From Kineosporia corallincola (GTDB lineage: Bacteria > Actinomycetota > Actinomycetes > Actinomycetales > Kineosporiaceae): a DNA stretch of 64,000 bases. The stretch lies in assembly GCF_018499875.1 (NCBI RefSeq), contig NZ_JAHBAY010000008.1, positions 186,001 to 250,000 of the forward strand, read 5' to 3'. The notes under the pieces are model-generated. The model was not told the DNA's origin, did no database searches, and worked only from the letters and a program-made list of their open reading frames with translations. Each line of letters opens with the position of its first letter. Position 1 is the stretch's first letter. A program made the translations under genes and the position numbers. Shown in pieces: positions 1 through 64,000 of this stretch.

Positions 1-1508
1 ACCACCATCAGCATGCCGAGCGCCGCCGTGAGCAGGCGGTTGATGTAGTCCTCGCCGCCGTCCTTCTGCTTGGCGGCCCGGGCGATCTGCGGCACCAGCA
101 CGGCGTTCAGCACGCCACCGGCCAGCAGGATGTACAGCGCGTTCGGCATGATGTTGGCGACCGAGAACGCGTCGGCCGCGCCGGCCCCGCCACCGGGTGC
201 CACCACGGCGACCAGCACGGCGGCCCGGACGAATCCGAGCAGCCGGGAGGCCAGCGTTCCGGCCGCCATCAGCGCACTGCTGCCGAGCAGGGACGACGTG
301 CGCGAGGCCGGTTTCTTCGTCTCGGCCGGCGCCGGCGCCGCCTCGGGCTCGGCGTAGTCCTCCTCGACCTCCGGCTCGGCGTAGCCGCGGTCGTACTCGG
401 GCACCGGCTCGCGCTCGCGCCGGCGGGACCGGGCCGGCGGGGCCGGCGGCATCGGACGGCGGGGCGAGCGGGCGATCGGCGCCTGGATGGCCTGCAACGG
501 CTGGGTGACGTCGGCCGGGACGACCGGGCCCTCGAGGCCGAGCAGGCTGAGCGAACCGGTCAGCTCGGCCGGGTCGAGGCCGGACAGGTCGTACGGGTTC
601 TTGGCCGGGGTCTGCGGCGGCGGGCGCCAGCCACGGCGTGACGACGGTCTCGGCCGCGGCGTCTCCGGGTCGAGCGGGTGGAAGTAGGGCTGGTCCTCGT
701 CGTACGCGTCGTCGTACCGGTCATGACGCTCGTCGCGGCCCTCGTCGTAGCCGGCATCGTCGTAGTAGCCGTCGTCGTGGCGGGAGCCGTCGTCGTACGC
801 GGCCGGGCCGCCGTGGCCCGGAGTGCCGTGACCGGGTGCGTCCCGGTCCTGGTCGTAGGGCTCGTACCCGTCGGAGTACCCGTCCGGGTACTCATCGGGG
901 TACCCGTCCAGGTGCCCGGGCTGGTGTGTGCCGCGTGAGCGCTCCGGCCGGTACGGGTGCACGGGAACCGTCGGGTCGGCCGGGGCCACCTCGGGGGCGG
1001 CTGGCTGCTGGCGTCGCGACCGGCGTCCCTGGACCATCGGACGGGTCGGCTCGGCCGGCGAGACGGGCACGCCACCCGGGTCGGACCGGTACGGCTGCTC
1101 CTGGTCGAACGGCTCGTCGTGGGCGTCGTACCGGTCGTACTGAACCGGCTGTTCGTACTGCGACGGCCGGTCCTGCGGCTCGCGCGGGCGACCATCGCGC
1201 CGGGACGACCGGCGCGGGCGCTCGGGCGGCGGCTGGTTCCACCAGGCGTCCGCCGGTCCGCTGGTGCGCTGCGACCCGGCCGGGCGCGGCGCCTGACGGT
1301 GCCGGTCCTCGTGCTGGGCCGCGTACTGGGCCTCCCGCTGTGCCGCGTAGGGGTCCTCGGCGTACGGGTCCTCGGGGCGGTGCCCTTCCGGGGCACCGCC
1401 GTACTGCTCGTCGTAGTGGTCCGGGTTGCTGTCAGCCCGCCGGCGGCGCGTGGGCCGGTCCGGATCGGCAGGCGCAGGCGTGGCGTCGTCTGACGACCAG
1501 CCGCTCAC
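1..1508 (-). CDS. murJ: Lipid II flippase MurJ (3' part missing)
   Basis: Flips lipid II across the inner membrane for peptidoglycan synthesis. The GTG start overlaps the stop of the upstream DUF6049 gene (GTGA). The first ~400 residues are a hydrophilic extension rich in Tyr, Asp, Pro and Arg with repeated DGY/YDD/PYD patterns, so probably disordered and cytosolic. The membrane core then begins near base 300 with the MurJ/MviN pattern LLGSSALMAAGTLASRLLGF, followed by ADAFSVANIMPNALYILLAGG and NAVLVPQ. Only about 100 residues of the core are inside the window; the rest lies beyond base 1. The gene order NUDIX - DUF6049 - murJ is the usual actinobacterial one. Family call is firm; the exact start rests on the overlap. 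Confidence 0.93.
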   Translation of the reverse strand, partial: MSGWSSDDATPAPADPDRPTRRRRADSNPDHYDEQYGGAPEGHRPEDPYAEDPYAAQREAQYAAQHEDRHRQAPRPAGSQRTSGPADAWWNQPPPERPRRSSRRDGRPREPQDRPSQYEQPVQYDRYDAHDEPFDQEQPYRSDPGGVPVSPAEPTRPMVQGRRSRRQQPAAPEVAPADPTVPVHPYRPERSRGTHQPGHLDGYPDEYPDGYSDGYEPYDQDRDAPGHGTPGHGGPAAYDDGSRHDDGYYDDAGYDEGRDERHDRYDDAYDEDQPYFHPLDPETPRPRPSSRRGWRPPPQTPAKNPYDLSGLDPAELTGSLSLLGLEGPVVPADVTQPLQAIQAPIARSPRRPMPPAPPARSRRREREPVPEYDRGYAEPEVEEDYAEPEAAPAPAETKKPASRTSSLLGSSALMAAGTLASRLLGFVRAAVLVAVVAPGGGAGAADAFSVANIMPNALYILLAGGVLNAVLVPQIARAAKQKDGGEDYINRLLTAALGMLMV

Positions 1509-4192
1509 CTGTTCTCCTTCGGCCTTGTCGGGCTGCGACGCTGCGCCCCTTTCGATGCGGCCATCGTCGGTACCGAACTGGACTTCTGCTCCTGCATACC
1601 GTGGGGATCACCCGGCTCCGCGGAGGTTGACCGGATGCCGGGCGCGCGACGTACGTCGTCCCCACTACTGGAGCCTTCTGGACTTCTTTCCGTTGCGCCA
1701 CCCGAGGCCCCGGCTGATGCGCCGTCCGTCACACCCGGCGTGATCCGGGGGATCGGCGAGGTGATGGCCTCCCGCTGTGCGGCCTCCCGGGTCTCCTGCG
1801 CCGCGGCCTCCTTGGCGGCCTTGCGGACGGCGCGGGCCGCGTCGTCGTCCACGTCCGGAATGGTGTGCAGCGGCACCCGGGGACGGGTGCGGTTGCGCCG
1901 GAAGCTGCGCAGCAGGCCGAACAGGAGCAGCAGGACGAGCAGGACGGCCATGCCGATCAGGCCCCAGCTCTCCCAGTTCGGCCGCACCTTGACCTCGAAG
2001 GTCTGCGGGTCGCCGAGCACCCGCTGGCCGGCGCCCTCACCGGTCAGCAGCTTGGTCGTGACGATCACGTCGCCGGTGGCCACGGCCGTGGCCTCGACCC
2101 GGAACGACTGCCGGTGCTGCGCGGTGATGGTGACCGGGTCGGGCTGCCGGTCCACCTTCAGTTGGCCGGAGCCGGAGGTGAAGCTGACCGAGACCCGCAC
2201 GTCGTAGTCGGTCTGGTTGTCGACCGTCACCTGGATCGGTGCCGAGCGGGCCGTGAAGACCTTGCTCTCGGTGCCGATGAGCAGCTGGACGCCGCTGGTC
2301 AGGTCACCCACGTCGTCCATCACCGAACGCCGGGCGTTCGCCTGCCCGTCCAGGTCGGAACGCCAGGCGTAGGACAGCACCGAGGCGATGCGCTGCTCCA
2401 GGCGCCGCACCACGTCCTGGTTGTTGATCAGGCCGGGGGCGATGTTGTCGAGGTCGCGGTCCATCGCCAGGGCGTTGCTCAGGTTGCCCTTGGGGAGCTC
2501 ACCGGCGGCGGCCTTCTTGCCGTACTGGTGGTCCTCGCGGTCGACGGCCGTGGCGTTGCCGAGGTTCTTCAGGCTGCTCAGCGACACCCAGGAGGAGGCG
2601 TCACGCAGGGCGGTGGTCAGGCGCTGCACGTCGGCCGGCTGCGGGTCCCAGTCACGCGGGGCCACCGCCAGCACCTGCCGGGTGCTGTCGTCGGGCGTGG
2701 TCTCGGCGCTGATCGCGGCGAGCACCGCGAGCATCGTCTGCGTGGTCTGCGCGCTGTTGTCGGTGCCGGCGTCGGCGAACAGGCTGGACAGGTCCTCGTC
2801 GTAGAGCAGGCCGGTGAGCGTGGAGTCCTTGCTCTTGACCGTGCTCCTGCCGCTCGGCGTGTAGCTGAGCTGGGACTGCGGCTGCTGCTGGTCGGCCGAG
2901 AGGATCACCGAGCGGTGCCCGGTCGAGGCCAGGCCCTGGACCGCCTCGCCGGAGACCTGGCCGTCGGCCGGCCAGGAGATCCGGGAGTACAGCGACTTGC
3001 CCAGCGTCTCCTTCTCGATCGCCTCGCCGAGCTTGTCCGACTGACGCAGCAGGCTCGGGCTCTTACCGCCCTTGAGCAGGGAGTTCAGGTCGGCGTCGGC
3101 GTACGGGAGGCCGAGCACGGTGCGTTTGGCCAGGCCCGCGGAGATGCGTTCCAGCCAGTCCCGCCCGGCGGCGGTCGCGGTCTCGGCGGTGATCTCCTGG
3201 TCGGGTTCGAGCTCGCCGTCGGGCGTCTGACTCGGTGACGCGGAGGACGCCGGGGTGGCGGCGGCGCTCTCGTCGTCCGTGGTCTCGGGGTCGTCCTGCT
3301 CCGAGATCCCGCTCTCTTCCAGCGCCTTCGCGGCGGCCAGCAGGGCCGGGTCGATCGCCCAGCCGATGGCCGGGTCGCTGGAGGCGGTGACGATCCGGGA
3401 GAGCCGCGAGGCGGGGAGCAGCTCGGCGGCGGACTCCTCGGTGGCCAGCCCGGCCGTGGTGGACGGCGTGGTGGAGGTCAGCGGGGCCAGCAGGGTCAGG
3501 CCGAGCTTGCCGTCGTTCTCCTGCGGGGCCCAGACCAGGGTGGACCGGAGCGCCGCCAGCTGGCCCTGCGCCGAGGAGGCGACCAGGGAGAACGGGCGCG
3601 GGCCGAACGAACTGCCGTAGCTGGACAGCCCGGTGCCCCCGGCCGCCACCTTGAACGAGAACGACACCGTCTCGCCGGCACCCACCGACCCCAGCGACTT
3701 CTGGGCCAGCGTGGTGGCGGTGGTGGACACGTCGCCGTCCTGTACCCAGTCCAGCACCGCGTCACGGTCGGTCAGCGCGGTGTAGCCGAACCGCAGCGCG
3801 ACCGTCACGTTCTTCATCGCTCTGGTCGAGGGGTTGCGCGCCGTACCGCTGACCACCAGGGCGTCCTGGGCGGTCAGCGAGGTCGGGCTCACCGTCGACA
3901 GGGTCAGCTGGAGCTTCTTCGAGCCCGCCGTCACGGTGCTTGAGGACGACGAAGCGCCCGCGCTCCCGCTCGTCGCGGTGCCGGTGGACGCGGCCTGGGC
4001 CGACCCGGCCGACCCGGCCTGGTCGGCGGTGACGTCGGTGGGCGTGGTGCCCGACGACGTCACCCCGCCCGAGAGCGAGCCCGGTCTGCTCCCGGCCGCC
4101 TGGGCAGGAGCTGCCGCCGGGCCGACCACGCACAGCGTGACGGCCACCGTGAACACCCAGGCGCCCAGAGCGCGGCTGGCCAGGTACCTCAC
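1505..4192 (-). CDS. DUF6049 family secreted, membrane-anchored protein
   Basis: 895 residues. Residues 1-33 form a signal peptide (hydrophobic stretch, then AQAAGS). A large extracytoplasmic part follows, low-complexity Ser/Thr/Ala at about 35-90 and 300-345. One transmembrane helix sits near residue 745-766 (WGLIGMAVLLVLLLLFGLL), then a basic cytosolic tail of about 130 residues. The homologue in M. tuberculosis is Rv3909, whose role is unknown; location next to murJ suggests cell-envelope work (inference). The GTG start overlaps the stop of the NUDIX gene (GTGA), and the stop overlaps the murJ start, so the three genes are translationally coupled. No enzyme motif was seen. Confidence 0.88.
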   Translation of the reverse strand: MRYLASRALGAWVFTVAVTLCVVGPAAAPAQAAGSRPGSLSGGVTSSGTTPTDVTADQAGSAGSAQAASTGTATSGSAGASSSSSTVTAGSKKLQLTLSTVSPTSLTAQDALVVSGTARNPSTRAMKNVTVALRFGYTALTDRDAVLDWVQDGDVSTTATTLAQKSLGSVGAGETVSFSFKVAAGGTGLSSYGSSFGPRPFSLVASSAQGQLAALRSTLVWAPQENDGKLGLTLLAPLTSTTPSTTAGLATEESAAELLPASRLSRIVTASSDPAIGWAIDPALLAAAKALEESGISEQDDPETTDDESAAATPASSASPSQTPDGELEPDQEITAETATAAGRDWLERISAGLAKRTVLGLPYADADLNSLLKGGKSPSLLRQSDKLGEAIEKETLGKSLYSRISWPADGQVSGEAVQGLASTGHRSVILSADQQQPQSQLSYTPSGRSTVKSKDSTLTGLLYDEDLSSLFADAGTDNSAQTTQTMLAVLAAISAETTPDDSTRQVLAVAPRDWDPQPADVQRLTTALRDASSWVSLSSLKNLGNATAVDREDHQYGKKAAAGELPKGNLSNALAMDRDLDNIAPGLINNQDVVRRLEQRIASVLSYAWRSDLDGQANARRSVMDDVGDLTSGVQLLIGTESKVFTARSAPIQVTVDNQTDYDVRVSVSFTSGSGQLKVDRQPDPVTITAQHRQSFRVEATAVATGDVIVTTKLLTGEGAGQRVLGDPQTFEVKVRPNWESWGLIGMAVLLVLLLLFGLLRSFRRNRTRPRVPLHTIPDVDDDAARAVRKAAKEAAAQETREAAQREAITSPIPRITPGVTDGASAGASGGATERSPEGSSSGDDVRRAPGIRSTSAEPGDPHGMQEQKSSSVPTMAASKGAQRRSPTRPKENR

Positions 4193-4674
4193 GCAGAATC
4201 CAGGAGTCGCACACTCGCCTCGCGGGCTATCCGGCGTTCGTTGGGAAACGCCAGTCGTTCGTCAAGTTCGGGCAGGGGGACCCAGGCCACGTCGATGGCT
4301 TCGTGGTCGGGATCGCCCTCGGTACTGAGCAGACCACCGGTCGCCAGTAAAAGGTAATGATGCACGTGCTTGTGCACACGTTTGCCCTCGACCGAGAACC
4401 AATAGTCAATCGTGCCCAGACCGTGAAGAATCCGGCCCCGGATCCCGGTCTCTTCCTCGATCTCCCGGATCGCCGCCTGCTCCGGCGTCTCGTCCAGCTC
4501 GAGATGGCCCTTGGGCAGGCACCATTCGACCCGTCCGGCTCGGTTCAGCCGGGCGATGACGGCCCCGCGGGGGGCCGGGCCCGGGCGGTCGACGACCAGG
4601 CCGCCGGCCGAGGTCTCCTCCACGGTCGGCAGCGACCTGCGCGGCCCGTGCGGGGGCCGTGAGGGTCGGGGCAT
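4189..4674 (-). CDS. NUDIX hydrolase (MutT4-like)
   Basis: 161 residues. The complete Nudix box is present (G-x5-E-x7-REIEEETGI, around residues 55-77), so it should hydrolyse a nucleoside diphosphate linked to another group; the substrate is not evident. I chose the ATG at 4674 because the Nudix fold starts right after it (SLPTVEETSAGGLVVD) and any longer form would run into the divergent pcnA. The last codons overlap the DUF6049 start. One TTA leucine codon and several A/T-ending codons occur around 4330-4410, unusual for this genome. It heads the operon NUDIX - DUF6049 - murJ, divergent from pcnA, with about 50 bp between them that must hold both promoters. Confidence 0.9.
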   Translation of the reverse strand: MPRPSRPPHGPRRSLPTVEETSAGGLVVDRPGPAPRGAVIARLNRAGRVEWCLPKGHLELDETPEQAAIREIEEETGIRGRILHGLGTIDYWFSVEGKRVHKHVHHYLLLATGGLLSTEGDPDHEAIDVAWVPLPELDERLAFPNERRIAREASVRLLDSA

Positions 4675-4723
4675 GCCGTCACTGTAACTACCCCGGCGCA
4701 CCCATCTGGCACGCTTGGGGCTC

Positions 4724-6244
4724 GTGCCACAGACCCCCTCCGACCACCTGACCGAAGCCCGCCGGGCGGCGGCCGCGCGTCTGATCCCTCTGCAACCCCT
4801 GCTCGCCGACCTCGGAGACGTCTTCACCTCCGCAGGTCACAGGCTCGCGCTGGTCGGTGGACCGGTGCGGGACGCGCTGCTGGGGCGGGACAGCCCGGAC
4901 CTCGACTTCACCACCGATGCGCGCCCGGAAGAAACCATCCGGCTGCTACGCGGGTGGGGTGACTCGCACTGGGACATCGGCAAGGCCTTCGGCACAATCG
5001 GTGCCAAGAAGGGCGAGCACGTGGTCGAGGTCACCACCTACCGGGCCGACGTGTACCGGGAGGACTCGCGCAAGCCCGAGGTTGCCTACGGCGACACGCT
5101 GGAGGCCGATCTTCTCCGTAGGGACTTCACCGTCAACGCGATGGCCCTGGAACTGCCGTCGCTGACCTTCGTCGACCCGTACGGCGGCCTGGCCGACCTG
5201 GCGGCACGCACCCTGCGCACCCCGGGTGCACCCGAGGTCTCGTTCGGCGACGACCCGCTGCGGATGATGCGCGCGGCGCGGTTCGCCGCCCAGCTCGGCT
5301 TCACCGTGGCGCCCGAGGCGGTGGCCGCGATGAAGGACATGGCCGACCGGATCTCGATCGTCTCGGCCGAGCGGATCCGGGTGGAGCTGGAGAAGCTGCT
5401 GCTCGCCCCCGACCCGCGGCCCGGCCTGGAGCTGCTGGTCTCGACCGGCCTGGCCGAGCGGGTGCTGCCCGAGCTGCCCGCGCTGAAGCTGGAGATCGAC
5501 GAGCACCACCGGCACAAGGACGTCTACGAGCACTCGCTGATCGTGCTGGAGCAGGCGATCGCGCTGGAGGACGGGCCGGAGGGACCGGTGCCCGGGCCGG
5601 ACCTGGTGCTGCGCCTGGCCGCGATCCTGCACGACATCGGCAAGCCGGCCACCCGCCGGTTCGAGCCGGGGGGCGGGGTGTCGTTCCACCACCACGAGAT
5701 GGAGGGCGCCAAGCTCACCACCCGGCGGATGCGGGCCCTGCGGTTCGACAAGGACACGACGCAGCAGGTCTCCCGGCTGGTGCAGCTGCACCTGCGCTTC
5801 CACGGGTACGGCGACGGCGCCTGGACCGACTCGGCGGTGCGCCGCTACGTCACCGACGCCGGCCCGTTGCTGGACCGCCTGCACAAGCTCACCCGGTCCG
5901 ACTGCACCACCCGGAACAAGCGCAAGGCCGCTCGCCTGGCCGGGGCCTACGACGACCTGGAGCGCCGCATCGCCGAACTGCGGGACCAGGAGGAACTGGA
6001 CTCGGTCCGGCCCGACCTGGACGGCAACCAGATCATGGAGATCCTCGGCATCCCGGCCGGCCGGGACGTCGGCCGGGCCTGGAAGTTCCTCAAGGAGCTG
6101 CGGCTCGACCGGGGGCAGATCGGGTTCGACGAGGCGCGTGAGGAACTGCTGGCGTGGTGGGCGAGGGAGCAGGAAGGGGCCGCCGGTGACCCGGACGGCG
6201 CAACCTCGGCCCGTTCGGGCGGGGAAACCACCACAACGGCCTAA
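4724..6244 (+). CDS. pcnA: CCA tRNA nucleotidyltransferase
   Basis: Adds or repairs the 3' CCA end of tRNAs. The N-terminal nucleotidyltransferase head is clear (GGPVRDALLGR followed by DLDFTTDA, the two metal-binding aspartates), then the RNA-binding neck (RDFTVNAMAL, DPLRMMRAARFAAQLGF), then an HD domain (LAAILHDIGKP) near residue 300. About 506 residues, normal for the actinobacterial form. Two starts are possible: TTG 4715 and GTG 4724. I prefer GTG 4724 because homologues begin close to it; neither has a good Shine-Dalgarno, and a leaderless transcript is possible. Divergent from the NUDIX gene, as in other actinobacteria. Confidence 0.93.
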   Translation: MPQTPSDHLTEARRAAAARLIPLQPLLADLGDVFTSAGHRLALVGGPVRDALLGRDSPDLDFTTDARPEETIRLLRGWGDSHWDIGKAFGTIGAKKGEHVVEVTTYRADVYREDSRKPEVAYGDTLEADLLRRDFTVNAMALELPSLTFVDPYGGLADLAARTLRTPGAPEVSFGDDPLRMMRAARFAAQLGFTVAPEAVAAMKDMADRISIVSAERIRVELEKLLLAPDPRPGLELLVSTGLAERVLPELPALKLEIDEHHRHKDVYEHSLIVLEQAIALEDGPEGPVPGPDLVLRLAAILHDIGKPATRRFEPGGGVSFHHHEMEGAKLTTRRMRALRFDKDTTQQVSRLVQLHLRFHGYGDGAWTDSAVRRYVTDAGPLLDRLHKLTRSDCTTRNKRKAARLAGAYDDLERRIAELRDQEELDSVRPDLDGNQIMEILGIPAGRDVGRAWKFLKELRLDRGQIGFDEAREELLAWWAREQEGAAGDPDGATSARSGGETTTTA

Positions 6245-6645
6245 TCGTTAACTACGGAGTGCGTGGACGGCGCGCGCGAGGACCGCTCGTCGGGGACCAT
6301 GGAGACGTCGGGAACCGGCGATTGTCCGGGATGTGGACGCCGAACGGGGTGGTTCGAACGTCAGCGTGTCGCCGCCATCACTCGTGGTTACCGCGGAGTT
6401 TCGTGGTGGGCGCCGGGTTCATTCGCAACAATTGGACCGTGTCGCGGCGCGTCAAAGGGTGAGCGATACACCCGATGGGGTAAGCCTGGTTGTTTTTCTT
6501 TTGGTCCGCCGTTGGCCTCCGGGCCCGCTGGACTCTAGAGTTGCGGAGCCTCGGACACTTGAGGCGAGATCAGGCGCAACTCGTTGTCAGAGGCAATACG
6601 CAACGCAGAGCGACCAAGTCGTTACTAGTAAGGGGAGGAGTCATC
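6245..6645. other. Intergenic region, no supported gene
   Basis: 401 bp between pcnA and the FHA gene. Third-position composition of every open frame here is low in GC, unlike real genes of this genome, so I call no CDS. A good Shine-Dalgarno (GGGGAGGAG, 6632-6640) precedes the GTG at 6646. No clear promoter hexamers or strong hairpin were recognised. Confidence 0.5.
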
Positions 6646-8919
6646 GTGCAAAGCGGGATCGCCTATGCCGCAGGGCAACTCCTTGCCGTGGTCGCGCCGA
6701 GAACTGTGCTCGTCGTGGACGCGCCGACGGATTGGTCGCTGGCCGGTCCGTTGTGGGAGCTGGCCCTCGACGACGCACCCGTCGACGAGATCCTCGACGT
6801 GCTGGTCCGGCGGGGCATCCGCACGGCTCCCAGCTTCGCGATCGTCCGGGTCGAGGCGGACGCCGTGCGCGCCCTCGTCCGGGGATCAGTTCCGGTGTGC
6901 TTCGAGCGAGCCGGTGAGCCGGTCCGGCTGGACGCCACGGGCGCCACCACCTGGCTGGAGGGGCTCATCTCGGGCGCCCGCCGGGTTCTGGTCGGCGACG
7001 TGGAGGCCGGCTCCGAGCTGCCCTTCACCGTTTCCACCGGGGTGGTGCTGGTCTCAGGCCTGGCCCTGAACTGCACCCCCACCACCGCCGACGGCGAAAG
7101 CATCGCCGAGGCTCCCGCCGAGGCCGTCGCGGCCGGTGCGGTGGCTCTCGCCGACGCGCCGTCCGCCGCCGACTCCGCCCCGCTCAGCCTGGCCGGGTCG
7201 ACCGGTTCCGATCACCGTGTCGTCGACCTGACCGAGGGCGAGTCGCGCACCCCCGCCTACTCCGGCGCTCCCGGCCCGGAGGCCAAGCAGGGCTGGTCCG
7301 CGCTGCCCTCCCGCACCGGCGGCTTCTCCCGCGAGGTCAACGGCCACGTCCCGTCGGTGCTGGACTCCCCGTCCACGAGCACCCCGGCGGCGTCCTCCGG
7401 CTCCTCCGGCCCGCTCCCCACACCGTCCTCGTTCTTCGAGTCCCGCAGCACCGGCGACGACGACAACGACGACCCGGGCGAGCTGCTCGACGTCGACGAG
7501 CCCGCCGACTCCACCGAGAGCGAGCAGGCCCGGTCGTTCGACTTCGACAACCTGCTCACCGACGACTCGCCGAAGAGCCCGGCGCCCGCCGACCTGCCCG
7601 ACCCGGAGTCCGGTGGCATCGACGGTCCCGGCCTGAACGGTCACGGCCCGGGCGTCCCGCCCAAGCCGCGTCCCGGTGGTGTCCCGGCCGGCTGGCCGCC
7701 CGCCTCCGACGACTCGGAGCCGTTCTCCGCGTTCCGGTCCGAGCCGTCCACCCCGGAGCCCCCGGCCCCCACCCCGTCGTGGGGTGCGCCGGAACCGGCC
7801 CCGAGCGCCTTCACCCCGGAGCCGACGCCCGCGCCCAGCGCGTTCACGCCCGAGCCCGCTCCGTCGGCCGACCCGCAGCCGGCGCTCGGCGACCTGCCGC
7901 TGAGGGTGCGTGGCCGTTCGCTGCGCCCCGAGCACCAGGCGCCGCCGGCTCCGAACTCGCCGGTCAACGGCTCGCGCATGCTCGGCGAGCCGGACGACCG
8001 ATCGCCGCACAACAGCGGGTCGATCTTCGAGCCGCAGGGCTCGGGCTTCGACGCTCCTGGTTCGGCCTTCGACTCGCCGGCCTCCGCCTTCGACGCCCCG
8101 GCGCCGGTCGAGGAGTCCGCGTCCGAGGTGTCCCGGGTGGACCTGCCCCCGGCCTTCTTCCGCGGTTCCCGCAACCGTCCGGACGACGAGCCGGCCGAGG
8201 CCCCGCAGGACGACTGGCAGAGCAACCAGGAGAACAACGCCTGGGCCCCGCCCAGCCGTGGTGGCTTCAGCGGCACCGGTGGCTTCAACGGCCAGGCGCC
8301 GGCCTTCGGCGGACCGCCGGCCATGCCGGACGCCTTCCGCCCCGGCACCGAGGGCGACGAGTCCGAGGCCGGCAACGGTTACGACGACAACCCGGTCGCC
8401 GAGAACGACGACGAGCCGGAGTCCGCCGACCAGGAGGTCGAGGGCCAGCGTGAGCCCCCGCGCCTGCTCGGTGTCTGGTGCGACGCCGGGCACGTCACCT
8501 CGCCCGACCGTTCGGAGTGCCGGGTCTGCGGTCTGACCGTCCCGCCGCAGGCGCCGATCCTGGTCGCCCGCCCGGCGCTGGGCGTGCTGGTCTTCGACAA
8601 CGGTGACCGGATCGAGGTCGACCGCCCGGTCGTGCTCGGCCGTGACCCGAAGTCGAACGCCACCGCGGCCGACCCGGAAGAGCCGATCCTGCACGCGGTG
8701 GCCAGCTCCACCGGCCAGGTTTCCCGCACCCACGCCGAGATCCGGCCGTCCAACTGGGACGTCCTGCTCACCGACCTGGGCGCGATGAACGGCACGGCGC
8801 TCACCCTGCCGGGCGAGTCGCCGCAGGCGATCGAGCCGGGCGTGCCCACCGTGATCACCCCGGGCTGCCGGGTCGACCTCGGTGGCGAGACCGGCTTCGT
8901 GTTCGAGGTCGAGGGCTGA
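6646..8919 (+). CDS. FHA domain protein with zinc ribbon and long disordered linker
   Basis: 757 residues. Residues 1-150 form a folded N-terminal domain I do not recognise. Residues ~170-600 are a Pro/Ser/Asp-rich linker with repeats such as SAFTPEP and AFDAP/SAFDSP. A zinc-ribbon-like C-x3-H-x9-C-x2-C follows (WCDAGH ... CRVCG, about 611-635). The C-terminal FHA domain (about 645-757) has the phosphothreonine-binding signature (VLGRDP, SRTHAEI, NGT). FHA domains bind phosphothreonine proteins made by Hanks-type kinases; no kinase gene is in the window. The start GTG is fixed by a strong Shine-Dalgarno six bases upstream. Role in phospho-signalling at the envelope or division site is inference. 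Confidence 0.85.
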   Translation: MQSGIAYAAGQLLAVVAPRTVLVVDAPTDWSLAGPLWELALDDAPVDEILDVLVRRGIRTAPSFAIVRVEADAVRALVRGSVPVCFERAGEPVRLDATGATTWLEGLISGARRVLVGDVEAGSELPFTVSTGVVLVSGLALNCTPTTADGESIAEAPAEAVAAGAVALADAPSAADSAPLSLAGSTGSDHRVVDLTEGESRTPAYSGAPGPEAKQGWSALPSRTGGFSREVNGHVPSVLDSPSTSTPAASSGSSGPLPTPSSFFESRSTGDDDNDDPGELLDVDEPADSTESEQARSFDFDNLLTDDSPKSPAPADLPDPESGGIDGPGLNGHGPGVPPKPRPGGVPAGWPPASDDSEPFSAFRSEPSTPEPPAPTPSWGAPEPAPSAFTPEPTPAPSAFTPEPAPSADPQPALGDLPLRVRGRSLRPEHQAPPAPNSPVNGSRMLGEPDDRSPHNSGSIFEPQGSGFDAPGSAFDSPASAFDAPAPVEESASEVSRVDLPPAFFRGSRNRPDDEPAEAPQDDWQSNQENNAWAPPSRGGFSGTGGFNGQAPAFGGPPAMPDAFRPGTEGDESEAGNGYDDNPVAENDDEPESADQEVEGQREPPRLLGVWCDAGHVTSPDRSECRVCGLTVPPQAPILVARPALGVLVFDNGDRIEVDRPVVLGRDPKSNATAADPEEPILHAVASSTGQVSRTHAEIRPSNWDVLLTDLGAMNGTALTLPGESPQAIEPGVPTVITPGCRVDLGGETGFVFEVEG

Positions 8920-8920
8920 C

Positions 8921-10300
8921 TCAGTCCGTAGCGTTCCGCTGACCAGCGGGGGTCCGGTTCACCGGGCCCCCGCTGGTCGTTTGCGCCACGGGTGCGGAGG
9001 TCTGGCGCTGCCGGTGCTCCCGCAGCGTGTAGAGCACGGCGGCCACGGTGAACAGCAGCGCGACGTCCATGAACACCATCTGCGAGTAGCCGTCCTCGGG
9101 CAGCAGCAGGATCGACAGCCCGGCGGCAGACACCAGGGCCACGTTGAACACGACGTCGTAGAAGCCGAAGACCCGCCCGCGGAAGGCGTCGTCGACGTCG
9201 CCCTGGAGGATCGAGTCGACGCAGATCTTGATGCTCTGGCCGGTCATCCCGAACACGAACGAGCCGAGGTAGAGCAGCCACCGGGCGGCGTCCGCCACGA
9301 AGAGGGCCTGCACCATCGCGGCGATGCCCAGGCAGGCGCCGATCCAGCGCCAGGCTCCGATCCGGCCGGCCACCAGCGGGGTGAGGAAGGCGGCCGCGGC
9401 CACCCCGACACCCAGCGCGGCCACGGCCTGCGCCAGCAGCGTGACGCCGGCGTCCGGGTTTCCGGGGTCGCTGAAGAAGTTCCGGCACAGCAACATCACC
9501 GTGATCGTCATGATCCCGTAGCCGATGCGGTGCAGGCCGATCACCCCGAGCGCGTTGGCCACGGTGCGGCGGCCCCGCACATGCTCCGCTCCGGCCCGGA
9601 GATCGCGCAGCACGTCCCGGGCCACCGAGCCGAGCGACCGCAGGTTCAGCGGGGCGCTGACGTCCGGCCCGAGCAGGGTCCGGGGGATGCGCAGCGCGAG
9701 CAGCGAGGCGGTGGCGTAGCCGAGGGCCGCGATCGCGACCACCGTGGCGTCGGTGCCGTCGCCGGTGCCGAGCAGGGTGCGCAGGCCGTAGCCGACGGCG
9801 CCGCCGGTCATCGTGGCCACGGTGCCGCAGGTGGGGGAGACCGCGTTGGCCATGACCAGCTCGTGCCGGGGCACCACGTGCGGCAGTGAGGCCCCCAGGC
9901 CGGCCAGGAAGAACCGGTTCATCGACAGGCAGGCCAGGGCGGCGACGAAGACCGGTGGCCCGACGCCGACGGTGAAGATCATGAGGGCCACCGTCAGCAC
10001 CATCACCGAGCGGACGGCGTTGGCCAGGAGCAGCACCTGCCGTCGTTGCCAGACGTCCAGCAGGACGCCGGTGAACGGTCCGATCAGGGTGTAGGGCACC
10101 ACCGTGACGACGGCCGCGACCGCCACCGCGGTGGGGGTGGTGGCCCGGTCGGCGGAGAAGAAGACGAGGCTGGCCAGGCCGACCTGGAAGGCGCCGTCAC
10201 TGGCCTGGGAGACCAGTCGCACGCAGAACAGCTTGCGGAAGTTCCCGCCCCGGAGCACCACCAGCAGGTCGGAGAGGAAGGACCGTCTGTTCGCGGACAC
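8921..10300 (-). CDS. Major facilitator superfamily exporter
   Basis: 459 residues with about 12 hydrophobic segments and the basic loop LLDVWQRRQVLLLANAVRSV between segments 2 and 3, typical of the MFS_3/EntS-like drug or siderophore exporters. Starts at GTG 10300 (MSANRRSFLSDLLVVLRGGNFRKLF, where the amphipathic lead-in is usual for the family). Substrate unknown. It lies alone, convergent with the FHA gene and downstream of nfi on the same strand (77 bp gap). Its 3' end contains the terminator hairpin. Confidence 0.85.
   Translation of the reverse strand: MSANRRSFLSDLLVVLRGGNFRKLFCVRLVSQASDGAFQVGLASLVFFSADRATTPTAVAVAAVVTVVPYTLIGPFTGVLLDVWQRRQVLLLANAVRSVMVLTVALMIFTVGVGPPVFVAALACLSMNRFFLAGLGASLPHVVPRHELVMANAVSPTCGTVATMTGGAVGYGLRTLLGTGDGTDATVVAIAALGYATASLLALRIPRTLLGPDVSAPLNLRSLGSVARDVLRDLRAGAEHVRGRRTVANALGVIGLHRIGYGIMTITVMLLCRNFFSDPGNPDAGVTLLAQAVAALGVGVAAAAFLTPLVAGRIGAWRWIGACLGIAAMVQALFVADAARWLLYLGSFVFGMTGQSIKICVDSILQGDVDDAFRGRVFGFYDVVFNVALVSAAGLSILLLPEDGYSQMVFMDVALLFTVAAVLYTLREHRQRQTSAPVAQTTSGGPVNRTPAGQRNATD
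8941..8978. terminator. Hairpin between convergent FHA and MFS genes
   Basis: Perfect 12-bp stem (GACCAGCGGGGG / CCCCCGCTGGTC) with a 14-nt loop, just after the FHA stop and inside the last codons of the MFS gene. On the + strand it is followed by GTTT, so it could terminate the FHA transcript. Confidence 0.6.
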
Positions 10301-10377
10301 CCGACCAACAGTAAGCCGGTATGGCGCTCGTCACCTGTCGGAGGACGACCGGTGGGCGCGGGGCGGACGGCGGAGGT

Positions 10378-10923
10378 TCAGCCGTTCGCCGGTGCGGTGG
10401 GCGGCACGAGCGCCTCGACGGGCAGCCCGCGGGAGAGGCGGTCCACGGCCCGCAGGGCGTGCGGGATCCGGTGCCGGCCGGCGAGCTGTCGCACCAGGCT
10501 CGCCGCGGCCTCCGGCGCCAGCCCGGCGGCGGTGACCAGGAGCGGCCGGGTGGAGGTGCCGCGGCGCACCTCCAGGGCGTGGGTGGCGGTGCGGAACGCG
10601 GTCTTGGCCACGCCGACCACGGTGATGCCGAACTCGTCGTGCACGTAGCGGCCCATCCCCGGGGTGCCGGACGGGTCGAGGTCGACGAACCCGTCCACCA
10701 CGAGAAGGTCCGGCAGCCGGTCGAGTTCGGACAGCACGGCGCGCACGGGCGGCAGCTCGCGCCGGTAGAACAGACCGGGCTCGTAGGGTGCCACGTCGTC
10801 CACCATTGACACCCGCGCGCCGGTGAGCCGCGAGAAGGTGGGGGAGTCGCCGAGCACCAGGGCCGCCCGGGCACCGCCGGTGGGTGGATATCCGACATCC
10901 ACCGCGGCGTATGTGTCGATCAC
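10378..10923 (-). CDS. nfi: Endonuclease V
   Basis: Cleaves DNA (and RNA) at deoxyinosine/inosine. 181 residues from GTG 10923, chosen because a purine-rich ribosome site (AAGGGGCGA) lies just upstream. Catalytic pattern is present: Asp in AAVDVGY, Glu in FYRRELPPV (with the wedge Tyr), Asp in LLVVDGFVDL, and GMGRYVHDEFGITVVGVAKTAF for the C-terminal metal-site region. Slightly short compared with ~220-residue family members, the missing part being N-terminal. One copy of the 16-mer repeat described in the findings (10795-10810) lies inside this gene and forces a rare TCA codon. Confidence 0.9.
   Translation of the reverse strand: MIDTYAAVDVGYPPTGGARAALVLGDSPTFSRLTGARVSMVDDVAPYEPGLFYRRELPPVRAVLSELDRLPDLLVVDGFVDLDPSGTPGMGRYVHDEFGITVVGVAKTAFRTATHALEVRRGTSTRPLLVTAAGLAPEAAASLVRQLAGRHRIPHALRAVDRLSRGLPVEALVPPTAPANG
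10795..10810 (+). repeat. 16-mer repeat GTCGTCCACCATTGAC (copy 1)
   Basis: Inside nfi, on the non-coding strand. A degenerate fifth copy, GTCGTCCACCATTGGT, is at 26422-26437. Confidence 0.7.
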
Positions 10924-10948
10924 CTCGTCGCCCCTTCGTGCCGTTCGC

Positions 10949-10986
10949 CTGACCTGGGCATTCTGGTCCAACTACGGTGTGACGGG
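10949..10986 (+). promoter_or_regulatory. Candidate promoter for a leaderless transcript
   Basis: CTGACC (10949-10954), an 18-bp spacer and TACGGT (10973-10978) lie so close to GTG 10986 that transcription would start at or next to the start codon. There is no Shine-Dalgarno, which agrees with a leaderless mRNA. Reading is by eye. Confidence 0.4.
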
Positions 10987-11303
10987 TGGGGCTTCTGAGC
11001 GATATTTTCTGGGTGGGGGTCAGCGGTCTGCCGCTGACCGTGGTTCTGGCGGTCTGCGGCGGTGTGCTGCGGCTCGCTCTCAAGCGGTTGCCGGACTGGT
11101 ACTTCCCGGCCGCGATGGTGCTGATCGCGGCGGTCGTGGCCTACGCGTTCCTGTACCTGTACCGGCTGGACGGTGACGGTGGGCTGGAGACGATCCTGCC
11201 GCTGCTGTACCTGTTCAACGCCGTGGTGGCCGTGGTGATCATCGGCGTGTGGTGGGCCGTGCTCGCTGTCCGGCGTCGCCGCCGGGTTCTCGCCGTCAGC
11301 TGA
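10986..11303 (+). CDS. Small integral membrane protein, unknown function
   Basis: 105 residues with three hydrophobic helices (about 5-30, 38-58, 70-95) and a very basic C-terminus (RRRRR), which should stay in the cytosol. I do not recognise a family. It is divergent from nfi and convergent with ino1, with a bidirectional terminator directly after it. Codon use is typical of the genome, supporting a real gene. Confidence 0.7.
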   Translation: MGLLSDIFWVGVSGLPLTVVLAVCGGVLRLALKRLPDWYFPAAMVLIAAVVAYAFLYLYRLDGDGGLETILPLLYLFNAVVAVVIIGVWWAVLAVRRRRRVLAVS

Positions 11304-11309
11304 GAGACC

Positions 11310-11343
11310 AAGAGCCGGGCAGCCTTTCGGCTGCCCGGCTCTT
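11310..11343. terminator. Bidirectional terminator
   Basis: Perfect 15-bp stem (AAGAGCCGGGCAGCC / GGCTGCCCGGCTCTT) with a TTTC loop, between the convergent small membrane gene and ino1. Confidence 0.88.
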
Positions 11344-11359
11344 CAGTTCGCGGTGCGGA

Positions 11360-12433
11360 TCACTCCTCGCCGCGGATGAACTTCTCCACGTTCTCGCGGG
11401 CCTGACGGTCTTCGACCTGGACCGGCGGGGACTTCATCAGGTAGGACGAGGCCGAGATGACCGGTCCGCCCTGGCCGCGGTCCTTGGCGATCTTCGCGGC
11501 GCGCAGGGCGTCGATGATCACGCCGGCCGAGTTCGGGGAGTCCCAGACCTCGAGCTTGTACTCCAGGTTCAGCGGCACGTCGCCGAACGCGCGACCCTCG
11601 AGGCGCACGTAGGCCCACTTGCGGTCGTCCAGCCACTGCACGTAGTCGCTCGGGCCGATGTGCACGTTGCGGGCGCCGAGGTCGTGCTCGATGTTGCTGG
11701 TGACGGCCTGAGTCTTGGAGATCTTCTTGGACTCGAGGCGGTCCCGCTCGAGCATGTTCTTGAAGTCCATGTTGCCGCCGACGTTCAGCTGGTACGTGCG
11801 GTCCAGGACGACGCCCCGGTCCTCGAACAGCTTCGCCATCACGCGGTGCGTGATCGTGGCGCCGACCTGGCTCTTGATGTCGTCACCGACGATCGGGACA
11901 CCGGCGTCGATGAACTTCTGCGCCCACTCCGGGTCGGAGGCGATGAAGACGGGCAGGGCGTTGACGAACGCGACCTTGGCGTCGATCGCGGCCTGCGCGT
12001 AGAACTTGTCGGCCTCCTCCGAGCCCACCGGCAGGTAGCTGACCAGGACGTCGACCTGACGCTCCTTCAGCACCTCGACGACGTCGACCGGAGCCTCGTC
12101 GGACTGCTCGATGGTCTCCAGGTAGTACTTGCCCAGACCGTCGAGCGTCGGACCGCGCTGCACGGTGACGCCGGTCGGCGGCACGTCGGCGATCTTGATG
12201 GTGTTGTTCTCGCTGGAGTTGATCGCGTCCGCGAGGTCGAAACCGACCTTCTTGGCGTCCACGTCGAACGCCGCGACGAACTCGATGTCACGCACGTGGT
12301 AGTCGCCGAACTGGACGTGCATCAGACCGGGGACCGTGCCCTGCGGGTCAGCGTCGGCGTAGAAGTGCACGCCCTGCACCAGCGAGGACGCGCAGTTACC
12401 TACACCGACGATGGCAACGCGGATGGAGCCCAT
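11360..12433 (-). CDS. ino1: Inositol-3-phosphate synthase (actinobacterial type)
   Basis: Converts glucose 6-phosphate to 1L-myo-inositol 1-phosphate with NAD, feeding phosphatidylinositol, PI-mannosides and mycothiol. 357 residues. NAD-binding start ([16 protein letters not shown]), the [19 protein letters not shown] region, and the family signature [15 protein letters not shown] plus [12 protein letters not shown] are all there. ATG 12433. The PadR gene lies directly upstream on the same strand (63 bp), the same pair as Rv0046c-Rv0047c in M. tuberculosis. Confidence 0.96.
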
Positions 12434-12496
12434 GCGTTTCTCCTTTTGGTTCTAACGGGATCGTGAGCGGCGACCGGGCGCCGGGGACTGGGGTGG

Positions 12497-13099
12497 CTAC
12501 CGGCCGTCGTCGTCAGGGGGGTGGGTCATGTTGCTCGACCTCTCGGTGTCGATCAGCTCGGAGAGCCATCGCACCTCGCGGTCCACGGATTCCAGCCCGT
12601 GGCGCTGTAGTTCGAGCGTGTACTGCTCGGCGCGTTCCCGGCTGCGTTGCATCGTCTGCCGGTAGCCCTCGCGCCGCTCCTCCAGCCGGCTGCGCCGGCC
12701 CTCCAGGATCTGAAGCCGGGTGACGGCGTCGGTCCTGGCGAAGAAGGCGAAGTGGACGTCGAACCGCTCGTCCTCCCAGGCCGCGGGCCCGGGGTGGCTG
12801 ACGAGGGACTGGAAGCGTTCCTTGCCCTCAGCGGTGAGCTCGTAGACGATCCGGGCCCGCCGGCCGGCCAGGGGCGAGGCCGGGGCGGTGGAGTCGGGCG
12901 CCTTGGCGACCGGGTCGGCCTCGCGGATCCAGCCGGAGGCCAGCAGCGATTTCAGACACGGGTACAAGGTGCCGTAGGACAGGGCCCGGAGCGGACCGAG
13001 CAGGGCGTTGAGCCGCTTGCGCAACTCGTATCCGTGGAGCCCGGACTCCTGGAGCAGACCGAGGACAGCCAGCTCCAGGACGTCACTGCGACGGCCCAT
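12497..13099 (-). CDS. PadR-family transcriptional regulator
   Basis: 200 residues. N-terminal winged helix of PadR type (LELAVLGLLQESGLHGYELRKRL, then LSYGTLYPCLKSLLASGWI), a family-typical C-terminal helical part with RRSRLEERREGYRQTMQRSRERAEQYTLELQRHG for dimerisation (coiled coil). It precedes ino1 in the same direction and probably controls that operon and itself through the palindromes just upstream (13173-13215). ATG 13099 has a purine-rich site (GAGGAGGTG) in front. Confidence 0.92.
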   Translation of the reverse strand: MGRRSDVLELAVLGLLQESGLHGYELRKRLNALLGPLRALSYGTLYPCLKSLLASGWIREADPVAKAPDSTAPASPLAGRRARIVYELTAEGKERFQSLVSHPGPAAWEDERFDVHFAFFARTDAVTRLQILEGRRSRLEERREGYRQTMQRSRERAEQYTLELQRHGLESVDREVRWLSELIDTERSSNMTHPPDDDGR

Positions 13100-13172
13100 G
13101 GCGGCACCTCCTCTTCCTGGTTCCAGGTCGGGTCTCGAGCGGACCCGGATACACGGGACGCCGATACCCCGT

Positions 13173-13215
13173 TACATCGACGCAATGTATCGGAGCGATA
13201 TATCCGAGCTTCGGA
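13173..13215. promoter_or_regulatory. Candidate PadR operator: three overlapping palindromes
   Basis: TACAT-N7-ATGTA (13173-13189), ATGTATCG-GAG-CGATATAT (13185-13203, one mismatch) and TCCGA-GCT-TCGGA (13203-13215) abut one another in the padR-pbp intergenic region. PadR proteins commonly bind ATGT-N-ACAT type sites, so self-regulation is likely. The rest of 13100-13452 shows no gene; a Shine-Dalgarno (CTGGAGGG) precedes GTG 13453. Confidence 0.55.
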
Positions 13216-13452
13216 TCAGAAGATACGGCGCCGTGAACCCGGGGACAAGACCGGGTGGATCACAATTGACGATTCGGGGTGGAGTGGTCGCACACAGTGA
13301 AAGCTGCGCTATTGCGACAACCTCACAGCGAAAAGCCCTAGGCTCGTCACCGGCGGATTTGGGAAGACGAGGGGGGTCGCCGCACACTGGACCGATCCGT
13401 CAACACGGACTAAAGCCTCAGGGCGCACGGAAACTGGAGGGCAACGGCCATC

Positions 13453-16400
13453 GTGGAACGTCCTTCTGGTCCATCCCGGCGCCGTCCCGGACCCCCCGAC
13501 GGCGAAGCGAACGGGCGCGACGGCCTCGGCGGCCGTCGCCTCGGCGGTCAGCAGTCCGGCAACGGTCTCGGCGGACAGCGGTCAACCGGTGGTGAGCAGC
13601 CCGGCCTCGGTGGCCGTCGGCTGAACGCGCAACAGGGCCAGTCCCGGCAGGGGCTCGGCGGGCACCGCAACAGTGCCAACGGTAACCCGGCCATGGGCTC
13701 GCGCCCGCCGGCCGACACGCCCGCACCGCAGGGACGGCCCCCGCAGCCGTCCCGCCGCTCGCAGCAGCAGGCGCCGGGTCGCTCCGAGCAGCCACCCCAG
13801 CCGATGTCGCGTCGGTCGCAGCAGCGCCAGCAGCAGCCCCCGTCCCGTTCCGAGCAGCGCTATGCCGAGAGCCGTAGCGTCGCGCCGCCGGAGACCCCCT
13901 CACGTCCGCCGGCTCCCGGTCCCTACGAGCGTGGTCCGCGCGACGAGCAGCCGCTGCGCCCCCGGGGCACCAGGTCGGCCGAACGCGCTCCCGAGCGTCC
14001 CTCGGCCCGGCCGGTCGCCCCGGCCTCGGAGAGGCCGTATTCGGCACTCTCGCCCGATCGTCACGACGACAGCACGGCCGTTTACGGCGCGTCGCCGTAC
14101 GCCGAGCTGGGCCCTGGGGCACAGTCGCCGGATGAGCTCTCCCGTGGCCGTCGCATGCAGAACCGCCTGCGCGACAGCCAGGCCGGCCGGATCCTCGCCA
14201 ACACCGGTGCCCTGAACATGTTCATGAACGGGGAGGGGGAGCAGCTGGACAGCAAGTCCTCCCCGCCCCGGCGGTCCCGGGCCCGGCAGGGTGGTGGCGG
14301 CGGTCGTGACGGCGAGGACGGCATGCCGCCGCAGGGCTACCGGCGCTACCTCAACTACCCGCGCTGGGGAAAGGCCGGGGTCAAGCGCTGGCTGCCCTCG
14401 TGGAAGCTGGTCACCGGCGTCTTCTCGTTCTTCGCGCTGCTGATCGTCGGCGTCGTGTTCTGGTTCTACAACTCGGTCGCGCTGCCGGCCGAAGACCCCG
14501 ACACCCTGGCGCAGACCACCACCGTCTACTACTCCGACCAGAAGACCGTGCTCGGCAAGCTCCAGGTGCAGAACCGGGAGAGCGTCGAGCTGGCCCAGGT
14601 GCCGGACTACGTGCGTAAGTCGGTGCTGGCCGCCGAGGACAACACGTTCTACTCGAACAGCGGCGTCAACCCCACCTCGATCGTCCGCGCCGTGCTCGCC
14701 ACGGTCAGCGGCGGCAACCAGCAGGGTGGCTCGACGATCAGCCAGCAGTACGTGAAGAACGTGTACAACCAGAAAGAGCTCTCGTACAAGCGCAAGCTGA
14801 ACGAGGCCGTGCTGGCCATCAAGATCAACCGCACGCTCGGCAAGGACAAGATCCTTGAGCGCTACCTGAACACCATCTACTGGGGCCGCGGTGCCTGGGG
14901 CATCCAGGCCGCCTCGAAAACGTACTTCAACAAGGACGTCTCGAAGCTGACCAAGTCGGAGGGCGCCTTCCTGGCGGGCATCATCAACGCCCCCGAGGCC
15001 GCCGACCCCAGGGACGAGGACCCGACCCACGCCGAGCGCGCCGAGCGGCGCTGGGGCGTCGTGCTCGACGCCATGGTCGGCGAGGGCTGGCTGGACGCCT
15101 CGGAGCGGGCCCAGATGACCTTCCCCAAGGTGATCAAGGAGAAGACCACCCAGTCCACCACCGGCCAGGCCGCCTACCTGATGGAGATGGTGAAGGAGGA
15201 GGCGGCGGAGGCCGGCTTCGACGAGAAGGCGCTCACCACCGGTGGTTACAACATCACCACCACCTTCAACAAGCGTCTGGTCACGGCCGGTCAGAAGGCC
15301 GTGAAGGAGTGGACCGGCGACGCCTCCAAGAACCTGCGCGTCGGCATGGCCTCGATCAACCCGAGCACCGGTGGCGTGCTGGCCATCTACGGCGGCACCG
15401 ACATCAACAAGCAGCTGAACCAGGCCACCAAGGACCGAGCCCAGGCCGCCTCCACGTTCAAGGCCTTCGGTCTGGTGGCGGCGCTGAAAGACGGCGTCAG
15501 CCTGAAGTCCTACTACGACGGCAACAGTGGCAAGATCATCGAGGGCGTCAAGGTCAGCAACTTCGGCAACGAGAAGCTGGGCCAGATCGACCTGGTGAAG
15601 GCCACCGCGCAGTCGGTCAACACCGTCTACGTCGCGCTGAACAGTGAGGTCGGGCCGGAGAAGTCGCAGCAGGCGGCGATCGACGCGGGCATCCCGAAAG
15701 ACACGCCCGACCTGAAAGACAACCTGGTCAACGTGCTGGGCTCGGCCAACGTGCACCCGATCGACATGGCCGATGCCTACTCCACCTTCGCCGCCCAGGG
15801 TGTGCACCGGCAGTGGCACGTGCTCACGTCGATCGCGAACGGTGAAGACAAGGAAGAGGTCTACACGGTTCCCGAAGACGTCACCAAGGGCACCCGGGTG
15901 TTCGACAAGGACGTCATCGCCGACGCCACCTACGCCTTGCAGCACGTGGTCACCGAGGGCTCCGGCTCCTACGCCAAGAGCCTGAACCGGCCGATCGCCG
16001 GCAAGACCGGTAGCTCCACCGACAACAAGTCGGCCTGGTTCATCGGCTACACCCCGCAGGTGGTCACCGCGGTCGCCCTGCACCAGGTGGGCAAGGACGG
16101 TACGAGCGTGGTCTCGCTCGACGGCTTCGGCGGCTTCTCCGAGATCACCGGTGGAACCATCCCCACCCGGATCTGGACCAGCTACATGGAGGCCGCGCTC
16201 AAGGGCAAGGACGTCGTCGACTTCCCGGACCCGGCGATGGGCGGTCAGGTGACCAACGCGTCGCCGACGCCGGAGGTCACGCAGACCCCGACGCCGACCG
16301 TGACCGAGACGCAGACCCCGACGCCCACGGTGACCGAGACCCAGCAGCAGCCGACGCCGGACGACACCAACAACTGGCAGACGTCCACGCCGACGACGAC

Positions 16401-16500
16401 GGAGACGGCCGACCCGGACGTGACCTCGACCGACGAGGCCACCACCACCTGGCCCGGCCAGGACGACGACGATGACGACGACAACAATCCATTCGGATGA
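13453..16500 (+). CDS. ponA: Class A penicillin-binding protein (bifunctional)
   Basis: Polymerises and cross-links peptidoglycan. 1015 residues: a cytosolic Gly/Gln/Arg/Pro-rich tail of ~310 residues with GLGG(R/Q) repeats; one transmembrane helix at ~317-340; a GT51 glycosyltransferase domain with the catalytic Glu in AAEDNTFYSNSGV (~392) and GGSTISQQYVKN; a transpeptidase domain with STFK (nucleophile S667, K670), SVN (S721) and KTGSS (K851). The C-terminus is Thr/Pro repeats (TPTPTVTET) ending in seven aspartates. GTG 13453 has Shine-Dalgarno CTGGAGGG. The stop overlaps the next start (ATGA), so it is coupled to the mannosyltransferase, as with Rv0050-Rv0051. Confidence 0.95.
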   Translation: MERPSGPSRRRPGPPDGEANGRDGLGGRRLGGQQSGNGLGGQRSTGGEQPGLGGRRLNAQQGQSRQGLGGHRNSANGNPAMGSRPPADTPAPQGRPPQPSRRSQQQAPGRSEQPPQPMSRRSQQRQQQPPSRSEQRYAESRSVAPPETPSRPPAPGPYERGPRDEQPLRPRGTRSAERAPERPSARPVAPASERPYSALSPDRHDDSTAVYGASPYAELGPGAQSPDELSRGRRMQNRLRDSQAGRILANTGALNMFMNGEGEQLDSKSSPPRRSRARQGGGGGRDGEDGMPPQGYRRYLNYPRWGKAGVKRWLPSWKLVTGVFSFFALLIVGVVFWFYNSVALPAEDPDTLAQTTTVYYSDQKTVLGKLQVQNRESVELAQVPDYVRKSVLAAEDNTFYSNSGVNPTSIVRAVLATVSGGNQQGGSTISQQYVKNVYNQKELSYKRKLNEAVLAIKINRTLGKDKILERYLNTIYWGRGAWGIQAASKTYFNKDVSKLTKSEGAFLAGIINAPEAADPRDEDPTHAERAERRWGVVLDAMVGEGWLDASERAQMTFPKVIKEKTTQSTTGQAAYLMEMVKEEAAEAGFDEKALTTGGYNITTTFNKRLVTAGQKAVKEWTGDASKNLRVGMASINPSTGGVLAIYGGTDINKQLNQATKDRAQAASTFKAFGLVAALKDGVSLKSYYDGNSGKIIEGVKVSNFGNEKLGQIDLVKATAQSVNTVYVALNSEVGPEKSQQAAIDAGIPKDTPDLKDNLVNVLGSANVHPIDMADAYSTFAAQGVHRQWHVLTSIANGEDKEEVYTVPEDVTKGTRVFDKDVIADATYALQHVVTEGSGSYAKSLNRPIAGKTGSSTDNKSAWFIGYTPQVVTAVALHQVGKDGTSVVSLDGFGGFSEITGGTIPTRIWTSYMEAALKGKDVVDFPDPAMGGQVTNASPTPEVTQTPTPTVTETQTPTPTVTETQQQPTPDDTNNWQTSTPTTTETADPDVTSTDEATTTWPGQDDDDDDDNNPFG

Positions 16501-18197
16501 CGGGTAGGCGAGTCCGGCAGCCCAGCCTCAGGCCGGGCTCGCCCCGCTGGTCGCAGATTCCGGCGGACACCGACGACGGCGAGAGCGCCTACGCGCTCTC
16601 CCGTCTCGATCCGCTGGTCCGCTCGGCCAGTCCCGTGATCGGTGGCCCGGCCGGGCGTCGCCTGGCCTCGGCCACCGGTTTCTGGCGTGCGGCAACCGTT
16701 CTGGTGCTGCTGTCCGCCGTCGTCTTCGGCCTCGGCATCGTGCAGAAACAGCACTGCCGGGCCGAGGGCTGGTCGTCGCCCGACCAGTTCTGGCACGCCT
16801 GCTACAGCGACATCCCGGTGGTCTTCGCCAGCTCCGGCCTGGGCGGCGCCGACCGCCCCGACCTGACCACGGCCCTGAGCCCGGACACCGGCCTGGGTCA
16901 GCCCCCGCTGGCGGGCCTGATGATGTGGGTGACCTCCGCCGTCATCGACGGCGACCAGGTGGGCGCCAACCGCGACTACTTCGACCTCACCGCCCTGCTG
17001 CTGGCCGCGCTCCTGGCGGTCGCGGTGGCGGCGGTCAGCTTCACCCTGGACCGGCGCGGCTGGGACGCCTCACACCTGGCCCTCAGCCCCGTGCTGATCA
17101 CGGCCGGCCTGATCTCGTACCAGGTCCTGGCCATCACCCTGGTCGCCCTCGCCCTGTTCGCGCTGTCACGCAACCGCGCGGCCGCCGGTGGTCTCCTGCT
17201 CGGCCTGGGGGTGGCAGCCGCCCCACAGGTGGCGGTCGTCGGCGTCGTGGTGGCCGTGCTCGCCCTCTGGCGCAGCGGCACCTACCTCCAGTCGCAGACC
17301 GACGAGGCCGGACGTGACCCACGGGCCCTGGCCGGGGTGACCTTCGCCGGCGTCACCGTGATCACCTGGCTGGTGCTGCGCATTCTGCTGCTGCCCGGCC
17401 TCACCGGTGGATTCGGCGACGTCTGGACGGACTGGCGCAAGGGCACCCCCGGCTACGGCTCGCTCTGGCTGATCCCCAAGCTGCTGGCCGACTCGGCACC
17501 CGACCCCGCCTCGTCCTGGGGCGGCCGGTTCGTGCAGGTGCTGTTCGGCTGGCTGTTCGCCGCCGACTCGCTGGGTGGCGCCGTCACCTCGGTGCTGGTC
17601 GTGATCGCCCTGCTGGTCGCCGGGGCGGCGCTGCTGCGCCTGACGGTGGTCAAGGTCGCCCCGCTCTCCCCGATCCGCACCGGCACCCTGATCGAAGACG
17701 GCGTCGATCCCGGCACGGGCTCCTCGTCGTCCACCGTTCTGGCCGACTGGGTGACCCGGCGGGTCGCGCCCGCCTCGCTCGCCACCCTCGCCGTCGTGCT
17801 GGTGACCGCCAAGTCGCTGCCCGCACAGGCGTCCCTGCTTCTGCTCCCGCTGATCGCCCTGAGCGGCCTGCGCTGGCGCGACCACCTGATCTGGGCCGGC
17901 ACCGAAGCCGTCTACTTCGTCGGCATCTGGCTCTACATCGCCGGCGAGACCACCGCCAACCGCGGCCTGCCCTCGCAGTTCTACCTGCTCATGCTGGTGG
18001 CACGGCTGGCCGGCATCGCCTGGGTGGGGGTGCAGGGCGTGCTGGTGTACCGCGCCACCGGGGCCGGAGCCGAGGGCTATCCCGATCAGGTCGGCTTCAC
18101 CGGCAGCCTGAGCATCCGGGAGATTTCGCCACCGGGCCTTGACGAAGGTACGCTTCTGGGCGATCGCGATGCCGGAACACCGGGTACTCCGGCCTGA
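16497..18197 (+). CDS. GT87-type membrane mannosyltransferase
   Basis: 566 residues with about ten hydrophobic helices after a 55-residue cytosolic N-terminus. The pattern after the first helix (YSDIPVVFASSGLG ... GLGQPPLAGLMMW) fits the GT-C glycosyltransferase family 87, polyprenyl-phosphomannose-dependent enzymes acting outside the membrane (homologue Rv0051 in mycobacteria). Acceptor unknown; lipoglycans or a glycoprotein are possible. ATG overlaps the PBP stop by four bases, so the two are made together. 76 bp separate it from rpsF. Confidence 0.85.
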   Translation: MTGRRVRQPSLRPGSPRWSQIPADTDDGESAYALSRLDPLVRSASPVIGGPAGRRLASATGFWRAATVLVLLSAVVFGLGIVQKQHCRAEGWSSPDQFWHACYSDIPVVFASSGLGGADRPDLTTALSPDTGLGQPPLAGLMMWVTSAVIDGDQVGANRDYFDLTALLLAALLAVAVAAVSFTLDRRGWDASHLALSPVLITAGLISYQVLAITLVALALFALSRNRAAAGGLLLGLGVAAAPQVAVVGVVVAVLALWRSGTYLQSQTDEAGRDPRALAGVTFAGVTVITWLVLRILLLPGLTGGFGDVWTDWRKGTPGYGSLWLIPKLLADSAPDPASSWGGRFVQVLFGWLFAADSLGGAVTSVLVVIALLVAGAALLRLTVVKVAPLSPIRTGTLIEDGVDPGTGSSSSTVLADWVTRRVAPASLATLAVVLVTAKSLPAQASLLLLPLIALSGLRWRDHLIWAGTEAVYFVGIWLYIAGETTANRGLPSQFYLLMLVARLAGIAWVGVQGVLVYRATGAGAEGYPDQVGFTGSLSIREISPPGLDEGTLLGDRDAGTPGTPA

Positions 18198-18273
18198 ACC
18201 GGCATCCGAGACGCTGAACCCTCCTGTCACGGAGAGACCGTGACCGCTTAGACCGAAGGAGGTGGGTGTTCGC

Positions 18274-18564
18274 ATGCGTCAGTACGAACTGATGGTCATT
18301 CTCGACCCCGAGCTGGAGGAGCGGACCGTCGCGCCCTCGCTCGACAAGTTCCTCAACGTCATCCGCAAGGGTGGCGGCACCGTCGAGAAGGTCGACATCT
18401 GGGGCCGTCGCCGGCTTGCGTACGAGATCAAGAAGAAGGCCGAAGGCATCTACGCGCTGGTCGACATGACCACGACGCCGGCCGACGCCAAGGAGCTGGA
18501 CCGTCAGCTGAACCTCAACGAGTCGGTGCTGCGGACGAAGCTGATCCGCCCCGGCGCTCGCTGA
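18274..18564 (+). CDS. rpsF: 30S ribosomal protein S6
   Basis: 96 residues, full length. [16 protein letters not shown] at the start and the RNA-binding [21 protein letters not shown] region are diagnostic. ATG 18274 is chosen because a near-perfect Shine-Dalgarno (GAAGGAGGTG, 18255-18264) precedes it. First gene of rpsF-ssb-rpsR-rplI. Confidence 0.98.
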
Positions 18565-18637
18565 GTCCTCTCATCGCCGTACGGCTACCAGCCACCGGCA
18601 CCCCCACCAGCAACCAGCAGGACCGGAGAGAAACCGC

Positions 18638-19204
18638 ATGGCCGGCGACACGACGCTCACGCTGATCGGCAACCTCACGAACGACCCCGAACTGCGTTTC
18701 ACCCCGTCCGGGGCGGCGGTGGCCAACTTCACCGTGGCCTCCACCCCCCGCGCGTTCGACCGCCAGTCGAACGAGTGGAAAGACGGCGAGACGCTGTTCA
18801 TGCGCTGCTCGGTGTGGCGTGAGGCGGCGGAGAACGTCGCCGAGTCGCTGACCCGTGGCTCCCGGGTGATCGTCACCGGGCGGCTGAAGAGCCGCACGTA
18901 CGACACCCGTGAGGGCGAGAAGCGCACGGTCGTCGAGCTCGAGGTCGATGAGCTCGGCCCGTCGCTGCGCTACGCCACCGCCAAGGTCAACAAGACCCAG
19001 CGCAGTGGCGGCGGCGGTGGTGGCTTCGGCGGCGGTGGCGGCGGGGGCTACTCCGGTGGCGGTGGCAACAACGGCGGTGGTGGCGGTGGCGGCTACTCCG
19101 GTGGCGGCAACCAGTCCGGTCCGGCTGACGACCCGTGGGCCACGGGCCCCTCGTCGTCCGGCGGTTCCGGGTTCGGCGGCAGCCAGGAAGAGCCCCCCTT
19201 CTGA
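18638..19204 (+). CDS. ssb: Single-stranded DNA-binding protein
   Basis: 188 residues. OB fold at 1-115 ([55 protein letters not shown]), then a long Gly-rich linker with GGGGYSGGG repeats, and the acidic tip ending in EEPPF that recruits partner proteins (usually DDDIPF). It sits between rpsF and rpsR as in other actinobacteria. Shine-Dalgarno GACCGGAGAG is upstream of ATG. Confidence 0.97.
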
Positions 19205-19257
19205 TCTCGCACCGATCCCGATCGGTGACCCCACTCGTGCAGTAAGGAGTAACCACG

Positions 19258-19494
19258 ATGGCCAAGCCACCCGTGCGCAAGCCGAAGAAGAAGCAGAACC
19301 CCCTGAAGGCCGCCAAGATCACGGTGGTCGACTACAAGGACACCGCTCTGCTGCGGAAGTTCATCTCCGACCGTGGCAAGATCCGGGCCCGCCGGGTCAC
19401 CGGTGTCACGGTGCAGCAGCAGCGTGAGATCGCCAAGGCCGTCAAGAACGCGCGGGAGATGGCTCTTCTGCCGTACTCCAGCTCGGCCCGCTGA
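19258..19494 (+). CDS. rpsR: 30S ribosomal protein S18
   Basis: 78 residues. [22 protein letters not shown] and [29 protein letters not shown] are the S18 core. The N-terminus ([17 protein letters not shown]) has no cysteine, so this is the zinc-independent (C-) form; a zinc-binding paralogue may exist elsewhere. Shine-Dalgarno AAGGAG at 19242-19247. Confidence 0.97.
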
Positions 19495-19511
19495 GTAGAG
19501 GAGACGCGAAG

Positions 19512-19961
19512 ATGAAGCTCATCCTCACGCATGAGGTCTCCGGCCTGGGCACCCCGGGCGACGTGGTCGAGGTCAAGGACGGCTACGGCCGTAACTACCT
19601 GGTCCCGCGCGGCCTGGCCACCACCTGGTCCAAGGGTGGCGAGAAGCAGGTCACCGCGATCCGCAAGGCGCGCAAGGCCCGCGAGATCGCCACGCTCGAC
19701 GAGGCGAACTCGGTCAAGCAGAAGCTCGAGGCGAAGCCGGTGCGTCTGGCCGTCCGCGCGGGCGGCTCCGGCCGTCTGTTCGGTGCGGTCACGCCGGCCG
19801 ACATCGCCGACGCGATCGTGGCGGCCGAGGGCCCCAAGGTCGACCGTCGCAAGGTCGAGCTGCCCCAGCCGATCAAGACCACCGGCGACCACACCGCCTA
19901 CGTCCGGCTGCACGCCGACGTCCAGGCGAAGGTGACGCTGAAGGTTGTCGCCGAGAGCTGA
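19512..19961 (+). CDS. rplI: 50S ribosomal protein L9
   Basis: 149 residues. N-terminal domain [36 protein letters not shown] is the L9 signature; the connecting helix and C-terminal domain are complete. 17 bp after rpsR, Shine-Dalgarno GAGGAGA. Last gene of the operon, followed by a strong terminator. Confidence 0.98.
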
Positions 19962-19976
19962 TCCCGGCTCGGCACG

Positions 19977-20017
19977 AAGACCCCGGTTCCTGCTCAGGCA
20001 GGGGCCGGGGTCTTTTT
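19977..20017 (+). terminator. Rho-independent terminator after rplI
   Basis: 10-bp perfect stem (AAGACCCCGG / CCGGGGTCTT) with a further CCTGC/GCAGG inner pairing, followed by a run of Ts (TCTTTTTC). Classic form. Confidence 0.93.
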
Positions 20018-20087
20018 CGTGGGTCCGCGAGCCGGGTCGCCGGGATTGGCTATGGATCCGCGGCACTGTTCAGCGACAATGTTTCCT

Positions 20088-20291
20088 ATGAGTAACGCAG
20101 CACGGCCGTCATTCGGACGCCGCGTGTACCTGAACCTGTTCAAGGTGTTCGGCCCGGCCGACGTGAAGCCTGTGGGCCCGCCGCCCGTCCGTGACCACGC
20201 CGACCCCACCGTCCCGGTCGGCTACCACCTGGAGACCTACACCCAGGCCGACGGCGTGAAGAAGCGAATCATGGTGCAAGACAGCGAATAG
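20088..20291 (+). CDS. Small protein of unknown function
   Basis: 67 residues, basic N-terminus (SNAARPSFGRRVYLNLFKVFGPADV) and a charged C-terminus (YHLETYTQADGVKKRIMVQDSE). No family recognised. GC3 is as high as in neighbouring genes, supporting coding. No Shine-Dalgarno precedes ATG 20088; a GACAAT hexamer at 20075-20080 would fit the -10 of a leaderless mRNA. It lies between the rplI terminator and the convergent MATE gene. Confidence 0.6.
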   Translation: MSNAARPSFGRRVYLNLFKVFGPADVKPVGPPPVRDHADPTVPVGYHLETYTQADGVKKRIMVQDSE

Positions 20292-20302
20292 CCGGCGAAC
20301 GG

Positions 20303-21661
20303 TCAGCGGTAGGCGCCGGTGACCAGCCACTGGTCACCGCGCTCACGCCGCCGCAGCACCACGGCCCGCACCACCATCCAGCCGCCGGCGAAGGCCACCC
20401 ACAGCCACACCAGCCCGGCCTTGCCGTCAGGTCCCCACAGGCCGATGGCGATGGCGGCCGGGGCGTACAGAGCGGTCTGGGCCACCGCCGCGTAGGCCAG
20501 GAACCGGCCGTCACCGGCCCCGATCAGCACCCCGTCGAGCACGAACACGTAGCCGGCGACCGGCTGGGTCAGGGCCGCCACCACCAGGGCGCCGGTCAGT
20601 GCCGTGCGCACCTGCGGATCGTCGCTGAACAGCGGCCCGAGCAGCCCGGCGCACAGCAGCAGCACCCCGGCGAACAGCACGCCCGCGCCGATGCCCCAGC
20701 GCACCATCCGGGCCGTCGCCTCGCGCACGCCCTGCACGTCACCCGCACCCAGCGCGGTGCCGGTCAGGGCCTGCCCGGCGATGGCCAGCGCGTCCAGACC
20801 CAGCGCCAGCAGGTTCCACACGTTCAGCGCCACCTGGTGCGCGGCCAGCGCCGGCGCACCGAAACCGGCTGCCACCCCGGTGGTCAGGAGCAGCAGCATG
20901 CGCATCGCCCCGGTCCGGATCAACAGCGGGACGCCGGTACGCCCGGCCAGGCGCACCCCGGCCAGGTGCGGCTTGAGCGAGACCCCGGCGCGCCGTGCGT
21001 CACCCACCACGTAGCCGATGGCGGCCACCGCCATGCCGCACTGGGTGATCGTCGTGCCGATCGCCGATCCCGCGATGCCCCAGCCCACCCCGTGCACGAG
21101 AAGCAGATTGAGGACGGCGTTGAGCACCGCCCCGCTCACCGCTATCCACAGGGTCACCCGGGTGTTCTGCAAGCCGCGCAGGACCCCGACGAGCGCGAGC
21201 ACGATCAGCATGGCCGGCACGCCCGGCAGGGCCCACCGCAGGTAGACGATGGCGGCGTCGCGCACCCCCGGCTCGGCCCCCGCCGCCCCGACCAGGTCGA
21301 CGGCGTACGGGGCGACCAGGTAGCCCAGCACCGCCACCGCCAGCCCGATCCCCAGAGCCAGCCACGCGGCGTCCATCCCGATCGCGATCGCCCGGGTGCG
21401 CTCACCGGCGCCCATCAGCCGGGCGACGCTGCTGGTGGTGCCGTAGGCGAGGAACACGAAGATGTAGACGGCGGTGGTCAGGATACCCGCCGCGATGCCC
21501 AGGCCGGCCAGCTCGGTGGTGCCCAGACGCCCGACGATGGCCGAGTCGGCGAGCAGGAACAGTGGTTCGGCGACGAGCGCTCCCAGAGCCGGCAGGGCCA
21601 GCGCCAGGATCTGCCGGTCCGTGCCGTTGCTCCGGCCGGGTTTCCTGCTCAGCCGGACCAC
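20303..21661 (-). CDS. MATE family efflux transporter
   Basis: About 452 residues with 12 hydrophobic helices in two homologous halves (ALPALGALVAEPLFLLADSAIVGRLGTTELAGLGIA; second half GVPLLIRTGAMRMLLLLTTGVAAGFGAPALAAHQVALNVW). DinF-like branch; exports cationic compounds by H+ or Na+ antiport in the family. Start GTG 21661 gives the usual length; the site in front is weak, and more upstream starts are in frame, so the start is uncertain. As I recall, Streptomyces also has a MATE gene between rplI and dnaB. Confidence 0.88.
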   Translation of the reverse strand: MVRLSRKPGRSNGTDRQILALALPALGALVAEPLFLLADSAIVGRLGTTELAGLGIAAGILTTAVYIFVFLAYGTTSSVARLMGAGERTRAIAIGMDAAWLALGIGLAVAVLGYLVAPYAVDLVGAAGAEPGVRDAAIVYLRWALPGVPAMLIVLALVGVLRGLQNTRVTLWIAVSGAVLNAVLNLLLVHGVGWGIAGSAIGTTITQCGMAVAAIGYVVGDARRAGVSLKPHLAGVRLAGRTGVPLLIRTGAMRMLLLLTTGVAAGFGAPALAAHQVALNVWNLLALGLDALAIAGQALTGTALGAGDVQGVREATARMVRWGIGAGVLFAGVLLLCAGLLGPLFSDDPQVRTALTGALVVAALTQPVAGYVFVLDGVLIGAGDGRFLAYAAVAQTALYAPAAIAIGLWGPDGKAGLVWLWVAFAGGWMVVRAVVLRRRERGDQWLVTGAYR

Positions 21662-21944
21662 CTCGCTGTTTCTGTACACATTCGGCGGGTCCGTACGACC
21701 CGACTGCCACCTCACAGTCTGCACGACGCTGTGGAACCGGACCGGAATGCCCGGATCCTGGCTCGATCGTCGCCGGACGGTCGACCGGAGCCGGAAGGCG
21801 TGTGGCTGAAGGGGGCCGTTGTGCGACCTTGCGGTGACCATGCACCAAATCGAGACCAGCCGTTCGGCGTCCACAGGGGGTGGATGGTTGCCGCGCCGGT
21901 CAGGGCGGGTTGCCGGGCGAGTTCGTCACCGGTTCTCCCCACTG

Positions 21945-22016
21945 TTTTCCACAACCTGTGCACAACACCCCGGAGTTGTCCACCGGTTGTCCACAGGTGG
22001 GGGCGAGTTATCCACA
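21945..22016 (+). promoter_or_regulatory. DnaA-box cluster upstream of dnaB
   Basis: Four boxes on the + strand: TTTTCCACA (21945), TTGTCCACC (21976), TTGTCCACA (21987) and TTATCCACA (22008), plus one reversed (TGTGCACAA, 21957). Two are perfect DnaA boxes. Start-to-start distances of 31, 11 and 21 bp are multiples of a helical turn, so the boxes face the same side. The remainder of 21662-22121 contains no gene. Confidence 0.75.
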
Positions 22017-22121
22017 GCCCGTGGAGCGAGGCCGTTGAGCGGTGCGCGGGAACCCCGTATTTTGCGTAGGCCTGCTCACCTGCCGAGTCGGTAGCGGGGC
22101 GCCAGCTGGGAAGAGGATTCG

Positions 22122-24782
22122 ATGTCCATCGCAGACCTGTCCATGTCTCCGTCCGACTCGGGCAATGGGCCGGATCTAGGACGCACGCCGCCGCAGGACG
22201 TGGCGGCGGAGCAGAGCGTGCTCGGCGGCATGATGCTGTCGAAGGACGCCATCGCCGACGTGGTCGAAGAGCTCCAGGGTGTGGACTTCTACCGCCCGGC
22301 CCACGAGCTGGTCTACGACGCGATCCTCGACCTCTACGGCCGGGGTGAGCCGGCCGACGCCGTCACCGTCGCCGCCGAGCTGACCAAGCGTGGCGAGCTG
22401 TCCAAGGTGGGTGGCCCGGCCTACATCCACACCCTGATCTCCTCGGTGCCCACCGCCGCGAACGCCGGCTACTACGCCCGCATCGTGCGGGAGCGCGCTG
22501 TGCTGCGCCGCCTGGTCGACGCCGGCACCCGCATCGTCCAGCTCGGCTACAACGGGGCCGACGGGCGCGGAGGCGGTGACGTGGAGGAGATCGTGAACTC
22601 GGCCCAGGCCGAGATCTACAAGGTCGCCGAGCAGCGCACCAGCGAGGACTACGCGGCCCTGTCCGAGGTGATCGAGGGGACGATCGACGAGATCGAGGCC
22701 TCCAGCCACCGGGGCGACGGGATGACCGGCGTGCCCACCGGCTTCGCCGACCTGGACGGCCTCACCAACGGCCTGCACCCGGGGCAGATGATCATCATCG
22801 CCGCACGTCCGGCTATGGGTAAAAGTACTTTCGGACTGGATATTTTACGATCTGCCGCGATTCATCACCGGATGACCTCGGTGATGTTCAGCCTGGAGAT
22901 GGGGCGCAACGAGATCACCATGCGCCTGCTCTCGGCCGAGGCCCGCATCCCGCTCCAGAACATGCGCAAGGGCACGATGCGGGAAGAGGACTGGACCCGC
23001 CTGGCCAAGACGATGGGCGACGTCAGCGACGCCCCGCTGTTCATCGACGACAGCCCGAACATGTCGCTGATGGAGATCCGGGCCAAGTGCCGGCGGCTCA
23101 AGCAGCGGCACGACCTGAAGCTCGTGGTGATCGACTACCTCCAGCTGATGACGAGCGGCAAGCGGGTGGAGAGCCGTCAGCAGGAGGTCTCCGAATTCTC
23201 CCGGGCCATCAAGCTTCTGGCCAAGGAACTCCAGCTGCCGGTGATCGCGCTCAGCCAGCTGAACCGTGGTCCGGAACAGCGGACGGACAAGAAGCCGGCG
23301 ATGTCCGACCTTCGTGAGTCGGGCTGCCTCACCGCCGACACCCGGGTGCTGCGTGCAGACACCGGCGCCGAGACCACGATGGGTGAGCTGTTCGCGAACG
23401 GTGCGAGAGACGTCCCGGTGTGGGCGCTCGACGACAGCCTGCGGTACGTGCGCCGCCATCTCACCCACGTCTTCTCCACCGGCACCAAGCAGGTGTTCAA
23501 GGTGCGGCTGGCCTCGGGCAAGGAGGTGCGGGCCACGGCCAACCATCCGTTCCTCACCTACGAGGGCTGGACGCCGATCGGTGACCTGACCCCGGGGGCG
23601 CGGGTGGCCGCACCCCGGCACGTGATGGCCCCCGAGCTGATCACCACCTGGCACGACGACGAGGTGGTCGTGCTCGCCCACCTGATCGGCGACGGGTCGT
23701 TCGTGAAGCGGCAGCCGATCCGCTACGCCAGCGTCGACGAGGCCAACCTGACGGCCGTGACCGAGGCCGCGCGGCACTTCGGTATCACCGCCGTGCGGGA
23801 CGAGCACGCCGCGGCCCGGGTGACCACGCTGCGGCTCCCGGCGCCGTACCGGCTGACCCACGGACGCCGGAATCCGATCGCGGCCTGGCTCGACGGCCTG
23901 GAGCTCTTCGGCCTGCGCAGCCACGAGAAGTTCGTGCCGGAGCCGGTCTTCTCCCTGCCCAAGCGGCAGATCTCACTGTTCCTGCGGCATCTGTGGGCCA
24001 CCGACGGCTCGGTCACGGTGAACCGGTCCGGACGCGGCGGGCGGGTGTACTACTCCTCCACCAGTCGCCGGCTGATCGACGACGTGTCCCGGCTGCTGCT
24101 GCGGTTCGGCATCTCTGCCCGGGTGCGCACCGTCATCAAGGCCGGGTACCGGCCCGGGTACACGCTCGACGTCTCCGGTGTCGACGACCAGCGTCGTTTC
24201 CTCAACGAGATCGGTGTGCACGGGGCCCGGGGGGAGTCGGTGACCCGGCTGCTGGAGGTCGTGAGAGACATCGAGGCCAACACCAATGTCGACACCGTGC
24301 CCAGGGAGATCTGGGGCCGGGTGCGGAATGTGCTGGCGGAGCAGAAGATGTCGCACCGGGAGTTCGCGGCCGCGATGGGCACGCAGTTCTGCGGCAGCAC
24401 GATGTGGAAGCACGCGCCCAGCCGGGAGCGGCTGGGCCGGGTGGCCGAGCTGCTGGGTGACGCCGACCTGGAGATGCACGCCCTGAACGACGTGCTCTGG
24501 GACACCGTGGTGGCAATCGAGCCGGACGGAGTCGAAGAGGTCTACGACGCAACGGTTGTCGGCAGTCACAACTTCATCGCCAACGGCATCGCCGTGCACA
24601 ACAGCATCGAGCAGGACGCCGACATGGTCATCCTGCTGCACCGGGAAGACGCGTACGAGAAGGAGTCACCGCGCGCGGGTGAGGCCGACTTCATCGTGGC
24701 CAAGCACCGTAACGGCCCCACCGACACGATCACCGTGGCGTTCCAGGGGCACTACTCGCGCTTCGTCGACATGGCCCAGTAG
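22122..24782 (+). CDS. dnaB: Replicative DNA helicase DnaB with intein
   Basis: 886 residues before splicing, 460 after. N-terminal primase-interacting domain (QDVAAEQSVLGGMMLSKDAIADVVEEL), RecA-type helicase domain with P-loop ARPAMGKST (K234), FSLEM motif, Walker B LVVIDYLQLM. The intein interrupts at SDLRESG | SIEQDAD, residues 402-827, followed by the last 59 residues (ILLHREDAY, FVAKHRNG-like region) of DnaB. Excision would restore a normal-length helicase. M. tuberculosis DnaB is, as I recall, also split at this downstream site. Codons 228-248 around the P-loop are strongly A/T-ending, unlike the rest of the gene. Weak Shine-Dalgarno AAGAGGA before ATG. Confidence 0.97.
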   Translation: MSIADLSMSPSDSGNGPDLGRTPPQDVAAEQSVLGGMMLSKDAIADVVEELQGVDFYRPAHELVYDAILDLYGRGEPADAVTVAAELTKRGELSKVGGPAYIHTLISSVPTAANAGYYARIVRERAVLRRLVDAGTRIVQLGYNGADGRGGGDVEEIVNSAQAEIYKVAEQRTSEDYAALSEVIEGTIDEIEASSHRGDGMTGVPTGFADLDGLTNGLHPGQMIIIAARPAMGKSTFGLDILRSAAIHHRMTSVMFSLEMGRNEITMRLLSAEARIPLQNMRKGTMREEDWTRLAKTMGDVSDAPLFIDDSPNMSLMEIRAKCRRLKQRHDLKLVVIDYLQLMTSGKRVESRQQEVSEFSRAIKLLAKELQLPVIALSQLNRGPEQRTDKKPAMSDLRESGCLTADTRVLRADTGAETTMGELFANGARDVPVWALDDSLRYVRRHLTHVFSTGTKQVFKVRLASGKEVRATANHPFLTYEGWTPIGDLTPGARVAAPRHVMAPELITTWHDDEVVVLAHLIGDGSFVKRQPIRYASVDEANLTAVTEAARHFGITAVRDEHAAARVTTLRLPAPYRLTHGRRNPIAAWLDGLELFGLRSHEKFVPEPVFSLPKRQISLFLRHLWATDGSVTVNRSGRGGRVYYSSTSRRLIDDVSRLLLRFGISARVRTVIKAGYRPGYTLDVSGVDDQRRFLNEIGVHGARGESVTRLLEVVRDIEANTNVDTVPREIWGRVRNVLAEQKMSHREFAAAMGTQFCGSTMWKHAPSRERLGRVAELLGDADLEMHALNDVLWDTVVAIEPDGVEEVYDATVVGSHNFIANGIAVHNSIEQDADMVILLHREDAYEKESPRAGEADFIVAKHRNGPTDTITVAFQGHYSRFVDMAQ
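22803..22865 (+). other. Anomalous low-GC codon patch over the DnaB P-loop
   Basis: Of 21 consecutive codons, 16 end in A or T, including TTA, AAA, AGT, ACT, GGA, CGA, TCT and two ATT, while flanking dnaB codons nearly all end in G or C. The patch encodes ARPAMGKST and the following helix, with the normal protein sequence kept. It begins and ends abruptly. Confidence 0.9.
23325..24602 (+). mobile_element. DnaB intein with LAGLIDADG homing endonuclease
   Basis: 426 residues, Cys1 (CLTADTRVL) to His-Asn (AVHN), next extein residue Ser. Block B is GKEVRATANHPFLT, block F is VYDATVVGSHNFIANG, block G ends in HN. The endonuclease has two dodecapeptide motifs, LAHLIGDGSF and LWATDGSV, both with the acidic residue, so it may be active. 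All splice-site residues are standard for a class 1 intein. Confidence 0.95.
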
Positions 24783-24829
24783 GGGATCCCGCCCAGGAGC
24801 GGCATTCTGCTGACGGGAGGTCGGGACCG

Positions 24830-25729
24830 GTGAGTTCCGGTGCTCAGCGGTGGGAACGGGCGCAGCGTCTCGACGCGGCGGGTCTGGTCGAGGAGTTGTA
24901 CGCGCAGACCGGGGTGCGGCTCGTGGTGGAGGGGCCGTGCTCCGGTGGGCAGGTGGGGGCGGCCTTCGTCCGATGGATGAGGGGCCCGGACGTCACACAG
25001 GACGGGACGGCGGTTTCCCCGGGCCGTCGTTCGGTGCTGAAATGGCGCCCGCACAGCCGCATGGAAGACCTGCGCCGCGGGCCGCTGGCGGCGCAGGAGG
25101 TGTCTCGCGCAGCGGGGATCCCGGCGCCGGCCACCCAGCTCGTCGCCCAGGTCGGGCATGCCGTGGTGATGGTGCAGGAACTGCTGCCCGGCGCCGCTCT
25201 CGACGCGAAAACCCTCGATGAGAACATCCTGGACCAGGCTCTGAGGATCAACGAGCGGCAGGCCGGGCTGCTGCGCGACCGGCCCGACGTTCCCCAGGTG
25301 CAGCTGTACCTGACCGACGACGGGCCGGGCTACTGCCTGCACGAGCCCCTACGGCAGTACAACGCTCGCACCGCCGCCCTGGAACGGCGCATCGTAGCCG
25401 TCACTCCGGCGAGCGAGCCCGGCCACGACGTCGTCCATCTGGATTTTCACCCCGGCAACCTGCTGGCCCGCGACGGCACCGTCACCGGTCTGGTGGACTG
25501 GGACGGCGCCGGGCGCGGGCACCGGGGGCTGGACCTGGTCACCCTGCGGTTCGCCGTCCACCAGGAAACGGTGAGCCGGCGCCTGGACGAGATCCTCGAC
25601 GGCCTGCCCTCCGACGTGCTGGCCGGATTCTGGGCGCACATGAGCCTGCGCCTGGTGGACTGGGCGATCCGGCACCACACCGCCGGAGACGTCGAGAGAT
25701 ACCTGGACCTGGCCGAACAACGCCTGTAG
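24830..25729 (+). CDS. APH-type phosphotransferase
   Basis: 299 residues. Kinase-like aminoglycoside phosphotransferase fold: ATP-site lysine in SVLKWRPHS, catalytic loop HLDFHPGNLLA (Asp near 204) and metal-binding DWDGAG (~223). Family members phosphorylate aminoglycosides, choline, homoserine or other small alcohols; no substrate can be read here. GTG 24830 is preceded by ACGGGAGG. 47 bp after dnaB; it ends 2 bp from the stop of the convergent secreted-protein gene. Confidence 0.82.
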   Translation: MSSGAQRWERAQRLDAAGLVEELYAQTGVRLVVEGPCSGGQVGAAFVRWMRGPDVTQDGTAVSPGRRSVLKWRPHSRMEDLRRGPLAAQEVSRAAGIPAPATQLVAQVGHAVVMVQELLPGAALDAKTLDENILDQALRINERQAGLLRDRPDVPQVQLYLTDDGPGYCLHEPLRQYNARTAALERRIVAVTPASEPGHDVVHLDFHPGNLLARDGTVTGLVDWDGAGRGHRGLDLVTLRFAVHQETVSRRLDEILDGLPSDVLAGFWAHMSLRLVDWAIRHHTAGDVERYLDLAEQRL

Positions 25730-25731
25730 AG

Positions 25732-26778
25732 CTAGCTCGCCTCTCCGGGGACCTGGGCGGCGAACAGCTCGTGGGTGCGGGCCGAGTAGATGTTGTCCTC
25801 GCGGGTCAGCGTCTCCTCGCCGGTCACCCGCTGGGACTCCCGGTGCGCGGCCGGTGCGCTGAAGCTGATCACCGGAGCCTCGAAAGTGTCCAGGGCACCG
25901 GTGATGTCGCCGGATTCGACCGCGGTGCGCAGCGTGACCCGCTCGCCGGCGGCGACGGCCGAGCCGGGGGTCCAGGTGGTCACGGCCAGGTTCCCGGTCA
26001 CCCCACCGGCGGCCGACCCGGGCAGCTCGCGGCCCGACGAGTCGTAGGCGCCGGTCACTCGCACACCGGTGAAAACCCTTGCGTCCAGCGCAATCCGGAT
26101 GCGTGACCCGGCCGGTAGCGCCGCCGGGCCGACCGCGCGGAAGGTGACCAGCCCGGGATAGAGCGCCACGAAGCCCGCGTCCCAGCGGGCCTCCTGCCAG
26201 GCCGCACCGACCGACGCGCCCCAGGGCCGGGACACGTCGGCGGCGTCCTGGCTCACCGTCGCGGCCGTGCCGTTCACCGTGATCGAGACCGGCACCGGCT
26301 CGCTGACCAGGTCGTCCGGGTACTGGGCCGGGGCGGGGGTCAGGGTGCCCGCGGCCAGGGTGTAGTCGCCTGCCGCCAGGCCGCCGGGCAGCGTGACGGT
26401 GAGCGTGGCCGTGTGCGTTCCGTCGTCCACCATTGGTCGTGCCGCCGCCGAGAACACGGTGCCGGCCCCCTGGCTGACCTGCACCCGCGAACCCGCCGTG
26501 TACAGGCGGTCGTCCCAGGTCAGCGTGACGGTGGAGCCGGGACGCACCGGGTCGGTCACCTGCATGCGCGCCCCGAGCTGCACGGGCATCCGCACGGCGC
26601 TGCCGTTCCTGGCCAGGATCGACCGGAAGCCGTTGCGAACCGCCAGTTTCGGCTTTCGCACCAGCGGTGCGGCCGGTGCGGCCGGTGCGGCCTGTGCGGA
26701 ACCGGCACCGGCGCCCAGCCAGGAGACGGCCACGGCGAGCGTGCCACCGAGCAGGGTTCTGCGGTGAAGTCGGGACAT
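25732..26778 (-). CDS. Tat-type secreted protein, unknown function
   Basis: 348 residues. The N-terminus MSRLHRRTLLGGTLAVAVSW with twin Arg and AQAAPA cleavage region looks like a Tat (or possibly Sec) signal. The mature part is rich in Thr, Val and Gly with beta-sandwich-like patterns (GSTVTLTWDDRLYTAGSRV; TLTVTLPGGLAAGDYTL), perhaps Ig-like domains. No catalytic motif. It lies 10 bp after the DUF1906 gene on the same strand and is probably its operon partner, so both may act on the wall or an extracellular polymer (inference). Confidence 0.72.
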   Translation of the reverse strand: MSRLHRRTLLGGTLAVAVSWLGAGAGSAQAAPAAPAAPLVRKPKLAVRNGFRSILARNGSAVRMPVQLGARMQVTDPVRPGSTVTLTWDDRLYTAGSRVQVSQGAGTVFSAAARPMVDDGTHTATLTVTLPGGLAAGDYTLAAGTLTPAPAQYPDDLVSEPVPVSITVNGTAATVSQDAADVSRPWGASVGAAWQEARWDAGFVALYPGLVTFRAVGPAALPAGSRIRIALDARVFTGVRVTGAYDSSGRELPGSAAGGVTGNLAVTTWTPGSAVAAGERVTLRTAVESGDITGALDTFEAPVISFSAPAAHRESQRVTGEETLTREDNIYSARTHELFAAQVPGEAS

Positions 26779-26788
26779 CCGGATCTCC

Positions 26789-29149
26789 TCAGGAAAGGGA
26801 AGCCATGAACGCGGCGTAGGCCTCGGCCATCACGGTCGCCTCGGCCCGCGTGGGCATCTGCTGGCCGGCCGACAGGTTCGCGGCGGCCCGGATCTTTCCG
26901 GCCGCCAGGTCGTGGAACACGCCGACGTCGACACCGTCGATGAGCGGGGTGAAGGCCGAGGCCAGGTTCGCCGGCGAACCACCGAAACGCTCCTGGTAGA
27001 AACGGTTCACGCGGGTCGCCGGGCTCTCCTTGTAGAGCCGCCGGATCACCTCGGACAGCAGCGCGCCGTCGTCCAGCCGCCGCGCCACCAGCCAGGCGTC
27101 CGCGTCGGCCACCACGTCGAGCCAGCCGAAACCGCTCGCCGAGCCCTTCGCGCCGATCTCGCCCGCCAGCCATTCCCGCAGGCCGGTGCCCGGGTAACTG
27201 CCCCAGACCGAGAGCAGGTCGAGCATCCATCCGCCCAGGTCACCCAGGCCGTACTCACCCTGCGTGCCGGGTGCGCCCCAGACCTGGTAGCCGCGCAGGG
27301 TGGCCGCGAAGTGCCGGAAGTCCAGCGCGGTGGCGGGTTCCGCGGGGGCCAGCGCTGCCAGCGCGGCCTCACCGGTGCTGCGGGCCAGCGACTCGTCACC
27401 GGTGTCGTCGATCGGGGTGTACACCCGCCACAGGGCCTTGAAATCCTCGTCGTCCCAGTAGGTCGGGCGCTGGAGTGCGTGCGCGATGATCGAGGGGGAC
27501 ATGTAGTTGTAGCCGACCAGGTCTTTCAGCAGCAGCCCGGCGTCGCTCAGACCCCGCTCGATCGCCACCTCCGCCCGCACCAGCCATTCGAAGAACACGT
27601 CGAAACCGGTGGCACTGGCCGAGCCGTGCTGCTCCACCGGCGGCGAGACCACCCGGGTCAGGTCGACCGGGGTCGCCCTCGACGACACCACGTCGTTGTC
27701 CACGGCCACCGCGCGGGTGGGCAGCGAGCGGGTGATCGTGGCGATCTGGTTGTAGTGCCACTCGCGCGGCATGGCGAATCCCATGTTGCCCGACCAGCCG
27801 GTCGACATCCCGGCCACGAAAGCGGCCTGCGCGTAACCCTTGTCGATCACCTTGGCGCAGACGTTGCGGGTGCCGTACACGCCGATCCGGTAGCTGGTGC
27901 CGATGACCTGCCCCATCGACTTCCGGACGCCGCGGAAGTAGTCCATGACCGGGCCGTCGATCACCTCGCCGACCGCGTCGAAGTCGACGGAGAAGAAGAC
28001 GACGGTGTCGTGCGGCAGCCCGAGCGCCCGGCACCGCTCGGTCGCCTCCACGCCGTGGGTGAGCCCGTTGGCCTCGGTCATCACCGCGGCCTCGTTGTTC
28101 AGCCGCTGGTGGATCGGGAACAGCCGGATGCCGGCGGCGGCCAGGCCGTCGATCTCGGGCGAGAGGATGTTCTTGCCCTCGCCCACGGTGTAGCGCCCGA
28201 CCGCGGTGTATCCGGCCGCGCGCAGGGCGACGGCGTCGGCGGCGGTCAGCTGGGTGCGGCAGTCGAAGCCGGTCGTGCTCCGGTCCACGTCGCCGTTGGA
28301 GACCAGCGCCGCGCACCAGGTCGGGTAGTCGGCCCGGCCGGAGGCGGGCAGCTCCATGAACGACTGGAACGACCTGGTCGCGGTCACCGTGCTCTGGTCG
28401 AAGGTGCCGCTGAACGGCACGTCGACCGCGTTGGCCCGCAGCGCGGCCTGGAACAACCGCACGAACCGCTGGGTGCCGTCCACCGATCCGGCTCCCACCT
28501 GCGCGGCCGTGGTCCGCAGGCCGGCCCGGGTGCCGGTGCCGAAGTTGCCGTTGGCGGTGCCGTCGGCCATCCCGATCTCGTACTGCACACCGAAGTACAG
28601 CGCCGTGGCCACCCCGCGGGAGAAGATGCCGTCGGCCGGGACCAGGGCGAAGTCGGCGCGGCCGGAGTAGGTGGCGTTGAGCCAGCGCTGCACCTCGCGC
28701 ACCGGGTCGGTGCCACCGGACAGCAGCACGTAGGCGTCCATGGTGGTGAGCGAGAGCATCAGCTTCACGTCGATGAAGGCGCCGGTCAGGCCGAGGTCGC
28801 CGCGGATCTGCGACACCGCGTACTCGATCGCCGCGAAGGTCGGCGTGGCGCCCTGGTAGATGCCGGAATACCCCTTGCACCACAGAGCCGCGCTGACGAT
28901 GCGCAGCAGGTTGGCCGAGGTGGTGTTCGCATCGACGCGGCCGATCTTCGCGGTGAAGGCGGCCGTGGTGGCCGGCCCGAAGCCCGAGCTGAGCGGGCTC
29001 ACACCGAGCTCGATCTGAAGGGCCCGGCGGATTGCGTACATCGAGTTCCAGCCGGTGATGCCGTCTTCCGTCACGGTGACCCAGCCGCTGACCCCGCCGT
29101 AGGTGTCGTTGAGCCATGCCTGGGCGTATTCGACCTGGGGATCAGCCAT
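26789..29149 (-). CDS. DUF1906 glycoside-hydrolase-like protein with repeat N-terminus
   Basis: 786 residues. Two related N-terminal repeats (AQAWLNDTYGG ... DGITGWNSMYAIRRALQIELGV at 7-65, VQRWLNATYSGRAD ... DGIFSRGVATALYFGVQYEIGM at ~140-195) and a third, weaker one (~225-285) resemble peptidoglycan-binding-like modules. Residues ~292-490 form the DUF1906/Rv2525c-like TIM-barrel domain (TGFDCR, YTAVGRY, FFSVDFD, YRIGVYG). The remaining ~290 residues are helical and not recognised. No signal peptide is visible at ATG 29149, odd for a wall-acting enzyme; non-classical export or a missed start is possible. Confidence 0.83.
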   Translation of the reverse strand: MADPQVEYAQAWLNDTYGGVSGWVTVTEDGITGWNSMYAIRRALQIELGVSPLSSGFGPATTAAFTAKIGRVDANTTSANLLRIVSAALWCKGYSGIYQGATPTFAAIEYAVSQIRGDLGLTGAFIDVKLMLSLTTMDAYVLLSGGTDPVREVQRWLNATYSGRADFALVPADGIFSRGVATALYFGVQYEIGMADGTANGNFGTGTRAGLRTTAAQVGAGSVDGTQRFVRLFQAALRANAVDVPFSGTFDQSTVTATRSFQSFMELPASGRADYPTWCAALVSNGDVDRSTTGFDCRTQLTAADAVALRAAGYTAVGRYTVGEGKNILSPEIDGLAAAGIRLFPIHQRLNNEAAVMTEANGLTHGVEATERCRALGLPHDTVVFFSVDFDAVGEVIDGPVMDYFRGVRKSMGQVIGTSYRIGVYGTRNVCAKVIDKGYAQAAFVAGMSTGWSGNMGFAMPREWHYNQIATITRSLPTRAVAVDNDVVSSRATPVDLTRVVSPPVEQHGSASATGFDVFFEWLVRAEVAIERGLSDAGLLLKDLVGYNYMSPSIIAHALQRPTYWDDEDFKALWRVYTPIDDTGDESLARSTGEAALAALAPAEPATALDFRHFAATLRGYQVWGAPGTQGEYGLGDLGGWMLDLLSVWGSYPGTGLREWLAGEIGAKGSASGFGWLDVVADADAWLVARRLDDGALLSEVIRRLYKESPATRVNRFYQERFGGSPANLASAFTPLIDGVDVGVFHDLAAGKIRAAANLSAGQQMPTRAEATVMAEAYAAFMASLS

Positions 29150-29273
29150 GTCCGGCAGGCTAGGCGAAACGCTTCTGATGCTGCGATATGGGGCTTATCA
29201 CCGCTTTTCCCCACAGAACCTTCACGATTGCTTCGGCGTTCGATCGAAGCGGCTTGCTATCGGGGCTTCCCAC

Positions 29274-29329
29274 TGTGGACGACATGTGGACGACGTGTGG
29301 ACGACGTGAGGCGCGCTCCTCACGTCGTC
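29274..29329. repeat. Three 11-bp tandem repeats plus 12-bp inverted repeat
   Basis: TGTGGACGACA, TGTGGACGACG, TGTGGACGACG (29274-29306) run into a perfect inverted repeat GACGACGTGAGG / CCTCACGTCGTC (29300-29311 and 29318-29329, 6-nt loop). On the minus strand the units read as TCGTCCACA, one base from the DnaA box TTGTCCACA. The site is 125-176 bp upstream of the DUF1906 start. No gene is in 29150-29465. Confidence 0.7.
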
Positions 29330-29418
29330 GTTCCAGAAATCTGACGCCGTGGTTCAGCCGGGTGGCTGTGAATGTGCCCGGGGTGCGGGTGTTTTTGTGG
29401 TGATGCCGCGAGGATCAA

Positions 29419-29452
29419 GGACGCCGGCCGCTCCGGAGAGCGGCCGGCGTCC
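29419..29452 (-). terminator. Terminator after ileS
   Basis: Perfect 15-bp stem (GGACGCCGGCCGCTC / GAGCGGCCGGCGTCC) with a 4-nt loop, 13 bp past the ileS stop. The T-run is poor, as often in high-GC actinobacteria. Confidence 0.82.
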
Positions 29453-29465
29453 TGCTGTGCTGCCG

Positions 29466-32400
29466 TCAGGCCCGGGTGACCGAGACCGTGGCCTCCACCT
29501 CGCCGACCGTGCCGGCGTAGCCGCCGGTCAACGGCTCGGGGCTGAGCTCGACCGCGTCGGCCAGCACCTCGCCTGCCACGAACTCCTGGTGGCTGCGGAC
29601 GGCATCGAGCACCTCGGCCGGGCCGGACACGACGAGCCGGATCCGGTCGGAGATGTCCAGATCGGCGTCCCGGCGGGCCTGCTGCACGACGCGGACCACG
29701 TCGCGGGCCAGGCCCTCCACCTCCAGCTCGGGGGTGATCTCGGTGTCCAGCGCGATGGTGACGCCGCGCTGGGTCTCCACCACCCAGCCCGAGCGCGGCA
29801 GCTCGGTCACGACGACCTCGTCGCTGTTCACGTCGACCTTCGAGCCCTCGAAGTCGACCTGCACCGAACCGGCGGAGCGCAGGGCGGCGACCACGTCGTC
29901 GGCCGGCAGGGCGGCCAGGGCCTTGGCCACCCCCTGGGTCTGCTTGCCGAACCGCTTGCCCAGCGCCCGGAAGTTGGGCTTGACCTCGACGTCGACCACG
30001 GCACCGGCCGAGGCCAGGGTGTCGAGGTTCTTGACGTTGAGCTCCTCGGCGATGTCGTCGAGCAGCGCCTTCGGCAGGTCCACCCCGGCGGGCAGACCGA
30101 CGTAGGCGGCGGCCAGCGGCTGGCGCACCCGCACCTTGCTGGCCTTGCGCGCGGCCCGGCCGGCCTCCACGGCGTTGCGGGCGGTGCGCACCTCCTCCGA
30201 GAGGGTGGCGCTCATCAGCGACACGTCGGCCACCGGCCAGTCGGCCAGGTGCACCGACTCGGGGGCACCCGGGTTGCCCGGGCGGACGACCAGCTGCCAC
30301 ACCTCCTCGGTGATGAACGGGACGATCGGGGCCAGCAGACGGGTCAGCACGTCCAGGCACTCGTACAGCGTGACCAGGGCGTCCATGTCGCCGTCCCAGA
30401 ACCGCTGACGCGAGCGCCGCACGTACCAGTTGGACAGGTCGTCGACGAATTCGCCCAGCACGCGCCCGGTTCCGGCGGTGTCGTAGTTCTCCAGCTTCTG
30501 GTCCACGTCGCGGGCCAGGGCGTGCAGCTCGCCCAGCACCCAGCGGTCCAGGGTGTTGCGCTCCTGAGGGGCCTTAGCCGCGGACGGGTCCCAGTTGACG
30601 TGACTTGCGTAGAGACTGAAGAAGGACGCGGTGTTCCAATAAGTCATGAGCAGTTTGCGGGTGATCTCGTCGAGTGGGCCAGGGCCCACCCGGCGCGGGC
30701 TCCACGGCGATCCGGAGCAGGCCATGAACCAGCGCAGGGCGTCGGCACCGTGAGCGTCCATCAGCGGGATCGGCGCCAGGATGTTGCCCAGGTGCTTGCT
30801 CATCTTGCGGCCGTCCTCGGCCATGATGTGGCCCAGGCACACCACGTTCTCGTAGGGCGAGCGGTCGAACACCAGCGTGCCGACGGCCATCAGCGAGTAG
30901 AACCAGCCGCGGGTCTGGTCGATCGCCTCGCAGATGTACTGCGCGGGATACCGCTTCTCCAGCGCCTTTTCGCTGCCCGCCACGTGCGGGTAGCCGATCG
31001 CGGCGAACGGCATGGCGCCGGAGTCGTACCAGGCGTCGATGACTTCCGGCACGCGCGTGGCGGTTTCACCGCAGTCGGCGCAGGCGAAGGTGATCTCGTC
31101 GACGAACGGCCGGTGCGGGTCGAGCTGCGACAGGTCGCGCCCGGTGCGCTCGCCGAGCTCCTTGCGCGAGCCGATCGCCGTCACGTGGTCGTTCGTGCAG
31201 CGCCACAGCGGCAGCGGCGTGCCCCAGTAGCGGGTGCGCGAGACCGCCCAGTCGATGTTGTTCTCCAGCCAGTCGCCGAAGCGGCCGTGCTTGATGTGGT
31301 CGGGGTACCAGTTGGTCTGCTCGTTCTCGCGCAGCAGCTGCTGGCGCACGGTGGTGGTGCGGATGTACCAGGCGGGCTGCGCGTAATACATCAGCGGCGT
31401 GTGGCAGCGCCAGCAGTGCGGGTAGGAGTGCTCGAAACGCTGCGAGCGGAACAGCACGCCGCGCTTCTTCATGTCCATGATCAGCGGCTCGTCGGCGTCC
31501 TTGAAGAACAACCCCCCGACCATCGGGACGTCGTCCTTGAAGTGCCCGTTGCCGGCCACCGGGTTCACCACGGGCAGGCCGTTGGCGCGGGCCACCAGGA
31601 GGTCGTCGGCGCCGAAGGCCGGGGCCTGGTGCACCAGCCCGGTTCCGTCGCCGGTGGTGACGTAGTCGGCGAGCACGACGCGGTGCGCGTCGGGGATGTC
31701 GATCAGGTCGAACGGACGCTTGTAGCGCAGGTTCTCGAGGTCTCGCCCGGGCAGCTCGGCCAGCACCTCGGAGTCCTCACCCAGCACGGCGACCCGCAGC
31801 GGCTCGGCGACGACGAACGTCCCCTTGTCGTTCTTCGCCAGCTGGTAGGTGACGTCGGGGTGCACCGCGACGGCGGTGTTCGACACCAGCGTCCAGGGGG
31901 TGGTGGTCCAGATCAGCAGCTCGGCGTCGGCGTGCCCGGCGAGCGGCTCGACCAGCGGGAACCGCACGTAGACCGAGGGATCCTTGACGTTCTCGTAGCC
32001 CTGCGCGACCTCGTGGTCAGACAGCGCCGTGCCGCAGCGCGGGCAGTACGGCGTGACCCGGAAGTCCTCGCTGAGGCGGCCGTCGTTGTAGATCTTCGCC
32101 AGCGACCACCAGACGCTGTCCACGTACTCCGGAGACATCGTCTCGTAGGGGTCGTCCAGGTCGATCCAGTAGCCCATCCGCTCGGTGAGCTTCTCGAACT
32201 CGTCGACGTGGCGGGTCACCGACTCGCGGCAGCGCTCGTTGAAGAACGCGACGCCGACCTTCTCGATATCGGGCTTGCCGGAGAGGCCGAGCTCCTTCTC
32301 GACGGCCAGCTCGACCGGCAGGCCGTGGCAGTCCCAGCCGGCCTGGCGGGGAACGGCGTAGCCCTTCATCGTGCGGTAACGCGGGAAGAGGTCCTTGAAC

Positions 32401-32612
32401 ACGCGGGCCTCGACGTGGTGCGTGCCGGGCGCGCCGTTCGCGGTCGGCGGGCCCTCGTAGAACACCCAGCTCGCGCCGTCCTTCGTGCGCTCCAGGCTGC
32501 GCTCGAAGATCCGGTTCTGCTTCCACCAGTCGATGATCTTGTGATCGGTCGCGGGCAGGTCGATCTTCGTCGGCAGGCTGGCGAAGGGGGTGGCGAACGC
32601 TTGTTCTGCCAT
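29466..32612 (-). CDS. ileS: Isoleucyl-tRNA synthetase
   Basis: 1048 residues. Class I motifs: HIGH region GPPTANGAPGTHH (~50-62), DCHGLPVE, KMSKHLGNI (~600), and a C-terminal anticodon-binding part (RRSRQRFWDGDM ... LAPIVPFITEEVW). The GTHH version and the length fit the eukaryote-like (type 2) IleRS, which in other bacteria is often mupirocin-tolerant (inference). ATG 32612 is chosen because of the GAGGAG site just upstream and because longer versions would run into the T-box leader. Around 30600-30660 several A/T-ending codons cluster (AAA, ACT, TAT, AGT, GCA). Confidence 0.96.
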   Translation of the reverse strand: MAEQAFATPFASLPTKIDLPATDHKIIDWWKQNRIFERSLERTKDGASWVFYEGPPTANGAPGTHHVEARVFKDLFPRYRTMKGYAVPRQAGWDCHGLPVELAVEKELGLSGKPDIEKVGVAFFNERCRESVTRHVDEFEKLTERMGYWIDLDDPYETMSPEYVDSVWWSLAKIYNDGRLSEDFRVTPYCPRCGTALSDHEVAQGYENVKDPSVYVRFPLVEPLAGHADAELLIWTTTPWTLVSNTAVAVHPDVTYQLAKNDKGTFVVAEPLRVAVLGEDSEVLAELPGRDLENLRYKRPFDLIDIPDAHRVVLADYVTTGDGTGLVHQAPAFGADDLLVARANGLPVVNPVAGNGHFKDDVPMVGGLFFKDADEPLIMDMKKRGVLFRSQRFEHSYPHCWRCHTPLMYYAQPAWYIRTTTVRQQLLRENEQTNWYPDHIKHGRFGDWLENNIDWAVSRTRYWGTPLPLWRCTNDHVTAIGSRKELGERTGRDLSQLDPHRPFVDEITFACADCGETATRVPEVIDAWYDSGAMPFAAIGYPHVAGSEKALEKRYPAQYICEAIDQTRGWFYSLMAVGTLVFDRSPYENVVCLGHIMAEDGRKMSKHLGNILAPIPLMDAHGADALRWFMACSGSPWSPRRVGPGPLDEITRKLLMTYWNTASFFSLYASHVNWDPSAAKAPQERNTLDRWVLGELHALARDVDQKLENYDTAGTGRVLGEFVDDLSNWYVRRSRQRFWDGDMDALVTLYECLDVLTRLLAPIVPFITEEVWQLVVRPGNPGAPESVHLADWPVADVSLMSATLSEEVRTARNAVEAGRAARKASKVRVRQPLAAAYVGLPAGVDLPKALLDDIAEELNVKNLDTLASAGAVVDVEVKPNFRALGKRFGKQTQGVAKALAALPADDVVAALRSAGSVQVDFEGSKVDVNSDEVVVTELPRSGWVVETQRGVTIALDTEITPELEVEGLARDVVRVVQQARRDADLDISDRIRLVVSGPAEVLDAVRSHQEFVAGEVLADAVELSPEPLTGGYAGTVGEVEATVSVTRA

Positions 32613-32619
32613 CGGGCTG

Positions 32620-32810
32620 GCTCTCCTCGTCACTCGCATGAGCTGGGCACTCTCATGCGGGGACGAAGCCGGCGGGCTCCGCGGTACCACCCCGCTTGCA
32701 CCCGCCCGGTCACGACGGGTGCCGCTCGAAGACGCTGTGACGTGCGCCGATTCCGTCCGGTTCTACTGGGAGAGCGGGCTCTCTGTTCTTCCGGAGGCTC
32801 CCCGTTGATG
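32620..32810 (-). promoter_or_regulatory. T-box riboswitch, translational type
   Basis: Minus strand shows the T-box core GGGGTGGTACCGCGG (complement of 32679-32693); UGGU matches an A discriminator, as in tRNA-Ile. Downstream, CTTCGTC (complement 32662-32668) can pair with GACGAGG (complement 32625-32631), which covers the ileS Shine-Dalgarno. That predicts on/off control of translation rather than termination. An ATC triplet that could be the specifier is at complement 32749-32751, not proven. Confidence 0.88.
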
Positions 32811-32882
32811 GCGGATCAAAGCCTGTTCTCCCGAGTGTACGCGGGGCTGCAAATCAGTTCGTGGGCGACAGGCGCACTAACA

Positions 32883-32914
32883 TTCAAAGCTACGCCATTC
32901 ACTTTCAAAGTGAA
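32883..32914. promoter_or_regulatory. Palindromic operator upstream of gltX
   Basis: TTCACTTTCAAAGTGAA (32898-32914) is a perfect 8-1-8 palindrome 24 bp before the gltX ATG. TTCAAAG occurs in it at 32904 and again at 32883, exactly 21 bp (two turns) upstream. The block is AT-rich in a GC-rich region, so repressor binding is plausible. Confidence 0.65.
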
Positions 32915-32938
32915 GCCACCCACGAGGACTGGACCCCC

Positions 32939-34582
32939 ATGCTCGACCGCCAGGTCATCGATTCCCTCTTCCCGGCCGACCTGCCCGAGGCGGCCGAGCT
33001 GGAGCAGCGCTACCCGCCCCGGCAACTGCCGGAGGGCGCGATGGTGACCCGGCTGGGCCCGTCCCCGACCGGTTTCGTGCACATCGGTGGCCTGTACGTC
33101 GGGATGATCGACAAGGACTTCTCGGACCACACCTCCGGTCGTTACCTCCTGCGCATCGAAGACACCGACCAGGCCCGTGAGGTCGAGGGCGCGGTGGAGC
33201 AGTTCGGCCGGGCGTTCGGCTATTTCGGCATCGAGGCCGACGAGCCCGAGGGGGAGTACGGCCCGTACTTCCAGTCGCAGCGCGAGAGTGTCTACCTGAC
33301 CTTCGTGCGTGAGCTGCTGCGCCAGGACAAGGCCTACCTGTGCTTCGCCACCTCCGAGGAGCTGGCCGACATCCGGGCCCGGCAGGAGGCGTCCAAGGCG
33401 CCGACCGGCTACTACGGCCGCTGGGCGATCTGGCGTCACGCCGGTGACGAGGAGACGGCCAAGGCGCTGGACGAGGGCCGCCCCTACGTCGTCCGGTTCC
33501 GCACGCCGGAAGACGGCCCGCTGCGCGTCACCTTCGACGACGCCATCCGCGGCAAGCTCCAGCACGAGGCCAACCGCAACGACGCGGTGATCCTGAAGAG
33601 CTCGGCCAGCAGCCCGCGTCTGCCCACCTACCACTTCGCGCACGCGGTGGACGACCACCTGATGCGGGTCACCCACGTGATCCGGGGCGAGGAGTGGATC
33701 AGCTCGGTGCCGCTGCACCTCCAGCTGTTCGATGCGCTCGGCTTCGAGCGGGTCACCTACGCGCACATCGCCCCGCTGATGAAGATGATCCCGGGTGGCA
33801 AGCGCAAGCTGTCCAAGCGTAAAGACCCCGAGGCGAGCGTCGACTTCTACATCGAGCAGGGCTTCCCGGCCCCGGCCGTGCAGTACTACCTGCGCGGCCT
33901 GGCGAACGGCCGGCTGGCCGAGATGCCACTGCAAGAAGCCCTTTCCACGCCGCTGGCGCTGGACCAGTTCGGGGTCGCGGGCCCGCTGGTCGACCTGGTG
34001 AAGCTGGAGGGGATGAGCGCTGACCACATCGCCACCCTGACCAGTGAGCAGGTCTACGAGCAGGTGCTGGTGTGGGCCGGGCAGTTCGACGCCGAGCTGG
34101 AGGCGGTGCTCAAGGCCGACCGTGAGCTCGCCGTGAAGGCGATCGGTGTGGAGCGCGAGGGGGTCGAGAACCCGCGCAAGGACCTGCGCAAGTGGTCGGA
34201 CTTCCGCCCGCAGTACGGGTTCTTCCTGCCCGCGCTGTTCACCCCGGCGGCCGGCCCGTCCGACGAGCGGGTCACCCCGCTCAACGTCGCGCCCGAGGTC
34301 GTCACCGGTTTCGTGAACGCCTTCGTCGACGCCTACCAGCACCTGGACGAGCAGCCGGAGTGGTTCAACCAGATCCGCGAGGCCGCGGCCAAGAACAACT
34401 TCGCGCCCAGCCCGAAGGAGTTCAAGAAGAACCCGGACGCCTACCCGGGCTCGATCCGTGAGGCGTCGCAGCTGGTGCGTGTGGCCCTCACCGGCTCCAC
34501 CCGCAGCCCCGACCTGCACGCCATCGCGATGGTGCTGGGGCCGGACGAGGTGCTCCGCCGTCTGCGTTCCCTGGCCGGCTGA
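32939..34582 (+). CDS. gltX: Glutamyl-tRNA synthetase, atypical long form
   Basis: 547 residues. Class I motifs: PSPTGFVHIGGLY (HIGH, ~41-53), LRIEDTDQAREVEG, and KRKLSKRKD (KMSKS, ~288-296). The extended C-terminal part and inner sequence look more like the long enzymes of Clostridia than the ~490-residue actinobacterial GluRS, so this may be a second, transferred copy (inference; no search run). ATG 32939 follows GAGGA; a longer version would include the operator. Divergent from ileS, sharing ~325 bp that holds the T-box and an operator. Confidence 0.88.
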   Translation: MLDRQVIDSLFPADLPEAAELEQRYPPRQLPEGAMVTRLGPSPTGFVHIGGLYVGMIDKDFSDHTSGRYLLRIEDTDQAREVEGAVEQFGRAFGYFGIEADEPEGEYGPYFQSQRESVYLTFVRELLRQDKAYLCFATSEELADIRARQEASKAPTGYYGRWAIWRHAGDEETAKALDEGRPYVVRFRTPEDGPLRVTFDDAIRGKLQHEANRNDAVILKSSASSPRLPTYHFAHAVDDHLMRVTHVIRGEEWISSVPLHLQLFDALGFERVTYAHIAPLMKMIPGGKRKLSKRKDPEASVDFYIEQGFPAPAVQYYLRGLANGRLAEMPLQEALSTPLALDQFGVAGPLVDLVKLEGMSADHIATLTSEQVYEQVLVWAGQFDAELEAVLKADRELAVKAIGVEREGVENPRKDLRKWSDFRPQYGFFLPALFTPAAGPSDERVTPLNVAPEVVTGFVNAFVDAYQHLDEQPEWFNQIREAAAKNNFAPSPKEFKKNPDAYPGSIREASQLVRVALTGSTRSPDLHAIAMVLGPDEVLRRLRSLAG

Positions 34583-34590
34583 CCTTCGAA

Positions 34591-34634
34591 ACGGTGGACG
34601 GCGCAAGGCTTTCGCGGCCTGCGGCGTCCACCGT
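34591..34634. terminator. Terminator between gltX and the dksA-like gene
   Basis: Perfect 10-bp outer stem (ACGGTGGACG / CGTCCACCGT) with an inner GGC/GCC pairing, then TTCTTC. It lies between convergent genes and may serve both. Confidence 0.72.
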
Positions 34635-34637
34635 TCT

Positions 34638-34985
34638 TCATCGCGGGCGCAGCCGGGCGCAGTCGATGCACTCCGTGGCCAGTGGCCGGGCCCGCAGCCG
34701 TTCCACGGCGATCGGGCGCCCGCAGGTCACGCACACGCCGTAGCGCCCCGCCTCGAGTTCGGCGGTCGCGGCCAGGATCCGCTCCCGGGCGGCCCGCGTA
34801 CGGGTGAGCGCGGCCGTCAGCTGCTCGCGCTCGAACGCGATGGTCGCGCCCTCCGGGTCGTGCTCGTCGTCGGCGTTGGAGTCGAGCGAGGCCTCCACCA
34901 TGCGGGCATGGTCGCGTTCCAGCGCCGCCAGCACCTCGGTGTTGCCGCCCAGCACTGCCGCCAAAATCTCCCGCCGCTCGTCCAT
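34638..34985 (-). CDS. TraR/DksA-type zinc finger protein
   Basis: 115 residues. A long helical coiled coil (LERDHARMVEAS ... FEREQLTAALTRTRAARERILAATAELE) precedes a C4 zinc finger (GVCVTCGRPI, then CIDC at the end). DksA-like proteins enter the RNA polymerase secondary channel; whether this one does is not known. 14 bp after the patatin gene, probably same operon. Confidence 0.88.
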   Translation of the reverse strand: MDERREILAAVLGGNTEVLAALERDHARMVEASLDSNADDEHDPEGATIAFEREQLTAALTRTRAARERILAATAELEAGRYGVCVTCGRPIAVERLRARPLATECIDCARLRPR

Positions 34986-34999
34986 CCGGTCCAGTACAC

Positions 35000-35863
35000 C
35001 TAGTGCGGCGGCTCGCCCCAGGCCACGGCGACGGTGTCACGCACCAGCCGGGCCTGGGACCGGCCGGCCTTGGCGGCGTCCGAACGGAACGCCGGGTCGA
35101 GCGCGTTGGAGCCCATCGCCCGCCGGGTGTTGGCGTCGGGCGTCACCACGGCCGTGTGCACGTGCGGGCCGAGCCGCTCCAGCTGCGGGCCCACCCGCCC
35201 GCTGCGCCGCAGCGACGCGGTGAACGGCGCCAGCACCACCACCCGGCCGTAGCCCTGGGCCAGGTCGGCGTTGACCGACGAGCGCACCCCGCCGTCGATG
35301 TAGCGCCGGCCCCGGATCGTCACCGGGGGCCAGACCATCGGCACCGCACAGCTCGCGCCCACGGCGTCGACCAGCGGCACCCCGGACTCGTTGTCGAACA
35401 CCACGAACTCGCCGCTGGACGCGTCCACCGCGGTCACCTTGAACGGACGACGCGGCCAGGACCGATCGGTCAGCCGGCTCTCGATCACCTCGCGCCGGTC
35501 GCTCTCCGGCACGGTCTTCTTCGCCAGCGCCGCCCGGCCGATCCGCTGGCGGGCCTTTTCCTCGTTGCCCGGTGCCAGCCCGAGCAGGGCCCAGCGCAGC
35601 AGCGAGGCCTTGGGCAGGGTGGCCGAGAGCTCGCCCTCGGCGGCTTCGAGCTGACCGGCGTAGAGCCGTTCGATCGGGGTGCCCGAGCGCAGCTGCGCCC
35701 CGGCCACCGACCCCGCCGACGTGCCGATCACCAGGTCGGCGCCGGACAGGTCGACACCCAGCTCGGCCAGGCCGGCGATCATGCCCAGCTCCCAGGCGAT
35801 CCCGGTGATGCCACCCCCGGCCAGTACCAGGGCCCGCCGGTCGTCCTTCACCGCGATCTCCAC
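35000..35863 (-). CDS. Patatin-like phospholipase
   Basis: 287 residues. Oxyanion hole LAGGGITGIAWELG, nucleophile elbow GTSAGS (Ser near 50) and catalytic Asp in YIDGGVRS are all intact, so a working Ser-Asp lipase/acyl hydrolase is expected. No signal peptide, so cytosolic. First gene of the pair with the DksA-like gene. Start ATG 35863. Confidence 0.88.
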   Translation of the reverse strand: MEIAVKDDRRALVLAGGGITGIAWELGMIAGLAELGVDLSGADLVIGTSAGSVAGAQLRSGTPIERLYAGQLEAAEGELSATLPKASLLRWALLGLAPGNEEKARQRIGRAALAKKTVPESDRREVIESRLTDRSWPRRPFKVTAVDASSGEFVVFDNESGVPLVDAVGASCAVPMVWPPVTIRGRRYIDGGVRSSVNADLAQGYGRVVVLAPFTASLRRSGRVGPQLERLGPHVHTAVVTPDANTRRAMGSNALDPAFRSDAAKAGRSQARLVRDTVAVAWGEPPH

Positions 35864-36088
35864 CTCAGCCCGGGACGTGTTCGAAGGATCCCTGATTCTA
35901 GATCGGCCTTCGCGTGCGGTCAGCTGTGAAGTCCGCTCCGGGCGGGGCCGGCGAGGGCCGCCGTGCGGGCGCGCAGCTGTGCGGGTCCCCAGAAAACGTC
36001 ACGTTCAGACGTTCCCTGACGGCCGGGTTTTCCGGCCGGGTCAAGATGGCTGAACCACTGGTTCCGACGAGCTTTCCGAAGCCTTTTA

Positions 36089-36124
36089 CCGCCGGTTCCC
36101 GATATCAGCCACTCGAACCGGCGG
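36089..36124. other. Hairpin in the patatin - small protein gap
   Basis: Perfect 10-bp stem CCGCCGGTTC / GAACCGGCGG, 16-nt loop. 35864-36256 (393 bp) otherwise shows no gene; I tested it for a tRNA fold and found none. Confidence 0.5.
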
Positions 36125-36256
36125 ATGATCACAAGTGGCGGGATCCGGGCACGTCAGTATCGTGATCAACACCGGTTAAAAGTCCGGAAGGCCGGTTTCA
36201 ATCCCGCTTTTCCGGCGTTTCAAGCTCATGGACGGCACTGGAACTCGGAGGAAGAG

Positions 36257-36463
36257 ATGCGAATCCTGACAGTGGTGCTCGTGGTCTGGCTCCTCATCGG
36301 TGTTCTCGCCGCCGGGCAGCGTGGCTATTTCGACAGCGACAAGAACTCCGACGTCAGTTGCTCGGACGCCGGCACCGTCGCGGTCACGATCGTCGCCGGC
36401 CCGCTCAACTACATCGGCGCCAACCCCAAGGTCGACTGCAAGGTGCCCGAGCCGAGCAAGTGA
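36257..36463 (+). CDS. Small membrane/secreted protein, conserved hypothetical
   Basis: 68 residues. One N-terminal hydrophobic helix (ILTVVLVVWLLIGVLAAGQRGYF), two cysteines (SCSDAGT, VDCKVPEPSK) that could bridge outside, and the pattern TIVAGPLNYIGANPKVDCK, which I recall in small hypothetical proteins of streptomycetes. Strong Shine-Dalgarno GGAGGAAG (36247) fixes ATG 36257. Function unknown. Confidence 0.75.
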   Translation: MRILTVVLVVWLLIGVLAAGQRGYFDSDKNSDVSCSDAGTVAVTIVAGPLNYIGANPKVDCKVPEPSK

Positions 36464-36528
36464 CGCTCGGCGGGCCCGTCCGACCAGCGGGCGCAGCGAC
36501 CCGCGCCACGCTGGAACGGCAGGCTCAC

Positions 36529-36544
36529 GTCGTCCAAAATTGAC
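36529..36544 (+). repeat. 16-mer repeat GTCGTCCAAAATTGAC (copy 2)
   Basis: Intergenic, upstream of the PPOX gene. TTGACCCAGGTTCAA (36540-36554), an imperfect palindrome, overlaps its end and might be an operator for that gene. Confidence 0.7.
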
Positions 36545-36652
36545 CCAGGTTCAATGGCGGGCGGTGACCGAAACGATGCCAACAGTGAAGGGCATGGCCG
36601 AAACAGTGACGCAACTGGCGATGGTCGTTGCATTCCGGCAAGGTCGACCCGT

Positions 36653-37354
36653 ATGACGACCGAACCGAACTCGGCCAACGAGGTGGCGGCGGAAGATCAG
36701 CTGCCCACCTACACGAGGCGCAGCGACCAGACCAGGTACGACGCCCAGGCCATCAACTCGGCCCTGGACGAGGCGTTTCTGTGTCACACGGCGTACATCG
36801 ACAGCGGTGATCCGATCGTCGTGCCCACCCTGCATGCCCGGGTCGGCGAAGAACTGCTTCTGCGTGTCGGGCCGGAGTCGCGGCTGGCCGAGCTGGCCGC
36901 CTCCGGTGACGTCGCCCTGTGCGTCACCGTCACCCTGCTCGACGGGCTGGTGCTGGCCCGCGCCAAGGTCGACAACACGGTCAACTACCGGGCCATCGTG
37001 ATCCGCGGCACCGGCTCGCTGGTGAAGGACCCGCAGGCCAAGCTCGCCGGGCTGGACTCCATCGTCGAGCACCTGGTGGCCGGTCGGTCCAACCACTCCC
37101 GCCCGCCCACGCCGGAGGAGCTGGCCACCTTCGTGCTGATCAGCCTCCCGCTCGACGACGTGGCGCTGAAATCCCGCACCGGCCCCCCGCAAGACGCCGA
37201 AGGAGACCTGGCGCTGCATCACTGGGCCGGGGTGATCAGTGTGCGCAACGCGTACGGCCCGCCGTTCCCCGCGCCGGACCTGCCGTACGACCGGCAGGTA
37301 CCCGCTCAGCTGGCGAACTACAACCGTTCCGCGAAACCACAGGGTTACCGCTAG
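36653..37354 (+). CDS. Pyridoxamine 5'-phosphate oxidase family protein (NimA-like)
   Basis: 233 residues. FMN split-barrel: after TRRSDQTRYDAQAINSALDEAFLCHTAYID comes the flavin-binding strand-turn (VVPTLHARVGEELLLR) and VTLLDGLVLARAK, like 5-nitroimidazole reductase homologues. Likely a flavin or deazaflavin-linked reductase of unknown substrate. ATG 36653 gives the family N-terminus; only AAGG precedes it. Confidence 0.83.
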   Translation: MTTEPNSANEVAAEDQLPTYTRRSDQTRYDAQAINSALDEAFLCHTAYIDSGDPIVVPTLHARVGEELLLRVGPESRLAELAASGDVALCVTVTLLDGLVLARAKVDNTVNYRAIVIRGTGSLVKDPQAKLAGLDSIVEHLVAGRSNHSRPPTPEELATFVLISLPLDDVALKSRTGPPQDAEGDLALHHWAGVISVRNAYGPPFPAPDLPYDRQVPAQLANYNRSAKPQGYR

Positions 37355-37527
37355 CCCTCCACGAGCGGAACGTGTCGTTCGGTACGTACTCACGCTGGCG
37401 CCCGGCGGCGGATCGCACGCTAAAGTCTCGCGCGGAGGATTGCGACATCCCGGACAGTAGTCATTCGGGTGCGCACCGCTCGCACCGCTCGCCGCCACCC
37501 ATCGTGGTATTAGGAGGGATGCCCGCC

Positions 37528-38916
37528 GTGGACCTGCTCGCCGGCCTGCGCGAGATCGCCGGGGACACGCATGTCGTCACCGACCCGGAAGCGGTCGCGC
37601 CCTACGCGCAGGACTGGACCAGACGGTGGCACGGCAAACCCCTCGCGGTGGTGCGCCCGGCCACGGTGGCCCAGGTCTCGGCCGTGGTGCGGGCGTGCGC
37701 GGCGGCCGGGGTGGCAGTGGTTCCCCAGGGCGGCAACACCGGGCTCGTGGGTGCCGGCGTGCCCCAGGACGGCGAGGTGGTGCTGAGCCTGACCCGGCTC
37801 GACTCCGTCGGCCCCCTCGATCCGCTCGGCAAGACCCTGATGGCCGGTGCCGGGGCCACCCTGGCCCAGGTGCAGCGGGCCGCGAACAGCGCCGGTCTCG
37901 ACATCGGCCTGGACTTCTCCGCCCGCGACACCGCCACCGTCGGCGGGATCGCCGCCACCAACGCCGGCGGGGAACGGGTGATGCGCCACGGCGCCGCCCG
38001 CTTCCGCATCCGCGGCCTGGAGGCGGTGCTGGCCGACGGCTCGGTGGTGCGCCGGATGTCCGGCGTCTCCAAGGACAACACCGGCTACGACCTGGTGCAG
38101 CTGATGATCGGCAGCGAGGGCACGCTCGGCGTGATCACCGCCGTCCAGCTCGACCTGATCCGCCCGCACAAGATCGTCGGCACCGCCCTGGTCGCGGTCA
38201 GCACGGTCGACGACGCCCTGACCGTGCTGCGGGCCGTGCAGCGCGACTTCACCGGCCTGGAGGCCGCGGAGTTCTTCCACCACGACGGCCTCCAGCTGGT
38301 GCTCAAGCACGAGCGCCTGGCCCAGCCGTTCGACCGGCCGCACCCGCTGTACCTGCTCTTCGACCTGGCCGACGACGACGGCCGCGAGGGCGCCTTCGAC
38401 GAGCTCACCGAACTGCTCAACGACCTGGACTGCGTGCGGGACGTGGTGCAGGTGTCCACCGCGGCCGACCGCCGTCGGCTGTGGGAACTGCGTGAGCTCC
38501 AGACCGAGGCGGTCAGCGCCGAGGGCATCCCGGTCAAGCTCGACGTGGCCCTGCCGCTGAACCAGCTCTCCACCTTCGAGCGCCGGCTCGCGGCCGTGGT
38601 CCGATCGGTCGCCCGGCACGCCGTGCCGATCCTGTTCGGGCACATCGCCGAGGGCAACGTGCACGTCAACCTGCTGAACGCGCTGGACGAAGACGCCGAC
38701 GGCGCGGTCACCGAGGCGGTGCTCGACCTGGTCGCCGCGCTCGGCGGCAGTATCAGCGCCGAGCACGGCATCGGCCTGGCCAACCGGCGCTGGCTGCCGC
38801 TCACCCGGGGCTCGGCCGACCTGGCCGCGATGCGCGCGATCAAGCAGGCGCTCGACCCGGAGGGCACGCTGTCACCGGGCCGGATGCTGCCCGACCCGCT
38901 CGGGAACCGACGATAG
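37528..38916 (+). CDS. FAD-linked 2-hydroxyacid dehydrogenase (GlcD-like)
   Basis: 462 residues. PCMH-type FAD domain (VVRPATVAQVSAVVRAC, VVPQGGNTGLVGAG, TVGGIAATNAGG, GSEGTLGVITAV) and C-terminal cap with H-x-EGNVHVN and SAEHGIGLANRRWL. Oxidises a D-2-hydroxy acid such as D-lactate, glycolate or 2-hydroxyglutarate. GTG 37528 is preferred over ATG 37519: GGAGG ends at 37517, too near the ATG but well placed for the GTG. Stands alone. Confidence 0.9.
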   Translation: MDLLAGLREIAGDTHVVTDPEAVAPYAQDWTRRWHGKPLAVVRPATVAQVSAVVRACAAAGVAVVPQGGNTGLVGAGVPQDGEVVLSLTRLDSVGPLDPLGKTLMAGAGATLAQVQRAANSAGLDIGLDFSARDTATVGGIAATNAGGERVMRHGAARFRIRGLEAVLADGSVVRRMSGVSKDNTGYDLVQLMIGSEGTLGVITAVQLDLIRPHKIVGTALVAVSTVDDALTVLRAVQRDFTGLEAAEFFHHDGLQLVLKHERLAQPFDRPHPLYLLFDLADDDGREGAFDELTELLNDLDCVRDVVQVSTAADRRRLWELRELQTEAVSAEGIPVKLDVALPLNQLSTFERRLAAVVRSVARHAVPILFGHIAEGNVHVNLLNALDEDADGAVTEAVLDLVAALGGSISAEHGIGLANRRWLPLTRGSADLAAMRAIKQALDPEGTLSPGRMLPDPLGNRR

Positions 38917-38937
38917 GCGTGGCCTGACCGGTCGGTC

Positions 38938-39447
38938 TCAGAACAGCGTGTCGTCGCGCTGTTCCAGGTCGAGCAGGTAGCGCTTGCGGTCCAGCCCGCC
39001 GCCGTAGCCGGTGAGTGAACCGTTCGCGCCGATCACCCGGTGACAGGGCACGATGATCGAGATCGGGTTGGAGCCGTTGGCCAGGCCCACCGCGCGGGAC
39101 GCGCCCGGCACCAGACCGAGCTGTGCGGCGATCGCGCCGTACGAGGCGGTGCGGCCGTAACCGATGTGGGTGAGCCGTTCCCACACGCTGAGCTGGAACG
39201 TGGTGCCGGCCGGGCGCAACGGCAGGTCGAACTCGGTGCGCCCGCCGGCGAAGTACTCCACCAGCTGGGCCCGGGTGGCGGCGATCACCGGCTCGTCATC
39301 GGCCTGCACGCCCTTCTCCCGCACCGCGACCCACTCCTGGTCGGACGACTTGTGTGGCCGGAAGAACAGCCCGGTGAGCGCACCCGCCTCGCTGATCAGG
39401 AGCAGGTCGTCGACCGGGCTGGGCAGGATCGACCAGCTGATGGGCAT
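38938..39447 (-). CDS. ogt: Methylated-DNA-protein cysteine methyltransferase
   Basis: 169 residues. Active-site motif [29 protein letters not shown] is intact; helix-turn-helix [15 protein letters not shown] and arginine finger present. Removes O6-alkyl from guanine, one-time use. Convergent with the FAD dehydrogenase, divergent from pxpA. Confidence 0.95.
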
Positions 39448-39501
39448 CCCCCGAGACTACGGCGCGCACCCGGGCGCACGCTGGCGGAAATGCGACATCA
39501 A

Positions 39502-39519
39502 GTGATCACAGGTGACCAC
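39502..39519. promoter_or_regulatory. Tandem 8-mers between ogt and pxpA
   Basis: GTGATCAC (39502-39509) and GTGACCAC (39512-39519) are spaced one helical turn apart in the 113-bp divergent region. A regulator site is possible; no family assigned. Confidence 0.4.
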
Positions 39520-39560
39520 AGCATCTCGTCATGAAACATCCAGAGTCCTGGGCCAGAATC

Positions 39561-40337
39561 ATGGTCGTGCCGGTCATCGATCTGAACGCCGATCTGGGTG
39601 AGTCGTTCGGCCGCTGGACGCTCGGCGACGACGCGTCGCTGATCGAGGTGATCAGCAGCGCCAACGTCGCCTGCGGGTTCCATGCCGGTGACCCCTCCAC
39701 ACTGCGGCGGAGTTGTCAGCTGGCGGTGGGGGCCGGGGTGGCGATCGGGGCTCAGGTGGCCTACCGCGACCTGGCCGGTTTCGGCCGGCGGTTCATCGAC
39801 GTGGCACCCGGCGAACTACGGGACGACGTGCTGTACCAGCTCGGCGCGCTCGACGGGTTCGCCAGGACCGCGGGTGGCCGCGTCACCTACCTCAAACCGC
39901 ACGGTGCCCTGTACCACGCCGTGGTGGGCAACGAGGGGCAGGCGAAGGCGGTCGTGGACGCCGTCCACAGTTTCGACCCGACCCTGGCCGTGCTCGGCCA
40001 GCCGGGTTCGCTGCTGCTGAAAGAGGCTGCGGCAGCAGGGTTGCGGGCAGTGCCGGAGGCGTTCGCCGACCGGCAGTACACCGCGGACGGCGGCCTGCTC
40101 TCCCGGTCGCTGCCCGGCGCCGTGCTCACCGACGAGGCCGTCATCGCCGAGCAGGTACGGCGGCTGGTGACCGGTGAGGGTGTGGTGGCCGACGACGGCA
40201 GCATCGTCCCGGTGACGGCCGAGTCGATCTGCGTGCACGGTGACACCCCGGGCGCGGTGCGGATCGCGCGGGTGGTGCGCGACACCGTCGAGGCCTCCGC
40301 GAGCGGTGTGCGGGCCTTCACGAATGTCTCATCATGA
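39561..40337 (+). CDS. pxpA: 5-oxoprolinase subunit PxpA (LamB/YcsF)
   Basis: 258 residues. [11 protein letters not shown] start, [33 protein letters not shown] and [12 protein letters not shown] are family hallmarks. Works with PxpB and PxpC to open 5-oxoproline with ATP; neither partner is in the window, so this copy is an orphan here. Start ATG 39561; ATG 39531 is also in frame and no Shine-Dalgarno decides. Confidence 0.92.
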
Positions 40338-40578
40338 CCCCACCTGATCGCGGTGGGATCGTGCCACCGGCCGAGGGGATGACCCAATCCTCGTCAGGTC
40401 CGGTGATCTACCGACCCAGGCCGGTCACCCGGCGAATATGAACGATGACTATGTGTAGAGTGATCGCGCTGTCGAGGGGACGGCGTCTGCGGTGTGGGCC
40501 GGGGGGCCCATGGGATCGGCACCGCCGACGTCGCGCCAGCTCAGCGGGCACGGCCGGCGCCCACGACGGGCGTCGCGC

Positions 40579-40631
40579 CGCTGACCGGCGCACCACCAAT
40601 GTCGGGGGACCGGTTGGTGCGCCGGTCAGCG
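40579..40631. promoter_or_regulatory. Strong hairpin upstream of lycopene cyclase
   Basis: 17-bp perfect stem (GCTGACCGGCGCACCA core / TGGTGCGCCGGTCAGC) around a 19-nt loop, 53 bp before GTG 40684. It could be a leader structure of the cyclase mRNA. No gene is seen in 40338-40683. Confidence 0.65.
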
Positions 40632-40683
40632 CTCGCTGGCTCGGACCATCCTCAGTGCCACGCTCCGACGGATCGGATCAGCT

Positions 40684-41946
40684 GTGACAGCCACTCCTGC
40701 CCCAACCTTCGAGAACCGCCGGGATGTCCTGGTGAACAAGACGAATCACGGCGCTGGGCGCCTGGTGGACGTGGCGGTCGTCGGTGGTGGCGGCGCCGGG
40801 CTGAGCCTGGTGCTGGCCCTCGACCACGCCGCCCGCGTCAGCGGCCGCAGGCCCCCCTCGATCGCCCTCGTCGACCCGGTGCGCCGTTCCGGTCAGGACC
40901 GCACCTGGTGCTGGTGGGCGCCCGTCGACGGGCAGCCGGCCTGGATCGCACCCCTCATCGCCCACACCTGGCCGACGATGAGAATGGTGGACGGCGAAGG
41001 GGCCGCGCAGACCTACGACCTGGCTCCGCTGCGCTACCAGATGTTGCGCTCCGCAGACCTCTACGCCGCGGCCGACGCCGCGCTGGAGCGCCTGGGCGCG
41101 ATCCGGATCACCGCCGCCGCAGACAGCGTCACCGACGGAATGCCGCACGCCGTGGTGCGGGCCGGCGGCGAAAGAATCATGGCAGGATGGGTTTTCGACT
41201 CCCGGCCGACCGCCCCGTCGAGTCCGGGGTCCACCTCGATGCTCCAGCACTTCCGCGGCTGGACGGTGCGTTTCCCGCAGGGATCACCCCCGCTCGACGA
41301 GAACGTGGCCACCCTGATGGATTTCAGCGTGCCGCAGCCCGGGCGCGGCGTGGCCTTCGCCTACTGCCTGCCGCTGTCCGCCGACCGGGCCCTGGTCGAA
41401 TACACCGAATTCAGCCCGTCCGTGCTGGATTCCGGTCGCTACGACGAGGCGCTGCGGGCCTATCTGCGCAGCACCTGGGGTGACCTGCCCTACACGGTCG
41501 AGGCGGTGGAAGACGGCGTGATCCCGATGACCGACGCCACCTTCGCCCGGCGCACCGGTGACCGGCTGTTCCGGCTGGGCACCGCCGGCGGCGCCACCAG
41601 GGCCTCCACCGGCTACACCTTCTCGGCCATGCAGCGCCAGGCCGCGCAGATCGCCGAGCTGCTGCTCGACGAACGGCTGCCGCTGCCGCCGCGCCCCTAC
41701 CCGCTGCGCCACCGCTGGATGGACGCCGTGCTGCTGCGCGCGCTCGACCGCGGCTACGTGGACGGACCCCGGCTTTTCGCAGGGCTTTTCGCCGACCACC
41801 CGAGCGATCGGGTGGTGCGGTTCCTGGACGGCACCAGCACCCCCGCCGACGAGCTGGCGATCATGGGTTCCACGCCGACCCCGGCGATGATGCGCTCCGC
41901 CCTGGAAGACGCCACCGCGAGGCTGGGCCGGCTCCTGCGGGTGTGA
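40684..41946 (+). CDS. crtY: Lycopene cyclase family protein
   Basis: 420 residues. FAD/NAD-binding start VDVAVVGGGGAGLSLVLAL, then DRTWCWWAP and family patterns FDSRP, GWTVRFPQG, YTEFSPS, GTAGGATRASTGYTFSAMQRQA. Cyclises the ends of lycopene to beta-rings in the CrtY/L family. Other carotenoid genes are not in the window. Start GTG 40684 has no clear ribosome site; an internal start is possible. Confidence 0.85.
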   Translation: MTATPAPTFENRRDVLVNKTNHGAGRLVDVAVVGGGGAGLSLVLALDHAARVSGRRPPSIALVDPVRRSGQDRTWCWWAPVDGQPAWIAPLIAHTWPTMRMVDGEGAAQTYDLAPLRYQMLRSADLYAAADAALERLGAIRITAAADSVTDGMPHAVVRAGGERIMAGWVFDSRPTAPSSPGSTSMLQHFRGWTVRFPQGSPPLDENVATLMDFSVPQPGRGVAFAYCLPLSADRALVEYTEFSPSVLDSGRYDEALRAYLRSTWGDLPYTVEAVEDGVIPMTDATFARRTGDRLFRLGTAGGATRASTGYTFSAMQRQAAQIAELLLDERLPLPPRPYPLRHRWMDAVLLRALDRGYVDGPRLFAGLFADHPSDRVVRFLDGTSTPADELAIMGSTPTPAMMRSALEDATARLGRLLRV

Positions 41947-42090
41947 CCATCCGGTGATCACCTGAGGTGCCTCTACTTCTTTTCCCATGGCAGAGTCGGT
42001 GCCGGCAGCAGCTATCGCAGCACCGGGGGTCCCGCGTCGTCGAACCATGCGGGAAGTGTTCCGGTAAGCCGACTTTGGGGAAGTCACACG

Positions 42091-43797
42091 ATGCACTCTC
42101 GGACCCTCCGGCGTGCCGGAACCGGTGTCCTGATCTGCGCGCTCGCGAGCGGCCTCCTGCTGATCCTCAGCAGTGAGGCAGGGGCTCAGCCGCTCGCGGA
42201 CGCAGAGGAACCGCTCAGTCAGAAGGCGGCGGCAGCCGTCAGCAGTTACGACAGTCAGAAGCTGAAATGGCAGCCCTGCCTCAGCCGGGCGGAGATCCCC
42301 GGCCTGCCGCAGGGCTACTACCGGCTTCAGTGCGCCACCATGTTCGCCCCGCTCAACTGGGACGTTCCGCAGTCCGGCCCGCCGATCCGGATCCGGGTCA
42401 GCCGCCTGGCGAGCACCGCCGAGGGCGAGCACGACATGCTCTTCACCAATCCGGGCGGCCCGGGTGGCGAGGGCGTCGATCTGCCCCTGCTGATGGTCAG
42501 CGCGAACCGCAAGAAACTCATGGCCTCGCAGGACATCTACGGCATGGACGTGCGCGGCACCGGTGGGTCGAGCAATCTGACCTGCGGGGGCGTGCAGAAC
42601 CCGGGCATCGACCCCCGGGTGCGGTCCGAGGCCAACCTGACCCTGATGCTCGACGCGTCGGCGCTGTCCGCGCAGGCCTGCGACGTGGCCGGGCGGGACC
42701 TGCGCCAGTACGTGACCACCCGGCAGACCGTGCACGACGTGGACCTGCTGCGCCGGATCGTCGGGCAGGAGAAGGTGAACTGGCTGGGCTACTCCGCCGG
42801 CACCTGGATGGGCGCGCACTACGCCACGCTGTTCCCGGAGCGGGCCGGCCGGATGGTGTTCGACTCGAACGTGCTGTTCACCCGCAGCTGGGAAGACGCT
42901 TTCGCGCTCCAGCCCAGGGGTTTCGAGCGGCGCTTCGAGTCGGACTTCGCGCCCTGGGTGGCCCGGCACCACAGTGAGTACCGGCTGGGCGCCACCCCGG
43001 AGGCGGTGATCCGCAGTTACGAGCGCCTGCGGGCGGCGATGACGCCGGACACGCCGGTGGAAGACGCCGTCACCCTGGACAACGTGATCGCCGGAACGAT
43101 GTACGCCAAGGCCATGTTCCCCGACGCCGCAGCCGCGCTGACCGAGCTCAAGGGCTTCCTGAAGGCCCAGGGCAGTGGCCGGTTCCGCACCGCGCAGCGG
43201 CGCGCGGCGGCGGTGGAACAGCGGGTGGCCGCGATCGGCCGGGACCGGCTGCGGCCCTTCTCCGCCGACGCGAACAGCGCCGTGTTCCTGGCCATCACCT
43301 GCCAGGACACGCCCTGGTCGGCGAACCGCGACTCGCTGATCACCTCGTCGTACGAGGCCGGCCGGCAGTACCCGTTGATCGGCTGGTCCACGATCATCCA
43401 GCCCTGCGCCTTCTGGAACCGCACCGGTGACGCCGGACTGGCCCGGCCCACCGGGCACGGCCTGCCGCCGGTGCTCATGGTCCAGTCCGAGCACGACCCG
43501 GCCACGCCGATCGAGGGCGCCCGCACGGCCGCCGCGGAGTTCGCCGGTGCCCGGCTGCTGACCGTCACGGGTGAGGGCGATCACGGGCTCTACGCCGGCG
43601 GCAACAAGTGCGTCGACAAGAGCGTGGACTCGTTCGTCATCGACGGCCGGCTTCCGGCCGAGGGCACTACCTGCAAGGGTACGGCGATGCCCGGCGCCGA
43701 CCTGCACACGATGCGGGCCACCGGGTTGCCCGTGAAGGCGACCAACCCGTTGCTGGCACTGCGCCAGATCAGTTCACTGGTGGGATCTTTCAACTGA
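42091..43797 (+). CDS. Secreted S33-type tripeptidyl aminopeptidase-like hydrolase
   Basis: 568 residues with a signal peptide (residues 1-32). Alpha/beta hydrolase with the oxyanion part NPGGPGGEG, nucleophile GYSAGTW (Ser), VQSEHDPATP (Asp) and GEGDHGLYAGG (His), plus the TAP-like C-terminal cap. In Streptomyces such enzymes cut tripeptides from secreted proteins; the exact target here is unknown. A terminator hairpin follows. Confidence 0.9.
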   Translation: MHSRTLRRAGTGVLICALASGLLLILSSEAGAQPLADAEEPLSQKAAAAVSSYDSQKLKWQPCLSRAEIPGLPQGYYRLQCATMFAPLNWDVPQSGPPIRIRVSRLASTAEGEHDMLFTNPGGPGGEGVDLPLLMVSANRKKLMASQDIYGMDVRGTGGSSNLTCGGVQNPGIDPRVRSEANLTLMLDASALSAQACDVAGRDLRQYVTTRQTVHDVDLLRRIVGQEKVNWLGYSAGTWMGAHYATLFPERAGRMVFDSNVLFTRSWEDAFALQPRGFERRFESDFAPWVARHHSEYRLGATPEAVIRSYERLRAAMTPDTPVEDAVTLDNVIAGTMYAKAMFPDAAAALTELKGFLKAQGSGRFRTAQRRAAAVEQRVAAIGRDRLRPFSADANSAVFLAITCQDTPWSANRDSLITSSYEAGRQYPLIGWSTIIQPCAFWNRTGDAGLARPTGHGLPPVLMVQSEHDPATPIEGARTAAAEFAGARLLTVTGEGDHGLYAGGNKCVDKSVDSFVIDGRLPAEGTTCKGTAMPGADLHTMRATGLPVKATNPLLALRQISSLVGSFN

Positions 43798-43807
43798 GGA
43801 CGACGAT

Positions 43808-43835
43808 GGGCCCCGGACCGTCCGGCCCGGGGCCC
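43808..43835. terminator. Terminator between peptidase and copA
   Basis: 9-bp stem GGGCCCCGG / CCGGGGCCC with a 10-nt loop, directly after the peptidase stop and facing the end of copA. Confidence 0.7.
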
Positions 43836-43849
43836 GTCTCCTGGGGCAG

Positions 43850-46027
<2,178 letters not shown>

Positions 46028-46028
46028 G

Positions 46029-46250
46029 TCACGGCCTCGGGGCGAGCTCGTAACCGGCTTCGTCGACAGCCGCGGCCACCGCGGACGGGTCGAGGTCGGA
46101 ATCACTGGTGATGGTGACCGGGGTGACGCCTTCGGGGTGCAGATCGACCGCGACCGCGGTGACACCAGGAATGGCCGACAGCTCCGAGGTGACCGCCGAA
46201 ACGCAGTGTCCGCAGGTCATTCCGGTGACGTCGATGGTGGTGGTGCTCAT
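46029..46250 (-). CDS. copZ: Copper chaperone (HMA domain)
   Basis: 73 residues. Single ferredoxin-like HMA domain with [13 protein letters not shown]; hands Cu(I) to the CopA pump. Sits between csoR and copA with short gaps. Confidence 0.95.
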
Positions 46251-46282
46251 GGCGTGAGCTCTCCTCGTGTAGGTGGACCGGT

Positions 46283-46564
46283 CTAGCTGCGCACCAGCCG
46301 GGCGATGGCGTCGGCGGCCTCGGTGATCTTCGCCTTGGCCTCCGCGTCGCCCTGCCGTGCGGCCTCGACGACGCAGTGGGACATGTGGTCTTCGAGAAGC
46401 CCCAGGCTGACCGCCTGGAGAGCCTTGGTGACGGCCGCGACCTGCGTCAGAACGTCGATGCAGTACGTGTCTTCGTCAACCATGCGCTGCAACCCGCGCA
46501 CCTGGCCCTCGATCCGGCGCAGCCGCTTGAGGTAGTCCTCTTTGGTGCCGCTGTAACCAGCCAT
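46283..46564 (-). CDS. csoR: Copper-sensing repressor CsoR
   Basis: 93 residues, all-helical CsoR/RcnR family (YLKRLRRIEGQVRGLQRMVDEDTYCIDVLTQ). The Cu(I) ligands are all there: Cys in TYCIDV, His and Cys in DHMSHCV. It represses its own operon and lets go on copper binding. The matching operator lies 27 bp upstream. Confidence 0.95.
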   Translation of the reverse strand: MAGYSGTKEDYLKRLRRIEGQVRGLQRMVDEDTYCIDVLTQVAAVTKALQAVSLGLLEDHMSHCVVEAARQGDAEAKAKITEAADAIARLVRS

Positions 46565-46590
46565 GTCATCTGTCCCTTCCGACGAAACCC

Positions 46591-46606
46591 TACCCCCCTA
46601 GGGTAT
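46591..46606 (-). promoter_or_regulatory. CsoR operator
   Basis: Minus strand ATACCCTAGGGGGGTA fits the CsoR-box form ATACCC-TA-GGGGGTAT known from copper operons. Position just before csoR implies autoregulation. Confidence 0.82.
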
Positions 46607-46811
46607 GCGTCGAGTGTAAGCACCTACCCACCGGAGGTATTCCACCGCGCCGGGAAATGACGACCGACGACCCCAGGAAACGGTGACCAACGGACCGGTG
46701 AGGCAGGGCCCTTCGCCGCCCCGGGATGCCGCACTCGCGGCCGCCATCGGCACTGACCTGGTCTCCGTCGCCACCGACCGTCCCCTGCGGTGAGCGGTCC
46801 GGCAAACGACG

Positions 46812-46853
46812 ACCGGGTGACGCCCGTGCGGTCCAGCACGGAGGTCACCCGGT
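46812..46853. other. Long two-part hairpin between csoR and purB
   Basis: Outer 10-bp stem ACCGGGTGAC / GTCACCCGGT and inner 6-bp stem CCGTGC / GCACGG, separated by a 2x2 internal loop, 6-nt apical loop. Could be a terminator or a small RNA. No gene in 46607-46967. Confidence 0.65.
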
Positions 46854-46892
46854 TGCGGTTTCGGGCAGCAGAGCCCGGGAGTTCATCCCCTT

Positions 46893-46931
46893 GTTTTCAC
46901 ACCACCCAGAGGCCCGAGGTGGTGTGAAAAC
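46893..46931 (-). terminator. Terminator after purB
   Basis: 14-bp perfect stem (GTTTTCACACCACC / GGTGGTGTGAAAAC), 11-nt loop, 36 bp past the purB stop. Confidence 0.75.
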
Positions 46932-46967
46932 CGAGAGGGGTCCCCCCGTGGAGGCGGATCGGTCGGT

Positions 46968-48398
46968 TCAGCCCAGCTGGTCGACGAGCTTGGACGCCAC
47001 CCCGACGTAGGTGGCGGGGCTGAGCTCGGTCAGGCGCTTGGCCACGTCTTCGGGCAGGCCCAGACCGGCCACGAACTCGCGCATCACCTCGGCGTCCACC
47101 TTGCGGCCGCGGGTGAGCTCCTTGAGCCGCTCGTACGGCTGCTCCAGACCATGCACCCGCATCACCGACTGCACCGCCTCGCCGAGCACCTCCCAGGTGG
47201 CGTCGAGGTCGCGAGCCAGGGCCTCGGGGTCGGCGTCCAGGCCGGCCAGCCCCTTGCGGGCGTTGTCGATGGCCAGCAGCGAGTGGCCGAAGGCGATGCC
47301 GATGTTGCGCTGCATCGAGGAGTCGGTCAGGTCGCGCTGGAGGCGGGAGGTGACCAGCGTCTGCTCCAGCACGCCCAGCAGGCCGTTGCTGACCTCGAGG
47401 TTGGCCTCGGCGTTCTCGAAGCGGATCGGGTTCACCTTGTGCGGCATGGTGGACGAGCCGACCGAGCCCTGCCCGCGCACCTGGATGAAGTAACCCATCG
47501 AGATGTAGGTCCAGACGTCGGTGCACAGGTTGTGCAGCACCCGGTTGAACCGGGCCACGTCGGAGTACAGCTCGGCCTGCCAGTCGTGCGACTCGATCTG
47601 CGTGGTCAGCGGGTTCCAGGTCAGGCCGAGGTGCTCGACGAAGGTGCGGCTGATCTCGATCCAGTCGGTGTCGGGCGCGCCCGCGACGTGGGCGGAGAAG
47701 GTGCCGGTGGCTCCGTTGATCTTGCCCAGGAACTCGGTCTTGTCGATACGGCGCAGCTGCCGGCCCAGCCGGTGGGCCAGCACGGCCAGCTCCTTGCCCA
47801 GCGTGGTGGGCGTGGCCGGCTGGCCGTGGGTGCGGGCCAGCATGGGCAGGTCGCGCAGCTCGAAGGCCAGGTCGGTGACGTCTTCGTGCAGGGCCCAGGC
47901 GGCGGGCAGCCAGACCAGGGCCACGGCGTCGCGCACCATCAGGGCGTAGCTGAGGTTGTTGATGTCTTCGCTGGTGCAGAACAGGTGGACGATCTCGGTG
48001 AGGTCGGAGAGGGAGTTACCCTCCATCCGCTTCTTCACGTAGTACTCGACGGCCTTGACGTCGTGCAGCGTGACCCGTTCGGTCTCGGCCAGCTCGGCCA
48101 CGGCGTCGGCGTCGAAGTCGGTGACGATCGCCCGCAGGTGGGTGATCTCTTCCGGGGTGAGCTTGCGCAGGCCCGGCACCGCGCCGGTCGCGGTGAGGTG
48201 GATCAGCCATTCCACCTCGACGTGCACCCGGCGCTGGTTCAGCGCGGCCTCGGAAAGGTGCTGCGCGAGCGGTGCGACGGTGGCCCGGTACCGCCCGTCG
48301 AGCGGGCCCAGCGGCACGTCGCCGAGCACGTTCGGCGGCGCGTTGTGGCCGGGCTGGTGCAGGGACTGACCGGGGCGCTGGGTGCTGAGCTGCGTCAC
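46968..48398 (-). CDS. purB: Adenylosuccinate lyase
   Basis: 476 residues. Fumarase/aspartase-type lyase that acts twice in purine synthesis (SAICAR and adenylosuccinate). Signature loop GSSTMPHKVNPIRFENAEAN, TLGKELAVLAHRLGR and SHDWQAELYSDVARFNRVL are present. GTG 48398 (MTQLSTQRPGQ) is preferred; an upstream in-frame start is possible. Closer to the E. coli type than to the short Bacillus type. Divergent from the cupin gene. Confidence 0.95.
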   Translation of the reverse strand: MTQLSTQRPGQSLHQPGHNAPPNVLGDVPLGPLDGRYRATVAPLAQHLSEAALNQRRVHVEVEWLIHLTATGAVPGLRKLTPEEITHLRAIVTDFDADAVAELAETERVTLHDVKAVEYYVKKRMEGNSLSDLTEIVHLFCTSEDINNLSYALMVRDAVALVWLPAAWALHEDVTDLAFELRDLPMLARTHGQPATPTTLGKELAVLAHRLGRQLRRIDKTEFLGKINGATGTFSAHVAGAPDTDWIEISRTFVEHLGLTWNPLTTQIESHDWQAELYSDVARFNRVLHNLCTDVWTYISMGYFIQVRGQGSVGSSTMPHKVNPIRFENAEANLEVSNGLLGVLEQTLVTSRLQRDLTDSSMQRNIGIAFGHSLLAIDNARKGLAGLDADPEALARDLDATWEVLGEAVQSVMRVHGLEQPYERLKELTRGRKVDAEVMREFVAGLGLPEDVAKRLTELSPATYVGVASKLVDQLG

Positions 48399-48489
48399 GG
48401 GTCCATGGTCCCACGGGCCGGCCCGGATCATGTCGGAGCCCTGGCCGGGCCTGCTGGCCAGGGCCCCGGCGCGGGCCTAGCGTTCACCC

Positions 48490-48930
48490 ATGCCGACGCT
48501 TCCCGACTGGGCCGAAGGGTTCCGCCTCCAGCAGCACCCCGAGGGCGGATGGTTCGCCGAGACCTACCGCTCCTCGTTCGAGCTGCCACCGGAGCAGTTG
48601 CCCGACGGCTACACCGGCCCCCGGGCGCTGGCCACGTCAATCCTCTTCCTGCTGCTGCCCGGTGAGATCTCGGCCTGGCACGTGGTGCGTTCCGACGAAC
48701 TGTGGATCCACCAGCGCGGCGGCCCCCTGGCCCTGGGCCTCGGTGGTTCCGGGGAGTCCGGCCCGGGCCCGGTGGTGGAGTCCGTCCTCGGCACCGACCC
48801 GAACCAGAGCCCGCAGCTCCTCGTGCCCGCCGGCACCTGGCAGACCGCCCGCCCGGCCGGCGACGAACCGGTGCTGGTGGCCTGCGTGGTCACACCCGGC
48901 TTCGACTACCGGGACTGGCGCCTGGCCTGA
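48490..48930 (+). CDS. DUF985-type cupin protein
   Basis: 146 residues. Family patterns HPEGGWFAETYRS, SILFLLLPGEISAWHVVRSDELW and VPAGTWQTARP mark the DUF985 cupin fold. Several His/Glu could hold a metal. Reaction unknown. A terminator follows closely. Confidence 0.88.
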   Translation: MPTLPDWAEGFRLQQHPEGGWFAETYRSSFELPPEQLPDGYTGPRALATSILFLLLPGEISAWHVVRSDELWIHQRGGPLALGLGGSGESGPGPVVESVLGTDPNQSPQLLVPAGTWQTARPAGDEPVLVACVVTPGFDYRDWRLA

Positions 48931-48941
48931 GCACAACGAAA

Positions 48942-48973
48942 GGGGGAGCCACGGGATCACCCGTGACTCCCCC
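48942..48973. terminator. Terminator after the cupin gene
   Basis: 14-bp stem GGGGGAGCCACGGG / CCCGTGACTCCCCC with one mismatch and an ATCA loop, between convergent genes. Confidence 0.8.
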
Positions 48974-48990
48974 GATCAGGAGCTGACAGC

Positions 48991-50712
48991 TCAGACGGTG
49001 GCCGGGGTCTTGTCCTCGGTCGCGTCCAGCTCGGCCTCCTCGGCCTTCAGCTCGGCCAGGCGCTGGTTGCTGCGGTGCAGCAGGGTGCCCAGGCCGAGCA
49101 GCAGCAGACCGATGGCGGTCCACATGATCATCACCAGCAGGGCCGACTTGCTGCCCTGGGCGTCGAAGAAGGCCATCGAGCGCAGCACCGTGGCGGTCGC
49201 ACCCTGCGGGAGCATCTGGCCGATGGTGCCCCACGGGTCGGGCAGCCACTCCGGCACGCTGCTCAGGCCGGACAGCGGGGCGCCGAGCAGGATGAACACG
49301 GCCAGGCCGATACCCAGGCCGATCCGTCCGCCGATCGCGTTCAGGCCGAGCAGGATGATCGACGTGGCGAAGAACCCGGCGGCGAGGCCGGCCGCCAGCA
49401 GCCAGTAGTTGCCGCCGGAGGTCGAGCCGCTGCCGTAGTTGAGGACGGCGGCGACCGCCAGGCCCACCGCGGCCGACGCCAGGATCGCGCCGCCGATCTG
49501 CGCCAGCGGCCGGCGACGGTAGAGCAGGATCAGGGCGAGGGCGGGGAGCACCGAGACCAGGGCCAGCGGCAGCTCGGTGGCGCTGAGGCCGTCACCGCGC
49601 GGGTCCTCGTCCGGCTGGGCCACCACGTCGGTCACCGTGACCTGGGCCTGCGCCTGGGTCTGGAGCGCGTTCGCCACGGTCTGGAGGGCGTCCGACACCT
49701 CGATGCCCGCGGCGGTCGCGATCATCATCTGGGCCTGGGTGGTGTCGACGAACAGGCCGCCGTAGACGTCCCGGTCCTCGATCGCCGTCTTCAGCGCGTT
49801 CTGGCTGCCGTACTGGTGGATCTCGAACGTGCCCTCGCCGCCGAACTGCTGCATCAGCGTGGTGAGCTGCCCGGTGATCTCGTCCGTGCCCGCGACCCCG
49901 ACCGGGACCGCGTTCGGCGTGGCCTTCGCGATCGGCAGGGCCATCGCGCCGAGGAAGATCGCGGCCAGTGCGGCCAGTGCCACCAGGGTGCCGAGCAACG
50001 GGAACAGCGTCGAGTGCTTCTCCGGCTCCGGGGTGACCGGGTCGGCCGGGGCGTCGTGCGTGCTGTCGTCCTCGGCGAGTTCCGGGCTCGGCCCGGTGCC
50101 CTCCGGGTCGGCCGGGACCTCGGCCTTCTCGTCAGGCGACGGCGTGGTGGCCGACGGCGACGTGGAAGACGCCGGGGTGGAGGACGCCGGGGTGGTGGGA
50201 GTCGCGGTGGGCGCCGTGGCGGCGGCCGCGACCGGCACGGCGGCGGAGGTGGCCGCGGCGGCCTTCTCCGTCGACGTGGACGTGGACGTCGCCGTCGCGT
50301 CGGTCTCGCTCTTCCCGGAGACCGGCTTCACGTCCGATGCCGAGGCAGTGCCGTCGGTGGCCTCGGCGGACTCCGCCTCGGCCCCCTTGCCCGGCAGCGG
50401 CTTCAGCGTCAGGTCGGCGTCCTTGGCAGACGTGGACGAAGACGAAGCCGGAACCGCGGCGGCGGCCGGGGAAGCAGCCGGATCCTTGGCCGTGCCCTCG
50501 TCCGCGCCCTCGTCCGTGGTGTCCTGCGAGTCGTCCGTGGTGTCGACGGCGACCGTCCTGGCCTCGTCGCTCTTGCCGACGGTGCCGGTGGCCGACGCCG
50601 GGGTCTTCACGGTGTCGTCGGCTGAAGTCTTCTCGGTGGCCTCGGGAGAATCCGTGACGTCTTTGTCCGAGTCGGTTTCGGGTCCAGGCGCGGACGCCGA
50701 ATCGCGGGTCAT
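48991..50712 (-). CDS. ABC-2/YhgE-like membrane protein with long acidic N-terminus
   Basis: 573 residues. Residues 1-230 are low-complexity Asp, Glu, Thr, Ala (STSTSTSTEKAAAATSAA, TPASSTPASSTS), probably disordered in the cytosol. Then one helix (~233-255), an outside domain of ~120 residues, and five or six C-terminal helices (LVSVLPALALILLYRRRPL onward). This layout fits YhgE/Pip-like or ABC-2 permease proteins; no ATPase neighbour. Substrate unknown. Divergent from the moxR operon. Confidence 0.72.
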   Translation of the reverse strand: MTRDSASAPGPETDSDKDVTDSPEATEKTSADDTVKTPASATGTVGKSDEARTVAVDTTDDSQDTTDEGADEGTAKDPAASPAAAAVPASSSSTSAKDADLTLKPLPGKGAEAESAEATDGTASASDVKPVSGKSETDATATSTSTSTEKAAAATSAAVPVAAAATAPTATPTTPASSTPASSTSPSATTPSPDEKAEVPADPEGTGPSPELAEDDSTHDAPADPVTPEPEKHSTLFPLLGTLVALAALAAIFLGAMALPIAKATPNAVPVGVAGTDEITGQLTTLMQQFGGEGTFEIHQYGSQNALKTAIEDRDVYGGLFVDTTQAQMMIATAAGIEVSDALQTVANALQTQAQAQVTVTDVVAQPDEDPRGDGLSATELPLALVSVLPALALILLYRRRPLAQIGGAILASAAVGLAVAAVLNYGSGSTSGGNYWLLAAGLAAGFFATSIILLGLNAIGGRIGLGIGLAVFILLGAPLSGLSSVPEWLPDPWGTIGQMLPQGATATVLRSMAFFDAQGSKSALLVMIMWTAIGLLLLGLGTLLHRSNQRLAELKAEEAELDATEDKTPATV

Positions 50713-50824
50713 CGTCTCTCCTTATTCACGGTGTGTCGTTCTCGAGGGCTTGACCGATCGCGAACCCTAGCCGACTCACCCATGAGCCCCACTCAGGAAC
50801 AACCGACCGGTACCGGATCGTCAC

Positions 50825-51793
50825 GTGCGGGCCACGTTCAGCCACGGCCCCGTGCTGCCGACGCAAGAGTGCATGGACGTCGCGCCCGCCGCCCGCCTGG
50901 TGGCGAACATCGAGCAGGTGGTCCGGGGACAACACGCGGCGGTGGAGCTGCTGACCATCGCCGTCCTCGCCGGCGGGCACGTCCTGATCGAGGACGCGCC
51001 GGGAACCGGCAAGACAACCCTTGCACAGTCTGTGGCCCGCACGGTCGGCGGTGTGTTCCAGCGCGTACAGGCCACGGCCGACCTGATGCCGTCCGACATC
51101 ACCGGCTCCGCGGTCTGGGACCCCAGCCGGCGCGAGTTCAGCTTCGTGCCCGGCCCGGTGTTCGCCGACGTGCTGCTGGTGGACGAGCTGAACCGGATGC
51201 CCCCGCGCACCCAGTCCGCGCTGCTGGAGGTGATGGCCGAGCGGAGGGTCACGGTGGACGGCGTGCGGCATCCGGTCCCGCCCAACTTCTTCCTGGTGGC
51301 CACGCAGAACCCGCTGGAGCAACACGGCACCTACCCGCTGCCGGAGGGCCAGCTGGACCGCTTCGACGTGCGTCTCCACCTGAAACCGCTGACCGCCGTG
51401 GACGAGTTCACCGTGGTGCGCGAACAGCTCACCGGCCCGACCGTGCACACCCTGGAAGCCGTGCTCGACCCGCCGGGGCTGAACGACCTGCGCCAGGCGG
51501 TGCGCGCGGTCTTCCTGGCCGAACCGGTGCTGGAGTATGCCGTGAAACTCACCCGCTCCACCCGCAGCGACCAGCGCATCCGGGCCGGAGCCGGGTCCCG
51601 CGCGGCGATCTCGCTGGTGCGCTGTGCCCAGGCCCGCTCGGTGCTGCACGGGCGCGAGTACGTGACCCCGGAGGACGTCGCGGAGCTGGCCGTGCCGGTG
51701 CTCGCCCACCGCGTGGTGCCGGCCGTGGCGACCGCGGTGGAGACCCTGATCGGCGAGCTGGTGAGTGCCCAGCCGGTCCCGGTTCCGGCGTGA
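50825..51793 (+). CDS. MoxR-family AAA+ ATPase
   Basis: 322 residues. Walker A DAPGTGKTTLAQ, Walker B LLVDELNRMPPRTQSALLEVMAE, sensor 1 VATQNPLEQHGTYPLPEGQLDRF. MoxR proteins are chaperone-like, often acting with VWA/DUF58 partners to mature envelope or enzyme complexes. GTG 50825 or ATG 50873 are both possible; neither has a good ribosome site. First of three coupled genes. Confidence 0.92.
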   Translation: MRATFSHGPVLPTQECMDVAPAARLVANIEQVVRGQHAAVELLTIAVLAGGHVLIEDAPGTGKTTLAQSVARTVGGVFQRVQATADLMPSDITGSAVWDPSRREFSFVPGPVFADVLLVDELNRMPPRTQSALLEVMAERRVTVDGVRHPVPPNFFLVATQNPLEQHGTYPLPEGQLDRFDVRLHLKPLTAVDEFTVVREQLTGPTVHTLEAVLDPPGLNDLRQAVRAVFLAEPVLEYAVKLTRSTRSDQRIRAGAGSRAAISLVRCAQARSVLHGREYVTPEDVAELAVPVLAHRVVPAVATAVETLIGELVSAQPVPVPA

Positions 51794-51800
51794 GACCGAG

Positions 51801-52913
51801 GTGAGCCGCGAATTCCGGCTGCTCCGGCCGATCACGCCGGGTGGCTGGCTGGCGATCATGCTGGCCTCGGTGCTGGCCGCGATCGCGGTGCGGGCCTTCA
51901 ACCCCTGGCTGCTGCTGGTGGCCTGCGCGCTCGCCTCACCGGTGCTGCTGGCGCAGTTCCTGCGTCCCGACCTGAGATCGGTGTCGGTGTCGTTCCGTTC
52001 GCCGCGCCGCCTGGTCGCGGGCGACCAGGCCGAGCAGGTGCTGACCGTGCGCAACGACGGCCCGCGCAGCCTGCCCGGCCTCGGCGTGCTGCACCTGTGC
52101 CCGGGGCTGGCGCCGATCGCCTTCTCGGTGCCGCCGCTGGCCTCCGGCTGCCAGGCCGAGTTCGTGTTCGACCGGCGGGCGGTGCGCCGTGGCCGCGCCG
52201 TGGGGCACGAGATCCGGCTGGGTACCACCGCGCCGTTCGGCATGGCCCACCACACCCGGCGCATCCGCGTCCAGGCCGAGTTGGTGGTGCACCCGGCCCG
52301 GGTGCCGGCCGTCGAGATCGCCAGTGGTCACCTCACACCTGAGGACGCCGGGGGCGCCCGCGCCGTCCAGCCCGGTTCCGAACCCCACGCCCTGCGCGAA
52401 TGGCGTCACGGCGACGACCTGCGCCACGTGAACTGGCGGGCCACCGCACGCCGCCCGCTGCCGGAGCAACTGATCGTGGTGGTGCCCGAGCCCGAGGTGG
52501 AGACCAGCCTGATGCTGGTCGTCACCGGTGCGGCCGAGGACGAGGACTGGGAGGACCTGGTGCGCCTGGCCGCCTGGTCGGCCTGCGCCGCCGCGGGCAC
52601 GCACGCCGACGTGACCCTGCTGGCCCCCGGGGTGCCGGCCTGGACCGGCACCGACGAGCTGGAGATCCTGGACTGGTTCAGCACCCTGACCGGTGAGGGC
52701 TCCGCCCCCGACGAGACCGCGAGCCCGGACGGCGTGGACGTGGCCGAGTTCCAGCACGACGTGCGCACCCGCAGCGGGCCGGGGGTGATCGTGGTCGAGG
52801 CCACCACCCGCCCCTTCGGCCTGCACCAGGTCCCGGCCGGCGGCCTGCTGCGCGGTATCTCGACCGACGCCGTCACCGGAACCACCGACCCGACTGGGGA
52901 GGACCCCGCGTGA
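51801..52913 (+). CDS. DUF58 domain protein
   Basis: 370 residues. Two N-terminal helices (PGGWLAIMLASVLAAIAVRAFNPWLLLVACALASPVLLA), a beta-rich middle, then the DUF58 motif EWRHGDDLRHVNWRATARR (~205) and a VWA-like fold. GTG 51801 starts 7 bp after the moxR stop. Its stop overlaps the transglutaminase start. Confidence 0.9.
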   Translation: MSREFRLLRPITPGGWLAIMLASVLAAIAVRAFNPWLLLVACALASPVLLAQFLRPDLRSVSVSFRSPRRLVAGDQAEQVLTVRNDGPRSLPGLGVLHLCPGLAPIAFSVPPLASGCQAEFVFDRRAVRRGRAVGHEIRLGTTAPFGMAHHTRRIRVQAELVVHPARVPAVEIASGHLTPEDAGGARAVQPGSEPHALREWRHGDDLRHVNWRATARRPLPEQLIVVVPEPEVETSLMLVVTGAAEDEDWEDLVRLAAWSACAAAGTHADVTLLAPGVPAWTGTDELEILDWFSTLTGEGSAPDETASPDGVDVAEFQHDVRTRSGPGVIVVEATTRPFGLHQVPAGGLLRGISTDAVTGTTDPTGEDPA

Positions 52914-55150
52914 AGAACCTGGCCACGCTCGTCACCCTGGTCGCCGCCGCGCTCGGCCTGGGCCTGGCCGGGTTGCTCCCGGCCGTGGTCTGCCTGCTGG
53001 TGATGGCGCTGGTCGTGCTGGTCGGTGCGCTGGTGCCGGTCCGCTGGCCGCAGATCACCGAGGTGTCGTGGCGCCGCACCGGGCTGGCCGCGGTGGCGCT
53101 CGGCCTGGTCGTACTGGCCACCACGCTGACCGGGCCGCAGAACCTGCTCACCGGACGGCTCGACACCCCGCTCGCCAGCGCCGCCTCCGTGTTGGCCGTG
53201 CCCGAAGGGGTCCCGCTGGGGCTGCTGGCAGCCCTGGCGGCCGGGTCGCTGATCGCCGTCACCCTGGAACTGGGCCATCACCGCGGCGTGCAGTCCGGCC
53301 TGGTGCTGGGCACGGCCGTGCTCGGGCTGGCCTGCGTCGCGGCGCCCTCGGGGCAGCGGCTGCTGGTGCCGATCATCATCGGCTGGCCGGCCGCTCTGCT
53401 CGCCCTGACCCGGCTGACCGGCGAGCACCACCCGCCGCCGGAGGGTGTCCGGATGACCCTGACCGGCCCGCCGCACGCCCCCGCGGAGTCCGGCCTGGCC
53501 CCGGCGGTGCGCTGGCGGTTCGTGCCGGTGCTGCTGGCGATGACGGTCAGCTGCTGCCTCCTCGGCGCCGCCGCCGCGTCCGGTCTGGCCCGGATAGCCC
53601 AGAACTCCAGCTTCTCCGGCGGCGGTGGTGCCGCCACGAACAGCGCCCGGGCCTGGCAGAGCAAGTTCCTCGGCGGCCGGATGAACCTGAACTCCCGCGG
53701 CCCGCTCAGCGAGAACGCCGTGGCCGAGGTGCCGCTCGACGCCCCGGCGCACTGGCGCACCGCCACGCTCGACCGCTACAACGGCGTCGGCTGGGGCACC
53801 ACCGGAACCGGCGGCATCAGCACCAGCCTGAGCCAAGGCGCCGACGGCGTGGAACTGCGCACCTCGGGCGATGATTCGGCGCAGACCGCCCAGACCCCGG
53901 ACGACGGCAGCACCGGCACGGGCCAGCTCGGCAGCACCCGCAGCGACCGGGTGGTGATCCGGGGAAGCGGTACGGCGCAGGTGATCTCGCCCGGCCGGCT
54001 GGTCTCCGCGGACCTGCCCGGGGACTACGCCGAGCGCACTTTCGTCTCGAACGGTGACCGGGTGCTGCTGTCGGCGCAGGACAACGACGAGTACGAGGTC
54101 ACCAGCCTGGTCTACCCCGACGTGTACCGCGAGGCGTCGCTCGGAACGGCGGCGGACGACGAGGTGGGCGTTTCGTCGTCCACCATTGACGAAAGGTGGC
54201 TCCAGGTGCCGGTGACGCTGCCGCAGCGGGTGCGTGACCTGGGCACCCAGCTGGCCGCCGGCGCCACGAGCCGGCTGGCGGCGGTGCGCGCGGTGGAGGC
54301 GCGGCTGGGCCGGATGATGACCTACACGCTCGACGCGCCGGTGCCGACCGGTGGGCAGGACGCGGTCGACTTCGCGCTCTTCGACTCCCGGCAGGGCTAC
54401 TGTGAGCACTTCGCCAGCGCCGAGATCATGTTGCTGCGCTCGGCCGGGATCCCCGCCCGGATGGTGGTCGGCTACCTGGCCGACGGCTCCGACGTGGTCG
54501 ACGGCGGGCGGCAGGTGATCCGCGGGGCGCAGGCCCACGCCTGGGTCGAGGTCTGGTTCCCGGACGCCGGCTGGGTCACCTCGGACCCGACCCCGGCGGG
54601 CGGCATCGGGCAGAGTTTTCTCCAGTCGGTGAACTCGGCGTTCAACCACGCGATGTCCGACCTGGCCGACGCCCTGGTGGCTTTCGCCACCGGTGTGGTC
54701 GGCCCGGTGGTGCTGGTCGTGGTGCTGCTCGTGCTCTGGCTGTTCCGGCGCGTCCTGATCGCCTGGTTCGTCCGGGCGCCCGGCATCATGACGGACGACG
54801 ATCCGCCGCTCGATCCCGTCCTGCGAAAAGGCCTCGCCGATCTGGATTCCGCCCTGCTGCTCCAGGGCGTGCCGCGGGCCCCGAACGAGACACTCGTGGC
54901 CGTGCGCGACCGGGTGCTCGGGGACCGTCGCTACGCGGAACCGGACCACAGTGATCTTCTGGCGCAGAAGGCCGATCTGGAAAGGGCTTTCGACGTGCTC
55001 ACCCGCGCCCTCTACGCCCGCACACCGCCCACCCCGGACGAGTGTGCCGGGGCGGCGGCGGTTTTCGGGCAGGAGGCGGAACGCCGCCGGGCCCAGGTGC
55101 GCGAGGGTCAGCCGGTGGTCAGCTTGGGGCAGTCCGCGCAGTTGATGTAG
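52910..55150 (+). CDS. Membrane transglutaminase-like protein (TgpA type)
   Basis: 746 residues. About five or six N-terminal helices, an outside transglutaminase-like domain with a full triad: C498 (GYCEHFAS), H543 (AQAHAWVEVWF), D559 (TSDPTP); one more helix (~605-625) and a cytosolic tail of DUF4129 style. Third gene of the moxR-DUF58-transglutaminase operon, thought to modify envelope peptides or proteins; substrate unknown. A 16-mer repeat (54175-54190) lies inside. Its last 43 bp overlap the 3' end of murF on the other strand. Confidence 0.9.
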   Translation: MKNLATLVTLVAAALGLGLAGLLPAVVCLLVMALVVLVGALVPVRWPQITEVSWRRTGLAAVALGLVVLATTLTGPQNLLTGRLDTPLASAASVLAVPEGVPLGLLAALAAGSLIAVTLELGHHRGVQSGLVLGTAVLGLACVAAPSGQRLLVPIIIGWPAALLALTRLTGEHHPPPEGVRMTLTGPPHAPAESGLAPAVRWRFVPVLLAMTVSCCLLGAAAASGLARIAQNSSFSGGGGAATNSARAWQSKFLGGRMNLNSRGPLSENAVAEVPLDAPAHWRTATLDRYNGVGWGTTGTGGISTSLSQGADGVELRTSGDDSAQTAQTPDDGSTGTGQLGSTRSDRVVIRGSGTAQVISPGRLVSADLPGDYAERTFVSNGDRVLLSAQDNDEYEVTSLVYPDVYREASLGTAADDEVGVSSSTIDERWLQVPVTLPQRVRDLGTQLAAGATSRLAAVRAVEARLGRMMTYTLDAPVPTGGQDAVDFALFDSRQGYCEHFASAEIMLLRSAGIPARMVVGYLADGSDVVDGGRQVIRGAQAHAWVEVWFPDAGWVTSDPTPAGGIGQSFLQSVNSAFNHAMSDLADALVAFATGVVGPVVLVVVLLVLWLFRRVLIAWFVRAPGIMTDDDPPLDPVLRKGLADLDSALLLQGVPRAPNETLVAVRDRVLGDRRYAEPDHSDLLAQKADLERAFDVLTRALYARTPPTPDECAGAAAVFGQEAERRRAQVREGQPVVSLGQSAQLM
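54175..54190 (+). repeat. 16-mer repeat GTCGTCCACCATTGAC (copy 3)
   Basis: Inside the transglutaminase gene, sense strand, forcing a rare ATT codon (S-S-T-I-D). Confidence 0.7.
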
Positions 55151-56586
55151 AGCGGGCAGGTGGTGAGGGCGCAGACCACCTGGTGCCCGGCCAGGCCGAG
55201 GTAGACCCGTTCCATGTGCACGGCCCGCGAGCCCTTGGCCAGTACCACGGCGTCCCGGTCCGGGCCGGCGTCGTCCAAAATTGACTTGACCTGGGCGAAC
55301 GCCTCGCGGGCGGAGTCGGCGCTGTGGATGTCGGCGGCCGGCAGACCGTCGGCGGCGGCGCTCTCGCGCAACGGTGCGGCAGCCTCGCCCACGGTGATCA
55401 GGTGGGTGACGCCGACGGCGGCCTTGCGCCCGACCCGGGAGTGCAGCTCGTGCGAGAACTCGCCGAGCTCGCCCATCTGCCCGAGCACCGCCACCTTCAC
55501 CGCGCCGGGCAGGCTGTCGAGCAGGTCGAGCGACGAGATCATCGCGTCCGGGCTGCCGTTGTAGCTGTCGTCGATCATCAGCAGCCGGTCGTCGATGCGG
55601 CGCAGCGACGCCCGGCCGGCCGGCGGCTGCACGCCGCGCAGGGCCTCGATGCTCTCGGACGGCGCCAGGTCGTAGACCCGCCCGACCGCCACCGCCAGCA
55701 TGGCCGCGTAGCCGAAGTGCCGCCCGGCCGCACCGATGCTGAACGGCAGCGACTGGCCGTCCACCTCGATCAGGCCGCGGGTTCCGTGCTCGTCCACGGT
55801 GACGTCGACCGCGCGCAGGTCGTTGCCCTCGTTGAACCCGACCCGCACCACCGTGGCCGCGGCGGCGCCCGGCAGGCCCAGCGTGGTGCGGGTCAGCAGC
55901 TCGTCGTCACCGTTGATGATCCACGTGCCGCCCGGCCGGGTGTGGTTGAAGATGTCGGTCTTCTCGTCGGCCAGTGCCTGCTGGTCGGCGAAGTTGCCGA
56001 GGTGCGCGAAACCGACGTTGGTGACCACCGAGACGTCCGGCCCGACCAGCCCGGCCAGATGACCGATCTCGCCCGGGTGGTTGGTGCCGATCTCGGAGAT
56101 CACCTGGGTGTGCGCGGGCTCGATCTGGGTGAGCGTGAGCGGCACGCCCAGGTGGTTGTTGAAGCTGGCCTTGTTCGCCAGGATCTCGAACTTGGCCTGG
56201 AGCACCTGCGCGATCAGCGTCTTCGCGGTGGTCTTGCCGGCCGAGCCGGTGACCGCGACGACCGAGGCGCTGCTGCGCCGCCGGGCGCGCGCGGAGGCGT
56301 CTTGCAGAGCGATCAGCGTGTCTGGCACCCGGATCACCGTGGCGTCAAGGGCTTCCAGCCCGGGCACGTCGGCCAGGGCACGACTGATCAGCACCCCGGT
56401 CGCCCCGGCCCGCACCGCGGCGGCGGCGAAGTCGTGACCGTCACGGGTGGGCCCGGGAATCGCGACGAACAGCTCGCCCCCGGTGATCTCCCGGGTGTCG
56501 ACGCTCGCCCGGCCGAACTGCTCGGCGCCCCGCCGCACGACCTCGGCATCCCCGACCGCCTCGAGGACGTCGCCCACCTGGATCAC
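55108..56586 (-). CDS. murF: MurF-type Mur ligase with cysteine tail
   Basis: 492 residues. Mur ligase: N-terminal domain (SVDTREITGGELFVAIPG), P-loop VAVTGSAGKTTAK, ASFNNHLGVPLTLTQ, GTNHPGEIGHLA, central-domain end, and C-terminal DDSYNGSPDAM and GQMGELGE. Adds D-Ala-D-Ala to UDP-MurNAc-tripeptide in the family. It is away from the dcw cluster, so it may be a second copy. The C-terminus carries an extra Cys motif, C-x4-C-x5-C-x2-C, that standard MurF lacks; zinc or an Fe-S cluster is possible. Contains 16-mer copy 4 (55270-55285) with three rare codons in a row. Confidence 0.88.
   Translation of the reverse strand: MIQVGDVLEAVGDAEVVRRGAEQFGRASVDTREITGGELFVAIPGPTRDGHDFAAAAVRAGATGVLISRALADVPGLEALDATVIRVPDTLIALQDASARARRRSSASVVAVTGSAGKTTAKTLIAQVLQAKFEILANKASFNNHLGVPLTLTQIEPAHTQVISEIGTNHPGEIGHLAGLVGPDVSVVTNVGFAHLGNFADQQALADEKTDIFNHTRPGGTWIINGDDELLTRTTLGLPGAAAATVVRVGFNEGNDLRAVDVTVDEHGTRGLIEVDGQSLPFSIGAAGRHFGYAAMLAVAVGRVYDLAPSESIEALRGVQPPAGRASLRRIDDRLLMIDDSYNGSPDAMISSLDLLDSLPGAVKVAVLGQMGELGEFSHELHSRVGRKAAVGVTHLITVGEAAAPLRESAAADGLPAADIHSADSAREAFAQVKSILDDAGPDRDAVVLAKGSRAVHMERVYLGLAGHQVVCALTTCPLYINCADCPKLTTG
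55270..55285 (+). repeat. 16-mer repeat GTCGTCCAAAATTGAC (copy 4)
   Basis: Antisense within murF, where it reads TCA ATT TTG, three codons that this genome normally avoids. Confidence 0.75.
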
Positions 56587-56657
56587 AGAATCGTTCCCTC
56601 CACGCGAAATGCCGGACGGTCGATCCTACGGCGAGTCGGGACATGTCCCGGACGAGC

Positions 56658-57521
56658 CTATTGCAGCTGGGCCAGCTGCTGGAGATGCTCCTGGGCCCGG
56701 CGCAGGGCGATCAGCCCGGAGGCCGCACCCACCGCGAGCCGGCCGGCCTGCCACTCCAGCTCGGTGTCGTCGAGGTCGGGCGGCAGCCGGCGCGCCAGGT
56801 CGGCCACCTCGGCGATCTCCTGGCGCTGCCGGGCCAGGAAGTCCACGTCGACCACCGCGCCGTGCCCGGGCACGATCACCCGGCCCACCCGGTCCAGCAG
56901 CCGGGTCAGGGTGACGGCCCAGTCCAGCGGGTAGGCGTGGTCGAACGACGGCGGCGCCCCCTGCTCGACCAGGTCACCGAGGAAGGTGACGTCGGCGTCC
57001 GGCACCTCGACCACCAGGTCGTTGTCGGTGTGCCCACGGCCCGGGTGGTGCAGCACCACCTCGCGCCCGCCCAGGTCGATGCGGGCGTCCGTACCGACCA
57101 GCCGGTTCGGCAGCGTGATGGTGACCGCGTCGAGCTCGTCGGCCAGCACCTCCTCCCCGGACTCCCGCAGGAAACCGGAGATCTCGACCCGCTGCTGGAG
57201 CCCGGAGGTGGCCAGCTCGGCGTGACAGCGCTCGTGTGCCCAGATCTCGCAGTCCGGCTGGGCCTCGGCGAACACCGACGTGCCGAAGCAGTGGTCGAAG
57301 TGTGAGTGGGTGAGGGCCACCACGTGCGGCAGCCCGGTGACGGAGCGGACGGCGCGGTACAGCTCGCGGCCCTCACGCTCACTGCTGCGGGTGTCGACCA
57401 CCAGGCAGTGGTCCTCGCCGAGGATCAGCCCGGCGTTGACGTCGAGGGTCTTGTTGCGGCGCACGAAGACCCGGTCGCCGATCTCGCGCCAGCGCCCCCA
57501 GGGGCCGTTGTCGTACGTCAC
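56658..57521 (-). CDS. Metallo-beta-lactamase fold hydrolase
   Basis: 287 residues. Metal-binding THSHFDHCFG, then Asp in LGDLVEQG and His in PGHGAVVD, so a two-metal site is complete. Glyoxalase II-like or related hydrolase of unknown substrate; no signal peptide. GTG 57521. 71 bp upstream of murF on the same strand, perhaps cotranscribed. Confidence 0.85.
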   Translation of the reverse strand: MTYDNGPWGRWREIGDRVFVRRNKTLDVNAGLILGEDHCLVVDTRSSEREGRELYRAVRSVTGLPHVVALTHSHFDHCFGTSVFAEAQPDCEIWAHERCHAELATSGLQQRVEISGFLRESGEEVLADELDAVTITLPNRLVGTDARIDLGGREVVLHHPGRGHTDNDLVVEVPDADVTFLGDLVEQGAPPSFDHAYPLDWAVTLTRLLDRVGRVIVPGHGAVVDVDFLARQRQEIAEVADLARRLPPDLDDTELEWQAGRLAVGAASGLIALRRAQEHLQQLAQLQ

Positions 57522-57691
57522 CGCATGCGCTCGCGACGGGGGGCGTGCTCACCGACCCGGCATCTGTACCCGGGACCGCCCGCCACGGGGGATTCCGGGC
57601 TTCGGCGGTGGCTGTGGTGCAGGGTGAACAACTCGGCTCCCTCATTCAGGTCTCCGGGTCGGAGACCGCCGGCTGTTGCGACGACTACTGC

Positions 57692-57722
57692 CGGATTGTT
57701 ACGCCGCTGTGGCGACAATCCG
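57692..57722. other. Hairpin in the MBL - ABC divergent region
   Basis: CGGATTGT / ACAATCCG outer stem with an inner CGCC/GGCG stem and a two-base bulge. A second hairpin (ATCCGCCG / CGGCGGAT) is at 57910-57931. 57522-58173 (652 bp) has no open frame with the genome's codon bias. Confidence 0.55.
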
Positions 57723-58173
57723 CATTGAGCACACAACGCAGCGTACGCCCGATCTGACCAATTATTGACACCGGGGGTGACTTGACAATTACGAAGGGCT
57801 CGCAATCCGAGTGTGGCGATTCGTCACCACATGCAAACGGTCGGACGCCCGCAGTGACGGCGTCAAGTGCCGTTCGGCGCTCGGCGCAGGTCAGGCGCCA
57901 TCTTTCCGGATCCGCCGACGCACCGGCGGATGCCCGTCCCCCGGGTGCCGGGCGCCGCGGCGTACCTTCGGCACGCGGGCCCACCCGTGCCGGCATCCCG
58001 CGCGGCTCAGGCAGGATCTGTGCCGGGCCGTTCGCCGCTCGGCGGGCGGGAGGTGTTGATCTCGATGTCGAACCCGCCCACCGTATGACGGTAATCACTG
58101 GCGGGCATTCGTCAAGATCGTCCCACGGCCTCTAGGGTTCTCGAAACCAACTACGGTGGAGGGTCTTTCGCGC

Positions 58174-59151
58174 ATGATCAGAACTGGCAAGGTGATGCTC
58201 GCGGCGGTCTGCGCGCTCGCGGTGCTCACCGCGTGCAGCGAGGGCGGGCGGGTGAAGCAGCCCGACGAGGGCGAGGGCGGCGCCGGTGACAACTCGGGCT
58301 ACACGATCGCGATGATCACCCACGAGACGCCGGGCGACTCGTTCTGGGACACCGTCCGGGCCGGCGCGGAGCAGGCCGCGAAGAACACCGGGATCGACCT
58401 GAAATACTCCAACGACCCGGACGCCGGCAAGCAGGCCGTCCTCATCCAGAACGCCGTGGACAGCCGGGTCGACGGCATCGCCACCACCCTGGTCACCCCG
58501 GACGCCCTGGCCGGGTCGGTGAAAGCCGCCGCGGACGCGGGCATCCCGCTGGTCGGGCTGAACGCCGGCATCGACGACTACCAGCGGCTCGGCGCGCAGA
58601 TGTTCTTCGGCTCGGACGAGACCGTGGCCGGCACCGCCGCGGGCGAGCGGATCGCCGCCGAGGGGGCGAAACATCCGCTGTGCGTGATTCACCAGGCCGG
58701 TTCGGTGTCGCTGGAGGCGCGCTGCGCGGGTGTCGCGTCCAAACTGCCGGGCACCGAGAACCTCCAGGTCAACGGCGCGGACGACGCGGCCGTGGTGAGC
58801 ACCTTGCAGGCCAAGCTGGCGCAGGACGACTCGATCGACTACGTGGTCGGCCTGAGCGCCCCGATCGCCCTGGACGCGATCAAGGCGCTGGACGCCAGTG
58901 GCAGTGACGCTAAGCTGGCCGCCTTCGACCTGAATCAGGCCACGGCGCAGGCGATCCAGGACGGATCGCTGGAGTTCGCCGTCGACCAGCAGCCCTACAT
59001 GCAGGGTTTCATGGCCGTCACGTCGCTCTACCTGAACCTCAAGAACGGCAACGACCTGGGCGGCGGTGAGGCGGTGCTGACCGGCCCGTCGTTCGTCGAC
59101 GGTGACAACATCGACCAGATCCTGCCGTTCGTGCAGAACGGAACCCGCTGA
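58174..59151 (+). CDS. Sugar ABC transporter substrate-binding lipoprotein
   Basis: 325 residues. Lipoprotein signal with lipobox LTAC (Cys21), then a periplasmic-binding type 1 (RbsB-like) fold: TIAMITHETPGDSFWDTVRAGAEQAAKNTGIDL, DGIATTLVTPDAL, GIPLVGLNAGID, AAFDLNQATAQAIQDG, AVDQQPYMQG. Binds a sugar or similar small ligand outside and passes it to the permease. ATG 58174 follows GGTGGAGGG (58155-58163). First gene of three. Confidence 0.93.
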   Translation: MIRTGKVMLAAVCALAVLTACSEGGRVKQPDEGEGGAGDNSGYTIAMITHETPGDSFWDTVRAGAEQAAKNTGIDLKYSNDPDAGKQAVLIQNAVDSRVDGIATTLVTPDALAGSVKAAADAGIPLVGLNAGIDDYQRLGAQMFFGSDETVAGTAAGERIAAEGAKHPLCVIHQAGSVSLEARCAGVASKLPGTENLQVNGADDAAVVSTLQAKLAQDDSIDYVVGLSAPIALDAIKALDASGSDAKLAAFDLNQATAQAIQDGSLEFAVDQQPYMQGFMAVTSLYLNLKNGNDLGGGEAVLTGPSFVDGDNIDQILPFVQNGTR

Positions 59152-60200
59152 TGACCGAGACCCTGACCTCGGGCGGCAGAAGTCCCCGCGCCAGAAGGCT
59201 GTTCGCCCGCCCGGAGACCGGGGCGGCGGTGGCCGCGCTGGTCATCCTGGTGTTCTTCCTGGCGGTCGCGCCGGCCTTCCGCTCGGCCGACTCGTTCTTC
59301 ACCGTGCTCTACCAGTCGTCCACCATCGGGGTGGTCGCGACCGGCGTGGGGCTGCTGATGATCGGCGGCGAGTTCGACCTGTCGGCCGGGGTGATGGTGA
59401 CCACCGCGGGCCTGGCCAACTCGATGTTCTGCTGGTGGTTCGGCATCGACCTGTGGGTGGGGGCACTGCTCAGCCTGGCCCTCTGCCTGTTCATCGGGTT
59501 CCTGAACGGCTATCTGGTGATGCGTACCGGCATCCCCAGCTTCCTGATCACACTCGGCACCTTCTTCGTGCTCCAGGGCGCGAACCTGGGTCTCACCAAG
59601 GTGATCACCGGCTCGGTCACCGCGCCGGACATCTCTCGCATGGACGGATACGGCTTCCTCGGAAAGATTTTCGCCTCCAGCTTCGAGGTCGGCGGGGTCA
59701 CCGTCTGGGGCACCGTGTTGTGGTGGCTCGCCTTCACCGCCCTGGCCGCCTGGGTGCTGCACCGCACCCGCACCGGCAACTGGGTGTTCGCGGTGGGGGG
59801 CAGCGCCGACAGCGCCCGGGCGGTCGGCGTACCGGTGGACCGCACGAAGATCGGCCTGTTCATGGCGGTCTCGTTTCTCGGCTGGTTCGCCGGCATGCAC
59901 ACGCTGTACCGGTTCAACACGCTCCAGGCCGGCAACGGTGTGGGCAACGAGTTCCTCTACATCATCGCCGCCGTGGTCGGCGGCACGCTGCTCACCGGCG
60001 GCTACGGCAACGCGATCGGCGTCGCGATCGGCGCGTTCATCTTCGGCATGACCAGCCTGTGCATCGTCTACGCGGGCTGGGACCCGAACTGGTTCAAGGC
60101 CTTTCTCGGCGTCATGCTGCTGCTGGCGGTGCTGGTCAACCTGTACGTCAAGGGGCTGGCCACCTCCGCCGGCCCGGCCCGGAAGGCGGAGGCTCCGTGA
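59151..60200 (+). CDS. Sugar ABC transporter permease (RbsC-like)
   Basis: 349 residues, about ten helices; GVVATGVGLLMIGGEFDLSAG and the coupling region NTLQAGNGVGNEFLYIIAAVVGGTLLTGGYG are typical of branched/ribose-type permeases. Start ATG shares one base with the SBP stop (TGATG). Confidence 0.93.
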   Translation: MTETLTSGGRSPRARRLFARPETGAAVAALVILVFFLAVAPAFRSADSFFTVLYQSSTIGVVATGVGLLMIGGEFDLSAGVMVTTAGLANSMFCWWFGIDLWVGALLSLALCLFIGFLNGYLVMRTGIPSFLITLGTFFVLQGANLGLTKVITGSVTAPDISRMDGYGFLGKIFASSFEVGGVTVWGTVLWWLAFTALAAWVLHRTRTGNWVFAVGGSADSARAVGVPVDRTKIGLFMAVSFLGWFAGMHTLYRFNTLQAGNGVGNEFLYIIAAVVGGTLLTGGYGNAIGVAIGAFIFGMTSLCIVYAGWDPNWFKAFLGVMLLLAVLVNLYVKGLATSAGPARKAEAP

Positions 60201-60976
60201 ACCTGATCCAGATGACCGACGTGGGCAAGAGCTACGGACCGGTGCGGGCGCTGCACGGGATCAGCCTCGGGGTCGCGGCCGGCGAGGTGACCTGCGTGCT
60301 CGGCGACAACGGGGCGGGCAAGTCCACGCTGATCAAGATCATGTCCGGCCTGCATCCGCACACCGAGGGGCAACTGCTGGTGGACGGCGAGGAGCTGGTG
60401 TTCTCCTCGCCGCGTGAGGCTCTGGACCGGGGCATCGCCACGGTGTACCAAGACCTCGCGGTGGTTCCCCTGATGGAGGTCTGGCGCAACTTCTTCCTCG
60501 GCGCCGAGCTGCGCAGTGGCCGTTATCCCCTGGCCGGCCTGAGGATTCGCGAGATGCGCCGGATCGCCGAGGAAGAACTGCGCAAGATGGGCATCGCCGT
60601 CCACGACATCAACCAGCCGATCGGCACCCTGTCGGGCGGGCAGCGGCAGAGCGTGGCCATCGCCCGGGCGGTCTACTTCGGGGCCCGGGTGCTGATCCTC
60701 GACGAGCCGACGGCCGCGCTCGGCGTGAAACAGTCCGGCGTGGTGCTGAAATACACCGCCGCGGCCCGGGACGCCGGGCTCGGCGTCGTGTTCATCACCC
60801 ACAACCCGCATCACGCCTATCTGGTCGGCGACCACTTCGTGGTGCTGAAACGCGGCCGCATGCACCTGGACTCGCGGCGCGATGCGATCACGCTGAACGA
60901 CCTGACCCAGGAGATGGCCGGCGGGGACGAACTCGACGCGCTGGCCCACGAGCTGCGCCGGGAGGACCCCGCCTGA
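60197..60976 (+). CDS. Sugar ABC transporter ATPase (single-domain)
   Basis: 259 residues. Walker A GDNGAGKST, signature LSGGQRQS, Walker B VLILDEPTA, switch His in ITHN. One nucleotide-binding domain only, unlike the two-domain RbsA; it should dimerise. GTG overlaps the permease stop (GTGA). Confidence 0.94.
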   Translation: MNLIQMTDVGKSYGPVRALHGISLGVAAGEVTCVLGDNGAGKSTLIKIMSGLHPHTEGQLLVDGEELVFSSPREALDRGIATVYQDLAVVPLMEVWRNFFLGAELRSGRYPLAGLRIREMRRIAEEELRKMGIAVHDINQPIGTLSGGQRQSVAIARAVYFGARVLILDEPTAALGVKQSGVVLKYTAAARDAGLGVVFITHNPHHAYLVGDHFVVLKRGRMHLDSRRDAITLNDLTQEMAGGDELDALAHELRREDPA

Positions 60977-61155
60977 CCGGTCCGCTGCGCGTCGCCCTGG
61001 TCGGCGTCGTCCACCATGATCTGTTCCTGCCCGAGCTCGTCGCCGCCCGCAGGATCATTGCTCCCGGCGAGCCGGGCGCAGTGCGGGCTGGCACGGTGGA
61101 GAGCATCCCCGGCGCGCCGGTGCCGACCGAACGCGCCGGTGCCTCCACCGTCTGA
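60973..61155 (+). pseudogene. Possible gene remnant after the ABC operon
   Basis: In frame right after the ATPase, ~60 codons read LTGPLRVALVGVVHHDLFLP..., like the beginning of a nucleotide-binding oxidoreductase or sugar-operon enzyme, then a stop. No start codon is evident at the left end. May be a truncated fourth operon gene or chance coding-like sequence. Confidence 0.3.
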
Positions 61156-61237
61156 CCAGGGGCGTGGCGGCGCCGGCCGATCCGGGCCTGCCCGCGTTCT
61201 CACCGGTGGCGCGCGGAAGACTGTTCCCGCCGCCGGT

Positions 61238-61846
61238 CTAGACCACGGCGTAGGCCCGCAGGAATGTGTCCACCCCGGCCCGCACCGCCGCCTCGAAGTC
61301 TTCGGCGCTGATTCGCTGGGTGCCCAGAACGGTCAGTTCAGGCAGCTCGGCGTTGGCCAGCACGACGAATTGCCGTGCCGCCGTGCCGGGTTCGCCGATG
61401 TGCAGGTATCCGGCGTTGCCCAGCATCGCCATCCGCCCCGCCAGTGCCTCGTGGACCGGTCGGACCGCCCGGGTCTGGACCAGTTCGAAAATGTCCGGGT
61501 CGCGCCCGATCTCGGCCACGATCATCCGGTCCAGAAACACCGAGCACGGGCTGAGTGAGCAGTCGGCCAGGGCCAGGCCGAGCTGGTAGAGGCTCTCCCG
61601 CCAGCCGTCCGGCGTCAGGTCCATCGCCAGGATGGCACCCAGCGACGCCTCGTTCTGCTGCTGCGCCGAGTCGGCCACGGACTCCCGGAACAGCTGGTCC
61701 TTGCCACCGAAATGGCTGTACACGGTCGGTTTGGAGACGCCCGCACGGGAGGCGATGGCGTCGATGCTGGCCCGCTCGTAACCGTCTTCGCCGAAGATCG
61801 GCGCGGCGGCGTCGAGGATGTCGCGTCGTCTGTTCCGAGGTGCCAC
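61238..61846 (-). CDS. TetR-family regulator
   Basis: 202 residues. Helix-turn-helix at ~5-50 (ILDAAAPIFGEDGYERASIDAIASRAGVSKPTVYSHFGGK), C-terminal ligand domain of the TetR_C_AefR type. GTG 61846 (MAPRNRRRD) is preferred; a longer form would include the putative operator. Divergent from the MFS gene, which it most likely represses. Confidence 0.9.
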   Translation of the reverse strand: MAPRNRRRDILDAAAPIFGEDGYERASIDAIASRAGVSKPTVYSHFGGKDQLFRESVADSAQQQNEASLGAILAMDLTPDGWRESLYQLGLALADCSLSPCSVFLDRMIVAEIGRDPDIFELVQTRAVRPVHEALAGRMAMLGNAGYLHIGEPGTAARQFVVLANAELPELTVLGTQRISAEDFEAAVRAGVDTFLRAYAVV

Positions 61847-61860
61847 GCAGTTGATTCTAG

Positions 61861-61935
61861 AACCAATTTCCTCTGACGTCCCGGGCAACACGTCCGCACT
61901 TGGCGGTTGGATTGGTTTAACTCATCGGTTTAGTT
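61861..61935. promoter_or_regulatory. TetR-MFS divergent control region
   Basis: AACCAAT (61861) and ATTGGTT (61911) form an inverted pair; GGTTTAA and GGTTTAG are direct repeats 13 bp apart just before the MFS gene; TTCTAGAA (61855) is a perfect palindrome close to the tetR start. Which one is the TetR site cannot be told. Confidence 0.45.
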
Positions 61936-61943
61936 TGACTGCC

Positions 61944-63398
61944 ATGGCAGTCAAGGAAGCTGACTGGCGGCCGCTGGCCGCAGTGGCCGGCGCGGCCCTG
62001 CTCGTGGTGCTCGACGGCACCGTTGTGGCGGTCGCCCTGAACTCGCTCGCCACGTCGTTCCAGGTCCGGCTCGACCAGGTGGTCTGGGCCACCACGGCCT
62101 ATCTGCTGGCGGTCGCCGCCGTGCTCCCGGTGCTGGGCCGGCTGACGGCTCGGCTGGGGGCGCGCCGGGTGTTCGTGATCGGGTTGCTGGTGTTCCTGGC
62201 CGGTTCCGGGCTCACGGCGCTGTCCTGGTCGGTGCCCGCCCTGGTGCTGTTCCGGGTGGTGCAGGGCCTGGGCGGCGGCCTGGTCGAGCCGACCGCGATG
62301 ACGCTGGCGGCCGGCCTGGCCCCGGCCGGCCGGATGGGCCGGGTGATGGGTGTGATGTCGACGGTGGTCAACGTCGCGCCCGTGCTCGGCCCGCTGGTGG
62401 GTGGTCTGCTGCTGGAAACCGGCCACTGGCAGTGGATCTTCGTGATCAACCTGCCGCTCGGCCTGGTGGTGCTGGTCGCCGTCCTGGCCGCCACGCGTGC
62501 GGATCCGATCATGCCGGATCCGGCCCGGGCAGAGCCGTCCGACGCGCCACGGCCTGACCTGCCACGGCCTGACGCGTCGCGGGCCGATGTGCCGGGTCTG
62601 GTCATGCTCACCGCGGGTTTCGTGGCGGTGTTGCTGGCCCTGAACCGCTCCGGCGAGGGCGGGGCCGACCCGGCCGTGGTGCTGATCGGCCTGTCCGGAG
62701 CGGCGCTGCTGGTGCTCTACGTGCCGTACGCGCTCCGGCTGCATCGTGCGCCCGCTCTCGACCTGCGGCTGTTCGCCCGTCCCGGCTTCGGTCCCGGCCT
62801 GGGCGTCATGGGCCTGGTCGGGCTGGTGATGTACAGCCAGATGGCGTCGCTGCCGCTGTTCGCGGCCGAACGTTTCGGCCTGGCCGGGCTGAGGCAGGGC
62901 GTGCTGGTCAGCGCCCTCGGGATCGGTCTGCTGGTGTCGATGAGCGTGGGCGGCCGGCTGAGCGACGGCGTCGGGGCCCGGCCGCTGGTGCTGAGCGGTT
63001 CGGTCGTCACCCTGGCGGGCGCCCTGGTGTTCGCCGCCGCGCACGCCAGTCTGCCGCCGGCCGCGCTCTACGCGCTGTTCGTGGTGATCGGCCTCGGCTT
63101 CGGGGCCACGGCGGCGCCCACCGTGGCCGGTGTGTTCCGGCTGCTGGGGCCGGGGGAGCAGGCCGCGGGCAGCACCGCGCTCTTCATGACGGTGCAGTTC
63201 GGCGCATCCCTCGGGGTGACACTGCTCGGCCTGCTCCAGACCGTCACGGACGACTGGGTGCGCTGGTTGTTCCTGGTGGTCGCGCTGGCCCAGGCGGCGG
63301 TTTTCGCGCTCGGGACGCGGCTTTCCGCGGATGTTTCACATGAACCCGATCAGGTCTTGTCGACCAGTGGGCAGCCTCCGCACTTGTCTTCGTCCTGA
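61944..63398 (+). CDS. DHA2-type MFS drug transporter
   Basis: 484 residues, about 14 helices. LDGTVVAVALNSLATSFQVRLDQVVWATTAYLLAVAAVLPVLGRL and motif C (VLGPLVGGLL) mark proton-driven DHA2 exporters. A Pro/Asp/Arg-rich loop (DPARAEPSDAPRPDLPRPDASR) sits mid-protein. Its last 49 bp overlap the end of the FhuF-like gene. Probably induced through TetR release. Confidence 0.92.
   Translation: MAVKEADWRPLAAVAGAALLVVLDGTVVAVALNSLATSFQVRLDQVVWATTAYLLAVAAVLPVLGRLTARLGARRVFVIGLLVFLAGSGLTALSWSVPALVLFRVVQGLGGGLVEPTAMTLAAGLAPAGRMGRVMGVMSTVVNVAPVLGPLVGGLLLETGHWQWIFVINLPLGLVVLVAVLAATRADPIMPDPARAEPSDAPRPDLPRPDASRADVPGLVMLTAGFVAVLLALNRSGEGGADPAVVLIGLSGAALLVLYVPYALRLHRAPALDLRLFARPGFGPGLGVMGLVGLVMYSQMASLPLFAAERFGLAGLRQGVLVSALGIGLLVSMSVGGRLSDGVGARPLVLSGSVVTLAGALVFAAAHASLPPAALYALFVVIGLGFGATAAPTVAGVFRLLGPGEQAAGSTALFMTVQFGASLGVTLLGLLQTVTDDWVRWLFLVVALAQAAVFALGTRLSADVSHEPDQVLSTSGQPPHLSSS
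63332..63347. other. Degenerate parS-like site
   Basis: TGTTTCACATGAACCC matches 13 of 16 parS positions, but the central CG is CA. Weak candidate. Confidence 0.3.
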
Positions 63399-64000
63399 CG
63401 GTAGAACAGGCAGCACATGCCGCGCACCGGGTCGAGGTACTGGACGGCCAGCTCGGTGCGGGCGAACCGGACGGTGCCCCGCCGCCGGATCGGCGCCCCC
63501 TCGGCCACCAGCGCGTCGAGGAAGAGCTGCCCGGCCGCACGGCCCGCCTCCTGGTCGCCGCCGGCCAGCAGCGGGCTCTTGGTGGCGGGCCCCAGCACCG
63601 AGTCGGCCACCTGGTTCCACATCGCGACCTTGCCGTAGCGGGTGTGTGCGTGGATCCGCTCGATCAGCGGGGCGAGCGTGTCGTGGGCTCCGCGGGCGGC
63701 CCAGGCTGCCAGGGCCGGCAGGTCTTCAGCGGTGGTGACGCCGGACGATCCGGCCAGCGGGTCGGAGGGGAGGACGGCGAGACGCCGGGAGCGCACGGCG
63801 ATCTGCTGCACCAGCCCGTCGTCGTCCAGGCGCATCATCAGGGACGCCGGGCCGGTGTCGTAGGCCTGACCCGCCACCGCGATCGCGATACCCAGCCGGC
63901 CTGCGGCCGCGTAGCCCAGGCTGCCGATCAGCCGGGCCCCGAGCACCGCCGGGCCGTGGTTCAGGTGCGGGCCCTTCGACGCAAGCATGGCTTGGAGCAC
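63350..64000 (-). CDS. FhuF-like ferric reductase / 2Fe-2S protein (5' part missing)
   Basis: At least 216 residues. The C-terminal GMCCLFYRQDEDKCGGCPL carries the CC-x9-C-x2-C 2Fe-2S motif of FhuF, which reduces iron in ferric siderophores in the cytosol. The start lies at or beyond base 64000; an in-frame Met is at the edge. Convergent and overlapping with the MFS gene by 49 bp. Confidence 0.85.
   Translation of the reverse strand: MLQAMLASKGPHLNHGPAVLGARLIGSLGYAAAGRLGIAIAVAGQAYDTGPASLMMRLDDDGLVQQIAVRSRRLAVLPSDPLAGSSGVTTAEDLPALAAWAARGAHDTLAPLIERIHAHTRYGKVAMWNQVADSVLGPATKSPLLAGGDQEAGRAAGQLFLDALVAEGAPIRRRGTVRFARTELAVQYLDPVRGMCCLFYRQDEDKCGGCPLVDKT

Follow-up and report, generated by a model that had tools for sequence, protein, structure and literature searches.

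The dnaB gene of the window, the 64,000-nucleotide stretch of the Kineosporia corallincola genome analyzed here, raises the question of why a short block of A/T-ending codons lies over the catalytic P-loop of a reading frame in which most codons end in G or C (Table 1). An initial annotation of the sequence had counted 16 A/T-ending codons out of 21; the recount gives 15, and the low-GC3 patch itself is confirmed, with a GC3 of 0.29 (6/21) compared with 0.915 over the full dnaB reading frame. The lowest 21-codon segment of the gene starts at position 22803, and among 94,849 overlapping 21-codon segments from 259 frames (chosen for GC3 >0.85 from the 64-kb window and a further 400 kb of its genome) the patch is the sole segment at 6/21, with no other sampled segment as low. 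Three other places in this genome sample reach 7/21 and start 11–29 codons from ORF starts, possibly as the result of mis-called starts. Scored against the codon usage of dnaB itself for a fixed amino acid sequence, the patch has a codon rarity z of 24, while control segments (n = 4,003, from 91 dnaB genes) reach a maximum z of 5.1, with 0.02% above 5. The protein encoded by the patch region is identical in all six same-genus genomes compared, in agreement with the original observation that the recoding leaves the protein unchanged.

Table 1. Features of the dnaB locus, in positions of the window
Feature	Position	Strand	Details
dnaB, replicative helicase frame including one intein	22122..24782	+	ATG start; Pfam DnaB and DnaB_C on first extein
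Synonymously recoded patch, 15 of 21 codons A/T-ending	22803..22865	+	Codons 228-248; GC3, z and genome-sample scan
GK/ST junction AAA/AGT, empty here; intein point in G005, G006 and G007	22821..22826	+	AAA 22821-22823, AGT 22824-22826
Intein at second, downstream DnaB site, 426 aa	23325..24602	+	Pfam LAGLIDADG_3 and Intein_splicing; flanks have ordinary codons, z 1.0
N-side flank of occupied downstream site	23295..23324	+	Codons mostly ordinary; recoded in the empty G006, G007 and G008 alleles

Thirteen genomes of the family were searched, including the window's own (G000), and six of these belong to one genus (G000 and G005–G009). In three of the six (G005, G006, and G007) the dnaB match is split at the P-loop by inteins of 403, 402, and 334 amino acids, respectively, which lie between GK and ST and have alanine as their first residue; those of G005 and G006 contain a LAGLIDADG_3 domain (Pfam; E 1e-8 and 3e-7). 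Genome-wide, the P-loop intein had no match in G000, G008, or G009. The insertion point in the relatives falls within the patch, between 22803 and 22865, confirming its placement over the P-loop in the initial annotation. Patch GC3 is 0.86, 0.90, and 0.71 in the intein-bearing G005, G006, and G007, which mostly lack the low-GC3 block, and 0.29, 0.62, and 0.52 in the empty G000, G008, and G009. The seven other family genomes, without a P-loop intein, have a patch GC3 of 0.76–1.0, and a median z of 3.0 is obtained for these genera (five of seven genomes scored, with the near-identical family alleles L040 and L041 excluded from z scoring).

The codon differences between occupied and empty alleles are concentrated at the patch. 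In the closest intein/empty pair, G006 and G008, 13 of 20 patch codons differ compared with 39 of 403 elsewhere (Fisher p 1.4e-8), and across the nine same-genus intein/empty pairs 12–14 of 20 patch codons differ compared with 10–27% elsewhere in the gene. The intein-bearing alleles have no mismatches with one another within 9 nt of the junction and two within 21 nt, a common core that is read as the likely product of co-conversion during homing, while the empty sisters differ from this core at 4–5 positions within 9 nt and 9–11 within 21 nt. Unrecoded sites from the other family genera mismatch the core equally (3–6 within 9 nt and 8–12 within 21 nt) because of normal divergence with G/C-ending codons, and a mismatch to the core can therefore arise without rare codons.

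Based on these comparisons, the patch probably represents an empty, synonymously recoded homing site with resistance to a homing endonuclease. In this mechanism, the P-loop DnaB intein, through its LAGLIDADG endonuclease, would cut the site with ordinary codons, and in lineages exposed to the intein mismatched alleles would escape both cutting and invasion. As DnaB is essential and the amino acids of the P-loop are fixed, only synonymous substitutions would accumulate, and as the ordinary codons end in G/C, the escapes would mostly end in A/T. Many substitutions, in a span of about −7 to +14 codons relative to the junction, would build up because homing endonucleases tolerate mismatches and drift in specificity, and recoded half-sites would be able to travel between species through recombination. 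That the mismatches protect, and that selection and not mutation pressure is the driver, is what we infer. Escape selection is the favored explanation in that it would account for the position of the patch, the pattern at two sites within the genus, the conservation of the protein, the A/T endings, the variety of alleles, and a link with intein frequency. An endonuclease-resistant recoded site had been among the readings first offered, and it is the one backed by the within-genus presence and absence of inteins at two dnaB sites and by the family-level association with intein frequency.

The spectrum of changes bears on two explanations in which recoding would occur by other means. From G006 to G008 there are 7 transitions and 11 transversions, of which 11 changes are GC to AT, 6 are GC-neutral, and 1 is AT to GC. 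Going from G005 to the allele in the window, the changes lean more strongly in one direction, with 14 of 18 being GC to AT, and in G009 5 of 15 changes are GC-neutral. Over the three comparisons there are 7–12 transitions and 6–11 transversions, including whole-codon swaps (TCC to AGY and CTG to TTA), and the recoded alleles differ from one another at 6–14 of 20 codons. The import of a 60-bp patch from the dnaB of a low-GC phage or plasmid would fit the A/T endings and the one-sided changes in the window's allele, but it is very improbable given a protein identical to that of the sisters and the share of GC-neutral changes in G008 (6/18) and G009. Further, the 29-base core had no exact match in viral contigs, 6 phage and 6 plasmid blastn records were only 70–88% identical over 31–97% of a 111-base query, and no low-GC donor with the same codons was found in the viral contigs, phages, or plasmids searched. 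The original suggestion of a scar from recombination with low-GC DNA is weakened by the same evidence, though the GC to AT bias of the window's allele still speaks for it. Alternatively, repeated cutting followed by error-prone repair, from which only protein-neutral silent changes survive, could generate the recoding without selection and would cluster changes around the cut point, as observed at both sites in the genus. The mixed spectrum and the whole-codon swaps argue against such break-linked mutagenesis, and alleles that are cut often should convert to intein-bearing ones, making this explanation improbable.

The left 10 codons of G009 are identical to those of G000 (10/10) and match G008 at only 4 of 10, while 14 of the right 16 codons match G008 and 5 of 16 match G000, with the joint of the mosaic located at the intein insertion point. 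From this mosaic, recoded half-sites seem to move between species. Additionally, G007 contains the intein, yet codons 8–14 past the junction serine are still recoded, which would fit intein invasion of a recoded allele accompanied by a short co-conversion. Both alleles would also fit a patch that is the scar of an intein loss, in which an ancestral P-loop intein was replaced through recombination by another lineage's empty, previously recoded allele, with the codons imported in the process. That explanation overlaps with escape selection, since recoding must then have occurred in the donor. It is, however, unlikely as the origin of the patch: the recoded alleles differ among themselves, and with synonymous divergence of 10–27% elsewhere in intein/empty pairs the import would have been very short.

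A second DnaB intein point, situated after DLRESG, has a similar distribution within the genus. Where this site is occupied the codons are ordinary (G000, z 1.0; G005, z 0.8), while three of the four empty alleles are recoded (G006, z 6.9; G007, z 9.7; G008, z 10.4), with G009 as the exception (z 1.0). The gene-wide peak in codon anomaly in G007 is at this empty second site and not at the occupied P-loop. Near the site, the occupied G000 and the empty G008 differ at 11 of 14 codons, compared with 21 of 77 in the flanks, while G000 and G009 differ at 3 of 14 and 13 of 77, respectively. Outside of the genus, among 80 other loci, z exceeds 3 at 6 of 19 occupied and 7 of 61 empty second sites and exceeds 5 at 0 of 19 and 6 of 61 (p 0.33). 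The second-site pattern is not clear beyond the genus, and occupied sites there are no cleaner than empty ones.

The P-loop recoding recurs across the actinobacteria. Matches to the P-loop intein at E 1e-25 or better are present in 97 of 394 genomes of the class, some of which may represent related inteins elsewhere. Among 80 intein-less actinobacterial dnaB loci (the best 80 of at least 589 relatives, two of which belong to the window's own family), z at the P-loop exceeds 3 in 25 and 5 in 12, compared with 0.3% of controls above 3. Strong cases include Cellulomonas fimi (L050), C. terrae (L068), Cellulosimicrobium cellulans JZ5 (L104), Promicromonospora thailandica (L110), and Mobilicoccus caccae (L072). 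In group g27, presumably the mycobacteria, 23 of 41 empty alleles have z >3, and the Walker lysine is encoded by AAA in 27 of 41 empty alleles compared with 6 of the 27 intein-bearing alleles fetched (p 5e-4); across the sample an AGY serine follows the junction in 22 of 203 empty and 0 of 41 occupied alleles (p 0.03). Since alleles within families are related, these and other p values computed over alleles are smaller than they should be. Besides the AAA lysine and the AGY serine, A/T-ending glycine and aspartate codons at +3 and +5 are among the changes that recur. In viral contigs, 36 loci hold relatives of the P-loop intein, with best segments of up to 51% identity, and phages are possible carriers of the intein.

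If recoding were a response to the intein, its depth should follow exposure, and median z per family does rise with the proportion of genomes that carry the intein (Spearman 0.73, p 0.025, nine families). This comparison used all scored alleles of the class sample for families with at least three empty alleles, with intein shares counted by hand. At the low end, the intein is found in 1 of 39 genomes in f27 (presumably Streptomyces and kin; median z 0.53, 20 empty alleles), 1 of 20 in f5 (0.22, 4 alleles), 3 of 25 in f35 (1.04, 11 alleles), and 2 of 16 in f41 (2.5, 5 alleles). It is found in 3 of 13 genomes in f1 (median z 5.0, 8 empty alleles), 1 of 3 in f29 (8.7, 3 alleles), 2 of 5 in f37 (2.9, 3 alleles), 9 of 22 in f28 (4.1, 12 alleles, two of which are identical to Jiangella loci), and 23 of 40 in f25 (4.6, 15 alleles). 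Pooled, z exceeds 3 in 47 of 76 empty alleles from f1, f12, f25, and f28 and in 6 of 40 from f5, f27, f35, and f41. A first version of the test, on hand-picked groups without f25 and g62 (54 vs 24 alleles, p 1.6e-5), was redone on the class sample. Recoding is not universal under exposure, with 3 of 6 further empty alleles from the intein-rich f25 showing none.

The same distributions speak to the possibility that the patch acts at the P-loop as a signal in the DNA or as a pause site in translation. Its position over the catalytic motif and the presence of some codon rarity at the P-loop in many actinobacterial dnaB genes would be in keeping with such a role, but rarity is weak or absent in the intein-bearing sisters, in the intein-poor group g42 (20 alleles, median z 0.53, z >3 in 1, an allele with z 5.8), and in the intein-poor f5 (z >3 in 0 of 4). 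No single sequence is common to the empty alleles, and the same pattern occurs at a second, unrelated site within the genus, so that a signal or pause is scarcely credible as the cause. The initial annotation had listed selection for a DNA-level signal as an option, and the dissimilarity of the recoded alleles weakens it. A/T codons at this place, which if shared by relatives with no intein history would have pointed away from the intein, are mostly absent from g42 and f5, and the median z of these two groups also does not support a general P-loop codon feature.

Several tests had weak or contrary outcomes. Codon rarity in g27 does not differ between empty alleles and alleles with full-length inteins (p 0.25; mean z 3.4 vs 2.8), the latter also carrying rare codons, while it does differ between empty alleles and those with mini-inteins (p 0.002). 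Over all alleles, z >5 was not significantly more frequent in empty (45/208) than occupied (5/41) alleles (p 0.20); the 208 empty alleles include five duplicate pairs, without which there are 203, and L154, L187, and L223, with no extractable gene, were left out of the counts. A FastTree tree with 244 rows (of 249 alleles, 3 did not reach the input and poor alignment removed 2 others) contains at least 24 changes in intein state. Independent pairs on this tree were not significant for z >3 (p 0.45; 0.375 with mini-inteins) or z >5 (p 0.625). For the lysine codon AAA, 6.0 pairs were for and 0.2 against, of 12, with full-length inteins only (median p 0.03), and 6.2 for and 1.0 against, of 13, with mini-inteins included (median p 0.125). 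Kinship-corrected significance is thus obtained only for the Walker lysine codon and only without the mini-inteins. Eight g27 genomes were noted with both a split and an unsplit dnaB match, and of the six unsplit copies scored, three are recoded with AAA (z 4.2–5.4) and three are not. Pairwise synonymous mismatch was rejected as a measure across genera, being near saturation in g27 and confounded by amino-acid make-up, with the intein-poor g42 also giving a patch/rest mismatch of 1.37; codon rarity with fixed amino acids was used instead.

Beyond this locus, it is about an even call, tilted slightly toward doubt, whether Actinobacteria have repeatedly made an essential gene immune to inteins at the codon level, with silent rewriting of empty dnaB sites in many lineages, exchange of resistant half-sites between species through recombination whose joint lies at the cut point, and a depth of recoding that reflects how heavily a lineage was exposed to a given homing endonuclease. 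Inteins are thought to cycle through invasion, fixation, and loss, and host resistance is poorly known. If this broader proposal were true, intein resistance would be readable in silent sites, and genomes would reveal which empty sites were attacked and which bases the endonuclease reads. It would further illustrate host escape from a natural gene drive with an invariant catalytic motif left unchanged, and would serve as a warning that unusual codons confined to part of a conserved motif can stem from selfish DNA instead of translation.

Resistant homing sites are a known idea. For the recognition sites of VDE in yeast VMA1, and in phage immunity to intron endonucleases, nucleotide changes in the target give immunity, in other hosts and genes. 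Synonymous recoding at empty intein sites of bacterial dnaB was not found in the literature searched (subscription papers lie mostly outside of it), including PMC1508164 and PMC1654191, and neither was its recurrence in bacterial dnaB, which is weak evidence of novelty. Allele differences around the homing site decide cutting of yeast FBA1 by WHO endonucleases (PMC7282813), Haloferax mcm sites include cleavage-resistant homing-site alleles (PMC10643990), and point-mutant escapers arise under cutting in both systems (PMC7282813, PMC10643990). WHO elements differ from the dnaB case in replacing the 3′ end of the gene, and thus carry the resistant sequence themselves (PMC7282813), and Haloferax resistance differs in being mainly due to a splicing-blocking proline (PMC10643990); the dense synonymous recoding seen in dnaB appears in neither set of passages.

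Tolerance of mismatches is also documented. In Haloferax, substitutions that are mostly synonymous do not prevent cleavage across species, although there is a sign of reduced cutting at one of the sites (PMC10643990), and lysate containing a phage TerL intein cut a target with only 75% identity across the 20 nt on either side (PMC5050341). In dnaB, 11 mismatches in 42 positions might therefore not protect, and mismatch tolerance of intein endonucleases could either explain the need for many changes or mean that the changes do not protect. DnaBi1 of M. smegmatis, at insertion site b, is alike in its P-loop insertion before a serine but is without an endonuclease (PMC6195587), whereas the G005 and G006 inteins have a LAGLIDADG domain and the window's P-loop is empty. 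The resemblance to synthetic gene drives (PMC8996256) is that silent substitutions block the nuclease and leave the essential gene functional; there, the changes are designed or selected in the laboratory and the nuclease is RNA-guided, whereas the dnaB case is natural and would be directed against a LAGLIDADG intein.

Of the same-genus genomes with an intein at the P-loop junction of DnaB (GK|ST), G007 possesses a dnaB (locus L034) that retains recoded codons downstream of the intein (CGT, TCT, GCT, GCA and ATT, within codons 8 to 14 after the junction), as though the intein had returned to an already recoded allele. The G007 P-loop intein is 334 aa long and lacks the CxxC cysteine-rich stretch, approximately 70 aa in length, that is present in the P-loop inteins of G005 and G006 (L032 and L033).

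Rare codons (z, codon rarity relative to the gene's own usage at fixed amino acids, 3.1–4.5) also flank six of the 19 occupied downstream intein sites amongst the other actinobacterial dnaB loci (L045–L124). Where a genome has both a split and an unsplit dnaB match, the unsplit copy is recoded with an AAA lysine in three cases (L146, L179 and L181) and lacks this recoding in three others (L136, L148 and L176). A second, diverged and intein-free dnaB paralogue occurs on contig 11 of G008 (L044), with mildly unusual P-loop codons of its own. Elsewhere in the window, another low-GC3 stretch at position 61895 (8 of 21 codons ending in G/C) lies 26 codons into a 526-codon frame and possibly reflects a mis-called start of that frame.

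Relatives of the P-loop intein are encoded at 36 viral-contig loci (L307–L342; best segments ≤51% identical), making these contigs possible vectors.
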